DNA of 64,000 nt from Bacteroidales bacterium. Its GTDB lineage: Bacteria; Bacteroidota; Bacteroidia; Bacteroidales; UBA12077. Location of the stretch: the NCBI GenBank assembly GCA_019038645.1, contig JAHOYT010000051.1, positions 1-64,000 on the forward strand, written 5' to 3'. The notes beneath the pieces are model-generated. The model was not told where the DNA came from, made no database searches, and was given only the letters and a program-made list of their open reading frames with translations. The translations under genes were made by a program, and so were the position numbers. Positions 1 through 64,000 of this stretch are shown piece after piece (position 1 is the first letter of the stretch; every line of letters begins with the position of its first letter).

Positions 1-72
1 AGTAACGAAACTATGCTAAACTACAAAACCCCGCATTTTTGTTGAACGCGTGTTACCAGTTTTTAATATTTA

Positions 73-1005
73 TTACCTTACATGTGGTTGGATTCCATGC
101 ATTTTACTCAAGTTATATTTCTTTAGAATATAATCAATACTGTCAGAATACTCAAATTGATTTCTTTTTAATATTTGATAATACTCCTGAATTATCATTC
201 CAGATTTAGAATCAGCATGATTCTTAATATAGCTTTCATAACTCTGCTTTACTTCAGGCATAAGGATTCTACTTTCCCTATCAAAAAGTCTTGTATTATC
301 CATTCCTGTTAAGAGAGTTTCAAGGTAAATGTCTAAAAAGTAATTAGCTTCATTATTTAATTTTGTATCAGGATAGTCATTTAGATACTTTTCCCAATTG
401 TAGATTCTATCAGCTAAATCATTAAATGATATTAAAAGCATTGCATCTTCTGAAAAAGCGTTTTTCAATTCCCTATCTCTTAATTGAAGAAAAGTCTTTA
501 AAGATGGAGACGAATTATCTTTAAAAGTTTCATAGAAGAAATCTGGTTGAACATCTACATAGAAATATCCTTCTGTTGAAAAAAGATCTAAACCACAGTC
601 ATCTAAAAGTCCTAAAAACTCTCTTACTTCTGAATCTTCTTCGTGTCTATAAAGTTTTTCAATCAAATTTGGGTATTTTGCTTCTAAACTATCTGTCAAG
701 TTGTTTTGTGAAGTATAAAAGAATTCTAAAAATAAATAGTAAGCAGAATCAGCAAGCTCATTTGAAACAAATAAATTATTAATAAAATAGTTCTTTAAAA
801 TTTTAATAGATGAAATGTCATATACATTCAAACTATCAAGCAAAGAAATATATTCATCAAGATTTGTTTGAACTTCCTTTTCTATAACTTGATTTTCAGT
901 TTCAGATTTGACTGATTTGGATACTACAGTTTCTTCTACTTGTTTTGAACTTTCTTTACAACCAAAAACTGCCAAAACTAAAAATAAGTAAATAAGCTTT
1001 TTCAT
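73..1005 (-). CDS. Hypothetical lipoprotein
   Basis: A 310-residue protein with a lipoprotein signal peptide: basic start, hydrophobic stretch and a lipobox ending VFGC near residue 16, so it is probably anchored in the envelope. After the Cys comes a short acidic/Ser-rich tether (residues 18-45) and then a mostly helical, soluble region with many Leu/Tyr/Phe. I recognise no family. The ATG at 1003-1005 fits the signal peptide. The 9-bp inverted repeat GTTACCAGT/ACTGGTAAC lies just outside each end (52-60 and 1024-1032), which may be chance. It stands alone, divergent from the radical SAM gene at 1481. Confidence 0.75.
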   Translation of the reverse strand: MKKLIYLFLVLAVFGCKESSKQVEETVVSKSVKSETENQVIEKEVQTNLDEYISLLDSLNVYDISSIKILKNYFINNLFVSNELADSAYYLFLEFFYTSQNNLTDSLEAKYPNLIEKLYRHEEDSEVREFLGLLDDCGLDLFSTEGYFYVDVQPDFFYETFKDNSSPSLKTFLQLRDRELKNAFSEDAMLLISFNDLADRIYNWEKYLNDYPDTKLNNEANYFLDIYLETLLTGMDNTRLFDRESRILMPEVKQSYESYIKNHADSKSGMIIQEYYQILKRNQFEYSDSIDYILKKYNLSKMHGIQPHVR

Positions 1006-1480
1006 AATTTTTTAAATATAAATTACTGGTAACTAATCAGTAGCTGGATAATTACTCCATCTGCTTGTTTATGAGATATTAAAGTTAGTATTAAAAATCA
1101 GTTGTGCAAAATTCAGGTAAGAAAAGTTGAACAAAGAAATTTGCGATACTGCATTTCCAATATATCTCCTCCCGAATCCCGATAGTAATTCGGGCTCCGC
1201 CTAAATAGAATTTTAAAAGACCCGTATATTTCCATATAATGATCATAATTAACTCGTATTGTGTGAAAGAATTTTCAATAAAGCTTATATTTGACTGATA
1301 ACTAAACCATTTCTATTGATTTGCTTTAGAAACTCGTTGAACCCAAAGGATTTACTTTTATTATTATGGAACGTTAAGGAATCCTTTAGTTTACAGAATA
1401 ATTTCATTTTTAAAATGCATGGTCCGGGTTTAACTTATTTTTGTGTAAATAATAGCTAAATATCTAATATAAAAAAGCTA
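1006..1480. other. Intergenic region, 475 bp, with a small hairpin
   Basis: No protein-coding frame is convincing here. A short palindrome lies at 1171-1194 (arms CCCGAAT/ATTCGGG, loop of 10). It looks like a decayed copy of an intergenic repeat. A -7-like box sits near the right end (see 1436-1443). Otherwise the region is AT-rich and I see nothing. Confidence 0.5.
1436..1443 (+). promoter_or_regulatory. Putative -7 box of the radical SAM gene
   Basis: TATTTTTG matches the Bacteroidota -7 consensus TAnnTTTG and lies 37 bp before the ATG at 1481. I see no TTTG at the expected -33 position, so this is only a partial promoter match. Confidence 0.4.
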
Positions 1481-3319
1481 ATGAAGATTCTTCTAAATTG
1501 CCTGCCTCCTGCTGATATAAATAGTCCTTCTATTTCACTATCCATACTTAAAAAGTTTATGGTAATTAATGGTTTTGATACTGAAATAAAATATTGGAAT
1601 TTTTTATTATCCTTAATGTCTGATTATGTGGAAACTGAAGATACCGAAATTAGAATTCTTCCTTTTCTCTCAATCTTAAATGATCGTGATAATAATACAA
1701 AAGGCAACAATAGAATCATTTCATTACTTCAGAAATTAGATCCTAAGTATAAAACCAATAACCCGGAGTATTATTCGGAGTTTTTACAAACTAAAAAAGA
1801 AGAAATTTTCGAAATAATTCATCGTGAGATTGCAAAAATTGATTTTAATGAGATTTTACTTTTTGGTATAAGTGCAAAGTACAATCAATGGATTCCGGGA
1901 ATGATCTTAGCAGAAGAAATAAAAAAAATCATACCCAAAGTAAAAATTGTAGTTGGTGGATTTGGTAGTGAGAAAGAAGCACAAGAGGCAATGAAAACAT
2001 GTGCTTATTTCGACTTTGTAACCTGGGGCGAAGGTGAATATCCATTGTTAGAATTATCTGAACAGATAAAAAAAGAAAATCCGGATTTTAATAGCGTTCC
2101 CCGTCTAATGTATCGACAGACTAAAGAAATTAAACAGTCATCGACAAATAAAAGTAATTATTTAGACTTCGAAAATTATATATTCCCCGACTATGATGAT
2201 TTTATACGTAGTTACCCACAAGCTGAAAATACTGATCAGATAAGTATTCCGTTGAACACAATCCGTTCTTGTTATTGGAGAAAATGTAAATTCTGCGATT
2301 TTAATCAAGGTTATAAATTACGAACCAGAAGTCCTGAATGTATTGTAAATGAAATAGATCATATAACAAGAGAATACGGTATTACAACATTTTCTTTTGT
2401 GGATAGCGATACTTTTGGCAGCAAAGAACATTTCGAAAAATTACTTGACTTAATAATAGAACTAAAATATAAACACGAAGAAGATTATATTTTCTGGGCA
2501 GAAATTATTCCAAATACTACGTTTAATGCACAGATTATGGAAAAAATGGCCATTGCAGGCTTTAAAAATATCTTTATTGGTTATGATGCTCTTTCAGGTA
2601 CATTATTACGGAAGATGAATAAAAGTAATAGCTTTTCTGATAATTTATTTATAGTAAAACATTCCATTAAGAATGGTATCACTCCTACTGCCAATGTAAT
2701 TAAACATGTGCCTGAAGAAACTGAAAATGATGTACAGGAATGCATAAATAATCTTCATTATTTACGATTCTTTTACAATAATAGTATAGTTTCATTTTCA
2801 CATATATATGTGAATTTGGTGCTTTCGTCAACAACCAAATACTATTCCGAAATGTCGGATGATGATAGAAATAAATATAATTCTGATGATTTAACATACT
2901 TACTGCCAGACTATTTTTCAAATAGTAAAGATCGTTTCCGTTTATTCAGATATGAAAAAGATGTACCTGATAATGATAAGGAATGGCTTAAGCTGGCTGA
3001 AATTGAAGAGTATTATAAAAGCAATAAGTTTTCGTACAAAATTCAAGAGAACTGTGGCATATTTTATTATACAGAATATTGTAATGAAACAGAAATAGAA
3101 AATATTGTATTTGGTGAGCCAGAATATGGATGTATTTTAAAATTTCTTGATTACAAAGTGCTTACCTTGGTTGAATTACAAATAGATATGAAAAAAGTGT
3201 ATCCCGATATTACAGAGGGCAGATTAAAAGAAATGCTTTTAATTCTGAAAAAAGCATATTTAATTTATTTTAATGTTGATTATTCAAATATTGTTTCTGT
3301 AATTGAATTGAAGAATTAG
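1481..3319 (+). CDS. B12-binding-type radical SAM protein
   Basis: A 612-residue protein with two parts. Residues ~110-200 look like a cobalamin-binding-type Rossmann domain (GISAKYNQW, VVGGFGSE, WGEGEYPLLEL), but without an obvious DxHxxG base-off motif. Residues ~255-480 form a radical SAM barrel. The cluster Cys are C264, C269 and C272, spaced C-x4-C-x2-C rather than the usual C-x3-C-x2-C; the wider spacing occurs in some RiPP-associated and uncharacterised B12 radical SAM groups. The C-terminal ~120 residues may be a winged-helix-like tail. The substrate is unknown. No precursor peptide or methyltransferase partner is visible beside it, and the gene stands alone. Confidence 0.8.
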   Translation: MKILLNCLPPADINSPSISLSILKKFMVINGFDTEIKYWNFLLSLMSDYVETEDTEIRILPFLSILNDRDNNTKGNNRIISLLQKLDPKYKTNNPEYYSEFLQTKKEEIFEIIHREIAKIDFNEILLFGISAKYNQWIPGMILAEEIKKIIPKVKIVVGGFGSEKEAQEAMKTCAYFDFVTWGEGEYPLLELSEQIKKENPDFNSVPRLMYRQTKEIKQSSTNKSNYLDFENYIFPDYDDFIRSYPQAENTDQISIPLNTIRSCYWRKCKFCDFNQGYKLRTRSPECIVNEIDHITREYGITTFSFVDSDTFGSKEHFEKLLDLIIELKYKHEEDYIFWAEIIPNTTFNAQIMEKMAIAGFKNIFIGYDALSGTLLRKMNKSNSFSDNLFIVKHSIKNGITPTANVIKHVPEETENDVQECINNLHYLRFFYNNSIVSFSHIYVNLVLSSTTKYYSEMSDDDRNKYNSDDLTYLLPDYFSNSKDRFRLFRYEKDVPDNDKEWLKLAEIEEYYKSNKFSYKIQENCGIFYYTEYCNETEIENIVFGEPEYGCILKFLDYKVLTLVELQIDMKKVYPDITEGRLKEMLLILKKAYLIYFNVDYSNIVSVIELKN

Positions 3320-3440
3320 TATCAGAATTGAATTTGATGTTAATTTAAAAAATGATGATGATGGCAAAACAATAAAACTAATAAGTGAATATGCAAGAAC
3401 GATTGCACCAGTACCATACCAACCTATTGATTCATTATAA
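3312..3440 (+). pseudogene. Possible gene remnant (about 42 codons, no start)
   Basis: A short frame overlaps the end of the radical SAM gene and runs open to TAA at 3438-3440. It has protein-like composition (for example ISEYARTIAPVPYQPIDSL at its end) but no ATG and no room for a full gene. It could be the 3' end of a gene whose front was lost, or chance in AT-rich DNA. I do not recognise the family. Confidence 0.2.
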
Positions 3441-3506
3441 AAACTTTTCTTTTCATATAATAAATTATATTATTAGGAGCACTTCACAAAAAAAATCTTT
3501 TTGATC

Positions 3507-3641
3507 TCATAAGGGTTTTGCCGCATTAGAATCGTTGAAGATAGTAGAATAGACTTCATCAATTTTCTTTTGCTTCAATACGTTAAAAATGAATTCTGAT
3601 GTTTGCTTAATGCTATTAAAGATCTCTAAAATATTGGTAAA
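3507..3641 (-). pseudogene. Open in-frame extension beyond the kinase stop (44 codons)
   Basis: After the TAG stop of the sensor kinase (3642-3644) the same frame stays open for 44 codons to TGA at 3507-3509. It encodes a protein-like, helical sequence (EIFNSIKQTSEFIFNVLKQK, then KIDEVYSTIF). Either an older C-terminus was cut off by a TAG mutation, this is the tail of another decayed gene, or it is chance. The kinase is already complete at its own stop (G2 box then about 20 residues), so decay of an unrelated gene is the simpler reading. Confidence 0.25.
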
Positions 3642-6600
3642 CTATTCTTTTTGTTTCTCACAGGGGATTGTAAAGTATAAACTAGTGCCTTTACCAAGCT
3701 CACTTTTACACCAAATGGTACCGTAGTTCTTTTGAATAAATTCATGGCAAAGAATCAGACCGAGGCCAGTGCCCTTTTCGCCAGATGTACCTATCGTTTT
3801 ATACTTCACATCAATACGAAAGAGCTTCTCCAGATTTTCAGGAGAGATGCCCACCCCCTGATCTTTCACCTCTACCTCCAGGAATTTATCTTCCTTCCTT
3901 GCGTTTACCACTACCTCTTTCCCTGAATCGGTGAACTTTACGGCATTGTTTACCAAATTACGCAAAACTGTATTAATCATCTGAGGATCTGCGTAAGCGG
4001 CAAAAGTCCCATTTACATTGTTATTCAAACGAATACCTTTCTTCTCTGCAGAAACACCGTGCAAATTTATGTTCTCCTGGATCAGTGTCGAAAGGTTGAA
4101 TTCGGAAGGGGTATACTCAATACGTCCACTTTGGGATTTAGACCAGGTGAGCAGGTTCTCCAGCAATTTGTATATTAGTTCGGTAGATTGGTGTATACGT
4201 TTCAGAGATTGATGCTTGTCCTCATCATCCAGATTAAGGAAGTTTTCGTCAACTACTTGACTCAAGGAATACAAGCTGGCAAAAGGGTTCTTCAAATCGT
4301 GAGACAGTATGGAAAAAAACTTGTCTTTGGTTGCATTCAGCTCATTCAGCTTCTCTTTTTGCTGACGCATACTCTGCGCAGCCTGTTTCCGTTCGGTTAT
4401 ATTGCGAGAAACAATGGTAATGCCTGTGAGATCACCCTTAGCATTACGACGGGGACTAATTTTTGCATTGAACCAATACATTTTATCCTGATTTACAGAA
4501 TAATCAAACTCCTGTACATTATCGCTATGTTGAAGCTGCTCAAAGGCGTTTTGCAATTCTTTCACAACTAGTGATGGAAAACCCACGTCCTTGTAATGTT
4601 TGCAAAGGAAGAATTCGGGGTCCTCATATAGGAGATCTTGGTTGCCAGGATTGTAGAATTCTTGAAACACTCCATCACGATCGAGAACAAAGACTAGATC
4701 ATTGAGAGAGGAAATGGTCGATTTCAATTTTTCTTTATTTTCCTCCACTCTCTCTTTTTGCAATTCAATTTCGGTGGTTCGTTCACGGATACCTTCTTCA
4801 AGGATTCGTTTCTCCTTCTTCAGGTTTCGTTCCCTTAGCCTAATAATCACAATTACCAGCAGAAAACCCAACAGGATATAGGATATATAGGCATAATTGC
4901 TGCGCCACCAGGGTGGCAGAATTCTAATATCAAGCCGGGTAGGAATTTCATTCCAAATGCCATCATTATTCGTTCCTTTTACTAAAAAAGTATAGCTCCC
5001 ACTAGGCAGATTGGTAAAATGGACGAAATGGCGATTACCCACTTCAACCCACACATTCCTAAGTCCTTCCATTTTATAAGCATAGCGATTTTTGAAAGGC
5101 TTGGTGTAATCCAATGCAGCATACTCAATAGTAAAGGAGTAGTCCTTATAGGAAAGCTCCAACTTGTCGGTATAAACATTTAACTTTTGCTTTCTACCTT
5201 CCCTTTCCTTAGTAAAAGACGTGATCACCACTGGTGGAATAAAGGTATTATCTTCAAGGGAATCGGGGTGAAAAGAGATCAGACCATCCATTCCTCCAAA
5301 ATATAAATCTCCGTTTTCGGCTTGATATACCGCATTTAAATTGTATTCGACGCCCTGAAGACCTTCATTAACAGAATAGGATTTGATCTTGTGAGTAGTA
5401 GAATTGATCATGGCCAGTCCACTTCCGGTGGAGAACCAAAGATTATTATTCTTGTCTTCAATTATGTCATAAACAATATTACTAGGCAATCCATCTTTTA
5501 TGGAATAGTAGGTGAAAAGTGAATCTTTTTTGTTGAACTGATTCACTCCCGTACTGGTCCCTATCCAAATATCTCCCATGTTGTCCTCGCAAAGAGAAAT
5601 GGTAAAATTATCACAGAGCGTATTAATCTTCTCGCTTTCATGTGAATAATGAAGCATTTGATGCTCGATGGGAAGGTAGCAATCCATACCGTCCAATGTA
5701 GCAATCCAGATATAACCATCCTTATCTTCTAATATTGAATAAACCAAGTTACTACTGACGCTGTAGGGTTCTTCCGTTCCCGATCTGTAGTATGTACTCT
5801 TTTTTGTGATTGGATCAAAAGCACGGATGCCATTTCCAGTTCCAATCCAGATTTCTCCATTTGAGATCTCAGATATGCAATAAACCCGGTTATTGGTAAA
5901 ATAGTTAGTAATATCAAGTCCAAAATATGTATCGAAAGGTGTAAAACTTTGTTTTTGTTTGTTGTAAATGCTAACTCCATTGCGTGTGCCCATCCAAATC
6001 CTTGAATCACTGTCTTCGAATAAGACATGAACATGATTGTTGGGAATGTTTCGGTCTTCTTCAAATTCAGAAGAGTAGTGCAACATTTCTTTGGTTTTGG
6101 GATTATATATATTCAAGCCTTTGCCCCAGTTTCCAACCCAAAGCCTTTGTTGCTCATCGATATAAACCGATCCAATAATATTATCTAACAGATCAAGGGA
6201 ATTGGGGTCATCTGTTTTCTTATAACTTCGGAATTTCTTTGTTTTCAGATCTGTTCTGTCTAGTCCGGCAAGAGTTCCAATCCATAGGTTCTGAGATCGA
6301 TCCTCAAACAGGGAATACACGATATCGTGTCCTATAAAGTTCACATGATTGGGACCGCTTCTAAAAGGTGTTAACTCAAAATCCCCGGTATCCCAATTCC
6401 AAACCATTCGATTGAGACCTCCCTCTTCGGTACCAATCCAGAAAACGCCCTGACTATCCTGTACAATAGAACGGATATAATTATTACTAAGGGAGTTTGT
6501 GTGATTTACTTGATCCTGAAAACGGTTAAAGCCTTTGTCTTGATTCGTATAAAAATTGAGTCCATTTTCTGTTCCAATCAGAATATTCCCTTTCATATCT

Positions 6601-7292
6601 TCATAAAGAGCTGTAATATGGTTATTGGAAATGGAATGGGGATTGGATTCCTCATGACGATAGTTGAGGAAAGTTTTCTTCTTAGGATCAAAAACGCTTA
6701 GCCCGTCTACTGAGCCCAACCAAATCATCCCTTTCCTGGTTTTGATAATGGGAAAGCCAATATCGTGGAGAGCCCCGTCGTATTGCAGGCTATTGGTATA
6801 GCTCTCCAGACTGTCGGTTCGATAATTGTACATTGACAGAACTGGAGGAATATTGATGTAAATAAAGCTATCATCTGCTGTAATACCGTACACAAAATTA
6901 TCAGGTACAATGGAGTTGTTCAATTTGTGAGGAATTAGGGTAAATTTACCGGTTTTCTTGTCATAGCGATTCAGTCCCTCCTTAGTCCCCAGCCAAAGCT
7001 TACCCATACTATCTTCGGTAAGATCGAATATCCAGTTGTTTGAAAGAGATTGTTTGTTAGTTGGATCATAAAAAAAGCTTTCAAAGCTATAACCATCAAA
7101 CTTGTTCAATCCATTCTGAGTGGCAAACCAGAGGTATCCTTCAGAATCCTGGCATATGCTTTTAATTTCGCTTTGGGAGATTCCATCATTTACCCCGTAA
7201 TGCTTAAAAGTAATAGATTGAGCATGTATGTTTGTCTCATTACATAAAAGAGAACCGCAAAAAAGGAGCACTATAATGCTTCGGAAATTCAT
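3642..7292 (-). CDS. Two-component sensor kinase with Reg_prop propeller, Y_Y_Y and PAS domains
   Basis: A 1216-residue membrane sensor kinase. A signal peptide (residues 1-24) leads into about 14 Reg_prop repeats (residues ~28-690, pattern D..G.lWiGT..GL) forming periplasmic propellers, then a Y_Y_Y domain (~700-780), one membrane helix (~787-807), a coiled linker, a PAS domain (~860-970) and a kinase core. The phospho-acceptor His is in FFSILSHDLKNPF (~990), followed by the N box (NLVNNAVKF), G1 (DQGVGIS) and G2 (GTGLGL). It resembles the hybrid sensors that control polysaccharide loci in Bacteroidota, but it stops after the ATPase: there is no receiver and no AraC helix-turn-helix, and a PAS domain is added. 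No response regulator or polysaccharide genes adjoin it. Its base composition looks somewhat less AT-rich than its neighbours. Confidence 0.93.
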   Translation of the reverse strand: MNFRSIIVLLFCGSLLCNETNIHAQSITFKHYGVNDGISQSEIKSICQDSEGYLWFATQNGLNKFDGYSFESFFYDPTNKQSLSNNWIFDLTEDSMGKLWLGTKEGLNRYDKKTGKFTLIPHKLNNSIVPDNFVYGITADDSFIYINIPPVLSMYNYRTDSLESYTNSLQYDGALHDIGFPIIKTRKGMIWLGSVDGLSVFDPKKKTFLNYRHEESNPHSISNNHITALYEDMKGNILIGTENGLNFYTNQDKGFNRFQDQVNHTNSLSNNYIRSIVQDSQGVFWIGTEEGGLNRMVWNWDTGDFELTPFRSGPNHVNFIGHDIVYSLFEDRSQNLWIGTLAGLDRTDLKTKKFRSYKKTDDPNSLDLLDNIIGSVYIDEQQRLWVGNWGKGLNIYNPKTKEMLHYSSEFEEDRNIPNNHVHVLFEDSDSRIWMGTRNGVSIYNKQKQSFTPFDTYFGLDITNYFTNNRVYCISEISNGEIWIGTGNGIRAFDPITKKSTYYRSGTEEPYSVSSNLVYSILEDKDGYIWIATLDGMDCYLPIEHQMLHYSHESEKINTLCDNFTISLCEDNMGDIWIGTSTGVNQFNKKDSLFTYYSIKDGLPSNIVYDIIEDKNNNLWFSTGSGLAMINSTTHKIKSYSVNEGLQGVEYNLNAVYQAENGDLYFGGMDGLISFHPDSLEDNTFIPPVVITSFTKEREGRKQKLNVYTDKLELSYKDYSFTIEYAALDYTKPFKNRYAYKMEGLRNVWVEVGNRHFVHFTNLPSGSYTFLVKGTNNDGIWNEIPTRLDIRILPPWWRSNYAYISYILLGFLLVIVIIRLRERNLKKEKRILEEGIRERTTEIELQKERVEENKEKLKSTISSLNDLVFVLDRDGVFQEFYNPGNQDLLYEDPEFFLCKHYKDVGFPSLVVKELQNAFEQLQHSDNVQEFDYSVNQDKMYWFNAKISPRRNAKGDLTGITIVSRNITERKQAAQSMRQQKEKLNELNATKDKFFSILSHDLKNPFASLYSLSQVVDENFLNLDDEDKHQSLKRIHQSTELIYKLLENLLTWSKSQSGRIEYTPSEFNLSTLIQENINLHGVSAEKKGIRLNNNVNGTFAAYADPQMINTVLRNLVNNAVKFTDSGKEVVVNARKEDKFLEVEVKDQGVGISPENLEKLFRIDVKYKTIGTSGEKGTGLGLILCHEFIQKNYGTIWCKSELGKGTSLYFTIPCEKQKE

Positions 7293-7773
7293 AGTTCTTT
7301 TAGCGTGAATTTTAGTATTAATAATTTACGTTATTTTTCTATTCTTTGTAAAACAGGAAGTAGTAATTATTCTAGATTAAGCAAATATTCAAAATATTCC
7401 TCCTTGCCTATCGTTAATTAAAACCATTATTGATTGAATTTGTTCGCATAAACAGAAAATCATTAACACAATTGCCTTATTGTTAATCCCATAAAAAAGG
7501 TGCAGCCATAGAACCACACCCTTATTCAGCTATATCTCCTTTTACTTAAATCCATTTAGAACTTTTTAAATTCCATAATATAACATAAAAACTGTCTATA
7601 CTCTCAAAATGAGAGCGATTTAAGGTTATATCTATGAGTTCTGATATTGTCGCGCTATTTTCTAAAGATCTCTTAAATTAAGGATTATTCAATCCTAATA
7701 CAGATATCCTGTTCTAAGGCCTTATTAAAAGCTAATGATACGTTTGAAGAAATTTTGTGTAAAAATTGGAAAA
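7293..7773. other. Intergenic region, 480 bp
   Basis: I find no coding frame. It holds one terminator-like hairpin (7493-7520, minus strand) and a small CTCTC/GAGAG palindrome near 7599-7613. The long untranslated stretch between the stop at 7774 and the hairpin could be a 3' UTR or hide a small RNA, but nothing in the sequence identifies one. Confidence 0.4.
7493..7520 (-). terminator. Probable rho-independent terminator
   Basis: Read on the minus strand, GGTGTGG pairs with GGCTGCACC (8 bp with wobbles, loop about 6), followed by six Ts. It would end transcripts coming from the 82-aa gene at 7774, about 250 bp upstream. Confidence 0.45.
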
Positions 7774-8022
7774 TTAGCATTTATTCCGTGCACAAGGACT
7801 ATTTGTTATAAAGAATCCAATGAATCCACCAACAAGCATGCTCTTAATAATATCACCAGTTACAATAATATCCACGTGCTTTCCTTTGGTTAGAAAAAAA
7901 TAAATTAATCCGGCTATTGCGCCAATAACAGTATAGATGATTGATCTTATTGTATGTTTTGACCGTATTGTTCTTTTAAACCATCCGGATTCCTGTTTAA
8001 TCTCTAGTTGCTTAAATTCCAT
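7774..8022 (-). CDS. Small conserved membrane protein
   Basis: An 82-residue protein with two membrane segments (residues ~27-45, IYTVIGAIAGLIYFFL, and ~61-75, MLVGGFIGFFI). A basic N-terminal region precedes them (KRTIRSKHTIRS), and a Cys-containing tail (SPCARNKC) follows. The length and the SPCARxxC ending resemble small uncharacterised proteins common in Bacteroidota. The function is unknown. The ATG at 8020-8022 is the only sensible start. It lies downstream of the helicase gene on the same strand with a 122-bp gap, so co-transcription is possible but not shown. Confidence 0.7.
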   Translation of the reverse strand: MEFKQLEIKQESGWFKRTIRSKHTIRSIIYTVIGAIAGLIYFFLTKGKHVDIIVTGDIIKSMLVGGFIGFFITNSPCARNKC

Positions 8023-8144
8023 TTGTTTTTAATATTTCGGGCAGTTTGCAACGAATTTTCTGATTATGCGATGGTAAAAGACTTAAGAAATGCTTCTTTC
8101 TTGAAATCAATTTACGTTGTAAGCAGTTACAGTTAATTTTTATG

Positions 8145-9389
8145 CTACTGCTTATGTTTCTTCTTTTTCTTTTTGCGATTTTTTTCTTCTTGTTCAGCTT
8201 CTTTTAAAAGTGATTTCCAATCGTGAGATTTATCCTCTGAAAAATTTAATGTGTTTTGATAGTCATTTTTAGAAATTACTATTCTTTGGATTGCTTTCCC
8301 TAAATTATTTTCTATTTCTTCCAATAGCTGTTTTTCTTCAGTACTACAAAACGAAACAGCTTGTCCTTTTTGACTGGCACGACCTGTTCTGCCAACTCTG
8401 TGTACATAATGTTCAGAAGTTTCGGGTAAATCATAATTTACAACGTATTCTACATTTGGAATATCAATTCCTCTGGCACTAACATCTGTTGCAATTAAAA
8501 TCTTCAAATCCCCTTTTCTGAATTGTTTCATGGTTTGCTCCCGCTCAGCCTGCAATTTATCACTGTGTATTGTCTCAGTTACTATATTTACTCTTTCCAT
8601 AGCACTTTTTACACGCTCTGCACGTACTTTGGTTCTTACGAATACCAAAATCTTCTTTTCGGGATGATCATTAACCAGATACTCTAAAAAGAACCGCTTA
8701 TCGTCCATTTCAACGAAAGCAACAGCATGCTCAATATTCTTTGCAACCGGATCTTCAGGTGAAATTTGTATACGAATAGCATTGGTAACCAGCGAGTATG
8801 CAAGATTTTTTATCTTATCGTTGATGGTTGCTGAGAAAAACAGTGTTTGTCTTTTTCGCGGAAGATGGCGCATCAAATCGTTGATATCTTTTATAAAACC
8901 AAGATCGAGCATGTGATCTGCTTCATCCAAAACCAAAATCTCTACCCGTTTAAGTAACAGGACTCCCTGACTAACTAAATCAAACATTCTGCCAGGAGTT
9001 GCAATTAACACATCAACACCTTTGTTTAGTTGTGCAATTTGTGGTTCCTGATCTACACCACCGTGAATACAAAACGAATTAATTCGTGTATGTTTCCCTA
9101 ATATTTTAAAAACAGAATCTATTTGTAGGGCCAACTCATGTGTAGGCGCCATTACCAGACACTTCACTCCGTCCGGACGACCACTGATTTTGCGTTCCTG
9201 CAAAACGTGCAGAATAGGTATTACAAATGCGGCAGTTTTACCTGTTCCGGTTTGTGCAATTGCTAAAACGTCCTCTCCTTTTAAGATAGGTGGAATAGCC
9301 TTATATTGAATATCAGTAGGTTTTTTGAAACCCAGTTTAGAAATACTGGTTTTAATTCCCTCTGCAATGCGATATTGTTCAAACTTCAT
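8145..9389 (-). CDS. rhlE: DEAD-box ATP-dependent RNA helicase (RhlE type)
   Basis: A superfamily 2 RNA helicase of about 414 residues. The motifs are in order: Q motif (GFKKPTDIQ), Walker A (AQTGTGKT), PTHELA, TPGR, DEAD (VLDEADHML), SAT (FFSATI), then the second RecA domain with ARGID and HRVGRTGRA. A short Lys-rich tail (KKKKKKHKQ) probably binds RNA. I chose the ATG at 9387-9389 because the product then starts MKFEQYRIAEG, a normal start for this group. An in-frame TTG seven codons upstream lies inside a -7 box, so it would not be in the transcript. Likely roles are ribosome assembly or mRNA turnover. RhlE is the family-level name; paralogues are common in Bacteroidota. Confidence 0.93.
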   Translation of the reverse strand: MKFEQYRIAEGIKTSISKLGFKKPTDIQYKAIPPILKGEDVLAIAQTGTGKTAAFVIPILHVLQERKISGRPDGVKCLVMAPTHELALQIDSVFKILGKHTRINSFCIHGGVDQEPQIAQLNKGVDVLIATPGRMFDLVSQGVLLLKRVEILVLDEADHMLDLGFIKDINDLMRHLPRKRQTLFFSATINDKIKNLAYSLVTNAIRIQISPEDPVAKNIEHAVAFVEMDDKRFFLEYLVNDHPEKKILVFVRTKVRAERVKSAMERVNIVTETIHSDKLQAEREQTMKQFRKGDLKILIATDVSARGIDIPNVEYVVNYDLPETSEHYVHRVGRTGRASQKGQAVSFCSTEEKQLLEEIENNLGKAIQRIVISKNDYQNTLNFSEDKSHDWKSLLKEAEQEEKNRKKKKKKHKQ

Positions 9390-9407
9390 ACTTAATTTAT
9401 TAAGTCG

Positions 9408-9415
9408 CAAAGATA
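9408..9415 (-). promoter_or_regulatory. -7 box of the DEAD-box helicase
   Basis: On the minus strand the sequence is TATCTTTG, matching TAnnTTTG, and ends 18 bp before the ATG at 9389. A TTG lies upstream but at a short spacing (about 15 bp), so the -33 element is uncertain. Confidence 0.5.
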
Positions 9416-9516
9416 GGAATTAGATGTGAACAATTAAGAATATTTTTACTCTTCCGTTTACTCCCGGAGCTTTTAGAAACCATTAATATTATGTAGAATG
9501 AAAGTTTATTTATTCG

Positions 9517-9945
9517 TTAATCTTTAACAAACCACTTTACAGCCTCTTCTTCGTTTCTGAATACTTTTAAGGGCAAACCAAGCTTATTAGTAGCCTGAAT
9601 AATCAGATTTATATAATATTTTTTAAATACATTCCCATCAAAAATAGCTCCTGCTTTTTTCAAACCTTTTCCTATTGCCATTGGAATCATTATGTTTTCG
9701 AACCATTTTCTATTTTCAGGAGAAACTACGCTCTGTTTTGTAATATCCGACAAAAAATAATGAACAGGATATTTATCTGCATGTTCAAGTAAAGCAATAA
9801 AAGCACTTTGATACTCCTCGGTATTCGCCTTAGCTTTCCACTCAATTTTCCCTAACTTTATAACAGGATTGTAAGTAACAAGCGCAAAATTAGTATCTAA
9901 AACAACCTTAATAAGCGTTCTTTTTTCTACATCTGTATTATTCAT
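9517..9945 (-). CDS. STAS/SpoIIAA-like domain protein
   Basis: About 142 residues from the ATG at 9943-9945. I prefer this start because the upstream in-frame extension encodes an unrelated hydrophobic stretch. The pattern (an N-terminal strand pair, EWKAKANTEEYQSAF, then a helix, YFLSDITKQSVVSPENRKWFENIMIPMA, and a final strand and helix KVFRNEEEAVKWF) matches the small SpoIIAA-like/STAS proteins widespread in Bacteroidota. These have no established enzymatic role and often appear near stress or signalling genes. It is monocistronic here. The family call rests on the secondary-structure pattern and the conserved SD..K...V.PE..W motif, not on a catalytic residue. Confidence 0.7.
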   Translation of the reverse strand: MNNTDVEKRTLIKVVLDTNFALVTYNPVIKLGKIEWKAKANTEEYQSAFIALLEHADKYPVHYFLSDITKQSVVSPENRKWFENIMIPMAIGKGLKKAGAIFDGNVFKKYYINLIIQATNKLGLPLKVFRNEEEAVKWFVKD

Positions 9946-10236
9946 AACTTTTCGTTTTTTATAATTTATACGGCAACATATGAATATAGTTACATATAGA
10001 AAGATGATACAAAATGGCAATGTTTATCAATAAAGTATAGATTATTTTAAGTCCTATTAACGATTAGATCAATTACTTTCGGATAATAATAAATAAGCAG
10101 TAACGTTCAGAATTTTCATTTTTTTAGGTTTTGCGGTAATAAATTTTATTTTGGGTAAAGAAAAACTTATTTTACTTAATTATCTCAATTAGATAACCAG
10201 CTTATTATCAGCATGTATAAATATTCAATTAAACTA

Positions 10237-13209
10237 TTATATCAACTGTTTTTTTAATCGTGTTGATGGCTCTTCCATATTTATATTTGGCAACCTCTCC
10301 AGTTCACTTACTTCAATGCTGATGAAACTAAACTCACTAACAACCTTACCTTTAATCAGATAGCATCCGGGACCTCTGAAAGGGTAGCGCTTTGTTATAT
10401 CAGGAAACTGGACCGTATCGATCCAATGTCCTTCCAAATCAATAAAAACACCAAAACTCATATATTTTCCGTTGCCTGTGCGTGTTCCCTTAATATGAAC
10501 GAGGTACCCAATAATTTCAACATACTTGTTTATCATCTTAATGAGATTTTTTGCTGTTAAGCGGGTCCCGGGCAGTTCTTCAATAAGCTTAAATGGAGAA
10601 ATACCTGTTGAAAAACCAATAATTTCCAGTTCATCGTATGCTGCTTCTAAAGGATGTGAGTATAAAGCAGGAAGCTTAAACTCCTTAGGCTTTTCATTAA
10701 ATAAGGTTTTTACGGGTTTGGTTCTTTTGTCCTTTTTTAGAATGAAATGTGCATCCCATAATAATTCTTTCTTCGATTTTCCGGTAAAACGAAATGCGTT
10801 AATACGAATGAGAATAGTTAGTTGCTCGAGAGAAACAGGAACACGTTTCATAAAATCACGTAGATTCTCAAAAGCTCCGTTGGTGTAACGATCTGTTAAC
10901 AAGACTTTTGTAGTATTTATTTCAAGGCGCTCAATCAAACCCAGCCCAAGATGTATTATGTTGCCCTGAATTACTGTAATTTGATCACTATTATTAACAC
11001 ACGGTGGTTCAATTTGCGCCCCATGCATTCGTGCTTCATGCACATAAAGCTCCTTTCGGTAAAATCCGCCTCCATTATTAATTGTGGAAACAATATATTC
11101 CAGCGGATAATGCGCTTTAAGATACAGTGCCTGGTAACTTTCTACGGCATATGATGCTGAATGACCTTTTGAAAATGCGTAATTGGCAAAACTCTCAATT
11201 TGCGTCCACACTCTTTCTACAATATGTTGCGGATACTGTCTTTCCCTGCAATTAGAGAAAAACTTATCCCTGATTTTTCCAAATTCATTACGCTGTTTGA
11301 ATTTCCAGGACATCCCGCGGCGTAAAACATCTGCTTCGGCCAATGTAAGGCCGGCAAAATAGTGAGCAACCTTAATAACATCTTCCTGATAAACCATTAC
11401 ACCATATGTTTCTTCCAGTAAATCATATAGTTCAGGCATTTCCTTTCGGGCCGCTTCTCTCCTTTCCGGATTACGATATCGCAGGATATACTCGCGCATC
11501 ATACCGCTTTTAGAAACTCCCGGGCGAATTATAGAACTGGCTGCTACAAGCCTGATATAATCATCGGCTTCGAGTTTTTTTAGCAACATACGCATTGCAG
11601 GTGATTCCACATAAAAACAACCAATAGTTTTTCCATGTTTGAGCAATTCTTTTACTTTTTCATCTTTCTTAAAATGTTCTAAATCATGAATATCAACTAT
11701 ATTACCTGTATTAGTTTCTATAATACTTACTGCATCTTCAATTTTGCTTAATCCGCGTTGTCCCAATACATCAAACTTTGCAAAACCAATATCTTCAGCC
11801 TCAAGCATACTGAAATGTATAGTAGGGAATCCTTTGGGCGGCATAATAGTGGCAGTATAAGCACTTACGGGCTCTTCGGATATAATAATTCCGCTGGAAT
11901 GCACACTTAAATGGCTTGGGAAACCATGAATCAGTTTACTATATTTCAAAACAAGCTGACCTATTTCATCAACTTCGCTAAGATTTTTTGTTTTTTGCAG
12001 TTTTTCAATTTCCTGTGCAGGCAAACCAAAAACTTTTCCAATCTCGCGAATCATTGACCGGTACTGGAATGTTATGTATGTTCCTACCAAAGCTGTATGA
12101 CTCCAGCCGTGCTTGTCGAAAAGATATTTAGTGATATTGTTTCTGTCGCGTGATGAAAAATCAATATCAAAATCAGGTGGACTGGTTCGTGCCGGATTGA
12201 TAAAACGCTCGAAGTACAAGTCAAGTTCAATAGGATCAACATCAGTAATACGCAGTAAATAGGCAAGCATACTATTAGCCCCACTTCCTCTGCCAACATA
12301 ATAACAACCTTGCTTTCGGGCATGCTCAATCATATCCCAATTAATCAGAAAATAAGAACAAAAATTGAGTTGTTTAATTACTCTCAACTCCTTTTCCATG
12401 CGATCAAGAACCTTTTGCGAGGGCTTTTTATATCGATATTTTAAGCCTTTATGGCATTCACCTATTAAAAGTTTAAAATCTTCTTCGTTGGAACCAGTAT
12501 AGGATTGCTTGTTTTTTGATATTTTAAATTCAAAATGAATGGAACAGCTTTCCAGTATTTGCTTTGTGTTTTCTATAATTCGTGGATATTCCCGAAAGAG
12601 TTCCTTAATATCCTGATTCAAAACCATGATCTCGTCAGCTTGCGCTTCTTCTGTTTTAGGTAATCTGCTAAGCAAAATATTATTGTCGATAGCACGCAAT
12701 AAGCGATGAATATTAAAATCGCGTTTATACCGAAAACTTACCGGTTGTAAAACAACCAGTTTATCCTGATAATTTTTCCAATCCGAAAATATAAGTTTGC
12801 TTAGTTGAGATGGCTTAATTCCTATAAACTCATTATTCTTTAATGATTGATAATCAATATCTCCAAATGGATAAATTACATATGTATTTTTGAATACAGG
12901 TGCTTTTTCAGGAAAATCATCACCGGAATGAAGATGATGTGTCAAATGCTCGTTTAACTCCTGAAATCCGTCGTTATTCTTTGCAATACCAACGTATTGT
13001 TGTTGTACTCCGTTTCTGAAATCGATACCTAAAACAGGCTTTATTTGCTCTTTTTCACATTGTCGGATAAAATCCAGGCTGGCCGAAGTATTATTGATAT
13101 CGGTAAGCACAATAGAATCGTAGTTTCCGGCTTTAGCTTCCTGTACCAATTGCTCAATGGAAAGTGTTCCAAATTTATAGCTGTAATATGTGTGGCAATT
13201 TAGTAGCAC
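10237..13209 (-). CDS. dnaE2: DnaE-type DNA polymerase III alpha, SOS-cassette (error-prone) type
   Basis: A C-family DNA polymerase of 990 residues, shorter than replicative DnaE (about 1160). It starts with a PHP domain (HTYYSYKFGTLS, then VLTDINN), followed by the polymerase core. The catalytic Asp are visible: PPDFDIDF gives D348 and D350, and FAKFDVLG gives D480. Helix-hairpin-helix and OB-fold regions follow (about residues 860-970). The C-terminal tau-binding domain of replicative DnaE is missing. The start is GTG at 13207-13209; an in-frame stop lies just upstream, so no earlier start exists. It is the last gene of a lexA - Y-polymerase - dnaE array, the layout of SOS mutagenesis cassettes, so it is probably damage-induced and does translesion extension. 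The symbol follows the ImuB-DnaE2 analogy. Confidence 0.92.
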   Translation of the reverse strand: MLLNCHTYYSYKFGTLSIEQLVQEAKAGNYDSIVLTDINNTSASLDFIRQCEKEQIKPVLGIDFRNGVQQQYVGIAKNNDGFQELNEHLTHHLHSGDDFPEKAPVFKNTYVIYPFGDIDYQSLKNNEFIGIKPSQLSKLIFSDWKNYQDKLVVLQPVSFRYKRDFNIHRLLRAIDNNILLSRLPKTEEAQADEIMVLNQDIKELFREYPRIIENTKQILESCSIHFEFKISKNKQSYTGSNEEDFKLLIGECHKGLKYRYKKPSQKVLDRMEKELRVIKQLNFCSYFLINWDMIEHARKQGCYYVGRGSGANSMLAYLLRITDVDPIELDLYFERFINPARTSPPDFDIDFSSRDRNNITKYLFDKHGWSHTALVGTYITFQYRSMIREIGKVFGLPAQEIEKLQKTKNLSEVDEIGQLVLKYSKLIHGFPSHLSVHSSGIIISEEPVSAYTATIMPPKGFPTIHFSMLEAEDIGFAKFDVLGQRGLSKIEDAVSIIETNTGNIVDIHDLEHFKKDEKVKELLKHGKTIGCFYVESPAMRMLLKKLEADDYIRLVAASSIIRPGVSKSGMMREYILRYRNPERREAARKEMPELYDLLEETYGVMVYQEDVIKVAHYFAGLTLAEADVLRRGMSWKFKQRNEFGKIRDKFFSNCRERQYPQHIVERVWTQIESFANYAFSKGHSASYAVESYQALYLKAHYPLEYIVSTINNGGGFYRKELYVHEARMHGAQIEPPCVNNSDQITVIQGNIIHLGLGLIERLEINTTKVLLTDRYTNGAFENLRDFMKRVPVSLEQLTILIRINAFRFTGKSKKELLWDAHFILKKDKRTKPVKTLFNEKPKEFKLPALYSHPLEAAYDELEIIGFSTGISPFKLIEELPGTRLTAKNLIKMINKYVEIIGYLVHIKGTRTGNGKYMSFGVFIDLEGHWIDTVQFPDITKRYPFRGPGCYLIKGKVVSEFSFISIEVSELERLPNINMEEPSTRLKKQLI

Positions 13210-13294
13210 TGTTTTTTAATGGTTTAATGGTAAATTAGTTTATTTAGTTTCAGATTTCAGATTGTACTGCATACCGGCTAATATTAAGGCTAAC

Positions 13295-13320
13295 ATCCTT
13301 CGACAGGCTCAGGATGACAT
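13295..13320. repeat. Dispersed palindromic repeat, half copy
   Basis: CATCCTTCGACAGGCTCAGG followed by ATGACAT. It is itself an imperfect hairpin (CATCCT/AGGATG) and shares the core CTTCGACAGGCTCAG..TGACA with the copies at 14655, 21751 and 25147. It sits in the gap between the two polymerase genes. Confidence 0.7.
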
Positions 13321-13385
13321 TACTTATAGTAACTCTCTATTGACACATATCATTTTATAATTCGTTATTCTAAATTTGTAGTAAT

Positions 13386-14600
13386 TTACATTCGCCGGTG
13401 TGCAGGAATAATAGGTGGTTGACCATTAAATGGATTAGCCATCTGCCCTATCCCGCGCGTTCCCATGGTTGTAACCCGCCTGATTGCATTTTGTCCATAC
13501 CGGTTACGAATCCGGTCCATGGCCTGATAAAGATTAACCATTTCGGAAGTATCTTCGAAAAGATTCATTTGATAAGTACCCGAAAGCAAATGGCTATAGC
13601 GTACTCCAACCAGTCGCACAAGTACTCTCCGGTCGTAAAGCTGATCGAATAGATCCAGAGTTGTTTTAATCAATGTGTGATCCAACGATGTATATGGAAT
13701 TCGTTTTTGTCTTGTGCGGGTATCGAAATCGGAATAGCGCACAGTTACAGTAACACACGATGTTAGCTTATTTCCATTTCGAAGATAGTATGCCAGCTTT
13801 TCGGCCATTGAGGTCAAAATATTTTTTAATTGCCGGATATCAATAGTATCTTTTTCAAGTGTTAACGAAGATGAAATTGATTTACGCTCCTGATAAGGAA
13901 TAACTTCGCTATTATCAATTCCCTGAGCCTTTTTCCAGAGCATTATGCCATTTTTCCCCATGACCCGATCCATAAGTTCTATGGGCATTTCCTGTACTGT
14001 TTTTACATACTTAATACCCATATTAAGCAGCATCTTGTAGGTTTTATCACCAACCATAGGAATTTTTTTAACGGCTAAAGGTGCTAAAAAGGGTTTTTCT
14101 GCCCCGAAAGGTATGTTGATGTGATTATCGGGTTTAGCTTCGTTGGTACCAACTTTAGCTACAGTCTTGCTTGTTGAAAGCCCGAAAGATATGGGTAAGC
14201 CTGTTTCTTTTGTGATTCTTGTTCTAAGCTCCTGCACCCACTTATATGTTCCGAAAAACTTATCCATTCCGCTTACATCAATATAAAACTCATCGATGGA
14301 AGATTTTTCGTATAAAGGCGATTTTTCTTTAATAACTTCGGTAACCATATCGGAAAATTTGCTGTAAATGCTACTATTACCACGAATTACAACTGCTTCG
14401 GGACAAAGCATTTGAGCCATTCGCATGGGCATTGCCGAATGTATACCATACTGGCGTGCTTCGTAACTACAGGCAGCAACGACTCCTCTCCCGCTGGTTC
14501 CGCCAACAAGTACCGGCTTATTGTTCAGCCCGGAATCGAGTAGCCGCTCACAGGACACGTAAAATGTGTCTAAATCAATATGAACTACAGACTTATGCAT
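13386..14600 (-). CDS. dinB: Y-family DNA polymerase (DNA polymerase IV, DinB)
   Basis: A translesion DNA polymerase of 404 residues from the ATG at 14598-14600. The in-frame TTG seven codons upstream adds an unlikely extension. The catalytic carboxylates are present: D9 in VVHIDLDTFY and D103-E104 in SSIDEFYIDVSG. Nucleotide-binding SYEARQYGI, the thumb helix-hairpin-helix (VGDKTYKMLLNMGI) and the little-finger region (residues ~240-350) follow. Because the active site is intact, this is a working polymerase and not an ImuB-type catalytically dead adaptor, which is what usually sits beside DnaE2 in proteobacterial cassettes. It lies between lexA and dnaE on the same strand. It is probably SOS-regulated through the lexA promoter. 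Confidence 0.93.
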   Translation of the reverse strand: MHKSVVHIDLDTFYVSCERLLDSGLNNKPVLVGGTSGRGVVAACSYEARQYGIHSAMPMRMAQMLCPEAVVIRGNSSIYSKFSDMVTEVIKEKSPLYEKSSIDEFYIDVSGMDKFFGTYKWVQELRTRITKETGLPISFGLSTSKTVAKVGTNEAKPDNHINIPFGAEKPFLAPLAVKKIPMVGDKTYKMLLNMGIKYVKTVQEMPIELMDRVMGKNGIMLWKKAQGIDNSEVIPYQERKSISSSLTLEKDTIDIRQLKNILTSMAEKLAYYLRNGNKLTSCVTVTVRYSDFDTRTRQKRIPYTSLDHTLIKTTLDLFDQLYDRRVLVRLVGVRYSHLLSGTYQMNLFEDTSEMVNLYQAMDRIRNRYGQNAIRRVTTMGTRGIGQMANPFNGQPPIIPAHRRM

Positions 14601-14654
14601 TTTTGTTAATTCGAATAACAATTATCAATGTATAAAAACTCTTTTTCTTGGCAA

Positions 14655-14720
14655 CACTTCGACAGGCTCAGTGTGACAAGTTGAATTATAGAAAGTTGTC
14701 ATGCTGAGTTAATCGAAGTA
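14655..14720. repeat. Dispersed palindromic repeat, full copy
   Basis: The left arm (14655-14679, CACTTCGACAGGCTCAGTGT then GACAA) and right arm (14696-14720, TTGTCATGCTGAGTTAATCG then AAGTA) pair with each other around a 16-bp loop. It is the best-preserved copy in the window and lies between lexA and dinB, so a transcript of the cassette would carry it as a long hairpin. Confidence 0.8.
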
Positions 14721-14805
14721 TGAACAGCCTTCTGATCTTTCCCACCCTATTTTCAAATACTTACCGTTGCGTTGGTATTTTTATATTATTTCTAAGAATT
14801 GAAAG

Positions 14806-15438
14806 TTAATTGTCAATCTTAGGTATAGTAGATACCACAATCCCTTGTGTAATAAAATCGTGGGACAGAATAATTGGTGTGTGTGATTTATCCGATGATT
14901 GCGGTAATAATACCACATTGTTGTTATTCACTCTTAGTTCTTTAATGGTTGCTTCATCATCGATTAAAGCAACAATAATATCACCGGTTTCCGCAGAGTT
15001 TTGCTGTTTTACCAGAACCAGATCGCCATCGTTAATATCTTTCTGATTCATAGAATTGCCTTTGGCCTGTAATAAAAAGTACTTGTCGGGTGATTTGGCC
15101 AGTCTGGTAGAAACAGCAATCATAGCTTCTATATTTTCTTCAGCTAAAATAGGTAAGCCACAAGCAATTGCACCCAGTAGAGGAATCTTTACTGTTTGCT
15201 CACTTGTAGTTTCATCTTCATTAAATTCGTATTGTATTAATTGAATGCTCCCGTCCTCTTTTTTATTCAGAATATTTTTATCAATTAAGCTTTGCAAAAT
15301 AACTGCTGCAGAACGTGGTGATTTGTAATCCAACTCTTTCATTAACTCCCTTACACTGGGCGTTCGCCCGTTTTTCATGAGAAAATCGCGTATAGCCCGC
15401 AATGCTGCTAATTCCTTGTTTGAAACCTGATTTTGCAT
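14806..15438 (-). CDS. lexA: LexA-type SOS repressor
   Basis: A 210-residue repressor. The N-terminal winged helix-turn-helix (residues ~7-65, RAIRDFLMKNGRTPSVRELM) binds DNA. The C-terminal S24 peptidase domain has its Ser129 (AKGNSMNQ) and Lys166 (EATIKEL) dyad. The self-cleavage site reads AIACGLP, so cleavage would fall between C93 and G94 rather than the Ala-Gly of E. coli LexA. I chose the ATG at 15436-15438; an in-frame TTG two codons earlier falls in the promoter. It heads the array lexA - dinB - dnaE and presumably represses itself and the two polymerases. The promoter is overlaid by three GTGTAT repeats. Confidence 0.94.
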   Translation of the reverse strand: MQNQVSNKELAALRAIRDFLMKNGRTPSVRELMKELDYKSPRSAAVILQSLIDKNILNKKEDGSIQLIQYEFNEDETTSEQTVKIPLLGAIACGLPILAEENIEAMIAVSTRLAKSPDKYFLLQAKGNSMNQKDINDGDLVLVKQQNSAETGDIIVALIDDEATIKELRVNNNNVVLLPQSSDKSHTPIILSHDFITQGIVVSTIPKIDN

Positions 15439-15463
15439 ACACAAATATACACCAAGAATACAC
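15437..15463 (-). promoter_or_regulatory. Candidate LexA operator: three GTGTAT direct repeats
   Basis: GTGTAT occurs three times in the same orientation on the minus strand, at 15458-15463, 15447-15452 and 15437-15442. The starts are 11 and 10 bp apart, one DNA turn each, so all copies face the same side of the helix. They cover the spacer, the -7 box and the first bases of lexA. That placement suits autorepression, but the binding protein is inferred. Confidence 0.5.
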
Positions 15464-15473
15464 GAAAAACAAA
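15442..15473 (-). promoter_or_regulatory. lexA promoter (TTTG-N20-TATATTTG)
   Basis: The -33 element TTTG is at 15470-15473 and the -7 element TATATTTG at 15442-15449, separated by exactly 20 bp, all on the minus strand. It is a full match to the Bacteroidota promoter. The ATG begins three bases after the -7 box, which predicts a leaderless or almost leaderless transcript. Confidence 0.7.
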
Positions 15474-15555
15474 TTAATTTGTATGCGCAATGTTCAAGTT
15501 ACTGTCTTACTGGATATTATTTTTTAAGCAGAAGTGTATTCATTTTTAGCTGAAT

Positions 15556-15581
15556 AAAAAATGCCCGGAGTAAATCCGGGC
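15556..15581 (-). terminator. Terminator of acs
   Basis: On the minus strand GCCCGG/CCGGGC (15563-15568 and 15576-15581, loop of 7) is followed by ATTTTTT. It lies about 40 bp after the acs stop and separates acs from lexA. Confidence 0.85.
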
Positions 15582-15621
15582 AAAAACAGTTGAATCAATT
15601 ATTTCTGATTTATTATTGTAT

Positions 15622-17571
15622 TTACTTTGTTTTTACTTTTATATTCTCTTTTATATTCTCTTTTATATTCTCTTTTATTCTTCCGTTTATTATTACTTCA
15701 ACTAATGCAGGATCAAGCAAAGTTGATGTATCACCGAAATTATCAAGATCATCTTCTGCTATTTTTCTTAATATTCGTCTCATAATCTTTCCTGATCTTG
15801 TTTTTGGCAATTCAGGTACTATTTGTACTTTATCTGGTTTTGCAATGGGCCCAATGATTTTAGAAACACCTTTGATTACACTTTTACGGATGCCTTCCTC
15901 TCCTCCATTAGACAATTCACTGCATACAATGAAAGCATAAATGCCTTGTCCTTTTATATCATGTGAATAGCCAACAACAGCTGACTCGTGTACCAAAGGA
16001 TGTTCGTTAATTGCGTTTTCAATTTCAGCCGTTCCTAAATTATGGCCCGATACAACAATTACATCGTCAACCCTTCCCAGTAGACGGTAATAACCATCTT
16101 CATCGCGTTTAACGCCATCACCGGTAAAATAATAACCTTTAAAACTTGAAAAATATACTTCTTTGCACCTTTCATGATCTCCGTAAATAGTTCTTAACAT
16201 TCCGGGCCACGGGAACTTGATACACAAGTTTCCTTCCACATTTCTTCCGCTCAGTTCATTCCCGTCATTGTCAAGTATTACAGGCTGAAACCCTGGCAAT
16301 GGAAGAGTTGCAAAGGATGGTTTTGTGGGTATGATACCTGCTAACGAACTAATTGATATTCCGCCGGTCTCTGTTTGCCACCATGTATCGACTATTGGAC
16401 AATTTCCTTTGCCAATATGATCGTGATACCAGTGCCATGCTTCTTCATTAATAGGCTCTCCAACCGTACCCAAAACTTTCAACGAACTAAGATCTTTGTC
16501 TTTTAAAAATGTTTTACCATAAGTCATTAGTGACCTGATTGCAGTAGGAGCTGTATAAAGTTGATTGACTTTATATTTGTCGACAATCTCCCAAAGTCTT
16601 CCTGCGTCAGGATAAGTGGGTATTCCTTCAAACATCAGTGTTTTTGCACCGCATAGTAATGGTCCATAAATAATGTACGAATGGCCAGTAACCCAGCCAA
16701 TATCAGCAGTACAAAAATAAATATCGTTATCGCTATATTGAAAAACATTTTTAAATGTATAAGCAGTATATACCATATAACCACCGATAGAATGAACTAT
16801 ACCTTTTGGTTTTCCTGTAGAACCGGAAGTATATAATACAAACAGAGTATCTTCAGAATCCATTTCTACCGGCTCGTTTTCTTCAGATAATCCTTTTATG
16901 GCATCATGATACCATAAATCCCGTCCGGCTTTCATGTTTATTTTTCCACCTGTTCTGTTAACAACCACTACATACTCAACACTCGGACAATCTCTTAAAG
17001 CATCATCTATTATATTTTTTATTTGTATGATTTTATTACCTCTGTATGCTTCGTCGGAAGTAATAACGAGCCTGGCCTGAGTGTCATTTATTCTTTCTTC
17101 AAGCGATTTTGCTGAAAATCCTGCAAAAACAATAGAATGTATAGCTCCAATTCTGGCACATGCTAACATTGAGATGGCAAGTTCTGGAATCATAGGCATA
17201 TAAATAATTACCCGGTCTCCTTTTTCTATTCCAATTTTTATTAAGGCATTGGCAAACTTATTTACTTTTTTGAAGAGCTCTTCGTATGTTAATGTGATAC
17301 TGTCTTCAGCAGGATTATTTGGTTCCCAAATTATTGCTGGCTGATTCTTTCGCAAAAACATATTTCGCTCGAAAATATTTTCAGTAATATTCAGCTTGCC
17401 ATTGATAAACCAATTAACGGAAGGTTCTTCAAAATTCCAATCCAGAATATTGTCCCATTTTTTTCTCCAATAAAAATCTTCGGCTTGTTGTTCCCAGAAT
17501 GCTTTAGGGTTTTCTACACTTTTCTGGTATTCATGAATATAGCCTCCTAAGCTTGTTATTTTTCTTACCAT
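15622..17571 (-). CDS. acs: Acetyl-CoA synthetase (AMP-forming)
   Basis: Activates acetate with ATP and CoA to acetyl-CoA through acetyl-AMP. It is 649 residues long, the family's usual length. The adenylate-forming motifs are clear: YTSGSTGKPKG (P-loop), DTWWQTETGG (core), YYFTGDGVKRDEDGYY with GRVDD (hinge), and TRSGKIMRRILRK with the Lys normally acetylated for control. The ATG at 17569-17571 gives the usual start (VRKITSLGGYIHEYQKS). The C-terminus is odd: GRIKENIKENIKENIKVKTK contains a tandem KENI repeat coded by a 12-bp direct repeat. It is monocistronic, with its own terminator. Confidence 0.97.
   Translation of the reverse strand: MVRKITSLGGYIHEYQKSVENPKAFWEQQAEDFYWRKKWDNILDWNFEEPSVNWFINGKLNITENIFERNMFLRKNQPAIIWEPNNPAEDSITLTYEELFKKVNKFANALIKIGIEKGDRVIIYMPMIPELAISMLACARIGAIHSIVFAGFSAKSLEERINDTQARLVITSDEAYRGNKIIQIKNIIDDALRDCPSVEYVVVVNRTGGKINMKAGRDLWYHDAIKGLSEENEPVEMDSEDTLFVLYTSGSTGKPKGIVHSIGGYMVYTAYTFKNVFQYSDNDIYFCTADIGWVTGHSYIIYGPLLCGAKTLMFEGIPTYPDAGRLWEIVDKYKVNQLYTAPTAIRSLMTYGKTFLKDKDLSSLKVLGTVGEPINEEAWHWYHDHIGKGNCPIVDTWWQTETGGISISSLAGIIPTKPSFATLPLPGFQPVILDNDGNELSGRNVEGNLCIKFPWPGMLRTIYGDHERCKEVYFSSFKGYYFTGDGVKRDEDGYYRLLGRVDDVIVVSGHNLGTAEIENAINEHPLVHESAVVGYSHDIKGQGIYAFIVCSELSNGGEEGIRKSVIKGVSKIIGPIAKPDKVQIVPELPKTRSGKIMRRILRKIAEDDLDNFGDTSTLLDPALVEVIINGRIKENIKENIKENIKVKTK
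15640..15676. repeat. 12-bp tandem repeat in the 3' end of acs
   Basis: The unit TTATATTCTCTT is repeated three times head to tail (with a partial fourth copy), in frame, giving KENI-KENI-KENI at the end of acetyl-CoA synthetase. Perfect copies suggest recent slippage. Copy number may vary between strains. Confidence 0.8.
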
Positions 17572-17793
17572 GAGTATAAGTTTAGATATGCAATTATTTT
17601 TATATTTATATGTATATAATACAACAATACAAAGAACTTAACTAAAAAAAACTATTTTCACATTGATAAGTATCAATTGTAAGATTGAATTAAATCTAAA
17701 ACCGATAAACAAACAATTCACGACAAAGTTCAAATAAGCAGAAACAAAACATCATACAAAACCCACATATGAATAATATACCGGGGAAGTAAC

Positions 17794-17824
17794 TTAAAAA
17801 AAAATCCCGGATTTTTCCGGGATT
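17794..17824 (-). terminator. Terminator of the threonine gene cluster
   Basis: On the minus strand ATCCCGG/CCGGGAT with a loop of about 6 is followed by a run of Ts. It lies about 30 bp beyond the stop of the ApgM-like gene and ends the operon. Confidence 0.85.
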
Positions 17825-17852
17825 TCGCATTAATCAGTTATGTTTTTATATT

Positions 17853-19055
17853 TTATTGCTTCAATAATGCTTTCATAAATTCATCGCCTTTTAATAAACC
17901 ATAATAACCATTTTTAGTAGCCTCTTCATCGTAACTTGTTACATTATCAGGTTTTTCATCAGGATGATAAATTATAAATGGAACAGGATCATGAGTATGT
18001 GTTTTAAGTATACATGGTGTAGGATGATCAGGAATTAATGCAATTGCTACATCTTCATCCATTTTCTCCGTTTCTGCCATTATATATTTTACAACTCTCT
18101 GATCAAGATATTCAATAGTTTTTTTCTTTAATTCATGATCGCCTTCGTGACCAGCTTCATCGCTTGCTTCAATGTGCAGATAAACAAGGTCAACTTCTTT
18201 TAGTGCATCAACAGCAGCCTTTGCTTTACCTTCATAATTGGTATCGTACAATCCTGTTGAACCTTCTACTTTAACTGCTTTCATGCCGGCATATTTACCT
18301 ATACCATAAAGTAAATCAACAGCAGAAATCATTGCGCCGGAAATACCATATGATTTTTGCAAAGTATCCATATCAGGTTTATTTCCTGGCGACCATGGCC
18401 AAATAGAATTACCGGGATCTTTTCCTTCAGAAACTCTTTTCTTATTTACAGGATGATCATTCAAAATTTCCTGTGATCGTAAAATTAAGTTGTTTAAAAG
18501 ATCAGCTGTGGTTTTGTCGTTACCCTGAGCTTTAATCAGAACATCTTTGAAAGGAGTTCCGGGAACATCGTGTGGTGGCGTGCAATCAATATTCGTTTTT
18601 CCATTCTTAATTACCATAAGATGACGATAACTCACTCCAGGATAAAATTTAATTTCATCTGTACCTAATTCTTCCTGAAGAGTTTTCATTAACTCATGCG
18701 CTTCTTCATTACTAATGTGTCCGGCCGAGTGATTCTTTATTTTTTCATCTTCAATGCAAATAAGATTACATCGCATGGCCATATCATTATCATCTAAATC
18801 AATTCCCATGCTTGCTGCTTCCAGCACTCCTCTTCCCTGATATACTTTTTTAACATCATATCCTAAAACTGCCATGTTTGCAATTTCGCTTCCAGGAGGC
18901 ATGTCATCAGGAACAGTAATTAACTTACCACATCTTCCTTTTTTACAAAGTTCATCAATGTGTGGTGTATTAGCAGCCATTAACGGAGTCTTATTTCCAA
19001 ACTCTTTAATAGGATAATCGGCCATTCCGTCACCAAGTATTATAATATGTTTCAT
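17853..19055 (-). CDS. ApgM-like phosphotransferase, probable homoserine kinase
   Basis: A 400-residue alkaline-phosphatase-superfamily protein of the cofactor-independent phosphoglycerate mutase (ApgM) type. The metal-binding start IIILGDGMADYP, the PPGSEIANMAVLGYD segment and the late IEASDEAGHEGD and IPDHPTP motifs are all present. I start it at the ATG at 19053-19055, because LGDG then lies near residue 6 as usual; the frame upstream is only a TTG-started extension. It follows thrC by 48 bp and there is no GHMP-type thrB here. An ApgM-like protein of Bacteroides has been shown by genetics to supply homoserine kinase activity, so that role (homoserine to O-phosphohomoserine) is favoured by context over glycolysis. 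Confidence 0.85.
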   Translation of the reverse strand: MKHIIILGDGMADYPIKEFGNKTPLMAANTPHIDELCKKGRCGKLITVPDDMPPGSEIANMAVLGYDVKKVYQGRGVLEAASMGIDLDDNDMAMRCNLICIEDEKIKNHSAGHISNEEAHELMKTLQEELGTDEIKFYPGVSYRHLMVIKNGKTNIDCTPPHDVPGTPFKDVLIKAQGNDKTTADLLNNLILRSQEILNDHPVNKKRVSEGKDPGNSIWPWSPGNKPDMDTLQKSYGISGAMISAVDLLYGIGKYAGMKAVKVEGSTGLYDTNYEGKAKAAVDALKEVDLVYLHIEASDEAGHEGDHELKKKTIEYLDQRVVKYIMAETEKMDEDVAIALIPDHPTPCILKTHTHDPVPFIIYHPDEKPDNVTSYDEEATKNGYYGLLKGDEFMKALLKQ

Positions 19056-19103
19056 GTGTTTGTTATTAGTAATTAGTAAATTGATTATTTTAACTAACAA
19101 TCA

Positions 19104-20468
19104 TTACTTGTAGTTGTTTATCAAATAATTTTTAAAATCTGAATAATTGTTGTCAAGATTATCAAAATATTCTGTTTTGTTTTCCAGACCTTCCAGGCTC
19201 ACCGGTAATTCAGGATCAAACTTAAGAATTTCAACTATTTGTGCCGGGAATTTTGCCGGATGAGCTGTTTCTAAAGAAATACAGAGTTGATCTTGATCAA
19301 TATTAAATTCTTTACAGTAATCCATTAAACCTTTCCAGCCAACTGATCCATGTGGTTCTAATAATAAACTGTGTTCATCATAAGCCTCCTTTATCATATC
19401 TTTTGTTACCTGATCAGAAATACTTGAAGAGTAAATATCCTTACGCATTTTATCCATATCCGGCGATTTTGAAATCTCACCTTTTTCATTCATTACTCCA
19501 CCGTACAATGCTACTAATCGTGCTAAATTACTTGGATGTCCAACATTCATTGCACTTGATAAACAGTTTTTAGAAGGTTCTATTTTACTATAATTACCAG
19601 TATTTAAAAAGCTTGTGAATTCATCATTCTCGTTTACTGATATTATAAACTTTTTAATAGGTAATCCCATATGTTTAGCAAAAACACCACCCATCATATC
19701 ACCAAAATTACCTGATGGAACAGAGAAAATAACATCATCATTTTCATTTCCCATTCTTAATCTTGAAAAAGAATAGAAATAGTATACAATTTGAGGAATT
19801 AATCTACCTATATTAATCGAATTTGCCGATGATAAACCGAGGTAATCCAAATCAGAATCAGCAAAAGATTCCTTAACCAAAGCCTGGCAATCATCAAACT
19901 TGCCTTTTAAAGAAATTATTTGAATATTTTTACCTAAGGTAGTCATCTGTTTACGCTGACGATCAGTGACTTCGCCATCAGGAAATAATACTAAAACTTT
20001 AATATTATCAAGTCCATAAAATGCGTTTGCAATAGCGCTACCAGTATCACCTGATGTAGCTGTTAAGATAAGTAATTTTCTATTTTCTTTTTTAATGTAA
20101 TAATTCATTAGCCGTCCCATCATTCGGGCTGCAAAATCTTTAAATGACGCTGTAGGACCCTGATCCAGACGCATTACATATTTATTTTCAAATCCCTTTT
20201 CCAGTGGTACATCGTAATTATACGCATCCTTAACTAAATCAAGTAATTCATCATCATTGATTTGCCCAACAAGAAATTTCCTTATTACTTCAAAAGCAAT
20301 TTCATAATATTCTTTTTGCGAAAAGCTTTTTATCTCTACCCTGGTAAAAGTTGGAATTTCTTTAGGCATGTACAGGCCTTTATCCGGTGCTATTCCTTTT
20401 AATAAAGCTTCACTGAAAGTAACTTCATCTGCTTTTAAATTAGTTGAATAGTATTTTATTGGTTCCAT
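19104..20468 (-). CDS. thrC: Threonine synthase
   Basis: Converts O-phosphohomoserine to threonine with PLP. It is 454 residues long. The PLP Lys is K110 in QGPTASFKDFAARMMG; the substrate/PLP-binding loop (ATSGDTGSAIANAF) and the phosphate-binding SGNFGDMMGG are present. The N-terminal region (YYSTNLKADEVTFSEALLKGIAPDKGLY) is typical of the family. It is 12 bp downstream of an aminotransferase gene and is followed by the ApgM-like homoserine kinase candidate. The unit therefore covers the last two steps of threonine synthesis. The ATG at 20466-20468 is unambiguous. Confidence 0.97.
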   Translation of the reverse strand: MEPIKYYSTNLKADEVTFSEALLKGIAPDKGLYMPKEIPTFTRVEIKSFSQKEYYEIAFEVIRKFLVGQINDDELLDLVKDAYNYDVPLEKGFENKYVMRLDQGPTASFKDFAARMMGRLMNYYIKKENRKLLILTATSGDTGSAIANAFYGLDNIKVLVLFPDGEVTDRQRKQMTTLGKNIQIISLKGKFDDCQALVKESFADSDLDYLGLSSANSINIGRLIPQIVYYFYSFSRLRMGNENDDVIFSVPSGNFGDMMGGVFAKHMGLPIKKFIISVNENDEFTSFLNTGNYSKIEPSKNCLSSAMNVGHPSNLARLVALYGGVMNEKGEISKSPDMDKMRKDIYSSSISDQVTKDMIKEAYDEHSLLLEPHGSVGWKGLMDYCKEFNIDQDQLCISLETAHPAKFPAQIVEILKFDPELPVSLEGLENKTEYFDNLDNNYSDFKNYLINNYK

Positions 20469-20480
20469 TTCAGTCGTAAT

Positions 20481-21701
20481 TTATAATTGATCGTTTATAC
20501 ATTTGGCAAGTCGCTTAATAGCTTCTGTAAGTTGTTCCTGTGAACAAAATGAGAAATTTAAACGCATATTATTTCTTGCATGATTCTCACCAAAAAACTG
20601 GCTTCCAGGCACAAATGCAACCTTATATTTTAAAGCTTCAAAAAATAATTTATCAGTATCAATTTTATCGGGTAATGTTAACCACAAAAACAAACCACCT
20701 TCTGGCTTAGTCCATGATACACCAGTATTTTCAGGAAAATATTCGGATAAAGTATTTAGAAATCCTTTAAGTTTTTCTCTGTAATATTTAATTGATTTAT
20801 CAATATGATTATCATAATTCATATTTTCAAGAAAAGCAGTACAAAGGTCCTGGTTATATTTTGGAGTATTTAAAATATTTCCTTCTTTTATGTATGTCAT
20901 TTTCTGTATTACCTCTTTGTTACCAATGTTAAAACCAACACGCATACCAGGGCAAAAGATTTTAGAGAATGTATATAATCCAATCACATTCTCGCCACCA
21001 CGCTTTTGATCAAGGCTAAATATTGCCGGAATTGTTTCTCCGTAATATCTTAAATCTCTGTAGGGACTATCTTCAATAATAGGAATATCATATTCATAAC
21101 TTAGATCTAAAAGTGCTTCTCTTTTTGCAAGAGACATTGTAATTCCAGTAGGATTCTGAAAATCCGGCACAACATAAATAAACTTAGGCTTTTGACCAGT
21201 TTGTTCTAATTCAATAATTTTCTGTCTGAATCCATCAACATCTGATCCATCATTCTGAATATCAACACCAACAAATTTTGGCCTTTGCATTTCAAAAGCA
21301 ACCACAGCTCCTGCGAATGTTGGTCTGTCAACTAAAACAACATCATCAGGGTTCAGAAAAAGTCTACCTGTTAAATCTAAACTTTGTTGTCCTGAAGTAG
21401 TTATGAGTAAATTTTTAGCAGTGACATTTATGTTGTCCCGTTTTAAGTACTTAAGAATTGCATTTATTAACGCAGGTTCACCAGGTATAGCAGAATACTG
21501 CATTATTTTATCAATATCGCTATTCAGAGATTTTTCTGATGCAATTTTAAATTCTATTTTCTGGAATATATCCGGTGATGGTAAACCACCAGCCAAAGAT
21601 ATTATTTCCGGATCGGCAAGGTATTTCAAAGTTTTGCCAATGGGATATCCTTCATAATCCTTAATATTATCAGAATATCTGGAATACCAATCTTTATTCA
21701 T
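20481..21701 (-). CDS. PLP-dependent aminotransferase (fold type I, LysN/MocR-like)
   Basis: A 406-residue class I/II aminotransferase. The start region (YEGYPIGKTLKYLADPEIISLAGGLPSPDIF) and TTSGQQSLDL, PDFQNPTGITM, the PLP Lys in YTFSKIFCPGMRVGF and the closing Arg region NNMRLNFSF are those of the 2-aminoadipate/aromatic aminotransferase group that lacks the GntR DNA-binding arm of MocR regulators. The exact amino donor cannot be read from sequence. It lies 12 bp upstream of thrC, so it is probably co-transcribed; a role in amino acid synthesis or balance near threonine is likely but unproven. Confidence 0.88.
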   Translation of the reverse strand: MNKDWYSRYSDNIKDYEGYPIGKTLKYLADPEIISLAGGLPSPDIFQKIEFKIASEKSLNSDIDKIMQYSAIPGEPALINAILKYLKRDNINVTAKNLLITTSGQQSLDLTGRLFLNPDDVVLVDRPTFAGAVVAFEMQRPKFVGVDIQNDGSDVDGFRQKIIELEQTGQKPKFIYVVPDFQNPTGITMSLAKREALLDLSYEYDIPIIEDSPYRDLRYYGETIPAIFSLDQKRGGENVIGLYTFSKIFCPGMRVGFNIGNKEVIQKMTYIKEGNILNTPKYNQDLCTAFLENMNYDNHIDKSIKYYREKLKGFLNTLSEYFPENTGVSWTKPEGGLFLWLTLPDKIDTDKLFFEALKYKVAFVPGSQFFGENHARNNMRLNFSFCSQEQLTEAIKRLAKCINDQL

Positions 21702-21750
21702 GCTCTTTATTTTTATGAAATGAAGTTGTCTGAAAATACAAAAAGTTGTT

Positions 21751-21820
21751 CATATTTCGATAAACTCAATATGACAACTTTTTGTATTTATGCTTGTCAC
21801 ACCGAGCTAGTCGAAGTGTG
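21751..21820. repeat. Dispersed palindromic repeat, full copy
   Basis: The left arm (CATATTTCGATAAACTCAAT then ATGACAA) and right arm (CTTGTCACACCGAGCTAGTC then GAAGTGTG) pair imperfectly. It is a diverged copy of the 14655 element, lying upstream of the aminotransferase gene. Confidence 0.7.
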
Positions 21821-21861
21821 TTTGTCTTTGTAAAAATGTGTTTTAGGCACTCTCATTAATA

Positions 21862-23106
21862 TTAATAAGAAGTTTTACCAAAAACAGGTTTTATTCCTTT
21901 TTTCATCATTTCAATACCGTCTCTTGATGCTTGTAGTGATTTATAAAATATTACATCACCAATCTTATCTGCTGCTGCAACTCTTTCTTCGTCTGAAAGG
22001 AAATATGCAGCCATAGTATCCATATCACGAGCAGTTCCGTCACTTTCATATTTATAAGTCATGTTAGTTCCACTTTCTAACACATTGAATGCATGTTTTG
22101 TCCAGTTGAAATTTGGCATTCCTAAATCCGGATTAATATAAATATGAGCAGCAAGACTAATTCCTTTTATTCCACTCTCATCAAGCTCTTTAGCACATTG
22201 TATAAATGTTTCAGCAGTAGTTCCGTTACCAATGTTTATCTCATAAATTGGCGAAGTATTATCGTCACGGATATATTCACTAATAATATTCAATAACATC
22301 CTGAATTGCATAGTATTCTGTGTTGCCAGAAGCATTGATACTTTAAAGTTAAGGTTTGGAATATTTCTTCCAAAATAGCATGCTGCTATAATAGAGCTCC
22401 AACTAGGGTTTAAGAAGAAATCGGCCCCATTTTCTTTAGCTGTTCGGGCAATGCCATCCAAATAAAAAATATGATTATTATTGGCTACTTCAATTCCACC
22501 AAAATTTCCAAATGGAGTACCCTGATTTTTTAGTATAAGTGCTGAAAGTCCATCTCCAAGAGAAGCTCTATCGAATTTTTCTCCGGTAACTTTTTCAAGT
22601 TCAGCAAATCTGGTTTCAGGATGAGGAATACCAATTAAATTTGTGCTGCAGTATTTAGAAGTTTGCATTATATTTTCAGTCATAGCTAATGTTGCCATTA
22701 AATCGCCACTGTATACATAATGATCTGTTAATGCAACAACAGAAATCATTTCGGCTGGTACAAAACATGGCTCAGCATCAATAGTTGTTTTCGCCATTCC
22801 TTTCATGCAATGATGAGTAACTTTAGCTCCCTGAAAACCGGAAACCTGGCTGGTTGCAATCCCTTTATCAGGATTATAAGTAACACCGATTTTCTTTTCC
22901 AGATCGGTAACTTTTGGAAACATTTTTACCAGTTTCTCAGCATCTTCAAGCATTGCGCCATAACCTTTATTTGCAAGAATGTTTTTTCTTGTTTCATAAT
23001 TACGCATTTTAGCAATGGTTGAATTAATATGACTTGCACCTCCATGAAATTCCAGTAAAGAATCAATGGATTTTAAATCATTGTCAGATAATAGTTTATA
23101 CTTCAT
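21862..23106 (-). CDS. Unrecognised 414-residue cytoplasmic protein
   Basis: A soluble protein with no signal peptide or membrane segment, rich in Gly/Ala loops that suggest an enzyme, perhaps an alpha/beta barrel. Notable conserved-looking stretches are VTHHCMKGMAKTTIDAEPCF, NLIGIPHPETRFAELEKVTG, GADFFLNPSWSSIIAACYFG and NIGNGTTAETF. Two adjacent His and three Cys in the first half could bind a metal or cofactor. I cannot name the family. It lies upstream of the aminotransferase-thrC-kinase unit on the same strand, separated by 160 bp that holds a repeat, so it may or may not share the transcript. The ATG at 23104-23106 is the only plausible start. Confidence 0.75.
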   Translation of the reverse strand: MKYKLLSDNDLKSIDSLLEFHGGASHINSTIAKMRNYETRKNILANKGYGAMLEDAEKLVKMFPKVTDLEKKIGVTYNPDKGIATSQVSGFQGAKVTHHCMKGMAKTTIDAEPCFVPAEMISVVALTDHYVYSGDLMATLAMTENIMQTSKYCSTNLIGIPHPETRFAELEKVTGEKFDRASLGDGLSALILKNQGTPFGNFGGIEVANNNHIFYLDGIARTAKENGADFFLNPSWSSIIAACYFGRNIPNLNFKVSMLLATQNTMQFRMLLNIISEYIRDDNTSPIYEINIGNGTTAETFIQCAKELDESGIKGISLAAHIYINPDLGMPNFNWTKHAFNVLESGTNMTYKYESDGTARDMDTMAAYFLSDEERVAAADKIGDVIFYKSLQASRDGIEMMKKGIKPVFGKTSY

Positions 23107-23321
23107 AATTGCAGTTTTTAAATTGTATTTTTGGTTTAATTTATATTAAAATTTTCAAAGTTTAAACTTATCAATAATCTATGTAAATATCAAGTTTTGA
23201 TTGCCGATCATTACTTTAAAATATGCTTTGCTTATGATTTGTTATAACCCGTACTCATATTTATTAAAATCATAAGTAATTTTTAAAAACCTTACTGAAC
23301 CTTTTGGAAATTTTCATAAAA

Positions 23322-23795
23322 TTATGTATTGAATTTTTTGTTTACTTGTTGACGAACAATCTTTCTGGAAAATTTATCGACTTCGCGGTTGTAGTTTGGC
23401 GTATCTGAGGCTTTTTGATGTGCTTTAACTTTAATGAATTCAATTTCAGTAGATTCTATTAATGTTATCAACTGTTGAATTAAATCAATATTTTGAATTT
23501 CCTTACTGGATTTGGTTTTGAAATTGTTTGATATTAGTTTTTGAGTTCTTAATGGAATTCGTTCAACATACTGACTATCTGTGTATATTTTTATTAATTC
23601 AAATTCATGAATTTCTTTTAATACATAAAAAATTGATTCTATAACAGCAATTAACTCCATACGATTGTGAGTTGTTTCTGTAGCTATGCCTTGTAAAACA
23701 ACTTTTTCGCTTTTATGAAAAATTAAAGCTGCCCACCCTCCTGTTTTAAATTGTGGATTGCAGCTCCCGTCGGTATATACTTCTACAATATTCAT
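23322..23795 (-). CDS. rnhA: Ribonuclease HI
   Basis: Degrades RNA in RNA-DNA hybrids. It is 157 residues long, a normal length. All four acidic catalytic residues are in place: D9 (VYTDGSCNP), E47 (HNRMELIA), D73 (IYTDSQYV) and D140 (NREVDKFSR). A His-containing motif (VKAHQKASDTPNYN) precedes the last Asp, as in E. coli RNase HI. It is a single gene, divergent from the flavoprotein at 23877. Confidence 0.95.
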   Translation of the reverse strand: MNIVEVYTDGSCNPQFKTGGWAALIFHKSEKVVLQGIATETTHNRMELIAVIESIFYVLKEIHEFELIKIYTDSQYVERIPLRTQKLISNNFKTKSSKEIQNIDLIQQLITLIESTEIEFIKVKAHQKASDTPNYNREVDKFSRKIVRQQVNKKFNT

Positions 23796-23876
23796 CTGAA
23801 ATAATTAATAGAATAATTCTATTAGCTTAGCGATTGTATTTATCTTAGCAAATTAAATAAATAATACCGATAATCT

Positions 23877-25133
23877 ATGCTAAAATACGATACGATTATT
23901 GTTGGTGGTGGTGCTGCGGGTTTAATGGCAGCGGGTCAATCGGCTGAATCTGGTGCAAAAGTGCTTATTTTAGAGAGGATGAGTCGTCCGGGAAGGAAAC
24001 TAGGCATAACAGGCAAAGGTCGCTGTAATATAACTAATACAGCGCCATTAGCTGAGTTTATAAGACAGGTGCAACCCAATGGCAGGTTTCTGCGTTCATC
24101 GTTTTCTAATTTCTTTTCATATGAATTGATTGAATTCTTTAATAATATTGGAGTAAAAACAGTTACTGAACGTGGTGGCAGGGTTTTTCCGGAGGGTGGA
24201 AAAGCTGTGGAATTAGTAAAATCAATGACAAGCTGGTGTAAGAATAAAGGTGTAACTATAAAAACTGAATTTAGAGTTAATAGCTTAATAACCGAAGATG
24301 ATTATGTGGTTGGTGTTAGTGGTTTATTTGAAGAAAAGGGTAAAAAAGAACTTATCTCATTTACAGCAAATAAAGTAATAATTGCAACGGGTGGTGTCTC
24401 CTATCCTGCTACCGGCTCAACCGGAGATGGTTACGAGCTTGCAAAATCGGCAGGACATAAAATAAATCCGGTTTGGCCTTCATTGGTACCGTTAGTAACT
24501 GAAGGGACGAAAGCCAGACAATTAAGTGGATTAGACTTAAGAAATATAAAAGGAACTGTTTGGATTGATGGAAAAAAAACTGGTGAGGATTTTGGCGAAT
24601 TGAGTTTTACTGATTTTGGAATTACAGGACCTATTGTGCTTTCGTTAAGCAGGATGATTGTTCCTGAAGTAAAAGAAAATAAGGAAATAATTTTCAGTAT
24701 TGATCTTAAATCAGCGCTGGATGATAAGAAGCTTGATAACAGACTTTTACGCGACTTTAACGAGAAAGGAAATGAACCTTTCAGAAAAATATTAAACGGC
24801 TTACTTCCAAAAGTGTTGATTCCTGTTTGTATTCAGGATACTAAAATAGATTCCGATAAATCAGGACATCAGATTACATCAAATGAAAGAAAAGAATTAA
24901 GGAAATGGCTTAAAAATTTTAACTTTAAAGTTACCGGACACAGACCATTCGAAGAAGCAATTATTACTGTAGGTGGTGTTGATACTAATGAAGTAAATCA
25001 AAAAACAATGGAGTCCAAACTCGTAAAAGGTTTATATTTTGCCGGTGAAATACTTGATCTTGACGCTCCCACAGGAGGATATAATTTACAAATTGCTTTT
25101 TCTACCGGCTGGACTGCTGCACAGAATTATTAA
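23877..25133 (+). CDS. HI0933/BaiN-type FAD-dependent oxidoreductase
   Basis: A 418-residue flavoprotein. The FAD-binding Rossmann motif is at the start (TIIVGGGAAGLMAAG), followed by RPGRKLGITGKGRCNITN, ATGGVSYPATGSTGDGYELA, and the C-terminal FAD motif LYFAGEILDLDAPTGGYNLQ. This is the family long annotated as HI0933-like or BaiN; physiological substrates are poorly defined, so a bile-acid role should not be assumed. A -7-like TATCTTAG (near 23839) lies about 30 bp upstream of the ATG. It is followed by intergenic repeats. Confidence 0.92.
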   Translation: MLKYDTIIVGGGAAGLMAAGQSAESGAKVLILERMSRPGRKLGITGKGRCNITNTAPLAEFIRQVQPNGRFLRSSFSNFFSYELIEFFNNIGVKTVTERGGRVFPEGGKAVELVKSMTSWCKNKGVTIKTEFRVNSLITEDDYVVGVSGLFEEKGKKELISFTANKVIIATGGVSYPATGSTGDGYELAKSAGHKINPVWPSLVPLVTEGTKARQLSGLDLRNIKGTVWIDGKKTGEDFGELSFTDFGITGPIVLSLSRMIVPEVKENKEIIFSIDLKSALDDKKLDNRLLRDFNEKGNEPFRKILNGLLPKVLIPVCIQDTKIDSDKSGHQITSNERKELRKWLKNFNFKVTGHRPFEEAIITVGGVDTNEVNQKTMESKLVKGLYFAGEILDLDAPTGGYNLQIAFSTGWTAAQNY

Positions 25134-25146
25134 TTTAAGTTGAATT

Positions 25147-25306
25147 CACACTTCGACAAGCTCAGTGTGACAGCTTGAGCTTCATAAGAGGTCGTATTGA
25201 GCCTGTAGAACTTTTCTCAGGAGTGAAACGAGTAACGCAGGAATCTATTAATTCAGTCTGAGATTCCGCATCACCTGCCTGACGGCAGCCAGGAGTGCGG
25301 AATGAC
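25147..25306. repeat. Composite of two dispersed palindromic repeats
   Basis: The first part (25147-25210) is a copy of the CACTTCGACAAGCTCAGTGT element with a diverged right arm (GTCGTATTGAGCCTGTAGAA). The second (25211-25306) is a different repeat. It has two arms starting CAGGAGTGAAACGAGTAACG and AGATTCCGCATCACCTGCCT, and ends GTGCGGAATGAC, with the palindrome ATTCCGCA/TGCGGAAT. Together they fill most of the gap between two convergent genes. Confidence 0.7.
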
Positions 25307-25321
25307 ATGGTATAGTTTCAT

Positions 25322-26488
25322 TCAAATAACCTCAATTCCTATCAAATTACAGAAATATCTTAATAGCTCAACATGTTCTCCGGGTATAATCAAATGATGA
25401 TTGCCTAATGGATTATTTTTAAGTTTTTGGATATCAATAGCTGGAATTTCAATTTTAATTTGTGTTCTGCATGAATCGTCTCTTTCGGGCCTTTCAAGCA
25501 CATTACCGTATGATAGAAATGCCTTTGATAATTGACTATCTAACCTGAATATCGTTGCATTTTCAGCACTAAATTGACCCTGAACAGCAGTTCCTTCATT
25601 TGTTTCAAAGTGTGTGTTAATTTTGTAATCAGAAACTAAATTGGTTGCAATGGTGCAATGTGCAAAGAATATTTCGTTGCCTTCAACAGCTGCCATGTTA
25701 GCCATCCATGGAATCTGACCGGTCAATTCTTTTATAATAATTTTCCCTGTAATACTTGTAATATCTCCTTCACATCCGGAAGCTAGTCCTTCTGTATTAA
25801 GTCTTGACAATGCTAAACAAGCAGTTACTGCATTTTCTCTGACCAAAGGAAAGCATTCTACCGTTATGGCATCAAAATGCTTCTCTTTGATAATATCCTG
25901 TAACAGACTGTAAACTCTGGATGAATCTTCCAGATTAAAACCTGAATCTTTAAAATGATTTATAAAAGCAGAATTAACAGGGTATTTTGAATATTTTGGG
26001 AAATCTTTCCACGAAATTTTTTCAAGCTGTAAACCAAGCTTATTATCCAGTAATTTTTTATCAATATCCGAAGCAATCAACCAATTGGAAACTTCTCCAA
26101 TTAGTCCGATTTTATAATTAGCTATGCTATTTAATGCCTGGTTACATATGTAATATCGTTCTAATTCAATTTGTATATCTTGCTCATAATCTACATTATA
26201 CAAAATTGTATTTATATTATTATGATTACAATAAGCTTTAATTTCCGACGCAGCGGCATAACTGTTATTTTCTGTCAATGCCAGAATTAATATTCGACTT
26301 GAACCTTTTAGTAGTTTTTTGGCCTGGCTTTCCGATCCACCTGTAATAACAAAAATAGCATTGGGGTTTTCGTTTGTTATTTCAATATCAAACTTTGGTA
26401 ATTTGTTTCTTAAAATTTCCTCGCCCCTTTTTATGATTTCTTCAGGAGCTTCGGGGTAAGCTATCAGGCTCATTTTTATTTTATGCAT
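25322..26488 (-). CDS. L-fucose/L-arabinose isomerase-family protein
   Basis: A 388-residue protein of the FucI/AraA fold. The N-terminal half looks like the two Rossmann-like domains of sugar isomerases (AIFVITGGSESQAKKLL; DAITVECFPLV). The C-terminal half has CEGDITSITGKIIIKELTG and the HFETNEGTAVQGQF segment with TIFRLD that mark the isomerase C-terminal domain. Related uncharacterised proteins occur in many Bacteroidota. The substrate is unknown; the family name does not prove isomerase activity. It follows the membrane-protein gene at 26493 with a gap of four bases, so the two are co-transcribed. Confidence 0.8.
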   Translation of the reverse strand: MHKIKMSLIAYPEAPEEIIKRGEEILRNKLPKFDIEITNENPNAIFVITGGSESQAKKLLKGSSRILILALTENNSYAAASEIKAYCNHNNINTILYNVDYEQDIQIELERYYICNQALNSIANYKIGLIGEVSNWLIASDIDKKLLDNKLGLQLEKISWKDFPKYSKYPVNSAFINHFKDSGFNLEDSSRVYSLLQDIIKEKHFDAITVECFPLVRENAVTACLALSRLNTEGLASGCEGDITSITGKIIIKELTGQIPWMANMAAVEGNEIFFAHCTIATNLVSDYKINTHFETNEGTAVQGQFSAENATIFRLDSQLSKAFLSYGNVLERPERDDSCRTQIKIEIPAIDIQKLKNNPLGNHHLIIPGEHVELLRYFCNLIGIEVI

Positions 26489-26492
26489 AATT

Positions 26493-27845
26493 TTATTTAA
26501 ATAGTTTAGCTAATAAGGATGGAGATAAATAAAGGAATATTAATATCACCAAAAAGGTAATTAAGCCGGAGCTAATCCATTTCCCAAAACTAAAGCCCCA
26601 TTCAGGAAGCAGGTTTTTAAGACTTAAACTCTTATAATACGGTTTTGGAGCTTCCATTTCAGGTAAAATTTCTGCCGGAATTTGAATATCCCAACTACCA
26701 ACAACAAATAAGGGCATCAGAAAAGTATATTCAACTTGTTCATCGAATTTTTTGGTTCCTAACAATCCTTTTTGACGTGAGCCTATATTAGCAGAGTATA
26801 ACTTCACATAATACTTCTTATTCCAGATATTTTCGTTATGAATATTGTCCAGATCATTCATCACATTTTGAATGGATTCATCCAAATTATCTGATAAAGG
26901 AACATCTCTGTCAAAAGCTTTATGATATAAGGGAGCGGCCATACCTTTATAGGTTTGTAAATGAATTTTGTTTTCATTTTTAGGATGCTTTATTAATTGT
27001 TGGCAAAATACCGCACCAACAGCTATATCAGGCATTTCAGATTGAGTATTATCAGTTTTTATATACCATGGCGAAGCATTAGGATTCACCTCCAGAACAA
27101 ATGTAATATCACTATAAAGATGGTTTTTATACTCTTCTTTATGTTCTAAATCATTCATAGAAACAAACCTTCGTGAATCTTTATACCAGAGACCAGGGTA
27201 AATTTCCTCATTTAATGATGCCTCTGTGGGATCTATTTGAGGTTTATCTCTGTCGGCAGTTACAGTAATATTTGCTGTAAAAGTAGTTAGCCATAACTGC
27301 ATTTCGATAAATTTGTTTTGTATACCTAAACTATCCGTAATAAGACGTTTTTTATATGTTCTGTATGGTTTAGGCTTACTATCTATACCTAATTTAACAA
27401 GTGATTCAAGAGCTGATTTTTCGGGTTCATAATAACTTACCGGACCAATGGCGATTTCTATATCGGGTAAACCATACATTGGATGATCAGGATCGAGTTT
27501 TGCTCCATTGCAATGATAGGAATAATACGGTTTTTTATTTTTTTGTCGAAAAATACTATCATAAACCTGTATACCAGCCAGTTTTACTTCGGCGCCTTCG
27601 AAATTTGAGCCAATGCAATCATCCACGCGGATGGATTTCTGCTCATCGAACTGAATTTTATATTCATCATCCAACTGATCAATAATATCATTATACTTTT
27701 GCTCTGTTTCAGCTTTATAATTTGCAATATATTCCTGATACTCAGGATTTGGTTTTTTATTAGCTAATTCATCAAAATCTGTTATTATTCCTGTTATCCA
27801 GATTATTGCAATAATAGCAATTGCCCAAAGTATTTTATGTTTCAT
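26493..27845 (-). CDS. Unrecognised protein with a membrane segment at each end
   Basis: About 450 residues from the ATG at 27843-27845. An in-frame TTG upstream gives an unlikely soluble extension. One helix spans residues ~5-25 (ILWAIAIIAIIWITGIIT) and one near the C-terminus (ISSGLITFLVILIFLYLSPS). About 390 residues between them should lie on the periplasmic side. That part is polar, with many Tyr/Trp/Pro and a segment with conserved-looking Gly/His (KPYYSYHCNGAKLDPDHPMYG). I recognise no family. It is directly upstream of the FucI-like gene (gap of four bases). The pair suggests a shared task, but nothing shows which. Confidence 0.75.
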   Translation of the reverse strand: MKHKILWAIAIIAIIWITGIITDFDELANKKPNPEYQEYIANYKAETEQKYNDIIDQLDDEYKIQFDEQKSIRVDDCIGSNFEGAEVKLAGIQVYDSIFRQKNKKPYYSYHCNGAKLDPDHPMYGLPDIEIAIGPVSYYEPEKSALESLVKLGIDSKPKPYRTYKKRLITDSLGIQNKFIEMQLWLTTFTANITVTADRDKPQIDPTEASLNEEIYPGLWYKDSRRFVSMNDLEHKEEYKNHLYSDITFVLEVNPNASPWYIKTDNTQSEMPDIAVGAVFCQQLIKHPKNENKIHLQTYKGMAAPLYHKAFDRDVPLSDNLDESIQNVMNDLDNIHNENIWNKKYYVKLYSANIGSRQKGLLGTKKFDEQVEYTFLMPLFVVGSWDIQIPAEILPEMEAPKPYYKSLSLKNLLPEWGFSFGKWISSGLITFLVILIFLYLSPSLLAKLFK

Positions 27846-28021
27846 TATGATTTTATAAGTATTAGCATATTTTTTATTATCCTGTATTATCCCCAATTGC
27901 AAACATTTCCAAAACTTAATTTAGCCTGTGAGTAGGTAAAATTAATTTAAATAAGTTAGAAAAACGTTGGTAAATATAACTTAAGGGAAGTTAATACGAA
28001 TATCTACAAAACAAGAATTAA

Positions 28022-28065
28022 AAAAGATTTTATATTAAATAGTTAAATTCAATATAAAATCTTTT
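28022..28065 (-). terminator. Terminator of msrA
   Basis: A 15-bp perfect stem (AAAAGATTTTATATT at 28022-28036 against 28051-28065) with a 14-base loop, followed by Ts on the minus strand. It lies just after the msrA stop. The stem is AT-rich but long. Confidence 0.7.
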
Positions 28066-28091
28066 AGAAGCTGTGAAAATATTAGAGCATA

Positions 28092-28700
28092 TTATTTTAA
28101 TTTATCTTTAAAAGCCTTTCTGAATTTTTCAATTTTTGGAGTAATTACAACGGAGCAATAGGATTTTGATTTATTGCTTGCATAATAATCCTGATGATAA
28201 CCTTCAGCTTTAAAGATTGTAGTGTATTTGGTTATTTCAGTAACTATAGGATCTTTGTATATTCCGGCATCAATTAGTTTTTGTTTAAACTCTTGGGCCA
28301 GTTCTTTTTGCTCATTATTATGATAAAATATTACTGACCGGTATTGTGTACCTACATCATCTCCCTGCCTGTTAAGTGTTGTTGGATCATGTGTTTGCCA
28401 AAATACTTCCAGTAACTCTTTATAACTTATCTCTTTAGGATTAAAACTTACCTGAATAACCTCTGCATGACCAGTTTCTCCTGTACAAACTTCTTTATAT
28501 GTTGGATTTTTAATAGTTCCTCCAGAATAGCCGGATATAGCAAATTCGACTCCCTTTAATTGCTGAAAAATAGCTTCTGTGCACCAGAAACAACCTGACC
28601 CAAATGTAGCAAGTTCCATATTATTAGTGTTTTGTGAATTTGAATTAATGCCTGTTACCAAAGCAAGAACAAAGATCAGTATAAATTTATAAATTCTCAT
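28092..28700 (-). CDS. msrA: Exported peptide-methionine (S)-S-oxide reductase
   Basis: Repairs oxidised methionine. From the ATG at 28698-28700 the product is 202 residues: a signal peptide (RIYKFILIFVLALVTGINS) then the MsrA domain. The catalytic motif GCFWCTEA gives C37 as nucleophile. Family motifs (SGYSGG, YKEVCTGETGHAEVIQV, FWQTHDPTTLNRQGDDVGTQ YRS region, YHQDYY) follow. An in-frame TTG 16 codons upstream would mask the signal peptide, so I reject it. The secreted form points to repair of envelope proteins. No MsrB gene adjoins it. Confidence 0.94.
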   Translation of the reverse strand: MRIYKFILIFVLALVTGINSNSQNTNNMELATFGSGCFWCTEAIFQQLKGVEFAISGYSGGTIKNPTYKEVCTGETGHAEVIQVSFNPKEISYKELLEVFWQTHDPTTLNRQGDDVGTQYRSVIFYHNNEQKELAQEFKQKLIDAGIYKDPIVTEITKYTTIFKAEGYHQDYYASNKSKSYCSVVITPKIEKFRKAFKDKLK

Positions 28701-28782
28701 TACATTATTTTTTATATTAACACAATTAGTGAATGAATGTTTATACAATAGTTTGTATTTTTATTTTCTTAATTACGAATAG

Positions 28783-29313
28783 ATGAATTTTAGAGAACAA
28801 TTATTAGCTGAGCTGTCAAAAAGAAATACAGATTATATTGCATCTGTTATTGATCAGGATAAAAAGCTATTTAAGGAAATATTTGAATTGATTTTAACTA
28901 ACGAAGAATACGTGTCGGGGCGTGCAGCATGGGTTGTGGAAACTGTTTGGTTAAAATATCCTGAAATGATCGATCCATACATTAATGATATTATTGATTT
29001 TTTGCCAAAGTCAAAATATGATAATCAAAAAAGACACTTCTTAAAAGTTCTGTCAACCAGAAGCCTAACTGAATTAGATGAAGTACGGTTAGGAATTCTC
29101 ATTGACCGGTGTTTTACCTGGCTTGAAGATCCTGTTTACCCTACAGCTGTAAAAATGTTTTCTATGCAGATTATTTATAATTACGTTGAAATTGAACCCT
29201 CTTTAGCTCTTGAACTTATAGCAATAATAGAAAATCAATTTGACGATAGCACTCCGGGTTTTAAAAACAGAGGGGAAAAACTTCTAAAAAAATTGTACCG
29301 TTTCGTAAATTAA
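28783..29313 (+). CDS. HEAT-like helical protein
   Basis: A 176-residue soluble protein made of short helices with a HEAT/ARM-like pattern (SGRAAWVVETVWLKYPEMI, PTAVKMFSMQIIYNYVE). Similar Bacteroidota proteins are sometimes labelled adenylosuccinate lyase in databases, although this one has none of the catalytic signature of that enzyme. The function is unknown; a protein-binding role is plausible. It is divergent from msrA and alone. Confidence 0.7.
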   Translation: MNFREQLLAELSKRNTDYIASVIDQDKKLFKEIFELILTNEEYVSGRAAWVVETVWLKYPEMIDPYINDIIDFLPKSKYDNQKRHFLKVLSTRSLTELDEVRLGILIDRCFTWLEDPVYPTAVKMFSMQIIYNYVEIEPSLALELIAIIENQFDDSTPGFKNRGEKLLKKLYRFVN

Positions 29314-29460
29314 ATACAATTAAGCGAGCTTTTGGAGAAATAAGAATAATTTTATGAATTCATTATGTTTAAGTAAGTTATTGTCCTACAAATAACTACA
29401 GATTATTTATAATAAAACCACAAATATCTATATTAAGATATAGACATATATATATTCTAT

Positions 29461-29468
29461 TACTTTTG
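29461..29468 (+). promoter_or_regulatory. -7 box of the frameshifted ferredoxin gene
   Basis: TACTTTTG matches TAnnTTTG and lies 30 bp before the ATG at 29499. I see no good -33 element. The promoter seems intact although the gene is broken. Confidence 0.45.
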
Positions 29469-29498
29469 CACCCGCTTAAAACGTAAAATGCATGTAAA

Positions 29499-29689
29499 AT
29501 GAGAAGAAATATTGTAGTAAATGAAAACTATTGCCCGCAAAATCACCGTGTCCTTCTACCGGAATATGTCCTGTTGGTGCAATAAGTCAAAAAAGCCCTT
29601 ATAGTGCCCCGGAAATTGATTATGGCAAATGCACAGGTTGTGGAGTATGTATTGGATCGTGCATGGTTTTTCAGTGCACAAATTGCTAA
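29499..29689 (+). pseudogene. Small 4Fe-4S ferredoxin broken by a one-base frameshift
   Basis: The frame opening at ATG 29499 reads MRRNIVVNENYCPQNH. At 29547-29549 the frame shifts by one base, and the new frame reads CPSTGICPVGAISQKSPYSA followed by CTGCGVCIGSCMVFQCTNC to TAA at 29687-29689. Joined, this is a small two-cluster ferredoxin of about 63 residues, of a family with the CPQNHxCP...CPVGA start that is common in Bacteroidota. The junction CAC-CG-TGT has one base too few: a one-base deletion, or a sequencing error, splits the cluster Cys. No slippery heptamer is visible. It was probably an electron carrier or redox-linked protein. Confidence 0.7.
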
Positions 29690-29694
29690 AACAG

Positions 29695-29718
29695 AAGCTG
29701 GTATATTCCAGCTTTTTT
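29695..29718. terminator. Bidirectional terminator hairpin
   Basis: AGCTGG/CCAGCT with a 6-base loop, followed by TTTTTT on the plus strand and preceded by As that give a U-rich tail on the minus. It ends both the ferredoxin-like gene (plus) and the 58-residue winged-helix gene (minus). Confidence 0.75.
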
Positions 29719-29719
29719 A

Positions 29720-29896
29720 TTATTTAGGTTCCCAAAAACAAACTTTTGGAGATACAATTTTTTCTTCTTTCTTTAAGACTTTCATAGCTTTATCGATATC
29801 CTTTTTTTCAATGCCTGTTATTTCGGCTATTTCTCCTGCTTTTAATGCTTTCCCAGCCTTTTTCATTGCTTCAAGTACTTTCTGAGTATTTTCCAT
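29720..29896 (-). CDS. 58-residue winged-helix-like DNA-binding protein
   Basis: A short gene from ATG 29894-29896 to TAA 29720-29722. The product is highly charged and helical: [20 protein letters not shown], then [20 protein letters not shown], then [13 protein letters not shown]. The pattern helix - turn - recognition helix ([20 protein letters not shown]) - wing is that of tiny winged-helix regulators found in Bacteroidota and archaea. The opposite-strand frame over this stretch is a shadow. Its target is unknown. It may act on DNA at its own locus or form part of a larger complex. Transcription runs toward the broken ferredoxin gene. Confidence 0.7.
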
Positions 29897-30053
29897 TGTA
29901 AATTAATTTAAAGTTAATAAGTCTCATTGAATGGCTTAAAGTTAAATCAAATCATTTATAAAGTAGAATTAATTAAGATGAATTTTAAAGTGCCCTATTA
30001 TCAGCTATTTAACATTATTTAACTTTTAAAATAGCAAAATAAGCATAAGGAAA

Positions 30054-30085
30054 TTTGGAAGTACGAAAACAATCGTATATGTTTG
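30054..30085 (+). promoter_or_regulatory. blaI promoter (TTTG-N20-TATGTTTG)
   Basis: TTTG at 30054-30057 and TATGTTTG at 30078-30085 are separated by 20 bp, the same geometry as the lexA promoter. The start of transcription should fall near 30088-30090, inside the second operator dyad. Confidence 0.7.
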
Positions 30086-30104
30086 TACTACGAAATTGTT
30101 CGTA
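30062..30104. promoter_or_regulatory. Two BlaI-type operator dyads
   Basis: TACGAAAACAATCGTA (30062-30077) and TACGAAATTGTTCGTA (30089-30104) share the palindrome TACGA-N6-TCGTA. They sit on either side of the -7 box, with centres 27 bp apart. Such paired dyads are how MecI/BlaI dimers repress their own promoters, so autorepression by the adjacent BlaI-like protein is very likely. Confidence 0.8.
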
Positions 30105-30139
30105 ATGCATCAAAAGATATTATTATTCGTCTATACCTT

Positions 30140-30532
30140 ATGAGTTTAAAAAACAAATACAATCCAACGGAATCCGAACTGGAAATTTTACAGTTGCTGT
30201 GGAAAAATGGCCCGTCAACTGTAAGGTTTATTAACGAAAAGCAAAATGAGATAAAAGAAGTTGGTTATACAACTACTTTAAAAATTATGCAAATTATGTC
30301 AGAAAAAGGAATGCTTGAAGTTAATAAGGAAAGTCGGCAACATATTTACACTCCTGTTCTTGATGAAGGTGAAACAAAAGGAAAATTGCTTGATGGTTTT
30401 TTAAAGAAAACTTTTTCCGGTTCAGCTATGAAAATGGTTATGCAGGCATTGGGTAATCATAACCCATCTAAAGAAGAATTAGATGAGATTAAAAATCTAA
30501 TAAATGATATTGAAAGAAAATCAAATAAATAA
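30140..30532 (+). CDS. blaI: BlaI/MecI-family transcriptional repressor
   Basis: A 130-residue winged-helix repressor from the ATG at 30140 (SLKNKYNPTESELEILQLLW is the usual BlaI start; the upstream TTG lies inside the promoter). The wing and recognition helix are in PSTVRFINEKQ and GYTTTLKIMQIMSEKGML. The C-terminal dimerisation region contains the cleavage-loop area used by BlaR1-type proteases. Its stop overlaps the start of the M56 gene by one base (TAATG), so the two are translated together. Two near-identical dyads upstream are its probable operators. No beta-lactamase gene is in the window, so the regulon here is unclear. Confidence 0.92.
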   Translation: MSLKNKYNPTESELEILQLLWKNGPSTVRFINEKQNEIKEVGYTTTLKIMQIMSEKGMLEVNKESRQHIYTPVLDEGETKGKLLDGFLKKTFSGSAMKMVMQALGNHNPSKEELDEIKNLINDIERKSNK

Positions 30533-32469
30533 TGAATATTTTAACTGATTTGTTAAGCGAAAATGTAGTGTCAGCATTGGGTTGGAGTATTTTTCATATT
30601 CTTTGGCAGGGATTTTTAATTGCGTTAATGCTAAATATAATATTACGAATTTTAAGAGGGAAATCTGCTCAAATCCGATATCTTACTGCGTTGCTTTCTC
30701 TTTTTCTGACTGTTGGATTATCAGTATTTAATTTTACCAATAACTATGATAATAGCATAAGCAATGATATTGAATCAAACGAAGTTTTAATATCTGAAAC
30801 TAAAAAAAGTGTTTTAATTATTGATTATAACAATTCCAATTTTGATTTGATCCGTACGGGTATTGTTTCAGGACTTAATGACAATTTAAAAAGGATAGAT
30901 AAATACTTCCCTGTTATTGTGAATATATGGTTTATTGGAATAATTATATACATTTTTAAATTTATATTTAGCTATCTGTATACGAACAGGTTGAAAAAGG
31001 TTAAGGTTCGAAATTTATCTAAAAACTGGCTTAACCGGTTTGAAAAAATAGAAGAAAAACTGATAATCAAAAAAACTGTTTGTTATATTGAATCACAACT
31101 AGTTAAAATACCTTTGGTTTTGGGCTATTTAAAGCCTGTAATAGTTATTCCTGCCGAAATGCTGTCCGGAATACCTTCAGATCAAATAGAGGCTATTATA
31201 GCCCACGAATTAGCTCATATCAGACGAAATGATTATATCATTAATGTATTACAAACGATTATTGAAACCGTGTTTTTCTTCCATCCTGCTGTTTGGTACG
31301 TATCATCACAAATCAGAAACGAGAGAGAGAATTGTTGTGATGATATTGCATTAACAGTTTGCAACGGATCATTGGTTTATGCAAAAGCATTGGTTTCGGT
31401 TCAGGAACTTACTCTGGGAAAGTATTATGCCGCGGTAGCTTTCTCAGGTAGAAAAAAACATTTATTAAACAGAATTAAACGCACGATTATGAAACAAAAA
31501 GTAAAATCAAATTTCACAGATAAAATTATTGCAGCAACTATTATTTTATCGGGAGTATTAGCTTTATCATTTACATATAAAGCTGATATAACAAACCATA
31601 TCTCTGAACATGGATTTGTAAATAGTATTACAGAAGTTAATTCTTCGGAAACTCCGGCGGAACCGGTTGCACCATCGCCACCCGAATTAATTGAGGAAAT
31701 ATCTGAATCAGATATGATTTCATTCAGGGATACTACAAGAAACAGGATGCCAATGAAAAGTATTGATATTGAAGATAATACTATTATCAAAACTTATAGA
31801 GATGATGAGCACAAGAAAAAGGAAATGAAATTCACTCTTGAACATGGCAAAGTTACCAAACTATATGTTGACGGAAAGGAAATTCCTGAAAGTGAATATG
31901 ATAAATATCAACCGGAAATTGACGAAACTATAACTGATCTTAAAGAAGCAAAGGAAGATATTCGCGAAGCAATGAAGGATATTGAAGAGTTAGATTTTGA
32001 AGAAATCAGGATGGAAATAGAAGAATCAATGAAGGATGTTCACGTTGATATGGCTGAAATACAAGACGAAATAGCTAAAGCTATGGAAGAAGTTCATGAA
32101 ATCGATTTTGAAGACATAATGAATGAAGTTGAAATGAAACTAAATGATATAGATTTTGACTTTGACTTCGATTTTGATTTTAGTGGAGAAACATTTCATT
32201 TTGATATGAAAGAACTGGATATGGATAAAATTCGCGAAGAAATGGAAAGAACAAGAGAAATAATACGCGAACAAGTTGATATGGAAGAAATCCAAAAGGA
32301 ACTGATTAAGGTGCAGGAAGAATTATCGAAAATAAGTAAGGAAGAAATAGAATTTCATATGCAGGAAAGTATTACGCATTTTGAGGAATTCGATAAAGAT
32401 AAAACAATTAAAAAGCTTGAAGAAAAACTTGAGGAAATAGAAAATCTGGAATTGGAAGAAGAAAAGTAA
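30532..32469 (+). CDS. BlaR1/MecR1-like M56 peptidase with an acidic C-terminal region
   Basis: A 645-residue membrane zinc peptidase that would cleave the BlaI-like repressor. Membrane helices lie at ~15-38, ~48-68 and ~126-146. The zinc site HELAH is at 225-229 (AHELAHIRRND) with a Glu further on (ENCCDDIA). The last helix is at ~331-349. In BlaR1 a penicillin-binding sensor domain follows. Here residues ~360-645 are instead a long charged, largely helical region with KEAKEDIREAMKDIEELDFE-type repeats and a run of DFDFDFDFDF. I see no SxxK or KTG motif, so the signal sensed is not a beta-lactam by the usual mechanism. Confidence 0.88.
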   Translation: MNILTDLLSENVVSALGWSIFHILWQGFLIALMLNIILRILRGKSAQIRYLTALLSLFLTVGLSVFNFTNNYDNSISNDIESNEVLISETKKSVLIIDYNNSNFDLIRTGIVSGLNDNLKRIDKYFPVIVNIWFIGIIIYIFKFIFSYLYTNRLKKVKVRNLSKNWLNRFEKIEEKLIIKKTVCYIESQLVKIPLVLGYLKPVIVIPAEMLSGIPSDQIEAIIAHELAHIRRNDYIINVLQTIIETVFFFHPAVWYVSSQIRNERENCCDDIALTVCNGSLVYAKALVSVQELTLGKYYAAVAFSGRKKHLLNRIKRTIMKQKVKSNFTDKIIAATIILSGVLALSFTYKADITNHISEHGFVNSITEVNSSETPAEPVAPSPPELIEEISESDMISFRDTTRNRMPMKSIDIEDNTIIKTYRDDEHKKKEMKFTLEHGKVTKLYVDGKEIPESEYDKYQPEIDETITDLKEAKEDIREAMKDIEELDFEEIRMEIEESMKDVHVDMAEIQDEIAKAMEEVHEIDFEDIMNEVEMKLNDIDFDFDFDFDFSGETFHFDMKELDMDKIREEMERTREIIREQVDMEEIQKELIKVQEELSKISKEEIEFHMQESITHFEEFDKDKTIKKLEEKLEEIENLELEEEK

Positions 32470-32483
32470 ACTTCTGAACAAAA

Positions 32484-32514
32484 AAAGAGCCCGTTATTTT
32501 TAACGGGCTCTTTT
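32484..32514 (+). terminator. Terminator of the blaI-M56 operon
   Basis: AAAGAGCCCGTTA pairs with TAACGGGCTCTTT around a short T-rich loop, with a T-run after it. It may also serve the convergent lipoprotein gene at 32536 in the other direction. Confidence 0.9.
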
Positions 32515-32535
32515 CATTAAAAATATTTTACACTG

Positions 32536-32817
32536 CTAATAACATGGAAGATCTTCCAGTTCTGACTGAAGTTCGGCCCTTAATGCTGTTGTTAATGCTA
32601 CACAATCTTCAGCAAGATAATCTACAATTGCATTTTTTAATGTATTGCAATTTTCAGTAGATGGATCAGCTGAAAAAGCCGATGCTGCTTGAGAATAGTC
32701 TGTTAGAAGTTGTGCGCAATCCAAAACATTTAACGGAGAATCATCCCTGTCGCATGAGTTAAATAATACTCCTGCAGACATCAGAATAATTGCAAAGGGG
32801 ATCAAGATTTTTTTCAT
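32536..32817 (-). CDS. Small putative lipoprotein
   Basis: A 93-residue protein with a lipoprotein signal peptide (KKILIPFAIILMSAGVLFNSC) and four further Cys (C34, C57, C72, C92) that could form two disulfides. The mature part is Ala/Leu/Asp rich and probably a small helical bundle. I recognise no family. It is a single gene, convergent with the BlaI-M56 operon. Confidence 0.7.
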   Translation of the reverse strand: MKKILIPFAIILMSAGVLFNSCDRDDSPLNVLDCAQLLTDYSQAASAFSADPSTENCNTLKNAIVDYLAEDCVALTTALRAELQSELEDLPCY

Positions 32818-32941
32818 AATTCCAGAATTTAAAGTTATTATATTATTACAAATTAAAACTTAAATTATTCAATGCTGTAATTTAAGAAAAACAGTTGTCT
32901 TTTGAAGTTTTTCATCAAAGAATTTAATAAAAGACCTAAAT

Positions 32942-33751
32942 TTAGTAATTATTCTGAGTTAACTTTTTGCCACAATTCGGGCAAAATATATTTTTTGAAT
33001 TTAACTCTGATCCACAATTTTCGCATTCCTTTTCTTCACGTTTATAATTATGTTTCGCAATTTCTGCTGAAACAATACCTGTAGGAATAGCAATTATTGC
33101 ATAACCAACAATCATTATAATGGATGAAATAAATTGTCCTAAAGGAGTTTGTGGGGATATATCACCGTACCCTACCGTTGTAATTGTAACGATAGCCCAA
33201 TAAATACTTCGTGGAATACTATCAAAGCCATTAGCTTCACCTTCCACAACATACATTATAGCACCTATAATAACAACAATATTTAATATGGCAAACATAA
33301 AAACACCTATTTTGCGAAAACTGGCCTTTAAAGCAAGTATTATATGTTCTCCCTGACTCATAAAATAATTCAGCTTAAATATTCTGAATACACGCAAAAG
33401 TCTTACAGCTCGTATAACAATTAAGAAGTGTGTACCCGTAAGTATCAGGCTAATATAGGTTGGAATAATTGATAATAAATCGACTATTCCCAGAGCACTG
33501 AAAATGTATTTGGATGGTTTTGGAGAAATCCATATTCGTGTAAAATATTCTATGGTAAACAATATAGTAAAAGCCCATTCTGAGTACACAAAGAAAGCCG
33601 TATATTCAGTTCTTAAAGATTTTAAGCTTTCGAAAATTACAATTGTAATGCTTAATAAAATTGCCCAAAGCAATATAATATCAAATAAACGGCCCATTTT
33701 GGTATCGGTACCAAATATGATCCGGTAAAGTTTATTTTTAACTGAGTTCAT
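32942..33751 (-). CDS. Voltage-gated-type potassium channel with a C-terminal zinc ribbon
   Basis: A 269-residue ion channel subunit of the six-helix type. The S4-like helix carries regular Arg (IRAVRLLRVFRIFKL), and the pore has the selectivity filter ITTVGYGDISP between S5 and S6. Such subunits form tetramers in the inner membrane. After S6 the protein ends in a short cytoplasmic zinc ribbon, CENCGSELNSKNIFCPNCGK (C-x2-C then C-x2-C), in place of the RCK domain used by many bacterial channels. The ribbon may control gating or assembly; this is inference. It is a single gene. Confidence 0.9.
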   Translation of the reverse strand: MNSVKNKLYRIIFGTDTKMGRLFDIILLWAILLSITIVIFESLKSLRTEYTAFFVYSEWAFTILFTIEYFTRIWISPKPSKYIFSALGIVDLLSIIPTYISLILTGTHFLIVIRAVRLLRVFRIFKLNYFMSQGEHIILALKASFRKIGVFMFAILNIVVIIGAIMYVVEGEANGFDSIPRSIYWAIVTITTVGYGDISPQTPLGQFISSIIMIVGYAIIAIPTGIVSAEIAKHNYKREEKECENCGSELNSKNIFCPNCGKKLTQNNY

Positions 33752-33790
33752 ATTTACCTAAGGTTTCTTAATACTGTAAATTTAGGTAAA

Positions 33791-34678
33791 TTAGTTTTCA
33801 TTAAAAATATCGGGACGTGAGTAATGCCCGTTCACATCAAAATCAAATTTGCTTTTAATAAGATCTTCTGCAGATAATTCTGCATACAGGATGCCTTCCT
33901 GGTCAAATAAAGGACCTGCAAGGACCTCACCCATTGGCGAAACAATAACACTTCCGCCCCTGCTTAATGTCTCAGGTTGATTTTCTAAGTATTTTTGAAA
34001 CTCTTTTGGGTACATCTGTTTAGTAACGAATTGATTACATCCTAAAACATAACACCTTCCTTCGCTGGCGATGTGTATCATGCCGGACTGCCATCTCTCA
34101 CGGCTATCGGCTGTTGGAGCAAGATAAATTTCAACATTTTGTTTGTAGATTTCCATTCTTGCCTGTGGCATATAGTTTTCCCAGCAAATCAGACCTCCAA
34201 TTTTTCCTGCATCTGTATCAATTACGGTTAAAGTGGATTTATCACCTTCTCCCCAAATAATACGCTCCATGGCTGTAGGCTTAATTTTACGGTGTTTTCC
34301 TGCTAATTTTCCGTCAGGAGTAAAATACAGCAAAGTGCAATACAACGTGCCGTTATCGCGCTCTATTACACCAATATTTAGATATATACCGTATTCTTTT
34401 GCCCATTCAGCAAAAAGGCCTGTTTCTTTTCCGGGAACATCTATGGCGTTATTGTAATATTTGAGCCACATTTCTCTTCCTTCGTCGGTGCGACTACCTA
34501 CTACAGTTCCAAAACTTAAGCCATTCGGATAGTCGCCAATATAAGCTTCAGGAAATAAAATAAGCTTTGCTCCTGCCTGAACAGCTTCTTCAATGTATAT
34601 TTTAGTTTTTTCAATGGTTTTATTTTTATTAAATAAAACCGGACTTGCCTGAATAACAGCAACTTTTATATCTTTCAT
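33791..34678 (-). CDS. Nitrilase-superfamily hydrolase (aliphatic nitrilase type)
   Basis: A 295-residue carbon-nitrogen hydrolase. The catalytic triad is visible: E44 (LFPEAYIGDYP), K131 (GKHRKIKPTAMERIIWGEGD) and C165 (GGLICWENYMP). The context after the Lys (TAMERIIWGEGDKSTL) and before the Glu is that of true nitrilases, which turn nitriles into carboxylic acids and ammonia, rather than of amidases such as carbamoylputrescine hydrolase. The natural substrate is unknown. It lies 26 bp upstream of nothing co-directional except the potassium channel, and follows the M19 dipeptidase gene with a 26-bp gap, so the two may be co-transcribed. Confidence 0.88.
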   Translation of the reverse strand: MKDIKVAVIQASPVLFNKNKTIEKTKIYIEEAVQAGAKLILFPEAYIGDYPNGLSFGTVVGSRTDEGREMWLKYYNNAIDVPGKETGLFAEWAKEYGIYLNIGVIERDNGTLYCTLLYFTPDGKLAGKHRKIKPTAMERIIWGEGDKSTLTVIDTDAGKIGGLICWENYMPQARMEIYKQNVEIYLAPTADSRERWQSGMIHIASEGRCYVLGCNQFVTKQMYPKEFQKYLENQPETLSRGGSVIVSPMGEVLAGPLFDQEGILYAELSAEDLIKSKFDFDVNGHYSRPDIFNEN

Positions 34679-34704
34679 AAGTAATAATTATTTCAGAACT
34701 ACAA

Positions 34705-35922
34705 TTATATAGTGGCCATTTGCTCAACTTCTCTGAAAACCCTTAAAAAGTTTTCGCCCCATATTTTTTTTATTTCTTTTTGTTTATATCCGCGCTTTAA
34801 TAATTCAATAGTAATATTTTTCATTTCACTGGCATCAATACAACCAGTAACTCCACCACCACCATCGAAATCGGTACCTATTCCCACATAATCAATTCCG
34901 ATTGAGTTTACTACATAATCTATATGATCGACAACATCACTTACAGTTGCTAACTCTTTCGGGAATTTTTTATCAGTTGTACGCCATTCAATAACAGCCT
35001 GATGATATTGTTCTTCAGTTAAATCGTCAAAATGATTATACTTTTCGCGAATCAACTGAAATGCTGAATCTCTTTCAGGATAAGGCAAAGGTGTTTTAAT
35101 ATAATCACTTAAAATACAAATTTGAATAACACCACCATTTTCTTTTATGGCATAAAGCATTTCATCTGAGAAATTTCGGGGATTATCACAAATAGCCCTG
35201 ACGCTGGAATGAGAAGCTATAACTGGTGTTTTAGAAAGTTTAAGTACATCATAATATGCCGGGTCTGAAATATGTGAAACATCTATTATCATACCTAGTT
35301 TATTCATTTCTTTTACAACATCTTCTCCAAATTCACTCAAACCATTAAATTCAGACCCTTTTTGATCTGTAGACGAATCACAAATATCATTATTACGTGT
35401 ATGACAAAGAGTAATATAACGTGCTCCAAGATCATAAAATTCTTTAATAGCATTTAGATCATTACCAATAGGATAACCATTCTCTAATCCTATATACACA
35501 GTGCTTTTTCCTTCTTTTTTAATACGATATACATCATCAGCTTTTAAAGCAATTTCTGCTTGTTCAGGATACAAACTAACTTTCTCATGCAAAGCATTGA
35601 AAATTTTCAATGCTCTGTTTTTCGCTTTTAGATTGCCTTCTTCTGTTCTTGGACCTTGTCCGATAAATACGGCCATGAATGCAGCGTCTAGTTTTCCTGC
35701 TTTCATTCGTGGGAAATCAACTCTGGATCGGGTTGTTTCAAAATCATTCCATTTACCAATATCAAAACAGGAATCAAGAAAGTTTAAAGGAGTGTCAGTA
35801 TGTGTATCAAGGGATACAATTTCAGCATGAATTATATCAGCTTTTTTATTTAAATCTTCAGAACACGCTATAGTCAACAGACTTATTCCTGTTAACAGAA
35901 TAAATAGTTTCTTAATTATCAT
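34705..35922 (-). CDS. Membrane dipeptidase (peptidase M19), lipoprotein
   Basis: A zinc dipeptidase of the renal-dipeptidase family, 405 residues from the ATG at 35920-35922, anchored by a lipobox (LTIACSED). I prefer this start because the earlier ATG (35964) puts 14 unneeded residues before the signal peptide. Zinc-binding and active-site segments are SLDTHTDTPLNF, FIGQGP, YIGLENGYPIG, TLCHTRNND, VIDVSHISDPAYYD, IASHSSVRAICDNPRN and GIGTDFDGGGG. It probably trims D-containing or murein-derived dipeptides outside the cytoplasm. It lies just upstream of the nitrilase gene. Confidence 0.9.
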   Translation of the reverse strand: MIIKKLFILLTGISLLTIACSEDLNKKADIIHAEIVSLDTHTDTPLNFLDSCFDIGKWNDFETTRSRVDFPRMKAGKLDAAFMAVFIGQGPRTEEGNLKAKNRALKIFNALHEKVSLYPEQAEIALKADDVYRIKKEGKSTVYIGLENGYPIGNDLNAIKEFYDLGARYITLCHTRNNDICDSSTDQKGSEFNGLSEFGEDVVKEMNKLGMIIDVSHISDPAYYDVLKLSKTPVIASHSSVRAICDNPRNFSDEMLYAIKENGGVIQICILSDYIKTPLPYPERDSAFQLIREKYNHFDDLTEEQYHQAVIEWRTTDKKFPKELATVSDVVDHIDYVVNSIGIDYVGIGTDFDGGGGVTGCIDASEMKNITIELLKRGYKQKEIKKIWGENFLRVFREVEQMATI

Positions 35923-35993
35923 TATTAGGGTTTTTTGAGTATAACAAAATCTTAGACGTTTCATCTTTAAAAATGTTTAATGATAAAATAAAA

Positions 35994-36016
35994 ATGAGCC
36001 GCAATTTGCAACTCAT
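35994..36016 (-). terminator. Terminator of pcm
   Basis: On the minus strand ATGAGTTGC pairs with GCGGCTCAT (9 bp with two G-T pairs), followed by TTTTATTTT. It lies between the pcm and dipeptidase genes. Confidence 0.7.
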
Positions 36017-36078
36017 TATATTTAATTGTTCTGTTTTGATTTATATATTTGATACAAATATTTTGGATTGAAGTTTAA

Positions 36079-36816
36079 TCAATAACGCTTGCCATCATCG
36101 CGAACCATAGGAACAAAACGCACTGGTGCAACAACTTTCTTAATCAACTTCCCATTTTTCTTTTCAAATAAAGCCAGATCCTGAGTAATGCTACCTCCAA
36201 TAGGAATAATCATCTTACCTCCTTCTTTTAATTGATTTTCAAGAGGTTTTGGAATATCCGTTGGTGCACAAGTTACAATAATAGCATCGAAAGGAGCATG
36301 TTCCTTCCATCCTTTGTAACCATCACCAATCCTGAAATTTATATTATCATAATTCAGGCTTTCTAATAATTGTCTGGCTTTTACTCCCAGAGATTCAATA
36401 ATTTCTATGGTATATACTTTATTTACAATCTCTGCTAATATTGCTGCCTGATAACCTGAACCTGTTCCAATCTCCAGAACCTTCATGTCTTTTTTAAGGT
36501 CAAGTGTTTCAGTCATTAATGCAACAATATATGGTTGTGATATTGTTTGACCTTCACCTATGGATAGCGGCCTGTCTTCGTATGCCATTCGTTCATAATT
36601 CTGTGGAACAAACAAATGCCTTTTGACATTTAACATGGCCTGAATTACTTTTTGATCTTTAATTCCCCGCGAAACAATCTGATTACGAACCATCCTTTGG
36701 CGAACTTTTTCATACTTATCAGTATAATTTTTTATTGTATTAAAAGAGGAAAATATTATACCAAATATGATAAATGTAAAAGCTAATATTTTTTTATTTA
36801 CTGTGAAAAAGTGCAT
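36079..36816 (-). CDS. pcm: Protein-L-isoaspartate O-methyltransferase, membrane or exported form
   Basis: Repairs isoaspartyl residues in damaged proteins with S-adenosylmethionine. It is 245 residues long, about 35 longer than the cytoplasmic enzyme, because an N-terminal hydrophobic segment (residues ~9-26, ILAFTFIIFGIIFSSF) precedes the domain; this suggests anchoring or export. The family motifs are RMVRNQIVSRGI, PLSIGEGQTISQPYIVALM, the SAM-binding VLEIGTGSGYQAAIL, and DAIIVTCAPTDIP. Why a SAM-dependent enzyme would act outside the cytoplasm is unclear; an uncleaved anchor facing inward is possible. It is a single gene. Confidence 0.92.
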   Translation of the reverse strand: MHFFTVNKKILAFTFIIFGIIFSSFNTIKNYTDKYEKVRQRMVRNQIVSRGIKDQKVIQAMLNVKRHLFVPQNYERMAYEDRPLSIGEGQTISQPYIVALMTETLDLKKDMKVLEIGTGSGYQAAILAEIVNKVYTIEIIESLGVKARQLLESLNYDNINFRIGDGYKGWKEHAPFDAIIVTCAPTDIPKPLENQLKEGGKMIIPIGGSITQDLALFEKKNGKLIKKVVAPVRFVPMVRDDGKRY

Positions 36817-36960
36817 ATTTTAATTGACTGATAAAATTTTATTAAAGTTAGGAAATATATCTTCTAAATCATATATCAATACCATTAAATTAGAAGATAT
36901 GTTGATTTGTACACTGTATTTTCTTAATTTTAAGATTCCAACCTGAAAAACCTTATGTTC

Positions 36961-37329
36961 ATGAAAAAAATAAAGATTAGTAGTTTATTAGTAGCATTAA
37001 TATTATTGATATTAAGTTGTGACAGGGCTGATGCTCTTAAGGCAGAGGCTTTTCTGGAGATTGAAAATAATTCGACTTCTTATAATATTACAGGAGTTTA
37101 CTATGCAAATTCGGGATATGGATCCAACAGAATTAGCTCAAATATTGGTCCGGGTGGTAGTAAAACGTTTACCCTTAGTGCTGATGATGATTATATTTAT
37201 AATATTATGGTAACAACTGATGATCCGGCTTTAAGCGATTACACTTTTGATGATGTTCACTTTTATGATGACAGAAGGATTTATATCTATTTAACGAACG
37301 ACGGATGGGATGATTATTATCCCTGGTAG
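36961..37329 (+). CDS. Small putative lipoprotein
   Basis: About 122 residues with a lipoprotein signal (KKIKISSLLVALILLILSC). Starting at ATG 36961 gives the usual MKK start; an ATG two codons earlier is also possible. The mature part is beta-rich and Asp/Tyr-rich (FDDVHFYDDRRIYIYLTNDG), ending in WDDYYPW. It is likely a small surface beta-sandwich; I recognise no family. It is followed by a strong hairpin. Confidence 0.65.
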   Translation: MKKIKISSLLVALILLILSCDRADALKAEAFLEIENNSTSYNITGVYYANSGYGSNRISSNIGPGGSKTFTLSADDDYIYNIMVTTDDPALSDYTFDDVHFYDDRRIYIYLTNDGWDDYYPW

Positions 37330-37339
37330 CTAACAACAA

Positions 37340-37371
37340 TAAAAGAGCAGCAAAATTGCTGCTCTTTTATT
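37340..37371. terminator. Bidirectional terminator
   Basis: AAAAGAGCAGC pairs with GCTGCTCTTTT around the loop AAAATT. It serves the lipoprotein on the plus strand and overlaps the stop of the nucleotidyltransferase gene on the minus strand, with a U-run in both directions. Confidence 0.9.
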
Positions 37372-38275
37372 ATTTCCAAAGCTTTTCCGGATATTCTCCA
37401 GTGTGTGTCAATTCATTTATTTTATTAATTACCAGAGGCTTATCTTCCTTGTATGTCACTCCAAACCATTGATCCGTTGCTTCAAGTACTTTAAATGTAG
37501 CTAAACTGTTATTCATCTGGTGACTCACAATTGAAGGAATATAATATTCTGATTTAATATCAGATGCATTCTCATCAATAAACTTTATAAATTCAGCTTC
37601 CAGTTCAGAAAAAACATCAGGAGTAAAACCCCAGAAATTCATTGAAACATAAACATCGCCATTCAATTCTAAATCATTACCATCATTATCGGTAACAATT
37701 TTCCCGTTCTTCCATCCTATTTTTGTTCTTTCTGTAATTTCAACTAACTCATTTTGATCATTTACCTCACAAACACCTCTTGAAACTTGTCCGTATTCCG
37801 AAAGTGTGTTTTTTAATAAATAACCAGCCATACAGTTTTTACCTTTTAGATTATCTTGTTTACTTTGCATGTAATTTGCAACCACTTTAAAAGCACTTTT
37901 CCCATAAAAATCATCGGCATTAATAACTACAAATGGCTCATTAATAATGTCTTTGGCCATTAAAACAGCATGGCCAGTTCCCCAGGGTTTTACTCTGTCG
38001 GCAGGTAATTCAACACCTTCGGGAATTTTGTTTAATTCCTGGAACACATATTCGATTTTTATTTTCTTGCTGTATTTATCAAACAGAAGTTCTTTCATAT
38101 CTTTTTCAATATCTTTTCGGATTATGAAAACAATTTTGTTAAATCCAGCTTCAATAGCATCATAAACAGAATAATCTATAATAGTTTCTCCGGATGGGCC
38201 AACCTGATCCAGCTGCTTTAAGCCACCATAACGACTTCCCATTCCTGCTGCTAATACTAATAATGTTAAATCCAT
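37370..38275 (-). CDS. Sugar-phosphate nucleotidyltransferase
   Basis: A 301-residue NTP-transferase of the GlmU/GalU/RmlA fold. The nucleotide-binding start LVLAAGMGSRYGGLKQLDQV with the metal-binding VINADDFYG and the WGTGHAVLMAKD segment are typical. It should join a sugar-1-phosphate to a nucleoside. The exact sugar cannot be told; it is not a clear GalU or RmlA. In Bacteroidota this family is often found beside sugar or transport genes. Here it is 106 bp downstream of a Na+/solute symporter gene, which may or may not be linked. Confidence 0.88.
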   Translation of the reverse strand: MDLTLLVLAAGMGSRYGGLKQLDQVGPSGETIIDYSVYDAIEAGFNKIVFIIRKDIEKDMKELLFDKYSKKIKIEYVFQELNKIPEGVELPADRVKPWGTGHAVLMAKDIINEPFVVINADDFYGKSAFKVVANYMQSKQDNLKGKNCMAGYLLKNTLSEYGQVSRGVCEVNDQNELVEITERTKIGWKNGKIVTDNDGNDLELNGDVYVSMNFWGFTPDVFSELEAEFIKFIDENASDIKSEYYIPSIVSHQMNNSLATFKVLEATDQWFGVTYKEDKPLVINKINELTHTGEYPEKLWK

Positions 38276-38296
38276 ACTCTATTTAAAAGTTAAAAG

Positions 38297-38316
38297 CCTG
38301 TCTGTCGGAAGACAGG
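38297..38316 (-). terminator. Possible terminator of the symporter gene
   Basis: CCTGTCT/AGACAGG (7 bp, loop of 6) followed on the minus strand by CTTTTAACTTTT. It lies between the symporter and the nucleotidyltransferase genes. Confidence 0.45.
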
Positions 38317-38380
38317 TTTTGAGTTTAATTTTTATAGTGCAAATCTAATATCTAAAGTCAACAATCTAAAATCTATTTAC

Positions 38381-40192
38381 TTAATTTGCTCTTAATTTAT
38401 TAAAAAACTTAAATAAGAAATAGGTTCCTATACTTGCAATCGTTAGTAAAATAAAACCATACAATATTTCCCCGTAAACAAAGTTGCCAATAGCGAACAA
38501 GCTGGAATAGATTACAATACATCCAATAAATACTAATAAAACCTGAATTGGCATTTCCCACGGTTTTCCCAAATCTTTTTCATTAATGATTTCGCCATCT
38601 TTTGCTGCATCGGAAATTACTTTTTTCCACCCTGGTCCACCTGGATTAGTTAATTTATAGAAACTCCGTAAAACAGTTTTATTTTCAGGCTTTGTTACCA
38701 TTGTAGTTACAACCCATATTACTGAAGTTACAGTAACAGCAAGAATAAGTTTCATGGTAAATCCATCCAGTATTCTTGTTGCTACAGATGCATCATCAAC
38801 AAAGAAAACCAATATAATTGCAACAACAGTCGCTCCTATCATTGCAATTATTTCTGTCCATGCGTTTATTCTCCACCAAAACCAGCGTAAGAGGTATATT
38901 GCTCCTGAACCTGCGCCAGAAAGTAATAAAATATTAAATGCCTGAGTTGCATTATTTATAAAGAATAACGCAACAACTGCCGCTAATATCATCAAAACAA
39001 GTGTCGAAATTCGCCCTATTAATACAAATTCCTTTTCACTGGCTTTCGGACGGGCAAAACGTTTATAAAAATCGTTCACAATATAGGATGATCCCCAGTT
39101 TAAATGAGTCCCGATTGTAGACATATAAGCAGCAATAAGTGATGCTACAACTAATCCAAGCCATCCAGGTTTTAATTTTGAAAGCATAACCGGATATGCA
39201 ATATCATCTTTCAAATAAGTTGGATCAATATTTGGGAATTGTGCTTTTATTGAAGCCAGATCAGGATAAATAATCATGGAAGCTAATGCAACAATAATCC
39301 ACGGCCATGGTCGCAAAGCATAATGGGCAAAATTAAAAAGTAATGTTGCTCCAATTGCATTTTTTTCATTTTTTGCTGCAAGCATTCGTTGCGCAATATA
39401 CCCACCACCTCCCGGTTCTGCTCCCGGATACCACACACTCCACCACTGCACCGCAATAGGAATAATAAGTAACGGAACATACGTGCCCGGATCAGAAAAA
39501 TCAGGAATAAACTTAACTGTGTCGCCTAACTGACTCAACATTCCCTGCATTCCTCCAATTGCCAGAATCTCAGGTTGCTGCATAGCAACAATAGCAGCAT
39601 ACACTGCTCCGGCCATAGCTATTGAATATTGGAAAAAATCGGCCCATATAACACCTTTTAAGCCTCCCAGTCCTGCGTATAATACAACTGTTGCTGATGC
39701 TATTAATACTGTTGTTAATGGTTTCAATCCAAACATTACTGCACCTATTTTTATAGCTGCAAGAGTAACTGTCCCCATTATTAATACATTGAAAAACAGG
39801 CCTAAATAGACTGATCTGAATCCACGTAAAAATGCAGCTGGTTTTCCACCATATCGTTTTTCGTAGAACTCTAAATCGGTTAACACGTTGGATCGTCGCC
39901 ATAATTTTGCATAAATAAATACAGTAACCATTCCGGTTATTAGAAATGCCCACCATGCCCAGTTTTTGGCAACTCCATTTTCACGTACCATTCCAGTAAC
40001 AAGATTTGGAGTATCGGCAGAAAACGTACAGGCTACCATTGAAACACCAAGTAACCACCATGGCATTCCACGTCCGCCTAAAAAGAATTCTGATGTGTTT
40101 TTACCAGCTGTACGGGAAGCAACCCACCCAATAGAAATAACAATTACGAAAAAAATGGAAATAATTATCCAGTCAATATTATTTAAAATCAT
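38381..40192 (-). CDS. Sodium:solute symporter (SSS family)
   Basis: A 603-residue inner-membrane transporter with about 14 hydrophobic helices. SSS signatures are WVASRTAGKNTSEFFLGGRG at the start, ACTFSADTPNLVTGMV, LYAGLGGLKGVIWADFFQY (the family motif after helix 5) and SLIAAYMSTIGTHLNWGSSYIVNDFYKRF with the Na+-binding Ser/Thr region. It is longer than sugar symporters such as SglT (about 545), with a soluble loop before the last two helices. The substrate is unknown; the neighbouring nucleotidyltransferase hints at a sugar. Confidence 0.9.
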   Translation of the reverse strand: MILNNIDWIIISIFFVIVISIGWVASRTAGKNTSEFFLGGRGMPWWLLGVSMVACTFSADTPNLVTGMVRENGVAKNWAWWAFLITGMVTVFIYAKLWRRSNVLTDLEFYEKRYGGKPAAFLRGFRSVYLGLFFNVLIMGTVTLAAIKIGAVMFGLKPLTTVLIASATVVLYAGLGGLKGVIWADFFQYSIAMAGAVYAAIVAMQQPEILAIGGMQGMLSQLGDTVKFIPDFSDPGTYVPLLIIPIAVQWWSVWYPGAEPGGGGYIAQRMLAAKNEKNAIGATLLFNFAHYALRPWPWIIVALASMIIYPDLASIKAQFPNIDPTYLKDDIAYPVMLSKLKPGWLGLVVASLIAAYMSTIGTHLNWGSSYIVNDFYKRFARPKASEKEFVLIGRISTLVLMILAAVVALFFINNATQAFNILLLSGAGSGAIYLLRWFWWRINAWTEIIAMIGATVVAIILVFFVDDASVATRILDGFTMKLILAVTVTSVIWVVTTMVTKPENKTVLRSFYKLTNPGGPGWKKVISDAAKDGEIINEKDLGKPWEMPIQVLLVFIGCIVIYSSLFAIGNFVYGEILYGFILLTIASIGTYFLFKFFNKLRAN

Positions 40193-40312
40193 TTCTCAGT
40201 TTTTAATTTAAAACTCTAAGAAAACATTTTATTTTGAAATCTAATAGTAACAGTTCTTTGATTTATTAACAGAATTTTAATAACTAATTGAAATAACAGT
40301 TATCTATCTCAG

Positions 40313-40924
40313 CTATCCTGTTACATGCTTTTTTTCTGAAAACTTTTTGTTTTTTAAATATTCAACCCGAAGCATAAGAATTAACAAAATAGATGTTGAA
40401 ACAATTGCACGTACGGAATAAACTGTTGCTAAAGTACCTTTGCTTGAAAGTAAGGCAAAAACCGGAGCTATCATAAGTAAAATCCATACAGAAAAAGGTT
40501 CAGTATTTTCTTTTGACAACCATAATCTTCTTATTACCGGGAAATATGCTATAACCAATACGCTTTGTATCATTATATGCGATAGAAAATGAGTTTTTGT
40601 TACAAACCAAAATACAGTAATAAGCAAAACTGCAATAAGACAAGCTTTGTCAAATTTTGTAAACTTTGAGCTTTTATCACCAAAAAAATATATTACAACT
40701 GTTACAGTGGTAACTAAAAGTAAATCGGTTGTATTTAAAATATTATCCCATAAACTAAAATCACCTTCTGCCATATATGTTGTAAGGCTCATTGCAACTG
40801 CTAAAGTAAAAAATGCCCACATAGCTAAGGCAGGTTTAATTTCTTGCTTATAGGTTAAAATGCAATACCTTACTCCTATGATTAAGTTGATTACAGATAC
40901 TGCTATTATTGAAAATTCTTTCAT
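40313..40924 (-). CDS. Multi-spanning membrane protein of unknown function
   Basis: A 203-residue protein with about six hydrophobic segments (for example FSIIAVSVINLIIGVRYCIL, ALAMWAFFTLAVAMSLTTYM, LLLVTTVTVVIYFFG, LIAVLLITVFWFV). It has short loops and a basic C-terminus (NKKFSEKKHVTG). I recognise no family. It is a single gene, 120 bp upstream of the symporter gene; shared transcription is possible. Confidence 0.7.
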   Translation of the reverse strand: MKEFSIIAVSVINLIIGVRYCILTYKQEIKPALAMWAFFTLAVAMSLTTYMAEGDFSLWDNILNTTDLLLVTTVTVVIYFFGDKSSKFTKFDKACLIAVLLITVFWFVTKTHFLSHIMIQSVLVIAYFPVIRRLWLSKENTEPFSVWILLMIAPVFALLSSKGTLATVYSVRAIVSTSILLILMLRVEYLKNKKFSEKKHVTG

Positions 40925-41051
40925 ATTACCACAAAAATAATGTCAAATATAATTTTTATTCAAATATAATTATAAAGCCTTGAGCTGTTTATTTTTTTAT
41001 CTGAAAAGAATAATTAATTTTAGAATCTAATTTATTAACTCTAATTTTATT

Positions 41052-41393
41052 ATGATAGCACAACAAATTGAGGATCTTATATTTAAGGCCAGAACTAAAG
41101 ATCAGCTAATTGAAGAGACGTTAACCAGTTTAAGTGGATTACTGGCAGATATTTTAACTGGTGATGATGTTAATGGTTTAATAAAGGAATTTCCTGAAGG
41201 AATCAAAATAGAAGATATTGGGATTCAGCTTAGAAATGTGGCAATATATTTAAACAGCAAAGAATTTAAAGTACCTTGTGTTGAAGTTGCTATTGATTTA
41301 GTACAGGAAAAGACTCAATATGAGATTGGAACATATTCACTCATTTTTGATGAAACTTGTGAGCAAACAGATGAAATTTTTGTAATAAATTAA
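41052..41393 (+). CDS. Small hypothetical protein
   Basis: A 113-residue acidic, soluble protein with a helical N-terminal half (IAQQIEDLIFKARTKDQLI) and a beta-rich C-terminal half (YEIGTYSLIFDETCEQTDEI). It has no signal peptide or membrane segment. I recognise no family. It is convergent with the adenylate kinase gene. Confidence 0.65.
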   Translation: MIAQQIEDLIFKARTKDQLIEETLTSLSGLLADILTGDDVNGLIKEFPEGIKIEDIGIQLRNVAIYLNSKEFKVPCVEVAIDLVQEKTQYEIGTYSLIFDETCEQTDEIFVIN

Positions 41394-41432
41394 AATGCTC
41401 CTCCTGATGGGTATCGGGAAGGGAACATTTTA

Positions 41433-42602
41433 CTATCTTGCATGTTTAAATGCTAATTCGAGCTTTTTGGTAAGTCTTTCCAATACTTTTTCTTCAGATC
41501 CTATCCCATCAATATTATAAATATTCTTCTGTTTTTCGTAATAATCCAGAACCGGAGTTGTTCTTGCCTGGAACATTTCTAAACGTCGTATTATAACATC
41601 AGTATCCATATCATAATACCTGCTCTTTTCAGTTTTACTACGTGCACTTAGCCTTTTAATTGATTCTAATGTAGGGACATCCAGATTAAATACGCATGAA
41701 ACTGATGAATTTAATTTTCTTAATAAACCATCAAGTATATATGCCTGAACAATTGTTCTTGGAAAGCCTTTAAAAAAGAATCCCTTGGCATTAGGGTGTG
41801 TTTGAATTTGTTTTTCAATAAGTTTTATAGCAAATTCATCAGGTACAATATCACCTTTCTCAACGTATTCTTTCGCAGCCTTACCCATCTCAGTACCCTT
41901 ATCTATTTCTTTTCTAAGTAATGATCCGGTTGAAATATAAACTAAATCATATTTATCGGCTAAAAGTTTTCCTTGTGTTCCTTTTCCTGATCCCGGAGGG
42001 CCAAAAAGTACTACGTTTAACCAGGTCTTTGTCAACGATTGTTCAACAACATTGGTTATTCGCTCGAAAATTTCATCGACATTTCCAACACCATCACAGG
42101 TATAGCAAATCCCTTTTTCTTTATAAAATTCTGCAACCGGAACAGTCTTGTTTTTATATTCCTTCAACCTGTTTTGAATCACATCAGTAGTATCGTCTAT
42201 TCTGTTTTCTTTTTTTGATCTTTCAAGCATTCGATCCATTAATATATCCTGCGGAACCTCCAGACTTACCATACAGTTTAACGATGTGTTTAGTTTGAGA
42301 AGTAATCCTTCAAGAATATAAGCCTGCACAACGGTTCTTGGAAAACCATCGAAAAGGAAACCATTAACTTCTGTGTTCGTTTTAATTTTTTTCTCGATTA
42401 TCTGTACAATAATTTCGTCTGAAACTAATCCTCCTGTTTCAATTACACTTTTGGCCTTTAAACCAAGCGCGGATCCTTCAGCAATTTCTTCTCTTAAAAT
42501 ATTTCCTGTGGATATATATGCAAGGTTATATTTCTCAATCAATTTAAGCGACTGTGTTCCTTTTCCTGCTCCAGGAGGTCCAAATAATGCGATATTGTAC
42601 AT
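41433..42602 (-). CDS. Tandem double adenylate kinase fusion
   Basis: A 389-residue protein made of two adenylate-kinase domains end to end, each about 190 residues (the usual single-domain length is 190-215). Domain 1 (residues 1-185) is canonical: P-loop GPPGAGKGTQ (8-17), D85 in FDGFPRT, and R134-x-D136-D137 in the LID region. Domain 2 (residues 195-389) keeps the P-loop GPPGSGKGTQ (201-210) and STGSLLR. However, D85 becomes K278 (FKGFPRT), and the LID motif reads RYYDMD with an inserted residue. So the second half looks like a nucleotide-binding relic or a changed-specificity unit. The first half probably supplies AMP + ATP to 2 ADP. Whether the genome also carries a single-domain adk cannot be seen. 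Confidence 0.9.
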   Translation of the reverse strand: MYNIALFGPPGAGKGTQSLKLIEKYNLAYISTGNILREEIAEGSALGLKAKSVIETGGLVSDEIIVQIIEKKIKTNTEVNGFLFDGFPRTVVQAYILEGLLLKLNTSLNCMVSLEVPQDILMDRMLERSKKENRIDDTTDVIQNRLKEYKNKTVPVAEFYKEKGICYTCDGVGNVDEIFERITNVVEQSLTKTWLNVVLFGPPGSGKGTQGKLLADKYDLVYISTGSLLRKEIDKGTEMGKAAKEYVEKGDIVPDEFAIKLIEKQIQTHPNAKGFFFKGFPRTIVQAYILDGLLRKLNSSVSCVFNLDVPTLESIKRLSARSKTEKSRYYDMDTDVIIRRLEMFQARTTPVLDYYEKQKNIYNIDGIGSEEKVLERLTKKLELAFKHAR

Positions 42603-42690
42603 TTAATTAAGTTTTTGAGGTTTTTTTCGTAAAAGCTAAAATAAGATTTATTGATTAATTACACAATAATAATTCGTATTTAGAAAAGAA

Positions 42691-42720
42691 AAAGCCCTAT
42701 AGTTTGATCTATAGAGCTTT
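42691..42720 (-). terminator. Terminator of the DarA-ketosynthase pair
   Basis: AAAGC.CTATAG pairs with CTATAG.GCTTT with a 6-base loop, followed by TTTCTTTT on the minus strand. It separates the ketosynthase gene from the adenylate kinase gene. Confidence 0.75.
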
Positions 42721-42744
42721 ATTATATACTAAAATATTTGATTT

Positions 42745-43887
42745 CTAAATAACTGTTAAATATGCATATGCGTATGAAAATCGTCCGCTTTCAGGTACCA
42801 TGAGCAATATTTTTTCTCCTTTTTTAAGCTTTTTGGAATGGAATAATTCTTCTAATATTATATAAATAGATGCAGAACCTACATTTCCAACATTTGTTAA
42901 GTTTGTAAACCACTTTTCGTTAGGAATTTCAATCCCCTGATCTTTAAGTTCATCGTACAATTTTTGTTTAAAATACATGGATGAGAGATGCGGCAAAAAG
43001 TAATCAACGTCTTTATAACTATTAATATTTCTTTTATTAAGTGATTTTGCTAACGCAGAAATACATCTGTTTACAACATATTTATCAAGTAATTTCACAT
43101 CTTGCTTAACCGAAAAGATTGATTTCTCAAGCCACAATTCAGGATCAAATTCTTTCCATCCTTTAAGAGTTCCGTTTTCATCTTTTTCAGAACCGGCATA
43201 CATACATGCATCTAGTTCATTAGCATAAGATATCGTATCAATCCATTCTATTTTTAATGATATACCTTCTTTATTTGGTTTGTTTTCCAGCAGGACAGCT
43301 CCTGCACCATCTGAAAGCATCCACCTTAAGAAATCTTTTTCAAACGCCAGCATCGGATTTTTCTCCAATGAATTAGTGCAGTTCATTTCTTTGTTAAACT
43401 TATCGGCCCGTAATAAGGTAGATATTACTTCTGAACCACTGGATACCGCATTTTTTGATTGCCCGGACATAACTGACAGATATGCATACTTTAAGGCATG
43501 CATGCCGGCACAACATACTCCCGATGGTGAAACAACTTCAAGAGGTATATTGCCAAGTTTTCCATGTACCATTGAAGTATGTGAAGGCAATAACTGATCT
43601 GCCAGAGATGTTCCGCATGATAATACCTCTAAATCGTTTAATGAGAAATTCTCATTTTCAAGATTTTTAATTGCACTTGCTGTTATATCTGCATTGGAAA
43701 ATTTTATACTCCCCTCCTTATCAATTACATAATGTCTGTTTTTTATACCGTTTTGTCTGAGAACTATGTTTTTAGAACGGGAAGGTTTCCCGTTAACTAA
43801 TCCCAAAATCGATTCCATTTCATCATTAGAAACAGGTTCGTTAGGAAGGAATTTAGCGATATTGTTTATATAAACTTTGTTTGGCAT
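42745..43887 (-). CDS. Beta-ketoacyl-ACP synthase III family protein (DarB-like)
   Basis: A 380-residue thiolase-fold condensing enzyme. The active-site Cys is C126 in SGVCCAGMHALKYA; the His is in DYFLPHLSSMYFKQ and the Asn in NLTNVGNVGSASIY, so the Cys-His-Asn triad is present. It is longer than FabH (about 320) and closer to the ketosynthase-III-type enzymes of dialkylresorcinol and flexirubin pathways. It is 14 bp downstream of a DarA-like gene, the partner of this enzyme in resorcinol synthesis. No aryl polyene genes are near, so the product could be a free dialkylresorcinol or a related lipid. Confidence 0.82.
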   Translation of the reverse strand: MPNKVYINNIAKFLPNEPVSNDEMESILGLVNGKPSRSKNIVLRQNGIKNRHYVIDKEGSIKFSNADITASAIKNLENENFSLNDLEVLSCGTSLADQLLPSHTSMVHGKLGNIPLEVVSPSGVCCAGMHALKYAYLSVMSGQSKNAVSSGSEVISTLLRADKFNKEMNCTNSLEKNPMLAFEKDFLRWMLSDGAGAVLLENKPNKEGISLKIEWIDTISYANELDACMYAGSEKDENGTLKGWKEFDPELWLEKSIFSVKQDVKLLDKYVVNRCISALAKSLNKRNINSYKDVDYFLPHLSSMYFKQKLYDELKDQGIEIPNEKWFTNLTNVGNVGSASIYIILEELFHSKKLKKGEKILLMVPESGRFSYAYAYLTVI

Positions 43888-43901
43888 TTTTTATTTACGT
43901 T

Positions 43902-44846
43902 CTAAAAATTTGACTTCAATTTCACTCCTGAAAAATACTTTATATCCTTTTTAATTGATCTTAATCTAAAAGGTGCAAAAATAAGAAAAAAAACATATTC
44001 TATAGGAGCAATTACTAAAATTGCAAAAGGAAAATAATTCGCAAATATCCTGACCCTTATTTTTCTGGCAGGATTACCTGGTCCACCTTTTTTTAATATA
44101 AACTTAGCCCATTTAGTAAATACTCTTTTATATGCTATCTGCTCCGTAGAAGCTAAATATGAATTTATTTTTACAGCCTTTGCTTTAATCAATTCTTTCT
44201 GAAGGTTTTCCGAATTATTTTTTTCCAGATTCTCTTTTACAATTATTCCGTATTGTTCTGCACCATCAATATCTTTTTGTGAAATACCAGGTTTAGGAAA
44301 AATTCCTAAAAACCGGTCTTTCTTACCAGTGAAAAGGAAATAAGAAATTGTTATTATTCCTGTAATATTTTCTGATCTGTCCCTTAAAACTATATTTCCT
44401 ATGAGATTTCCTCCCAGATCAGCTATTTTTTCTTTAATATATTCCTGGGCAACGACCCACATATTTCGCACACCTAAAAGCGTAATAACAGGTTTGTCTT
44501 TAAAAATTCGCTTAGCTTGTTCAGAAAGCAAAAATGAGTTTGAAGGTATAGAAGGTGACATATACCATACCGTATAAGCAAATACTATTAAATCAAAATC
44601 TTCATCTCCCAGATCAAGAGACTTTATTTCACAGGGTACTCTGTTTACAGATTCCGGAAAGGAATCAAAAAAGTTATATCCTTTCCATGGAAAACCATAC
44701 TCTATTACAGGTTCAATGTTAGCATATGTAACTACATAATTATCTGATTGTTCGAAAGGTTTTGCGAAGTTTTTAACTATTTCGGAAAGTTGGCCTGACT
44801 GTGAATAATAAAGGATTAAAATCTTGTTCATCTTAATTTGACTCAT
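43902..44846 (-). CDS. darA: DarA-like dialkylresorcinol condensing enzyme
   Basis: A 314-residue protein with a flavodoxin-like N-terminal domain (ILILYYSQSGQLSEIVKNFA, then FDLIVFAYTVWYMSPSIPSN and VITLLGVRNMWVVAQEY). These segments match the DarA family, which condenses beta-keto acyl units to form the resorcinol ring. A hydrophobic segment lies near residue 275-295 (FPFAILVIAPIEYVFFLIFA), so it is probably membrane-bound. The start is at ATG 44844-44846, or the ATG five codons in (44831). It is 14 bp upstream of the ketosynthase III gene. I call the pair by motif and context, not by a known product. Confidence 0.75.
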   Translation of the reverse strand: MSQIKMNKILILYYSQSGQLSEIVKNFAKPFEQSDNYVVTYANIEPVIEYGFPWKGYNFFDSFPESVNRVPCEIKSLDLGDEDFDLIVFAYTVWYMSPSIPSNSFLLSEQAKRIFKDKPVITLLGVRNMWVVAQEYIKEKIADLGGNLIGNIVLRDRSENITGIITISYFLFTGKKDRFLGIFPKPGISQKDIDGAEQYGIIVKENLEKNNSENLQKELIKAKAVKINSYLASTEQIAYKRVFTKWAKFILKKGGPGNPARKIRVRIFANYFPFAILVIAPIEYVFFLIFAPFRLRSIKKDIKYFSGVKLKSNF

Positions 44847-44867
44847 AAATTAGAGCCTAAAAATAGA

Positions 44868-44907
44868 TGAAAATATTGTAAACAAAGAATGTTATACAAT
44901 ATTTTCA
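44868..44907 (-). terminator. Possible terminator between two minus-strand genes
   Basis: A 13-bp perfect stem (TGAAAATATTGTA against TACAATATTTTCA) with a 14-base loop and a T-rich stretch after it. It is AT-rich, so its strength is uncertain. Confidence 0.45.
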
Positions 44908-44931
44908 TTAACAAATAAATATTTGATTATT

Positions 44932-45273
44932 CTACTTACCTGAGGGATTAGAAAGAAAGTAAATAGCAATACTTGCAATCAGAAAATTGATAATTAATGC
45001 AGTATCAAGACCACCATCAACTGTGCTAATAATATTATAAATAGCTATTAAAGTAATGATAAAGCCGGAAATTACAGTCAATGCTGCTCTACGCTTAAAT
45101 CCTGTTACAAAAATTATAGCACTGAATATCAAGAAGAAAAATGCAATGTAAAAATTGACTTTATCCAAATTGAACTTCGAAAATGTTTTAAAATATTCAT
45201 CGTAAGCGTAAAGTAAAAGTCCTATACGCATTAACCATATTGATACCGGTAATAAAGCTTTAACAGGTTGCAT
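44932..45273 (-). CDS. Small four-helix membrane protein
   Basis: A 113-residue hydrophobic protein with four membrane helices (residues ~10-25, ~40-58, ~63-82, ~90-108) and short loops (KRRAALTV). The size and helix number resemble DoxX-like proteins but no motif settles it. The ATG at 45271-45273 gives QPVKALLPVSIWLMRIGLLL. It lies upstream of darA with a long AT-rich hairpin between them. Confidence 0.65.
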   Translation of the reverse strand: MQPVKALLPVSIWLMRIGLLLYAYDEYFKTFSKFNLDKVNFYIAFFFLIFSAIIFVTGFKRRAALTVISGFIITLIAIYNIISTVDGGLDTALIINFLIASIAIYFLSNPSGK

Positions 45274-45391
45274 AAAATTTAATTTAGAGTTTATAATGTG
45301 CTAAAATAATGAAAATAGTTTATAATTAAACTTTGCATATATTAGTAAGTCAAAATTGCATAGTTTTTTTAATTCTAATACTAATATTGTT

Positions 45392-47152
45392 ATGAAAAAA
45401 GTATTGTCATTAATTGGATTTTTGATTATTACAATTAGTGTTTTTAGTCAGAATAGTGAATGGATTACATATTACAAAAAATCAGATTTTCTTGAAACTC
45501 CCCGTTACGATGAAACTATGGAGTATACCATGAAACTGGCAGAATCGTCTGATTTAATAGAATATATAAGCTTTGGAACAAGTTTGCAAGGCCGTGATTT
45601 ACCATTATTGATTATTGACAAGAACAAAAACTTTACGCCTGAGAGTGTAAGGGAATCAGGAAATGCTGTTTTATTTATTGAAGCATGTATTCATCCCGGA
45701 GAATCGGAAGGTAAAGATGCCGGTTTGATGTTAATCAGAGATATAATCATTCATAATAAATATCCGAAACTATTGGATAACACTACTATCCTGTTTATAC
45801 CAATTTTTAATGTAGATGGTCACGAAAGATTTAGTGCCTATAACAGGATAAATCAAAATGGTCCAAAAGAAATGGGTTGGCGTACTACAGCTAACAATCT
45901 TAATTTAAACAGAGATTTTATAAAAGCTGATGCTGTAGAAATGCAATATTGGCTTAAACTTTTTAACGAATGGTTGCCCGATTTATTTATTGATATTCAC
46001 ACAACCGATGGTGCCGATTATCAGTATTCGTTAACATACGGAATGCATGTTTTAGGCGATATGAACAAAGAACAAACCGAATGGCAAAATAACTACCTGT
46101 CAGAAGTAGAAGAAAAACTCTTAGATGATGATGTGTTAATATTTCCTTATGTTTCTTTTAGAAGGTGGCACGATCCCCGAAGCGGATTGATTCGCAGAAC
46201 TGCATCACCCAGATATTCAACCGGATATAGTGCATATCAAAACAGACCTGCTTTATTGGTAGAAACACACATGCTAAAAGATTATAAAACAAGAGTAGAT
46301 GCTACTTATCATCTATTGAGGCATACTATAGAAATTGTTGATAATCAGCATACAGAATTAAAAGAAATAAATAAAAATGCTGATTCTGAAACTAAAGACT
46401 TAGCTGGAAAAGAGATTGTCTTAGAATATTATACTTCCGGTAAAGATAGCAGTATTGTTAAATTTAAAGGCGTTGAATATAATATTGTTCATAGTGATTT
46501 AACAGATGATATTTGGGTGCAATTTAGTGATATCCCAAAAGATTATGATTTAGTATTATTTGACAAGCAAATGCCTGCTTCAACAGCAAAATTACCACAA
46601 GTCTACATTATTCCGGTTGAATGGACTGAGGTTATTAATCGCCTTGCAATGCATGGTATACAACACATAACATTACAGGAATCGAAAGAATTTGAGATTG
46701 AAACATACAAATTCAGTAATGTGTCTTTTTCGAACTCCCCTTTCGAAGGTAGACAAATGGTTCAGAATTTTGATATGGAGGAAATCTCAATTAAGAAGCT
46801 ATTTTCTGCAGGTTCTGTAATTATTCCAACTAACCAGCGAACAGCAAAGATAATAGCACACATTCTGGAACCAATAGGTCCGGATTCGTATGTGCGTTGG
46901 GGATTTTTTAATTCAATTTTTGAACGTAAAGAATATGTGGAAACATATGTTATGGAAAAAATGGCTCGCGAAATGATTGAAGAAAATCCTGAATTGAGAG
47001 ACGAATATGAGCAAGCAATAAAAGAAAATCCTCAATATTATAACAATCAGTGGACGAAACTGTTCTGGTTTTACGAAAGAACTCCATACTGGGATCAGCA
47101 GAAAAATGTTTATCCGGTAGGCAAAATATATGACATGGAAGCTAAAGATTGA
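45392..47152 (+). CDS. Secreted zinc carboxypeptidase (peptidase M14)
   Basis: A 586-residue M14-family enzyme with a signal peptide (KKVLSLIGFLIITISVFSQ). I start it at ATG 45392; the in-frame TTG at 45356 would hide the signal peptide. Zinc ligands are visible: His and Glu in EACIHPGESEGKD, then the His in LFIDIHTTDGADYQYS. The catalytic Glu is in ALLVETHMLKDY. NVDGHERF and NNLNLNRDF are typical substrate-binding segments. The C-terminal ~200 residues are an extra domain of unknown function. It likely degrades peptides outside the cytoplasm. It is followed by the DUF5916 gene, 36 bp downstream. Confidence 0.9.
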   Translation: MKKVLSLIGFLIITISVFSQNSEWITYYKKSDFLETPRYDETMEYTMKLAESSDLIEYISFGTSLQGRDLPLLIIDKNKNFTPESVRESGNAVLFIEACIHPGESEGKDAGLMLIRDIIIHNKYPKLLDNTTILFIPIFNVDGHERFSAYNRINQNGPKEMGWRTTANNLNLNRDFIKADAVEMQYWLKLFNEWLPDLFIDIHTTDGADYQYSLTYGMHVLGDMNKEQTEWQNNYLSEVEEKLLDDDVLIFPYVSFRRWHDPRSGLIRRTASPRYSTGYSAYQNRPALLVETHMLKDYKTRVDATYHLLRHTIEIVDNQHTELKEINKNADSETKDLAGKEIVLEYYTSGKDSSIVKFKGVEYNIVHSDLTDDIWVQFSDIPKDYDLVLFDKQMPASTAKLPQVYIIPVEWTEVINRLAMHGIQHITLQESKEFEIETYKFSNVSFSNSPFEGRQMVQNFDMEEISIKKLFSAGSVIIPTNQRTAKIIAHILEPIGPDSYVRWGFFNSIFERKEYVETYVMEKMAREMIEENPELRDEYEQAIKENPQYYNNQWTKLFWFYERTPYWDQQKNVYPVGKIYDMEAKD

Positions 47153-47188
47153 TATACTAACTATTAGATTACATTATTGTTATAAAGA

Positions 47189-49342
47189 ATGAAACAAAAT
47201 TTAATTTTATTTATTGGTTTAATATTAAGCACGAATCTTTTCGGGCAACATTCAAAACCGGATTCTATTATTGCCATATTTTCTGAAGAAGAAATTAAAC
47301 TCGACGGGAAGTTGAATGAAGCTTGCTGGCTAAATGCTCCTGCTATTGAAAACTTTACTCAAAGAGAATTAAATGAAGGAGATCCTGCAACAGAGAAAAC
47401 CCAAATATCTGTAGTTTATAATACGAATGAAATTTATTTTGGAATTTGGTGTTTCGATAGTGAGGCCCATAAGATCTCGGCTCAACAAATGGCGCGTGAC
47501 TTTAGCTGGAGAAGTGACGATAATGTAGAAATAATGATAAGCACGTTTAACGACAACAGAAACGGATATTTGTTTGTAACAAATCCTAATGGCGCTCTGG
47601 CAGATGTGTGGGTTGGAGATGAAGGTAAGGACTGGAACAAAGACTGGAGCGGTGTGTGGGATGTAGCAGTAGAGAAAAATGAACAGGGCTGGTTTGCAGA
47701 AATCGTTATTCCTTTTAGTACTTTGAAATTTAAGAACGACAGTACGCAAATCTGGGGTATTAATTTTGAAAGAAATATCCGAAGAAAAAAAGAACAGTTA
47801 TTATGGCAGGGATGGTCGAGATTATACGATGTAGAAAAAATATCTCAGGGTGGAAAATTAACAGGTATTAAGAATATTAAACAAGGAACAAAAATAGAGA
47901 TTAAACCTTATATGCTTGGCGGTTTTGAATTTTTGGAAACCGGAACTGAAAATACAGGTAAAGTTGGTGGTGAAATAAATTTTGATATAAGTCCAACTTT
48001 AAAGCTAAATTTTTCGGTAAATACTGATTTTGCTCAGGTTGAAGCAGACAGGAAGCAAATTAACCTTTCAAGATTTTCTTTATACTACCCTGAAAAAAGA
48101 CAATTCTTTCTGGAAGGAAAGAACTATTATGACTTGAATGTTGGAAGCGTACGGCTTTTTTATAGCAGGAAAATAGGTATTGACGAAAATACAGAAGTGC
48201 CGATAATTGGCGGTACGAGGTTTTTCGGGAAACTAAACAAAACCAATATTGGTGTTATGTCTATTCAGACTTATGCAAAAGATAGTATTCCTACGACTAA
48301 TTATTCTGTAATTAAACTCAAACAAGATATTTTTAAGCAATCCAGTATAGGGCTTATCGCAACACAAAAATATTCCGATAATCAATACAACAGAGTGTAT
48401 GGCACTGATTTTAACTACTCTACATCTAATCTATTTGGAGAGAAAAACCTTCGTGTGGGCGGCGCTGTTGCTATTTCTGAAACAAAAATTTTTGGCGAAA
48501 CAGAAAACCTGAATAAGGATAACCTCTCCTATAATATATTTTTGAGCTATCCGAACGATCAGGTTGAATTTGATTTTGGGTTTAGTACTGTTCAACAAGA
48601 ATTTAATCCTGAAGTAGGATTCGCATATCGTACAAACTATCAAATGCTGTATACCGAGTTGCAATTCAATCCGCGATTAAAAAAACAAGGATTCTTTAGA
48701 AATTTAATTTTTAAACCCCTTGATATTAATTACTACATTAATGATGATACAAAAAATCTTGAATCCGTTTTTTATGAATGGCGTCCTTTTGGATTTGTTT
48801 CAAAGAGTGGCGAATCTCTGGAGTTTAATGTTATACATCTATATGATAAACCAGTTGAGAATTTTGAGCTAATTGACAGTGTTTTCATTCCTGCAGGCAG
48901 TTATTGGGACAATCGTTTTGAAATCCAACTCAGTACATTTAAAGGAAGAAAAATAGCAGCAGAAGCTGTTGTTAATGTTGGTCAATTTTATACAGGCCAT
49001 CGTCAGGAATATGAATTATACACATATTTTAATATTAACAGGCACCTGAATATAGGACTCGACTGGCAAAGGAATTATGTACGGCTACCGGAAAATTCTT
49101 TTACAACCAACGAAATTGGTGGACGAATTGATTATGCGTTTAATCCAAAACTACAAACCAGCATGTTTACACAATGGAACAATGAGGATGAAAATGTTTT
49201 AGTTAATTATAGAATAAACTGGATACCTAAAATTGGTAGTTACTTTTACTTTGTTGTCAATCAGGAATTTAATACAGAAAATGGAATTAAATTAGAGCGA
49301 ACGACTATTCTTGGAAAACTAATTTGGCGATTTGCATTATAA
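47189..49342 (+). CDS. DUF5916/CBM9-like outer-membrane protein
   Basis: A 717-residue exported protein. After the signal peptide comes a CBM9-like domain (residues ~25-230: IKLDGKLNEACWLNAPAIEN, VVYNTNEIYFGIWCFD, WFAEIVIPFSTLKF) and then a beta-rich region (~250-717) with alternating hydrophobic residues that suggests an outer-membrane barrel, ending in ...TILGKLIWRFAL with a terminal hydrophobic residue pattern. This combination (CBM9 plus DUF5916) is common in Bacteroidota and has no settled function. It follows the M14 peptidase by 36 bp, so the two may work together. Confidence 0.85.
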   Translation: MKQNLILFIGLILSTNLFGQHSKPDSIIAIFSEEEIKLDGKLNEACWLNAPAIENFTQRELNEGDPATEKTQISVVYNTNEIYFGIWCFDSEAHKISAQQMARDFSWRSDDNVEIMISTFNDNRNGYLFVTNPNGALADVWVGDEGKDWNKDWSGVWDVAVEKNEQGWFAEIVIPFSTLKFKNDSTQIWGINFERNIRRKKEQLLWQGWSRLYDVEKISQGGKLTGIKNIKQGTKIEIKPYMLGGFEFLETGTENTGKVGGEINFDISPTLKLNFSVNTDFAQVEADRKQINLSRFSLYYPEKRQFFLEGKNYYDLNVGSVRLFYSRKIGIDENTEVPIIGGTRFFGKLNKTNIGVMSIQTYAKDSIPTTNYSVIKLKQDIFKQSSIGLIATQKYSDNQYNRVYGTDFNYSTSNLFGEKNLRVGGAVAISETKIFGETENLNKDNLSYNIFLSYPNDQVEFDFGFSTVQQEFNPEVGFAYRTNYQMLYTELQFNPRLKKQGFFRNLIFKPLDINYYINDDTKNLESVFYEWRPFGFVSKSGESLEFNVIHLYDKPVENFELIDSVFIPAGSYWDNRFEIQLSTFKGRKIAAEAVVNVGQFYTGHRQEYELYTYFNINRHLNIGLDWQRNYVRLPENSFTTNEIGGRIDYAFNPKLQTSMFTQWNNEDENVLVNYRINWIPKIGSYFYFVVNQEFNTENGIKLERTTILGKLIWRFAL

Positions 49343-49412
49343 GAATAATGATAAAAATATAGAAACTTGATGAGATAAAATATTTTTACGAACTGTCCTG
49401 ATAATGTATTAC

Positions 49413-49436
49413 AGCCCTGTTATTCAGGGCTTTTTT
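49413..49436 (+). terminator. Terminator of the M14-DUF5916 operon
   Basis: AGCCCTG/CAGGGCT with a five-base loop followed by TTTTTT, about 70 bp after the DUF5916 stop. Confidence 0.9.
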
Positions 49437-49555
49437 ATTTACTTAATTTACTGCAATACAAGCTGTTCTATTGACATCCCTTCTCAATTGTTGTAACTTG
49501 GGCTATAATTATTTAAACAAAACATTAAGCCCTGAAAGAATTAAAACCGAATGTT

Positions 49556-51772
49556 ATGAAAAAGCTAATTATTGTAATAACGGTATTGTTTTTCTGTTTT
49601 TCTGCCAGTTCGCAGGAACGCCGTCTGGCACTTATTATCGGTAATGGTAATTATACATCGAGTACTCTTTCCAATCCCGAAAATGATGCAAAATCTATGG
49701 AAAAGTCACTTAAAGCACTCGGGTTTAAAGTGATCAGACATGAAAATCTGACACAAAGTAAATTGACCGAAGCCATTGATAATTTTGGGAATAAATTGAA
49801 ATACTACGATGTTGGTCTGTTCTTTTATGCGGGACATGGTATTCAGGCTAAAGGTTTTAATTATTTAATTCCTGTGGATGCCGTTTTAAAGGCAGAATCA
49901 GATGTAGAATACAGTTGTGTTAGAGCCGACAGAATTTTTGGAAAAATGGAAGAAGCTCAGAATAAAATGAATATTGTTATTCTGGATGCATGCCGTGATA
50001 ACCCGTTTGAAAGAAGCTGGACAAGAGCAGCAAGAGGACGTGGTTTAACATTTATGGATGCTCCTAGTGGATCAATAATTGCTTATGCAACAGCACCTGG
50101 AAAAACTGCTTCTGACGGATACGGGGAAAACAGTCCGTACACTTCTGCCCTGATTCAATGTATGGAAATTCCAAACATTAAAATTGAGGATTTTTTTAAA
50201 AAGGTAAGAGCACAAGTTCGGGAACAAACAAAAGATCAACAAACTCCCTGGGAATCAACTTCTCTCGAAGGAGATTTCTATTTCTATGTTGATGCAGAAC
50301 ATGCATTACAGGAAACTCAACATACAGATGCTACTCAGCTTGTTGATAACAGTGTTAAGGAACTTAAAAGAAATGCAGCTCCTGAAATTAAGTCTTTGGC
50401 TATTTTGCCTTTCGCCAATTATAGTGGTGATGAAACTCAGGCGTATCTTGCTTTAGGAATGCAAGATGCATTAATAAGTGAAATTGGCCAATTAGGAACA
50501 ATAAGAGTCATATCAAAAACATCTACATTTAGTTATACAAATACGTCGAAAACGATACAGGAAATTGCATACGAATTAGATGTTGATGCTATTATGGAAG
50601 CTTCAATAATGACAATACAAGACAATATAAGGCTTCACCTTAAACTTTACAATGCTTATCCCGAAGAAAAGCAAATATGGTCTCAAACCTTTGATTCTGA
50701 CATGAGTAATATCTTTAATCTTTACAACGATGTTATAAAAACCGTTGCAAATGAAATTCAGATATCACTTTCACCAGAGCAACAAAATCAACTTGAAAAA
50801 ACAAGACAGATTAATCCTGATGCATATCAAGCCTATCTTAAAGGAAAATCTCACTTGTTTTCCTTAACACGAGAAAGTTTGGAAGCAGCCCTGGACTATT
50901 TTCAGAAAGCAGTAAAAATTGATCCGGAATATGCCCCGGCCTATGGTGGCATGGCAGGTGTTTGGGGAGTTTTAAAGCAAATGGATTATGTTTCACCTGA
51001 TGAAGCAAATCCAAAAATGAAAGAATATATGTCAAAAGCTATTGAACTTGATAGTGAAAATGCAGATGTATATTTTTATGATGCCGTGGTGAAAGTTTGG
51101 ACTGACTTTGACTGGGTAGGAGCAGAAAAATCATTTAAGAAATGCCTTGAGATTAATCCAAACTATTCAGAAGCATGGGCTTATTATTCACATTTCTTAA
51201 TGTGTATGAAAAGACCTGATGAAATGAGAGAAACAATGAAACGTGCTTTGGAAATCGATCCCTATAATTATCTAATTCAAATACTTGCAGGTGTGGAACT
51301 TACGATAGGGTCAGAATATGATTTAAGCATAAACGAAATGAGCCAACTGCAAACAATAATGCCAAATAATCCATTAATCATGGTCATACTTTTTCAATGT
51401 TACGCAGAAACAGGCAAGTATGACCTGGCTATCAACGAACTGAAGAAAATACTCAATCAGGTAGCGGATGAAACGGTAATTAAAACATTAGATAAAGAAT
51501 ATAGCAAAGCGGGTTTCAAAAAAGCTTTGAATGCAACAGCAGATGTTTTGGTGGAGCGTTCAAGTTTTGTCTCAGCTCAACATATGGCCACGCTATATGG
51601 GTACGCTGGAAACACAGATAAAATGCTGATTTGGTTAGAAAAAATGTATATCAGAGGAGATCCTGATTTACCATATATCGGAGTAATGCCCTTATTCAGA
51701 CCATACCAGGATGAACCGCGGTACATTGAAATAGTGCAACGAATGAATTTGCCGCTCGGAAAATTTGAATAA
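49556..51772 (+). CDS. Secreted caspase-like protein with FlgO-like and TPR domains
   Basis: A 738-residue exported protein. A signal peptide (KKLIIVITVLFFCFSASSQ) precedes a C14 caspase domain (residues ~22-245) with the catalytic His94 (FFYAGHGIQ) and Cys146 (ILDACRDNPF), both present. Residues ~277-400 form a FlgO/TolB-like domain (SLAILPFANYSGDETQAYLA, LGMQDALISEIG), usually found in receptor cyclases and CadC-like regulators. A TPR array fills ~420-700. Caspase plus TPR is known from bacteria, but this order with the FlgO-like middle is less common. It is a single gene with terminators on both sides. The substrate is unknown. Confidence 0.88.
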   Translation: MKKLIIVITVLFFCFSASSQERRLALIIGNGNYTSSTLSNPENDAKSMEKSLKALGFKVIRHENLTQSKLTEAIDNFGNKLKYYDVGLFFYAGHGIQAKGFNYLIPVDAVLKAESDVEYSCVRADRIFGKMEEAQNKMNIVILDACRDNPFERSWTRAARGRGLTFMDAPSGSIIAYATAPGKTASDGYGENSPYTSALIQCMEIPNIKIEDFFKKVRAQVREQTKDQQTPWESTSLEGDFYFYVDAEHALQETQHTDATQLVDNSVKELKRNAAPEIKSLAILPFANYSGDETQAYLALGMQDALISEIGQLGTIRVISKTSTFSYTNTSKTIQEIAYELDVDAIMEASIMTIQDNIRLHLKLYNAYPEEKQIWSQTFDSDMSNIFNLYNDVIKTVANEIQISLSPEQQNQLEKTRQINPDAYQAYLKGKSHLFSLTRESLEAALDYFQKAVKIDPEYAPAYGGMAGVWGVLKQMDYVSPDEANPKMKEYMSKAIELDSENADVYFYDAVVKVWTDFDWVGAEKSFKKCLEINPNYSEAWAYYSHFLMCMKRPDEMRETMKRALEIDPYNYLIQILAGVELTIGSEYDLSINEMSQLQTIMPNNPLIMVILFQCYAETGKYDLAINELKKILNQVADETVIKTLDKEYSKAGFKKALNATADVLVERSSFVSAQHMATLYGYAGNTDKMLIWLEKMYIRGDPDLPYIGVMPLFRPYQDEPRYIEIVQRMNLPLGKFE

Positions 51773-51809
51773 AACGGTTCAAAATAATTACTAAAACTTA
51801 TAGCATACA

Positions 51810-51833
51810 AGAAGCCCGGAAACAGGGCTTCTT
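51810..51833. terminator. Terminator of the caspase-TPR gene
   Basis: AGAAGCCC/GGGCTTCT with a seven-base loop, then TTAAATTTT. It is shared with the convergent DUF427 gene. Confidence 0.75.
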
Positions 51834-51882
51834 TAAATTTTAATTATTTTTTTGAGTATAATCCCCCATTACTGTTAGTAAC

Positions 51883-52176
51883 TTACTCTTCAATAACTTC
51901 TATACCATCTTTCTGGTAAAAAGCAATTCTGTTATTTATTTGTTTTGCTTTTTCGTTGGGTTCAGGATAATACCAGATTACATCCTTTAATTTTTCACCT
52001 TCAAAATTAAAATGATAATAATTTGCAACACCTTTCCACGGACAGGTTGTTTTTAAATTACTTTTTTTAAGGTATTCATTTTTTATTGAATCTATAGGAA
52101 AATAATGATTACCCTCTACTTTGATAGTATCATTGCTTTCTGCAATGACTATTCCTTTGTATAATGCTTTAATCAT
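51883..52176 (-). CDS. DUF427 family protein
   Basis: A 97-residue small beta-barrel-like protein. The family pattern is clear: KALYKGIVIAESNDTIKVEG, NHYFPIDSIKNEYL, TTCPWKGVANYYHF and VIWYYPEP. The function of DUF427 proteins is not established. It is a single gene, downstream of an EgtB-like gene on the same strand with a 207-bp gap that holds a repeat. Confidence 0.9.
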   Translation of the reverse strand: MIKALYKGIVIAESNDTIKVEGNHYFPIDSIKNEYLKKSNLKTTCPWKGVANYYHFNFEGEKLKDVIWYYPEPNEKAKQINNRIAFYQKDGIEVIEE

Positions 52177-52255
52177 CGTTTATTGTTTAAAAAATATAAC
52201 AGTAACGTATTCTAAATGTTCATTATAGAAAGAAGCATTCCAAATAGTCAATTTT

Positions 52256-52360
52256 TGTCATCTCCAACTCCTGCCTGCCGGCAGGCAAGGTGATTGGAGA
52301 TCTCATATGAATATGATTATAAGGATAAGTACAAGATTTCCTTTTTCAAGGGAATGACAG
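52256..52360. repeat. Dispersed intergenic palindrome
   Basis: A hairpin with arms TCTCCAA/TTGGAGA around CCTGCCTGCCGGCAGGC, bracketed by TTGTCA (left) and GAATGACAG (right). The core is shared with the second half of the composite at 25211-25306 (CACCTGCCTGACGGCAG). It fills most of the gap between the DUF427 and EgtB-like genes. Confidence 0.65.
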
Positions 52361-52383
52361 TTCTGCTACTTTTTAGACTATAA

Positions 52384-53649
52384 TTATTCTATATCTGAAG
52401 CCAGTCTTATTCCTGTAAACTGCCAGCGTTTATCAGGCTGAAAGAAATTTCTGTAGGATGTTCTGAAATGATTACTTGAAGTTGCACAGGAACCCCCACG
52501 TAAAACCATCTGGTTAATCATAAATTTACCGTTATATTCGCCTAATGCTCCTTTCGCTTGTTTATATCCCGGATAAGGTAAATAAGCACTATTGGTCCAC
52601 TCCCACACATCCCCGATAAGTTGGTAAGAACTTTCTTTTCGCGCTAAAGGATGAAATAAATTATTGCCCTGAAAATTTGCCAGATTGTAATCCAGATCAG
52701 TCGCATATTTATTTACTGCAACTTCCCACTCAAATTCAGTTAGCAATCTCATTTGTTTCCATCTGGCAAAAGCTTCGGCTTCGTAAAAACTTACATGAGT
52801 AACCGGGATATCGGGGTTCATTTTTTGTAAACCATTGGTTAAAGTGTATTCATAAAATTTATCGTCGATTAAATGCCAGTATAAAGGTGATTTAACGCCG
52901 TTTGCGTTTAACCAGCCCCAACCATCCGCCGACCAGAATTCGAAGCGCTCATAGCCTTTATCTTTAATAAAACCTATATAATCACTGTTGGTTACAAGCA
53001 TATCAGAGAACTTAACTCCGTTCAGGTAAACTTTATGTTTCTTCTCTTCGTTATCAAAGTGAAAATCATCACCATCATATCCAACTTCAAATATTCCTTC
53101 ATTTACTTTAAGAAAATCAGGTTCAACCAATTTGGCTAATTTGTCAAGAGATTTATCGTATTTAAGCTTGTAAGTAGGAAATAAAAGATTATGCCCAAGT
53201 ATATATTTAATATCAGTAATTAATAATTCCTGATGTTGTTGCTCATGATTTAATCCTAATTCAATTAAATCCAGTATTTTATCATCAACTTTTTCAGCCA
53301 GAAAGATTTCTACATTTTCATCAATGATTTCCCGGTAATGCAGTACTTCTTCTACTGTGGGACGGGTTAAATTACCTCTATCAACACGTATAATTCTTTC
53401 ACCAAGGCTTTCATAGTAACTATTAAAAATATAATTATACTTTTTATTATAAAACCGATATTTATCAATATTTGATTCAAGAATTAATACTTCGAAAAAC
53501 CATGTTGTATGTCCTAAATGCCATTTCGGAGGGCTAACATCTTCAATAGGCTGCACAACATAATCTTCAATTTTTAAAGGATTGCAAATCTCTACTGTTC
53601 TGTCTCTTACTTCCTTATATTTGTTTAATAAGTTTTCTTGTCTCTCCAT
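52384..53649 (-). CDS. EgtB-like sulfoxide synthase family protein
   Basis: A 421-residue protein with an N-terminal DinB-like helical bundle (residues ~1-150) and a C-terminal formylglycine-generating-enzyme/lectin-like domain (~170-421, GDVWEWTNSAYLPYPGY, MVLRGGSCATSSNHFRTSYR). The iron ligands of EgtB are present: His47 (WHLGHTTWF) and His135/His139 (NHEQQHQELL). EgtB makes the C-S bond of ergothioneine from trimethyl-histidine. The histidine methyltransferase EgtD is usually next door but is absent from this window, so ergothioneine, ovothiol-type or selenoneine chemistry are all open. It is a single gene. Confidence 0.88.
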   Translation of the reverse strand: MERQENLLNKYKEVRDRTVEICNPLKIEDYVVQPIEDVSPPKWHLGHTTWFFEVLILESNIDKYRFYNKKYNYIFNSYYESLGERIIRVDRGNLTRPTVEEVLHYREIIDENVEIFLAEKVDDKILDLIELGLNHEQQHQELLITDIKYILGHNLLFPTYKLKYDKSLDKLAKLVEPDFLKVNEGIFEVGYDGDDFHFDNEEKKHKVYLNGVKFSDMLVTNSDYIGFIKDKGYERFEFWSADGWGWLNANGVKSPLYWHLIDDKFYEYTLTNGLQKMNPDIPVTHVSFYEAEAFARWKQMRLLTEFEWEVAVNKYATDLDYNLANFQGNNLFHPLARKESSYQLIGDVWEWTNSAYLPYPGYKQAKGALGEYNGKFMINQMVLRGGSCATSSNHFRTSYRNFFQPDKRWQFTGIRLASDIE

Positions 53650-53748
53650 GGAATGTAATTTTAAACCATTTGATTTTGATTGAATCTTATAAATACTAAT
53701 TTTACCTTTTTAATATTTAAACAAATTTAAACTATTAATACAATTGTT

Positions 53749-55794
53749 ATGAAAAAAAGTTTCCTAATTATCTTATCTTTTGTTGTGTTGGTTTTTACAC
53801 AATGTACGAATAACGATCAGGTTGCCGATCAAAAAAACATCAATGATCAGGCAATTGAAAAAACTCAAAACGCACTGATCGAAAAATTTGGCTCTGAAAA
53901 TGAAGAGTTAATTAATCGCGGCGTTGCACATGTAGCATCTTTATGGAGAGCATCTGACGGGTCTTTAGAAGATTTCGAAAGTTTTTGTACCGGTAATTTT
54001 ATTTCTGATGCGGCAGAAAAAGAAGTGGTTTTTAATAAAATTTCTAAAAATTTTGAATCATTGTGGGGTCATGGAAATAAAATAGTATTGGATTTAAATG
54101 AAAATATGCATCTTAACAATGGCCCTTATCACAGTATTGATGCCATGTTTGCTGCATATAGTCCGGGCTCACATTTTGCCGACGATTTTTATTCCAATAA
54201 AATTGCTTTTGTAATAGCATTAAACTTCCCTCCTTATTCTTTAGATGAGAAAAATGAAATTGGTAAAAAATGGAATTCACTGGAATGGGCTTATGCCAGA
54301 TTAGGTGATGTTTTTACAGCCCGCGTACCAGCAGAATTATCGCAGAAAATTGGAAACGCAAGCACAGGTTCCGATATATATATATCTGAGTATAATATTT
54401 TTATGGGTCATCTATTAAATAATGACAATGAAAAGTTATTTCCGGAAGATATGGTATTGTTATCGCACTGGAACTTACGTGATGAAATTAAATCAAATTA
54501 TGCTAACACGGAAAACGGACCAGAGAAGCAGGATATGATTTATACGGTAATGAAACATATTATTAACCAGACAATTCCTGAGGAAGTTATCAATTCTGGT
54601 GATTATGACTGGAATCCACTGGAAAATAAGGTGTATAAAGATGAAAACGAAGTTCAGTTAACAGCAGAACCTGATTCACGATATCAGGAGATTTTGAATA
54701 ATTTTCATGCAAGAAAAGCTACAGATAAATATCATTCAGAATATAATACGTTTGTAAAAAGAGCATTTTCAGGTTCAAAAGAAATTCCACAGGAAGAAGT
54801 GGAAAATTTATTCGATGAATATTTATCTTCGCCGGTTGTTAAGCAGGTTGGTGAACTAATTAAGAAACGCCTTGGAAGAGATTTAAGACCGTATGACATT
54901 TGGTACGATGGTTTTAAAGCAAGAAGCTCAATATCAGAAGAAACCCTTAATGAAATTACCCGAAATAAATATCCTGACGAAAAAGCATTAGAGGCCGATT
55001 TAGGAAATATATTGAAGAAACTGGGCTGGGAAAAGGAACGAGCAGAGTTTCTGGCATCTAAAGTAGAAGTCGATGCTGCACGTGGCTCAGGACATGCATG
55101 GGGAGCACAAATGAAAGCTGAAAACGCTCATTTACGTACTAGAGTTTCAGGTAAAGGCATGGATTACAAAGGATATAATATAGCTGTTCACGAATTCGGA
55201 CATAACGTAGAACAAACAATTTCTTTACATGATGTTGATTATTATTTGATTAATGGAGTACCGAATACTGCTTTTACAGAAGCTTTAGCTTTTATTTTCC
55301 AGAAAAGAGACCTTATGTTATTAGGTTTTAGCAATGATAATCCTGATAAAGAAAGTCTTGAAACACTTGATTTGTACTGGTCGGTTTTTGAAATAATGGG
55401 AGTTTCAATGGTTGATATGAAAGTTTGGAAATGGTTATATGCGAATCCGGAAGCTACTGCTTCTCAGTTAAAAGAAGCAACTATCGGAATAGCTAATGAG
55501 GTATGGAATAAATACTATGCAGAGGTTTACGGAACAAGCGACGAACCTATTCTTGCTGTTTATTCACACATGATAAATGCTCCATTATATCTTGCTAATT
55601 ATTCTTTTGGTCATTTGATTGATTTTCAAATCGAGCAATATCTTGTTGGAAAAGATTTTTCAACAGAGGTTGACAGAATCTGGAGTATAGGACAAGTAAC
55701 ACCTCAGGTATGGATGCAGGAAGCAGTTGGTGAAAATATTTCTATTAAACCTATGATTGAAGCTGCTGAAGAAGCTTTAAAACACATAAATTAA
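53749..55794 (+). CDS. Lipoprotein zinc metallopeptidase (HExxH, gluzincin-like)
   Basis: A 681-residue lipoprotein (lipobox FTQC near residue 19) with a zinc peptidase core: H481-E-F-G-H485 (AVHEFGHNVEQT) and a third ligand E511 in TAFTEALAFIF. The rest is mostly helical, with Trp/Tyr-rich segments, in the style of M2/M3/M32-type peptidases, but I cannot place it in one of these. It is expected on the outer side of the envelope. It is followed by a strong terminator. The gene is alone, divergent from the EgtB-like gene. Confidence 0.8.
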   Translation: MKKSFLIILSFVVLVFTQCTNNDQVADQKNINDQAIEKTQNALIEKFGSENEELINRGVAHVASLWRASDGSLEDFESFCTGNFISDAAEKEVVFNKISKNFESLWGHGNKIVLDLNENMHLNNGPYHSIDAMFAAYSPGSHFADDFYSNKIAFVIALNFPPYSLDEKNEIGKKWNSLEWAYARLGDVFTARVPAELSQKIGNASTGSDIYISEYNIFMGHLLNNDNEKLFPEDMVLLSHWNLRDEIKSNYANTENGPEKQDMIYTVMKHIINQTIPEEVINSGDYDWNPLENKVYKDENEVQLTAEPDSRYQEILNNFHARKATDKYHSEYNTFVKRAFSGSKEIPQEEVENLFDEYLSSPVVKQVGELIKKRLGRDLRPYDIWYDGFKARSSISEETLNEITRNKYPDEKALEADLGNILKKLGWEKERAEFLASKVEVDAARGSGHAWGAQMKAENAHLRTRVSGKGMDYKGYNIAVHEFGHNVEQTISLHDVDYYLINGVPNTAFTEALAFIFQKRDLMLLGFSNDNPDKESLETLDLYWSVFEIMGVSMVDMKVWKWLYANPEATASQLKEATIGIANEVWNKYYAEVYGTSDEPILAVYSHMINAPLYLANYSFGHLIDFQIEQYLVGKDFSTEVDRIWSIGQVTPQVWMQEAVGENISIKPMIEAAEEALKHIN

Positions 55795-55817
55795 TTGAAA
55801 TTCAATAAACTATATAG

Positions 55818-55845
55818 GGCCGGCAATAAATGCCGGCCTTTTTTT
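55818..55845 (+). terminator. Terminator of the HExxH peptidase gene
   Basis: GGCCGGCA/TGCCGGCC with loop ATAAA and seven Ts. Confidence 0.95.
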
Positions 55846-55947
55846 GTTTTAATTAGTAACTGAACCAAAAAAACAAAACAAATAAATTATAAATACATCT
55901 AATGATTTTTTTATATCTTTAACCATTGGCAAGTAAAAAGATAAGCT

Positions 55948-58374
55948 ATGAGCGCAAAATTTTCCTTATATGCAAAATTTGGGATGATACCCAAAACTTC
56001 TGTTTTAGAAGAAAAAGAGAATGAACTAAAGCAAGAGTTTGAAGATTTCACTACTTACTCTGAATCAGAGGAATTAGCCAGATATAAAGAGCTTGATGCT
56101 TTTGTTACTTCAAAAGAATTTGAGGATATAAAGAAAGATATAAATGCCAAAAAGTATCCGGGCTCGGAACCTTTCGGGAAAGAAAAAAAGTATAAAGAGC
56201 AGAAAAAATCGAAAAGGGTTAAAACCTACTATCAGGTAAAAGATGCGCAGGAATTAAAAGATTACGAATCGTTTAAAGATTCTGAAAAACTTGCCGGTTA
56301 TCAGGAACTTGATCAATTTTTTACATCTCCTGAATTTGATGAATTTAAGAAATCAATAATTCAACAAAAAGAAGAAAAGACAAAAGGAATAAAAGAGAAA
56401 CAAACAAAATATAAGGAATTAAAGAAAAAGTACAAATGGTTTTTTGCATTAAAAGGATCAAAGCAACTTGCTGATTATAATAGCTTTGATGGTTCACAAG
56501 AACTACGAGACTTTATTGATCTTGAAAAGGAAATAGCAGCTATTGATTTTGATGCTTTAAAAAATGAAATAGAAAATCAGAAAAAAGAGAAAATTGATGA
56601 GTTAAATTCAATAATTATCAGGCATAAGGAATTAAAAGCACAATATTCTAAGTATAAAAAAGCTGAAGACTTTCCGGAAAAAGAAGAATTAGATGAAATT
56701 ACCATAAAAATTAAATCAGGTGAGCATAAAAGAGCTATTAAAGGTTTTAAAATTGTAAATTTAGATGAATATAAGAAACTTAAAAAATATGAAAGCCTTA
56801 AGAAATCTTCAATAATTAAAAAGTATTTAAATACTGAGAATAATAGTGGCATTTCACCTGATATTCAAAATAAGATTTCTTCATTTTTAGAGCTTGAGAA
56901 ATACATAGAATCATTGGATTTTGATGAAATTAAAAATACTCTTGAATTACAAAAAAAGGAGAAGGAAGAAGAATATAATAACTTATTGTCAAGACTTAAG
57001 GAATTAAAAATAATAAAAGAAGATGTTAAAAAAGGTGTTGGATTTCCTGAAAATGATAAAATAGAAGAGTTAGAGGCTGCAATTAAATCCGGTGAGCATA
57101 AAAAAGCAATAAAAGAGCTCAAAGCAGAGAACCTTGATGAATTTAAAAAACAAAAAGAATTTGAGAAACTAAAAAGATCATCAAAAATAAAAAACTATTT
57201 CAAATTTAAAGATTCAGATAAATACAAAGAATATCTTCAACTGGATGGTTCAGAGGAAATTGATTCTTTTACAAACCTGGAAAATGAAGTTAATTCAGCA
57301 GAATTCAAAACACATATTGAAGAAGTAAAAAATCTGAAATTTGAAAATACTGAAGAATTTAAAAAGCAGAAGGAATATAAAGCGTTAAAAAAATCTGCAG
57401 AAATTAAACAATATTTTAAGTTCAAGGAATCTGAAAAACTGGCAATTTATACTGAATTGAATGAATCGCAGGAAATTACAGATTATGAAGAACTGGAAGC
57501 TTATATTAATTCCGAAGAATTTAAGGAAGAAAAGAAATACCTGCTAACTAAAGATAAATTTAAGTTATCTGAAGAGTTTAAACAGGAAGATGAGTTCAAA
57601 GAGCTTAACAAATCAGAAAAGATAAAATGGTACCTTAAATTAGAGAAGAAAAACGATTTTGAAAAGTTAAGTGAATGGGAACTTACGTTTGAAGATAACT
57701 TCGATGCAAATAATTTAGATACTGAGAAATGGATGAGTGGCTATTATTGGGGTAAAAATCTTCTAAAAGATGATTATGTTCAGGTAAATGAAAAACAATT
57801 TATCAAGGATGCTAATTTGGAGATAAATAACAGTAATCTGGTAATTGTTACTAAACAGGAAAAGGCTGAGGGAAAAGTTTGGGATCCTTCAATGGGTTTT
57901 TATGCGAAAGAATTTGATTATACTTCAGGATTAGTTAATACCGGTCAGTTTTTCAGGCAGCAATACGGATTATTTAAGGCCAAAATTAAGGTAAGTCACT
58001 CCTATCCTGTTCATCATGCATTCTGGCTGTTAGGTGAGAAAATAACGCCTGAAATTGACATTTTTAAGTATGGAAAAAAGTCACCTTCAAAACTTGAGGT
58101 TGCAAATTACTGGAATGGCGATGGAAATGTTAAAAAGAAGAAGAAAACACTTGGTGGATTAAATTTTTCTAAAGACTATTATATTTATTCCTTAGAGTGG
58201 ACTGAAAATAAACTTATCTGGAAAATAAATGATGTAGTTTTATTTGAGCAAACAGAAGGAATACCGCAAGAACCCATGTACATAGTACTAAGTTCAGGGA
58301 TAAGTCAGGAAGGAAGTCCTTCGGCACAGGGAAATATGGAGATTGACTGGGTTAGATCTTACAGGAAAGGTTAG
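55948..58374 (+). CDS. Repeat-rich protein with a C-terminal GH16-like domain lacking the catalytic Glu
   Basis: An 808-residue protein in two parts and without a signal peptide. Residues 1-570 are highly charged and helical, built from at least five copies of a ~40-residue motif, SEKLA.Y.EL..S.E...Y..LE.Y..S.EF, at about 38-65, 108-136, 168-210, 418-458 and 491-531. Two further near-identical blocks contain IKSGEHK.AIK. Residues ~577-808 are a concanavalin-A-like GH16 fold (LTFEDNFDANNLDTEKWMSG, TSGLVNTG, YGLFKAKIKV, YYIYSLEWTENKLIWKINDV, NMEIDWVRSY). The GH16 active site is E-x-D-x-(x)-E; here E702-I-D704-I-F706-K707, so the acid/base Glu is missing. It probably binds a glucan or other ligand instead of cutting it. 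Its end is 3 bp from the convergent STN-domain gene. A near -7 box (TATCTTTA, ~55912) precedes it. Confidence 0.85.
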   Translation: MSAKFSLYAKFGMIPKTSVLEEKENELKQEFEDFTTYSESEELARYKELDAFVTSKEFEDIKKDINAKKYPGSEPFGKEKKYKEQKKSKRVKTYYQVKDAQELKDYESFKDSEKLAGYQELDQFFTSPEFDEFKKSIIQQKEEKTKGIKEKQTKYKELKKKYKWFFALKGSKQLADYNSFDGSQELRDFIDLEKEIAAIDFDALKNEIENQKKEKIDELNSIIIRHKELKAQYSKYKKAEDFPEKEELDEITIKIKSGEHKRAIKGFKIVNLDEYKKLKKYESLKKSSIIKKYLNTENNSGISPDIQNKISSFLELEKYIESLDFDEIKNTLELQKKEKEEEYNNLLSRLKELKIIKEDVKKGVGFPENDKIEELEAAIKSGEHKKAIKELKAENLDEFKKQKEFEKLKRSSKIKNYFKFKDSDKYKEYLQLDGSEEIDSFTNLENEVNSAEFKTHIEEVKNLKFENTEEFKKQKEYKALKKSAEIKQYFKFKESEKLAIYTELNESQEITDYEELEAYINSEEFKEEKKYLLTKDKFKLSEEFKQEDEFKELNKSEKIKWYLKLEKKNDFEKLSEWELTFEDNFDANNLDTEKWMSGYYWGKNLLKDDYVQVNEKQFIKDANLEINNSNLVIVTKQEKAEGKVWDPSMGFYAKEFDYTSGLVNTGQFFRQQYGLFKAKIKVSHSYPVHHAFWLLGEKITPEIDIFKYGKKSPSKLEVANYWNGDGNVKKKKKTLGGLNFSKDYYIYSLEWTENKLIWKINDVVLFEQTEGIPQEPMYIVLSSGISQEGSPSAQGNMEIDWVRSYRKG

Positions 58375-58377
58375 TAA

Positions 58378-59946
58378 TTACTCTTTTTCTTCTTTTGCAT
58401 TATCGAGTTTTTGCTGAATTCTTATTAAAGCTTCTTCCATTGTTTCATCTGGAATTATATAATTATATTCACCCCAGAACTGTTGATCATAATTGTAGTT
58501 TTCATCAATAAAAACTTTTTTGGGAGAAATAGTTTCAATTCTTTTAAATCTTTTTACATCCGTTGTGTCGATATTGTTTGCAGCAAATTCAAAAACTGTT
58601 TTAAAATCAGTTGAAAAGAGCTTTCCAGTGAATTTTACTTTAAATTCTAATTCCCCTCTGGCCAGATATATAAAATATTTATTATTTATTTCTCTGTAAT
58701 TTATTAAATAACTTGCAGAAATTGCTTTAACCCTTGTTCTGAAAGATCTCTGTACAATTAGATTTTGACCCGCGTGTTTTAATCCATCGGGTGTAAGATT
58801 AAACTCAATAGCTACAATTGCCAAATCATCGGTATCAATATAAATACTGCCTTCAAAGAGGTTATTCTCGATATAATACTTAGGTTCAAAGCTTATTACA
58901 TAAGCTGAACTATTATTATAATTTACAATTTCATTTAATTTATATTTAAAATATTTAAAATGTTCTTTGATTAAAAAATTTGAAGGGTTTTTAATTAAAT
59001 CAAGATACAGGCTTGCAGACATTCCTCCCTGTAGTTTAAGAGAAACAGTATCATCTCTTGTATAATACTTATTTTTTCGACTTTTAACTAGCTTTATCTG
59101 ATCCGAAAAAAGACCTGAATACGGGCTTTTATAAACATCAATTACTGCTTCAGTTATGGAAGCAAGTTCATCATTGTCTTTTACAATTTCCCTGTAAAAT
59201 GAGGTGATATAGTACGGATCAGTATAATAATTATCTTTAATCTTATTTAATGCTTGTTGTAGAATTTTTTCTGCATTGCTGCCTCTAATAACTATTTCCT
59301 GAATCTTAAACGGATCCTCTTTTAAATAAATTATATTTTTTCCCGTAGAAAGCTGTCTAACAGGTATTAAAGCATTCTTGTAACCAATATACGACACAAC
59401 AAGGGTGTCTGTCAGGTTATTAAATGGTAATTTTAGATTAAACCTGCCCTGCTCATTCGAGATAGTTCCAATGCTCTTCCCTAAAAGAGAGACATTTGCG
59501 AAAGGAAGAGCCTTTTTACCTATAAAATCTATAATTGTTCCTTCAATCTTCAATGTATTGAAACTTTCAGGAGTTTTATAATAGGATAATAATTGATTAA
59601 ATGAGTTATTTTTGCATATAACAATTTGTTTATCAACTACTTTATATATTAGAGTAGAGTCGTTTAACACCTCATTTAATAAATCTCTTAATGAAATGTT
59701 TTCAATATTGATTTTTATCTGATTGCTTGTTTCAATTAAATCTGAATTATATGAAAATTCATAACCTGCAATTTTCCCAATTTCAAGTAATGCTTTGGAC
59801 AGATCAATGTTTCTCGCCTTATAAGATATTATATTGTCTAAAGCAGATGTGTCTTGTGAAAATGAATTAACAGAATAAAAAACAAGAAGCACAATTACTC
59901 CTGTCGTAATCATGCTTCTTGTAATATTTTTTAAGTAGCTAATCAT
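58378..59946 (-). CDS. STN and carboxypeptidase-regulatory-like domain protein (no TonB barrel)
   Basis: A 522-residue exported protein. After a signal peptide (residues ~1-31) comes an STN (secretin/TonB N-terminal) domain (~45-115: NIDLSKALLEIGKIAGYEFS, ISLRDLLNEVL) and a carboxypeptidase-regulatory-like domain (~132-210: GTIIDFIGKKALPFANVSLL, GTISNEQGRFNL). The remaining ~310 residues are beta-rich and may be a small outer-membrane or periplasmic domain, but the TonB plug and 22-strand barrel of a SusC receptor are absent. In FecR-type signalling the STN domain contacts the anti-sigma factor. It lies 43 bp downstream of fecR, last in a sigma-FecR-STN operon. Confidence 0.87.
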   Translation of the reverse strand: MISYLKNITRSMITTGVIVLLVFYSVNSFSQDTSALDNIISYKARNIDLSKALLEIGKIAGYEFSYNSDLIETSNQIKINIENISLRDLLNEVLNDSTLIYKVVDKQIVICKNNSFNQLLSYYKTPESFNTLKIEGTIIDFIGKKALPFANVSLLGKSIGTISNEQGRFNLKLPFNNLTDTLVVSYIGYKNALIPVRQLSTGKNIIYLKEDPFKIQEIVIRGSNAEKILQQALNKIKDNYYTDPYYITSFYREIVKDNDELASITEAVIDVYKSPYSGLFSDQIKLVKSRKNKYYTRDDTVSLKLQGGMSASLYLDLIKNPSNFLIKEHFKYFKYKLNEIVNYNNSSAYVISFEPKYYIENNLFEGSIYIDTDDLAIVAIEFNLTPDGLKHAGQNLIVQRSFRTRVKAISASYLINYREINNKYFIYLARGELEFKVKFTGKLFSTDFKTVFEFAANNIDTTDVKRFKRIETISPKKVFIDENYNYDQQFWGEYNYIIPDETMEEALIRIQQKLDNAKEEKE

Positions 59947-59989
59947 ATAATTTCTGTATATTAAACGTAAAATACAGATTTATTTTAAA

Positions 59990-61018
59990 TTAACTACCGT
60001 ATTTTATCAAATAAATCTTATCATCCTCATATTTTATTTTTAAATCAAAAGTTACGCAAATCACATTTAGTACTGAATCAATTTCCTGATTTCTAAATGT
60101 TGAAGTATATTTTAAATTTAATATTTGTTGATTATCACAGATGATACTTGTCTTATAAACTGTATTTAAAATATGAATTACATCAATCATTTTATCTTCG
60201 CGGAATATGATCTCATGGGTTTTCCATGCAATAATATTTTCATTCTGATTAATCGATTTTTCGAAGCCTGTTTTTGATAATATGCCGACATTGCCAGGAT
60301 TTATCAGAATTTTTTCATCGCCATTCTTTTTTCTGGATAACTGAACCAACCCGGTTTCAACAAAAACTTCTACTGTGTTTTCCGTCAAATTCGTATTTAC
60401 ATTAAAAGATGTTCCTAATACTCTGATTTCCGCATTTTCTGTTTCAATTATAAATGGATTTTCAGGATTTTTGGTAACATCAAAGAACCCTTCTCCCGTT
60501 AATTTTACTTTTCTTTGGTTGCCGGTAAACTCATCGGGATATTCTAACTTACTATTACTATTAAGGTGTACAATAGAACCATCAGGTAAAACTATTTCTT
60601 TATTTACCTCATTTAGTGCGGTTAGTTCAGTTACTGAATAATACGAATTATTTAAATTCCTATAAACCTTTGTTGAAAAGAATCCAATACTAATCAAAAT
60701 TATTATTGCTGCAGCATATTTAAGTACTGCAGAAAAATGCAATGTCCTTAATGCTTCCTTCTCTACGGCTGGAATCTTTTGCTCATCCTCCTGTATTCTG
60801 CCCTTTAATTTTTCCCAGGCTGAATCTACATTTACTTTATTCATTGATTTATTTAAATTAATAATTTCCAGATCTTGTTTTGTCTGATTAAATAATAGTT
60901 TATTCTCATTGCTTGCATTTAGCCATTTAAATAATTTATCTGTTTCTTCCTGACTGCATTCATCGGAAAAATATTTTGCAATCAAGTCCCAATTTTCAGT
61001 GTTATCATTTGTTTTCAT
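59990..61018 (-). CDS. FecR-family anti-sigma factor
   Basis: A 342-residue inner-membrane protein. The N-terminal cytoplasmic region (residues ~1-85, WDLIAKYFSDECSQEETDKL) binds the sigma factor. One membrane helix follows (~90-110, AVLKYAAAIIILISIGFFS), then the periplasmic FecR domain (~125-230: EIVLPDGSIVHLNSNSKLEY, GEGFFDVTKNPENPFIIETE, EIRVLGTSFNVNT) and the usual C-terminal extension (~270-342, FREDKMIDVIHILNTVYKTS). It sits 19 bp downstream of the sigma gene and upstream of the STN gene. It should hold the sigma factor inactive until signalled. Confidence 0.95.
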   Translation of the reverse strand: MKTNDNTENWDLIAKYFSDECSQEETDKLFKWLNASNENKLLFNQTKQDLEIINLNKSMNKVNVDSAWEKLKGRIQEDEQKIPAVEKEALRTLHFSAVLKYAAAIIILISIGFFSTKVYRNLNNSYYSVTELTALNEVNKEIVLPDGSIVHLNSNSKLEYPDEFTGNQRKVKLTGEGFFDVTKNPENPFIIETENAEIRVLGTSFNVNTNLTENTVEVFVETGLVQLSRKKNGDEKILINPGNVGILSKTGFEKSINQNENIIAWKTHEIIFREDKMIDVIHILNTVYKTSIICDNQQILNLKYTSTFRNQEIDSVLNVICVTFDLKIKYEDDKIYLIKYGS

Positions 61019-61037
61019 AACTTTCCCTTCAAATTAT

Positions 61038-61589
61038 TTAAACAGCATCTGCATATTCTTTCAGATTTGCTCTGAAGTGTTTTAAAGCCTTCCCCATATT
61101 TGCTTCAACAGTTTTTATTGATATTGATAATTTATCGGCAATTTCATGGTATTTAAGGCCCTCGTATCTACTCATTTTAAAAATCTCCCGGCATCGCTCA
61201 GGCAGCGAATTCAGTGTTGTATTGATTACACCTGACAGTTCTTTCGCATTCAGTTCATCTGCAGGACTAATACTTTCATTTACAGAATGAGATTTATAAT
61301 AGTTTTCATATTTAATATCCAAAGAACGTTTTCGTAATTCCTGTAAACAATTATTCCTTATAGCAGTATATAAATACGCCTTTAGTGATGTTGTAATATT
61401 TAAAGTGCTTTTGTTTTTCCAGATATTATAAAAAGTGTCCTGAACAACTTCTTCGGATTGCTCCATGTTTTTAACATACACCATTGCAAACCGACATAAC
61501 TTTTCATAATAATCCTTAAAAAGAACCTCAAATTCCTTTATATCACCCTCTTTAATTTTTTTTAAAATCTTTTTCTCAGAAGGAATCAT
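61038..61589 (-). CDS. ECF-type RNA polymerase sigma factor
   Basis: A 183-residue sigma-70 of the extracytoplasmic-function group. Region 2 (residues ~20-90: FKDYYEKLCRFAMVYVKNME, EVVQDTFYNIWKNK) binds core and the -10 element. Region 4 (~120-175: LNSLPERCREIFKMSRYEGL, KYHEIADKLSISIKTVEANM) carries the helix-turn-helix for the -35. It heads the operon sigma-FecR-STN protein, the common Bacteroidota unit for envelope-to-gene signalling. Normally it drives a SusC/D-type locus; none is in this window, so its target genes are elsewhere or it drives its own operon. Confidence 0.96.
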   Translation of the reverse strand: MIPSEKKILKKIKEGDIKEFEVLFKDYYEKLCRFAMVYVKNMEQSEEVVQDTFYNIWKNKSTLNITTSLKAYLYTAIRNNCLQELRKRSLDIKYENYYKSHSVNESISPADELNAKELSGVINTTLNSLPERCREIFKMSRYEGLKYHEIADKLSISIKTVEANMGKALKHFRANLKEYADAV

Positions 61590-62026
61590 ATATTTATGCT
61601 ATCGTTTATTGCTAAATTAATGAATAAATATTGTTATTTACAAAATTCTCTTAAACTTATAACCGGTTAACTTATGATCTGACCATTAGTACCTGCTAAA
61701 TCACTCTGATTAAGAACTTACCTTCACGTTCTAACCTAAACTTTTAAATACGTATTATCTTTAACTAATACTTAGATGATAAAATACTTATTTACCCTAT
61801 ATTTTATTGTAAATTTATTTTAAGATTACGATTTATAGGTTTTTACGTTAAATTTGTTTGAAAATTTATAATTATTTGTGCAAAGATGCCTTAAAATCAT
61901 GAAATTATTACAATATATGAATCAATTAAGTTATTGCACGTTTACGTTGTAATTACTATCTTCAAACTTTATTTAGTACCAGACTTCAAAACATGGTGAA
62001 AATCTTTAGATCTAATTTTATTTAGA
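61590..62026. other. Intergenic region, 437 bp
   Basis: Divergent promoter region between the sigma operon and the T9SS cargo gene. I find no coding frame or stable hairpin. A TAAATTTG (61849-61856) matches the -7 consensus on the plus strand, about 170 bp before the gene at 62027, without a clear -33. Confidence 0.4.
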
Positions 62027-63493
62027 ATGTACGATTTTTATAATAAATATATAGCTAAATCAAATTACATACTCACAACCGTCATTTTTTTAATTTTAAG
62101 TACCTTAATCAATCCCGAAGCTAAAAGTCAACCAATTGACAGTTCCATTATCTGGTTCACTCCTAACGTTGGCAGTGTTGATATGTTAGAACTGTTTAAC
62201 CAGCCTGAGCAATGGACCACTGCCAGATCGAAGATAGATGTATTCAAGTTTTATACAGGACAAGTAGGAACCTTTGGTTGGAGTTGCACTGTAAACCAAA
62301 GCTCCAACTGCGGTGAGAATTATCTCGAAAACCTGGTGGATGTCCAGGCATTTTCCAATTTGGGACAGTGGGGTATTGATATTGCTGTCGAGTCCTTTTT
62401 TGCGGAACCTGTCATGTCTTATGATCCCATGGAATGCTCAACCGCCGAATACGTGTTAAACCTTACTCTTGATGGATCAATCAATGTAATTGAAAATATT
62501 GAAACAAACGGCGGAATTGTTAGTTATCTGGCTATGGATGAACCTATCAGGCGATGGTTTCCAGAATTCTACTATATCTATACAGGCCAGACAGACCCTA
62601 GACCTTGTCTTGTTGATTCAATTGGTGGTCTGGCAGATCATGTTGCCGCATACATTTTACAAATGCAATCATGGTTTCCTTCTATTTCCATCGGACATAT
62701 TGAGCTCTATCCTGAAGTTGGTGTTGATCAGCTCAAAGAATGGATTATTGCCCTTGAGGCAAGAGGAGTTTCTCTTTCATTCTTACATTTAGATGTTCAT
62801 GGTCCACGGGTTGACCATTATATCTCATTAGGAATAGAAATCGATGTTGTATCCGATCTTCGGGAATTGAAATCATTTTTTAATGCACATGATATAGATT
62901 TTGGTATTATTTTCTTCGATACTTATTATGATAGTCAGTTTTGGGAACCCGGTGAATATAATGATAGTACATATTACGCCGGAACAATGAACTGGGTTAA
63001 CTTTTTTCGTGATGCAAATCTGAAGCCGGACCACAGCATTTTCCAAAGTTGGGTATTCCCATACTACACCACGGGAATTGGACCCAATGAGATTCCTGTC
63101 AATTTACCTGAAGATGATCTCTCCACATATAGTCATACAAGATTAATAAATGAGGGATACAAAATCCTTAATTCAATTCCTGTGGATTTGCAAGACCCAC
63201 CAAATAATTTAACAGAAAAATTTGTGCTTCATCAGAACTATTCCAACCCTTTTGCAAACCAGACTACTATTTCATTTTGGGTAGGTTATCCTGCACATAT
63301 ACAGGTTGATATATACAATATATATGGGCAGCATGTGATTAAACTAATTGATGAAAATATGATATCCGGTAAGCATCAGATTAATTGGGATGGAAAGAAT
63401 TCCCAGGGTCAAACTGTACCAGCAGGTATCTATTTGTATCGAATGTATGCAGGCGGAAAGGTCTTTACAAAGTATATGATTTTTTTGCATTAA
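62027..63493 (+). CDS. T9SS-secreted protein with a C-terminal sorting domain
   Basis: A 488-residue exported protein. The signal peptide is near residues 10-34 (SNYILTTVIFLILSTLINPE). The C-terminal ~85 residues are the type IX sorting domain: LHQNYSNPFANQTTISFWV, VDIYNIYGQHVIKLIDEN and the ending WDGKNSQGQTVPAGIYLYRM then KVFTKYMIFL. Cargo with this tail is exported across the outer membrane and anchored or released. The middle (~40-395) may be a TIM-barrel-like enzyme (KFYTGQVGTFGWSC; SYLAMDEPIRRWFPEFYY; LELKSF; FFDTYYDSQFW) but I cannot name it. Its composition looks a little less AT-rich than neighbouring genes. It is a single gene. Confidence 0.88.
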   Translation: MYDFYNKYIAKSNYILTTVIFLILSTLINPEAKSQPIDSSIIWFTPNVGSVDMLELFNQPEQWTTARSKIDVFKFYTGQVGTFGWSCTVNQSSNCGENYLENLVDVQAFSNLGQWGIDIAVESFFAEPVMSYDPMECSTAEYVLNLTLDGSINVIENIETNGGIVSYLAMDEPIRRWFPEFYYIYTGQTDPRPCLVDSIGGLADHVAAYILQMQSWFPSISIGHIELYPEVGVDQLKEWIIALEARGVSLSFLHLDVHGPRVDHYISLGIEIDVVSDLRELKSFFNAHDIDFGIIFFDTYYDSQFWEPGEYNDSTYYAGTMNWVNFFRDANLKPDHSIFQSWVFPYYTTGIGPNEIPVNLPEDDLSTYSHTRLINEGYKILNSIPVDLQDPPNNLTEKFVLHQNYSNPFANQTTISFWVGYPAHIQVDIYNIYGQHVIKLIDENMISGKHQINWDGKNSQGQTVPAGIYLYRMYAGGKVFTKYMIFLH

Positions 63494-63524
63494 GATGTTA
63501 TGAAAGGTTATTTATTGCTCCTGT

Positions 63525-64000
63525 TTAGAAAATCTGAATTAGGTAATAAATAAATGGCAATGTACCTAAAGATAATATTGTAGAAACAAACAGGTTTTCG
63601 GTAGCATGTAGATCATCACTTCCGAATTTTTTTGCCAATACTACTACCATTGCCATGCAAGGCATTGCAGTTTGCATAACAACTACAGTTTTTGCAATAT
63701 CCCCAATATGAATGTTAAATGCAACAGAAACAATATTAATGAGCATTAACAAAATAAATGGAACTAAAAGCATTTTATTAAAAATAAGAATATAAATCTC
63801 TCTTTTTCTGAAAGCAGCAATCATAGGATTTCGTGCTAAAACAGCACCAATGTATAACATTGCTAAATAAATAGTTGTTTTGCCCAGACCTGAAATTGGA
63901 TTATATATATTTTCCGGGAATCTAATTCCAAACGCAAGCATTAATATACCAATTGCAAATGCAATAGTGTTTGGATTTAATAAATGCCTGAGGCTTTCCC
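63525..64000 (-). CDS. AEC-family (auxin-efflux-carrier-like) transporter, C-terminal part
   Basis: Runs off the right edge. The visible ~158 residues are hydrophobic with five to six helices, and the order RHLLNPNTIAFAIGIL - GLGKTTIYLAMLYIGAVLA - MLLVPFILLMLINIV - VVMQTAMPCMAMVVVLAKKF - ENLFVSTILSLGTLPFIYYL matches the C-terminal half of the AEC family. Reading on to 64000 keeps the frame open, so the ATG at 63941 is internal. The substrate is unknown. Confidence 0.85.
   Translation of the reverse strand, partial: ESLRHLLNPNTIAFAIGILMLAFGIRFPENIYNPISGLGKTTIYLAMLYIGAVLARNPMIAAFRKREIYILIFNKMLLVPFILLMLINIVSVAFNIHIGDIAKTVVVMQTAMPCMAMVVVLAKKFGSDDLHATENLFVSTILSLGTLPFIYYLIQIF

Follow-up and report, generated by a model that had tools for sequence, protein, structure and literature searches.

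A GH16-fold protein with a broken catalytic triad on an apparently new helical repeat: a candidate intracellular adaptor family of the Bacteroidales

What does a glycanase fold do in a protein that has neither the catalytic residues of the glycanases nor a signal for export? The question is raised by one gene in a 64,000-nucleotide stretch of DNA from a Bacteroidales bacterium (contig JAHOYT010000051.1 of assembly GCA_019038645.1, positions 1 to 64,000; hereafter the window). An earlier note, made from the sequence alone, had described the gene product as lacking a signal peptide, as consisting largely of charged repeats of about 40 residues that it did not recognise, and as ending in a GH16-like domain with a damaged active-site motif, for which it proposed a non-catalytic role. 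Translation of the window gives the following reading frame:

55948..58374 (+): whole gene, repeat stalk plus predicted dead GH16 domain, 808 residues; single locus in its own genome, with orthologues in 22 of the 25 sampled genomes of the family

Since an in-frame stop lies within about one codon 5' of the ATG, no upstream extension can supply a signal peptide, and in a simple hydropathy scan no part of the N-terminus reached the hydrophobicity of a signal peptide or membrane helix, in line with the earlier note. By the same scan, the family members are likewise without signal peptide or membrane span; signal-peptide-like or lipoprotein-like N-termini are found in most ordinary GH16 proteins of Bacteroidales. 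The protein is therefore probably located inside the cell. Its codon adaptation ranks 32nd among 113 genes, which does not indicate high abundance. An AlphaFold2 model built from 12 family sequences (mean pLDDT 81.8) divides the protein into a helical region (residues 1-576) and a beta domain (residues 577-808), the latter with three features of interest:

57676..58371 (+): GH16-fold domain, residues 577-808, predicted to be catalytically dead; PF00722; AlphaFold2 pLDDT mostly above 85 except in the loop 603-606; Z 27 to laminarinases
58051..58068 (+): broken catalytic motif E702-I-D704-I-F-K707, the active form being E-x-D-x-x-E
57865..57900 (+): family-specific insert G-K-x-W-x-P-x-x-G-F, residues 640-651, a gap in most active relatives

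PF00722 matches residues 637-802 with an E-value of 1.9e-17 (63.7 bits against a curated cut-off of 22). It is the sole Pfam match in the window protein, NCBIfam giving only sub-threshold beta-glucanase models, and it also matches 17 of 17 diverse family members. Structure prediction of this domain, proposed in the earlier note as a check, returned a laminarinase fold: in a fold search with the model, the beta domain aligned to 4crq_A and 6jhj with Z 27.0 and an rmsd of 1.7 Å over 206 residues. The motif itself reads as had been reported, and its breakage extends to the entire family. The Glu-Asp-Glu triad at 702/704/707 is intact in 0 of 93 aligned members vs 56 of 56 comparison GH16 enzymes, 29 of them from Bacteroidales. 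Position 707 is Lys in 56 and Arg in 14 of the 93, while position 702 is occupied by Glu in 34, His in 32 and Gln in 19. In each of the four members with Glu at 707, position 702 is not Glu or position 704 is not Asp. E702 and D704 are kept in nearly all members of the window protein's own genus; the nucleophile Glu is lost in most members overall. One apparent triad in a repeat protein, the string EFDELE of L170, lies off the aligned catalytic site and was rejected. Across the order, repeat-bearing proteins never keep the triad and triad-bearing proteins never have the repeats, and intermediates combining repeats with an intact triad were absent among 94 members. It is thus strongly supported by the alignments that the GH16 head is non-catalytic, and classical GH16 hydrolysis would be impossible for it.

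These 94 relatives were all from Bacteroidales, and those with names come from metagenome-assembled Bacteroidales or Marinilabiliales genomes. They range from 279 to 900 residues, some being truncated by contig ends (93 GH16 domains could be aligned), and carry 0-9 repeat units. Of 295 genomes sampled from the order, 76 carry the gene, i.e. about one in four, and it occurs in 52 of 183 genera; with the repeat profile alone, 69 of the 295 were found. Applied to a sample of 345 genomes of the phylum, this profile matched the own genome only. GH16 proteins outside the order, in a sample of the class, align over the GH16 part only; among those inspected, 27 keep E-x-D-(x)-x-E, and their N-termini are mostly signal-peptide-like. 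A branch supported at 100/100 separates 64 members from the rest of an IQ-TREE tree. Because no member has the triad, the order is cleanly split and the members form one clade with 100/100 support, the catalytic loss would most simply have happened once, early, and then been kept.

Both halves of the protein are under strong purifying selection. Between close relatives, dN/dS is 0.07-0.15 for the repeats and 0.05-0.09 for the GH16 half, as given where dS could be estimated (it was saturated in two pairs), and internal stops were absent from every family match. A local mutation as the cause of the triad loss is ruled out by the distribution, the selection, the clade and the 93 of 93 broken triads. 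The gene is also not a spare or recently degenerated copy of a local enzyme, since it is single copy and the own genome has no further GH16 gene. That a catalytic residue has been lost would, taken by itself, suit a decaying pseudogene of an ordinary laminarinase; yet 94 open relatives, dN/dS values of 0.05-0.15, one old clade and the missing internal stops refute this reading, to which we give practically no weight. The non-catalytic role suggested in the earlier note is hence borne out by a monophyletic, order-wide family, which we infer to be an old family of pseudoenzymes under new constraint and not a local lesion.

Where this constraint acts can be read from the residues that the family has fixed. 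All 93 of 93 members share W645 and G650, both within the insert, and R670 and Q671 are each present in 81 of 93. Most members have replaced three residues that are conserved in the active relatives: Trp at 689 (in 51 of 56), His at 721 (in 55 of 56) and Asn at 782 (in 45 of 56). The invariance of W645 and G650 points to a new, selected role for the domain. A cleft remodelled for another use would be expected to show just such new invariants together with the loss of W689, H721 and N782, which argues against decay as well as against an unchanged glucan lectin.

The other part of the protein is made up of Lys/Glu-rich repeats that span ∼540 residues. The repeats claimed in the earlier note are real, although the unit is larger than it had proposed: iterated profile searches collected 259 units from 64 members, each of 67 positions and spaced by ∼72 residues. 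In the window protein, eight units fall within residues 30-564:

56035..56235 (+): repeat unit 1, residues 30-96; E 1.1e-20, 58 bits with the outside-genus profile
56251..56445 (+): repeat unit 2, residues 102-166; repeat profiles
56464..56640 (+): repeat unit 3, residues 173-231, divergent, long-helix form; profiles, model with a long helix 201-238
56641..56829 (+): repeat unit 4, residues 232-294, divergent; repeat profiles
56860..57033 (+): repeat unit 5, residues 305-362, divergent; profiles; present in L002, absent from most of the rest of the genus
57049..57204 (+): repeat unit 6, residues 368-419; repeat profiles
57220..57420 (+): repeat unit 7, residues 425-491; E 3.4e-23, repeat profiles
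57436..57639 (+): repeat unit 8, residues 497-564, adjoining the GH16 domain; repeat profiles

A profile trained only on 155 units from genomes outside the genus likewise picked out eight units in residues 30-564 of the window protein, with 274 bits against residues 1-571, and gave zero matches in 1000 shuffled sequences. The repeat profile correlates with itself at lag 33 (autocorrelation 0.29, the 99.9% level of the shuffles being 0.28), so two similar helix-turn-helix halves of ∼33 residues probably make up the 67-residue unit in tandem. Within the unit, S11, L20, S26, F29, L56 and Y65 are strongly conserved, while position 44 is often Ser/Thr and position 59 often Ser; an array of short helices capped by the Ser/Thr of positions 11, 26, 44 and 59 would fit this pattern. 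For L037, a regular member with five units, the model shows an all-helical repeat domain with a pLDDT of 89, its helices being mostly of 9-15 residues, plus some longer ones. Units 5-6 look like a duplicate of units 3-4, and across members the copy number varies from 0 to 9 on the same GH16 head.

As the earlier note had it, the repeat belongs to no family that could be recognised, and the match to a known family by which the note would have been refuted did not turn up. Pfam and NCBIfam gave chance-level matches only on the repeats of the window protein and 17 further members, with no profile match to the known helical repeats in Pfam (TPR, HAT, Sel1, spectrin, DUF349 and others). PHROGs and PADLOC gave no match, and a phmmer search of the repeats against PDB sequences returned nothing significant. 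At the level of fold, the L037 repeats had no PDB match at E <= 1e-3 and no confident match in a library of viral models. The best PDB fold match, the Rad50 coiled coil (VIA Z 8.8 at 8.7 Å), scores too low to be meaningful where helical models are compared. A predicted cellular relative of the fold may exist outside the PDB and the viral library searched. In the searched genomes, the repeats are confined to this gene, and the repeat looks new and is a candidate for a new Pfam family.

A third conserved element precedes the repeats:

55948..56010 (+): N-terminal conserved segment, residues 1-21; a short hydrophobic/cationic stretch, then [FL]-G-x-[ILFV]-P-x-T-x-x-[ILY]-E

Among the 94 members, the G of this motif is conserved in 80%, the P in 81%, the T in 80% and the E in 97%. 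The first 16 residues mostly carry a net charge of +1 to +5, the helical moment of the segment is moderate, and its pLDDT is below 50 in a second AlphaFold2 model. Residues 1-21 are a possible docking or membrane-binding motif.

The surroundings of the gene were compared with those of its relatives. Upstream, it is set apart from its neighbour by a terminator:

55816..55840 (+): intrinsic terminator of the upstream gene, a 10-pair stem followed by a T run, separating the gene from its upstream neighbour

Given this strong terminator and a convergent downstream gene that ends 3 bases away, the gene is probably transcribed alone; a promoter scan gave nothing above chance. In 46 loci, neighbours were conserved within families only and no partner was common to all. 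In the window protein's own family, the gene comes after a putative metallopeptidase and before a FecR/ECF block; in other families fmt is downstream, and in yet others the gene comes after a two-component pair and before lepA. Because the neighbours differ between families, the context names no pathway. In one family (L104, L106, L116), a glycogen branching enzyme and amylase-like genes adjoin the gene on the opposite strand; glycogen genes (branching enzyme) adjoin it in three loci only, and a glycogen link was rejected as chance. Two short members of 324-326 residues and about one unit (L131 7578-8549, L132 7238-8215) lie beside rnc, a two-component pair and lepA, at the site that multi-repeat members occupy in other families, which implies that repeats are gained or lost at one locus.

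Several neighbours in the window deserve a description of their own. The putative zinc metallopeptidase at 53749-55794 (+), with an HEFGH motif and a lipoprotein-like N-terminus, adjoins the gene or is near it in most loci of the genus; searches against Pfam, NCBIfam and PDB sequences gave none above threshold. The block at 58378-61589 (-) comprises an ECF sigma factor and a FecR-like anti-sigma protein, both named by reading their sequences, and a 522-residue protein that combines STN and carboxypeptidase-regulatory-like domains and lacks a full TonB-dependent receptor. It is conserved in the genus, and in a sister genus it adjoins the gene. Farther away are a fusion of a caspase-like peptidase (PF00656) with TPR repeats that has a signal-peptide-like N-terminus (49556-51772, +), the ergothioneine biosynthesis protein EgtB, above its curated cut-off (52384-53649, -), and a secreted protein with a type IX secretion sorting domain and no assigned function (62027-63493, +).

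Relatives of known function help to delimit what this family may be. GH16 laminarinases (ZgLamC, TmLam) and kappa-carrageenases share its beta-sandwich fold (Z 25-27, ∼23% identity), yet they are secreted and have E-x-D-x-x-E, whereas in the Bacteroidales family the triad is broken throughout and the 640-651 insert brings its own invariant residues. The yeast SKN1/KRE6/Sbg1 family (PF03935) matches 3 of 17 scanned members weakly (best E 1.8e-5), as expected for a related fold; Pfam describes these as beta-glucan synthesis-associated proteins, but such a pathway is not evident around the Bacteroidales gene. The closest known kind are the beta-1,3-glucan recognition (beta-GRP/GNBP) proteins of insects, whose GH16-like domain is without the catalytic glutamates and which exist beside active paralogues (PMC6403176). 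Common to both is a catalytically dead GH16 domain (here by loss of the acid/base Glu). However, the insect proteins belong to animal immunity, have no helical repeat stalk and are credited with glucan binding, whereas the Bacteroidales proteins have the stalk and lack an export signal. On sequence grounds, the family belongs to the GH16 fold, not to the GH16 enzymes.

Somewhat beyond an even chance, we favour a non-enzymatic intracellular scaffold or adaptor, in which a dead GH16 binding head sits on a helical stalk of variable length. A GH16 glycanase ancestor would have lost its signal peptide and the catalytic acid/base, gained N-terminal helical repeats and been kept in Bacteroidales. The conserved hydrophobic/cationic N-terminal motif may serve for docking, perhaps on the inside of the membrane, while the 67-residue units, predicted to be helical, would build up an extended and highly charged stalk, with reach or valency perhaps set by their copy number. 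The beta-sandwich, its acid/base Glu mostly turned into Lys/Arg and its cleft remodelled, would putatively bind a ligand or a partner protein but leave it uncut. A scaffold of this kind is in keeping with helical repeats that vary in number. More speculative, and rather unlikely in this specific form, is a lineage-specific cytoskeleton-like or membrane-organising element, with tunable stalks docked by the N-terminal motif and the repurposed glycanase head binding protein or glycan within the cell.

Among the other readings, the head could still be a lectin that binds a beta-linked polysaccharide uncut, e.g. an intracellular or membrane-proximal exopolysaccharide intermediate, a possibility that we take seriously but doubt. 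It would account for the retained fold and for E702 and D704 in nearly all of the own genus, and dead GH16 proteins that bind glucan do exist in insects (PMC6403176). Against it, position 702 is His or Gln in 51 of 93 members, and polysaccharide synthesis genes do not consistently adjoin the gene in the 46 loci. Besides, we know of no intracellular beta-glucan in these bacteria. Glucan binding by the head is partly disfavoured, because W689, H721 and N782 are replaced in most members too and an export signal is lacking. The protein might instead leave the cell by the T6SS or another route that needs no signal peptide and act outside, and both the extracellular action of the GH16 ancestor and a conserved N-terminal motif without assigned purpose could be cited in favour; yet secretion genes do not consistently adjoin the gene in the 46 loci, a T9SS sorting domain is absent from the Pfam and NCBIfam scans of the window protein, and we regard export as improbable. 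An enzyme of changed chemistry, in which Lys/Arg or His would act at the former catalytic positions, seems to us very improbable: 75% of members have Lys/Arg at 707, and 702 is mostly Glu, His or Gln, i.e. polar or charged and not random, but positions 702/704/707 vary freely together in ∼30 combinations, including Val, Ile, Met and Leu, unlike a conserved active site, and the invariant W645 and G650 are elsewhere.

In summary, what seems to be new here is an order-wide, single-copy bacterial family with a predicted dead GH16 domain on a repeat stalk and without an export signal, dead GH16 proteins having been known from animal immunity; we found no earlier description of such a bacterial family in open-licence papers. 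Automatic annotation would name the gene a glycosyl hydrolase, and it is likely miscounted as a carbohydrate-degrading enzyme in Bacteroidales genomes. With the pairing of the repeat and a dead GH16 domain, one could test cleanly how an enzyme made for export may turn into an intracellular binding protein.
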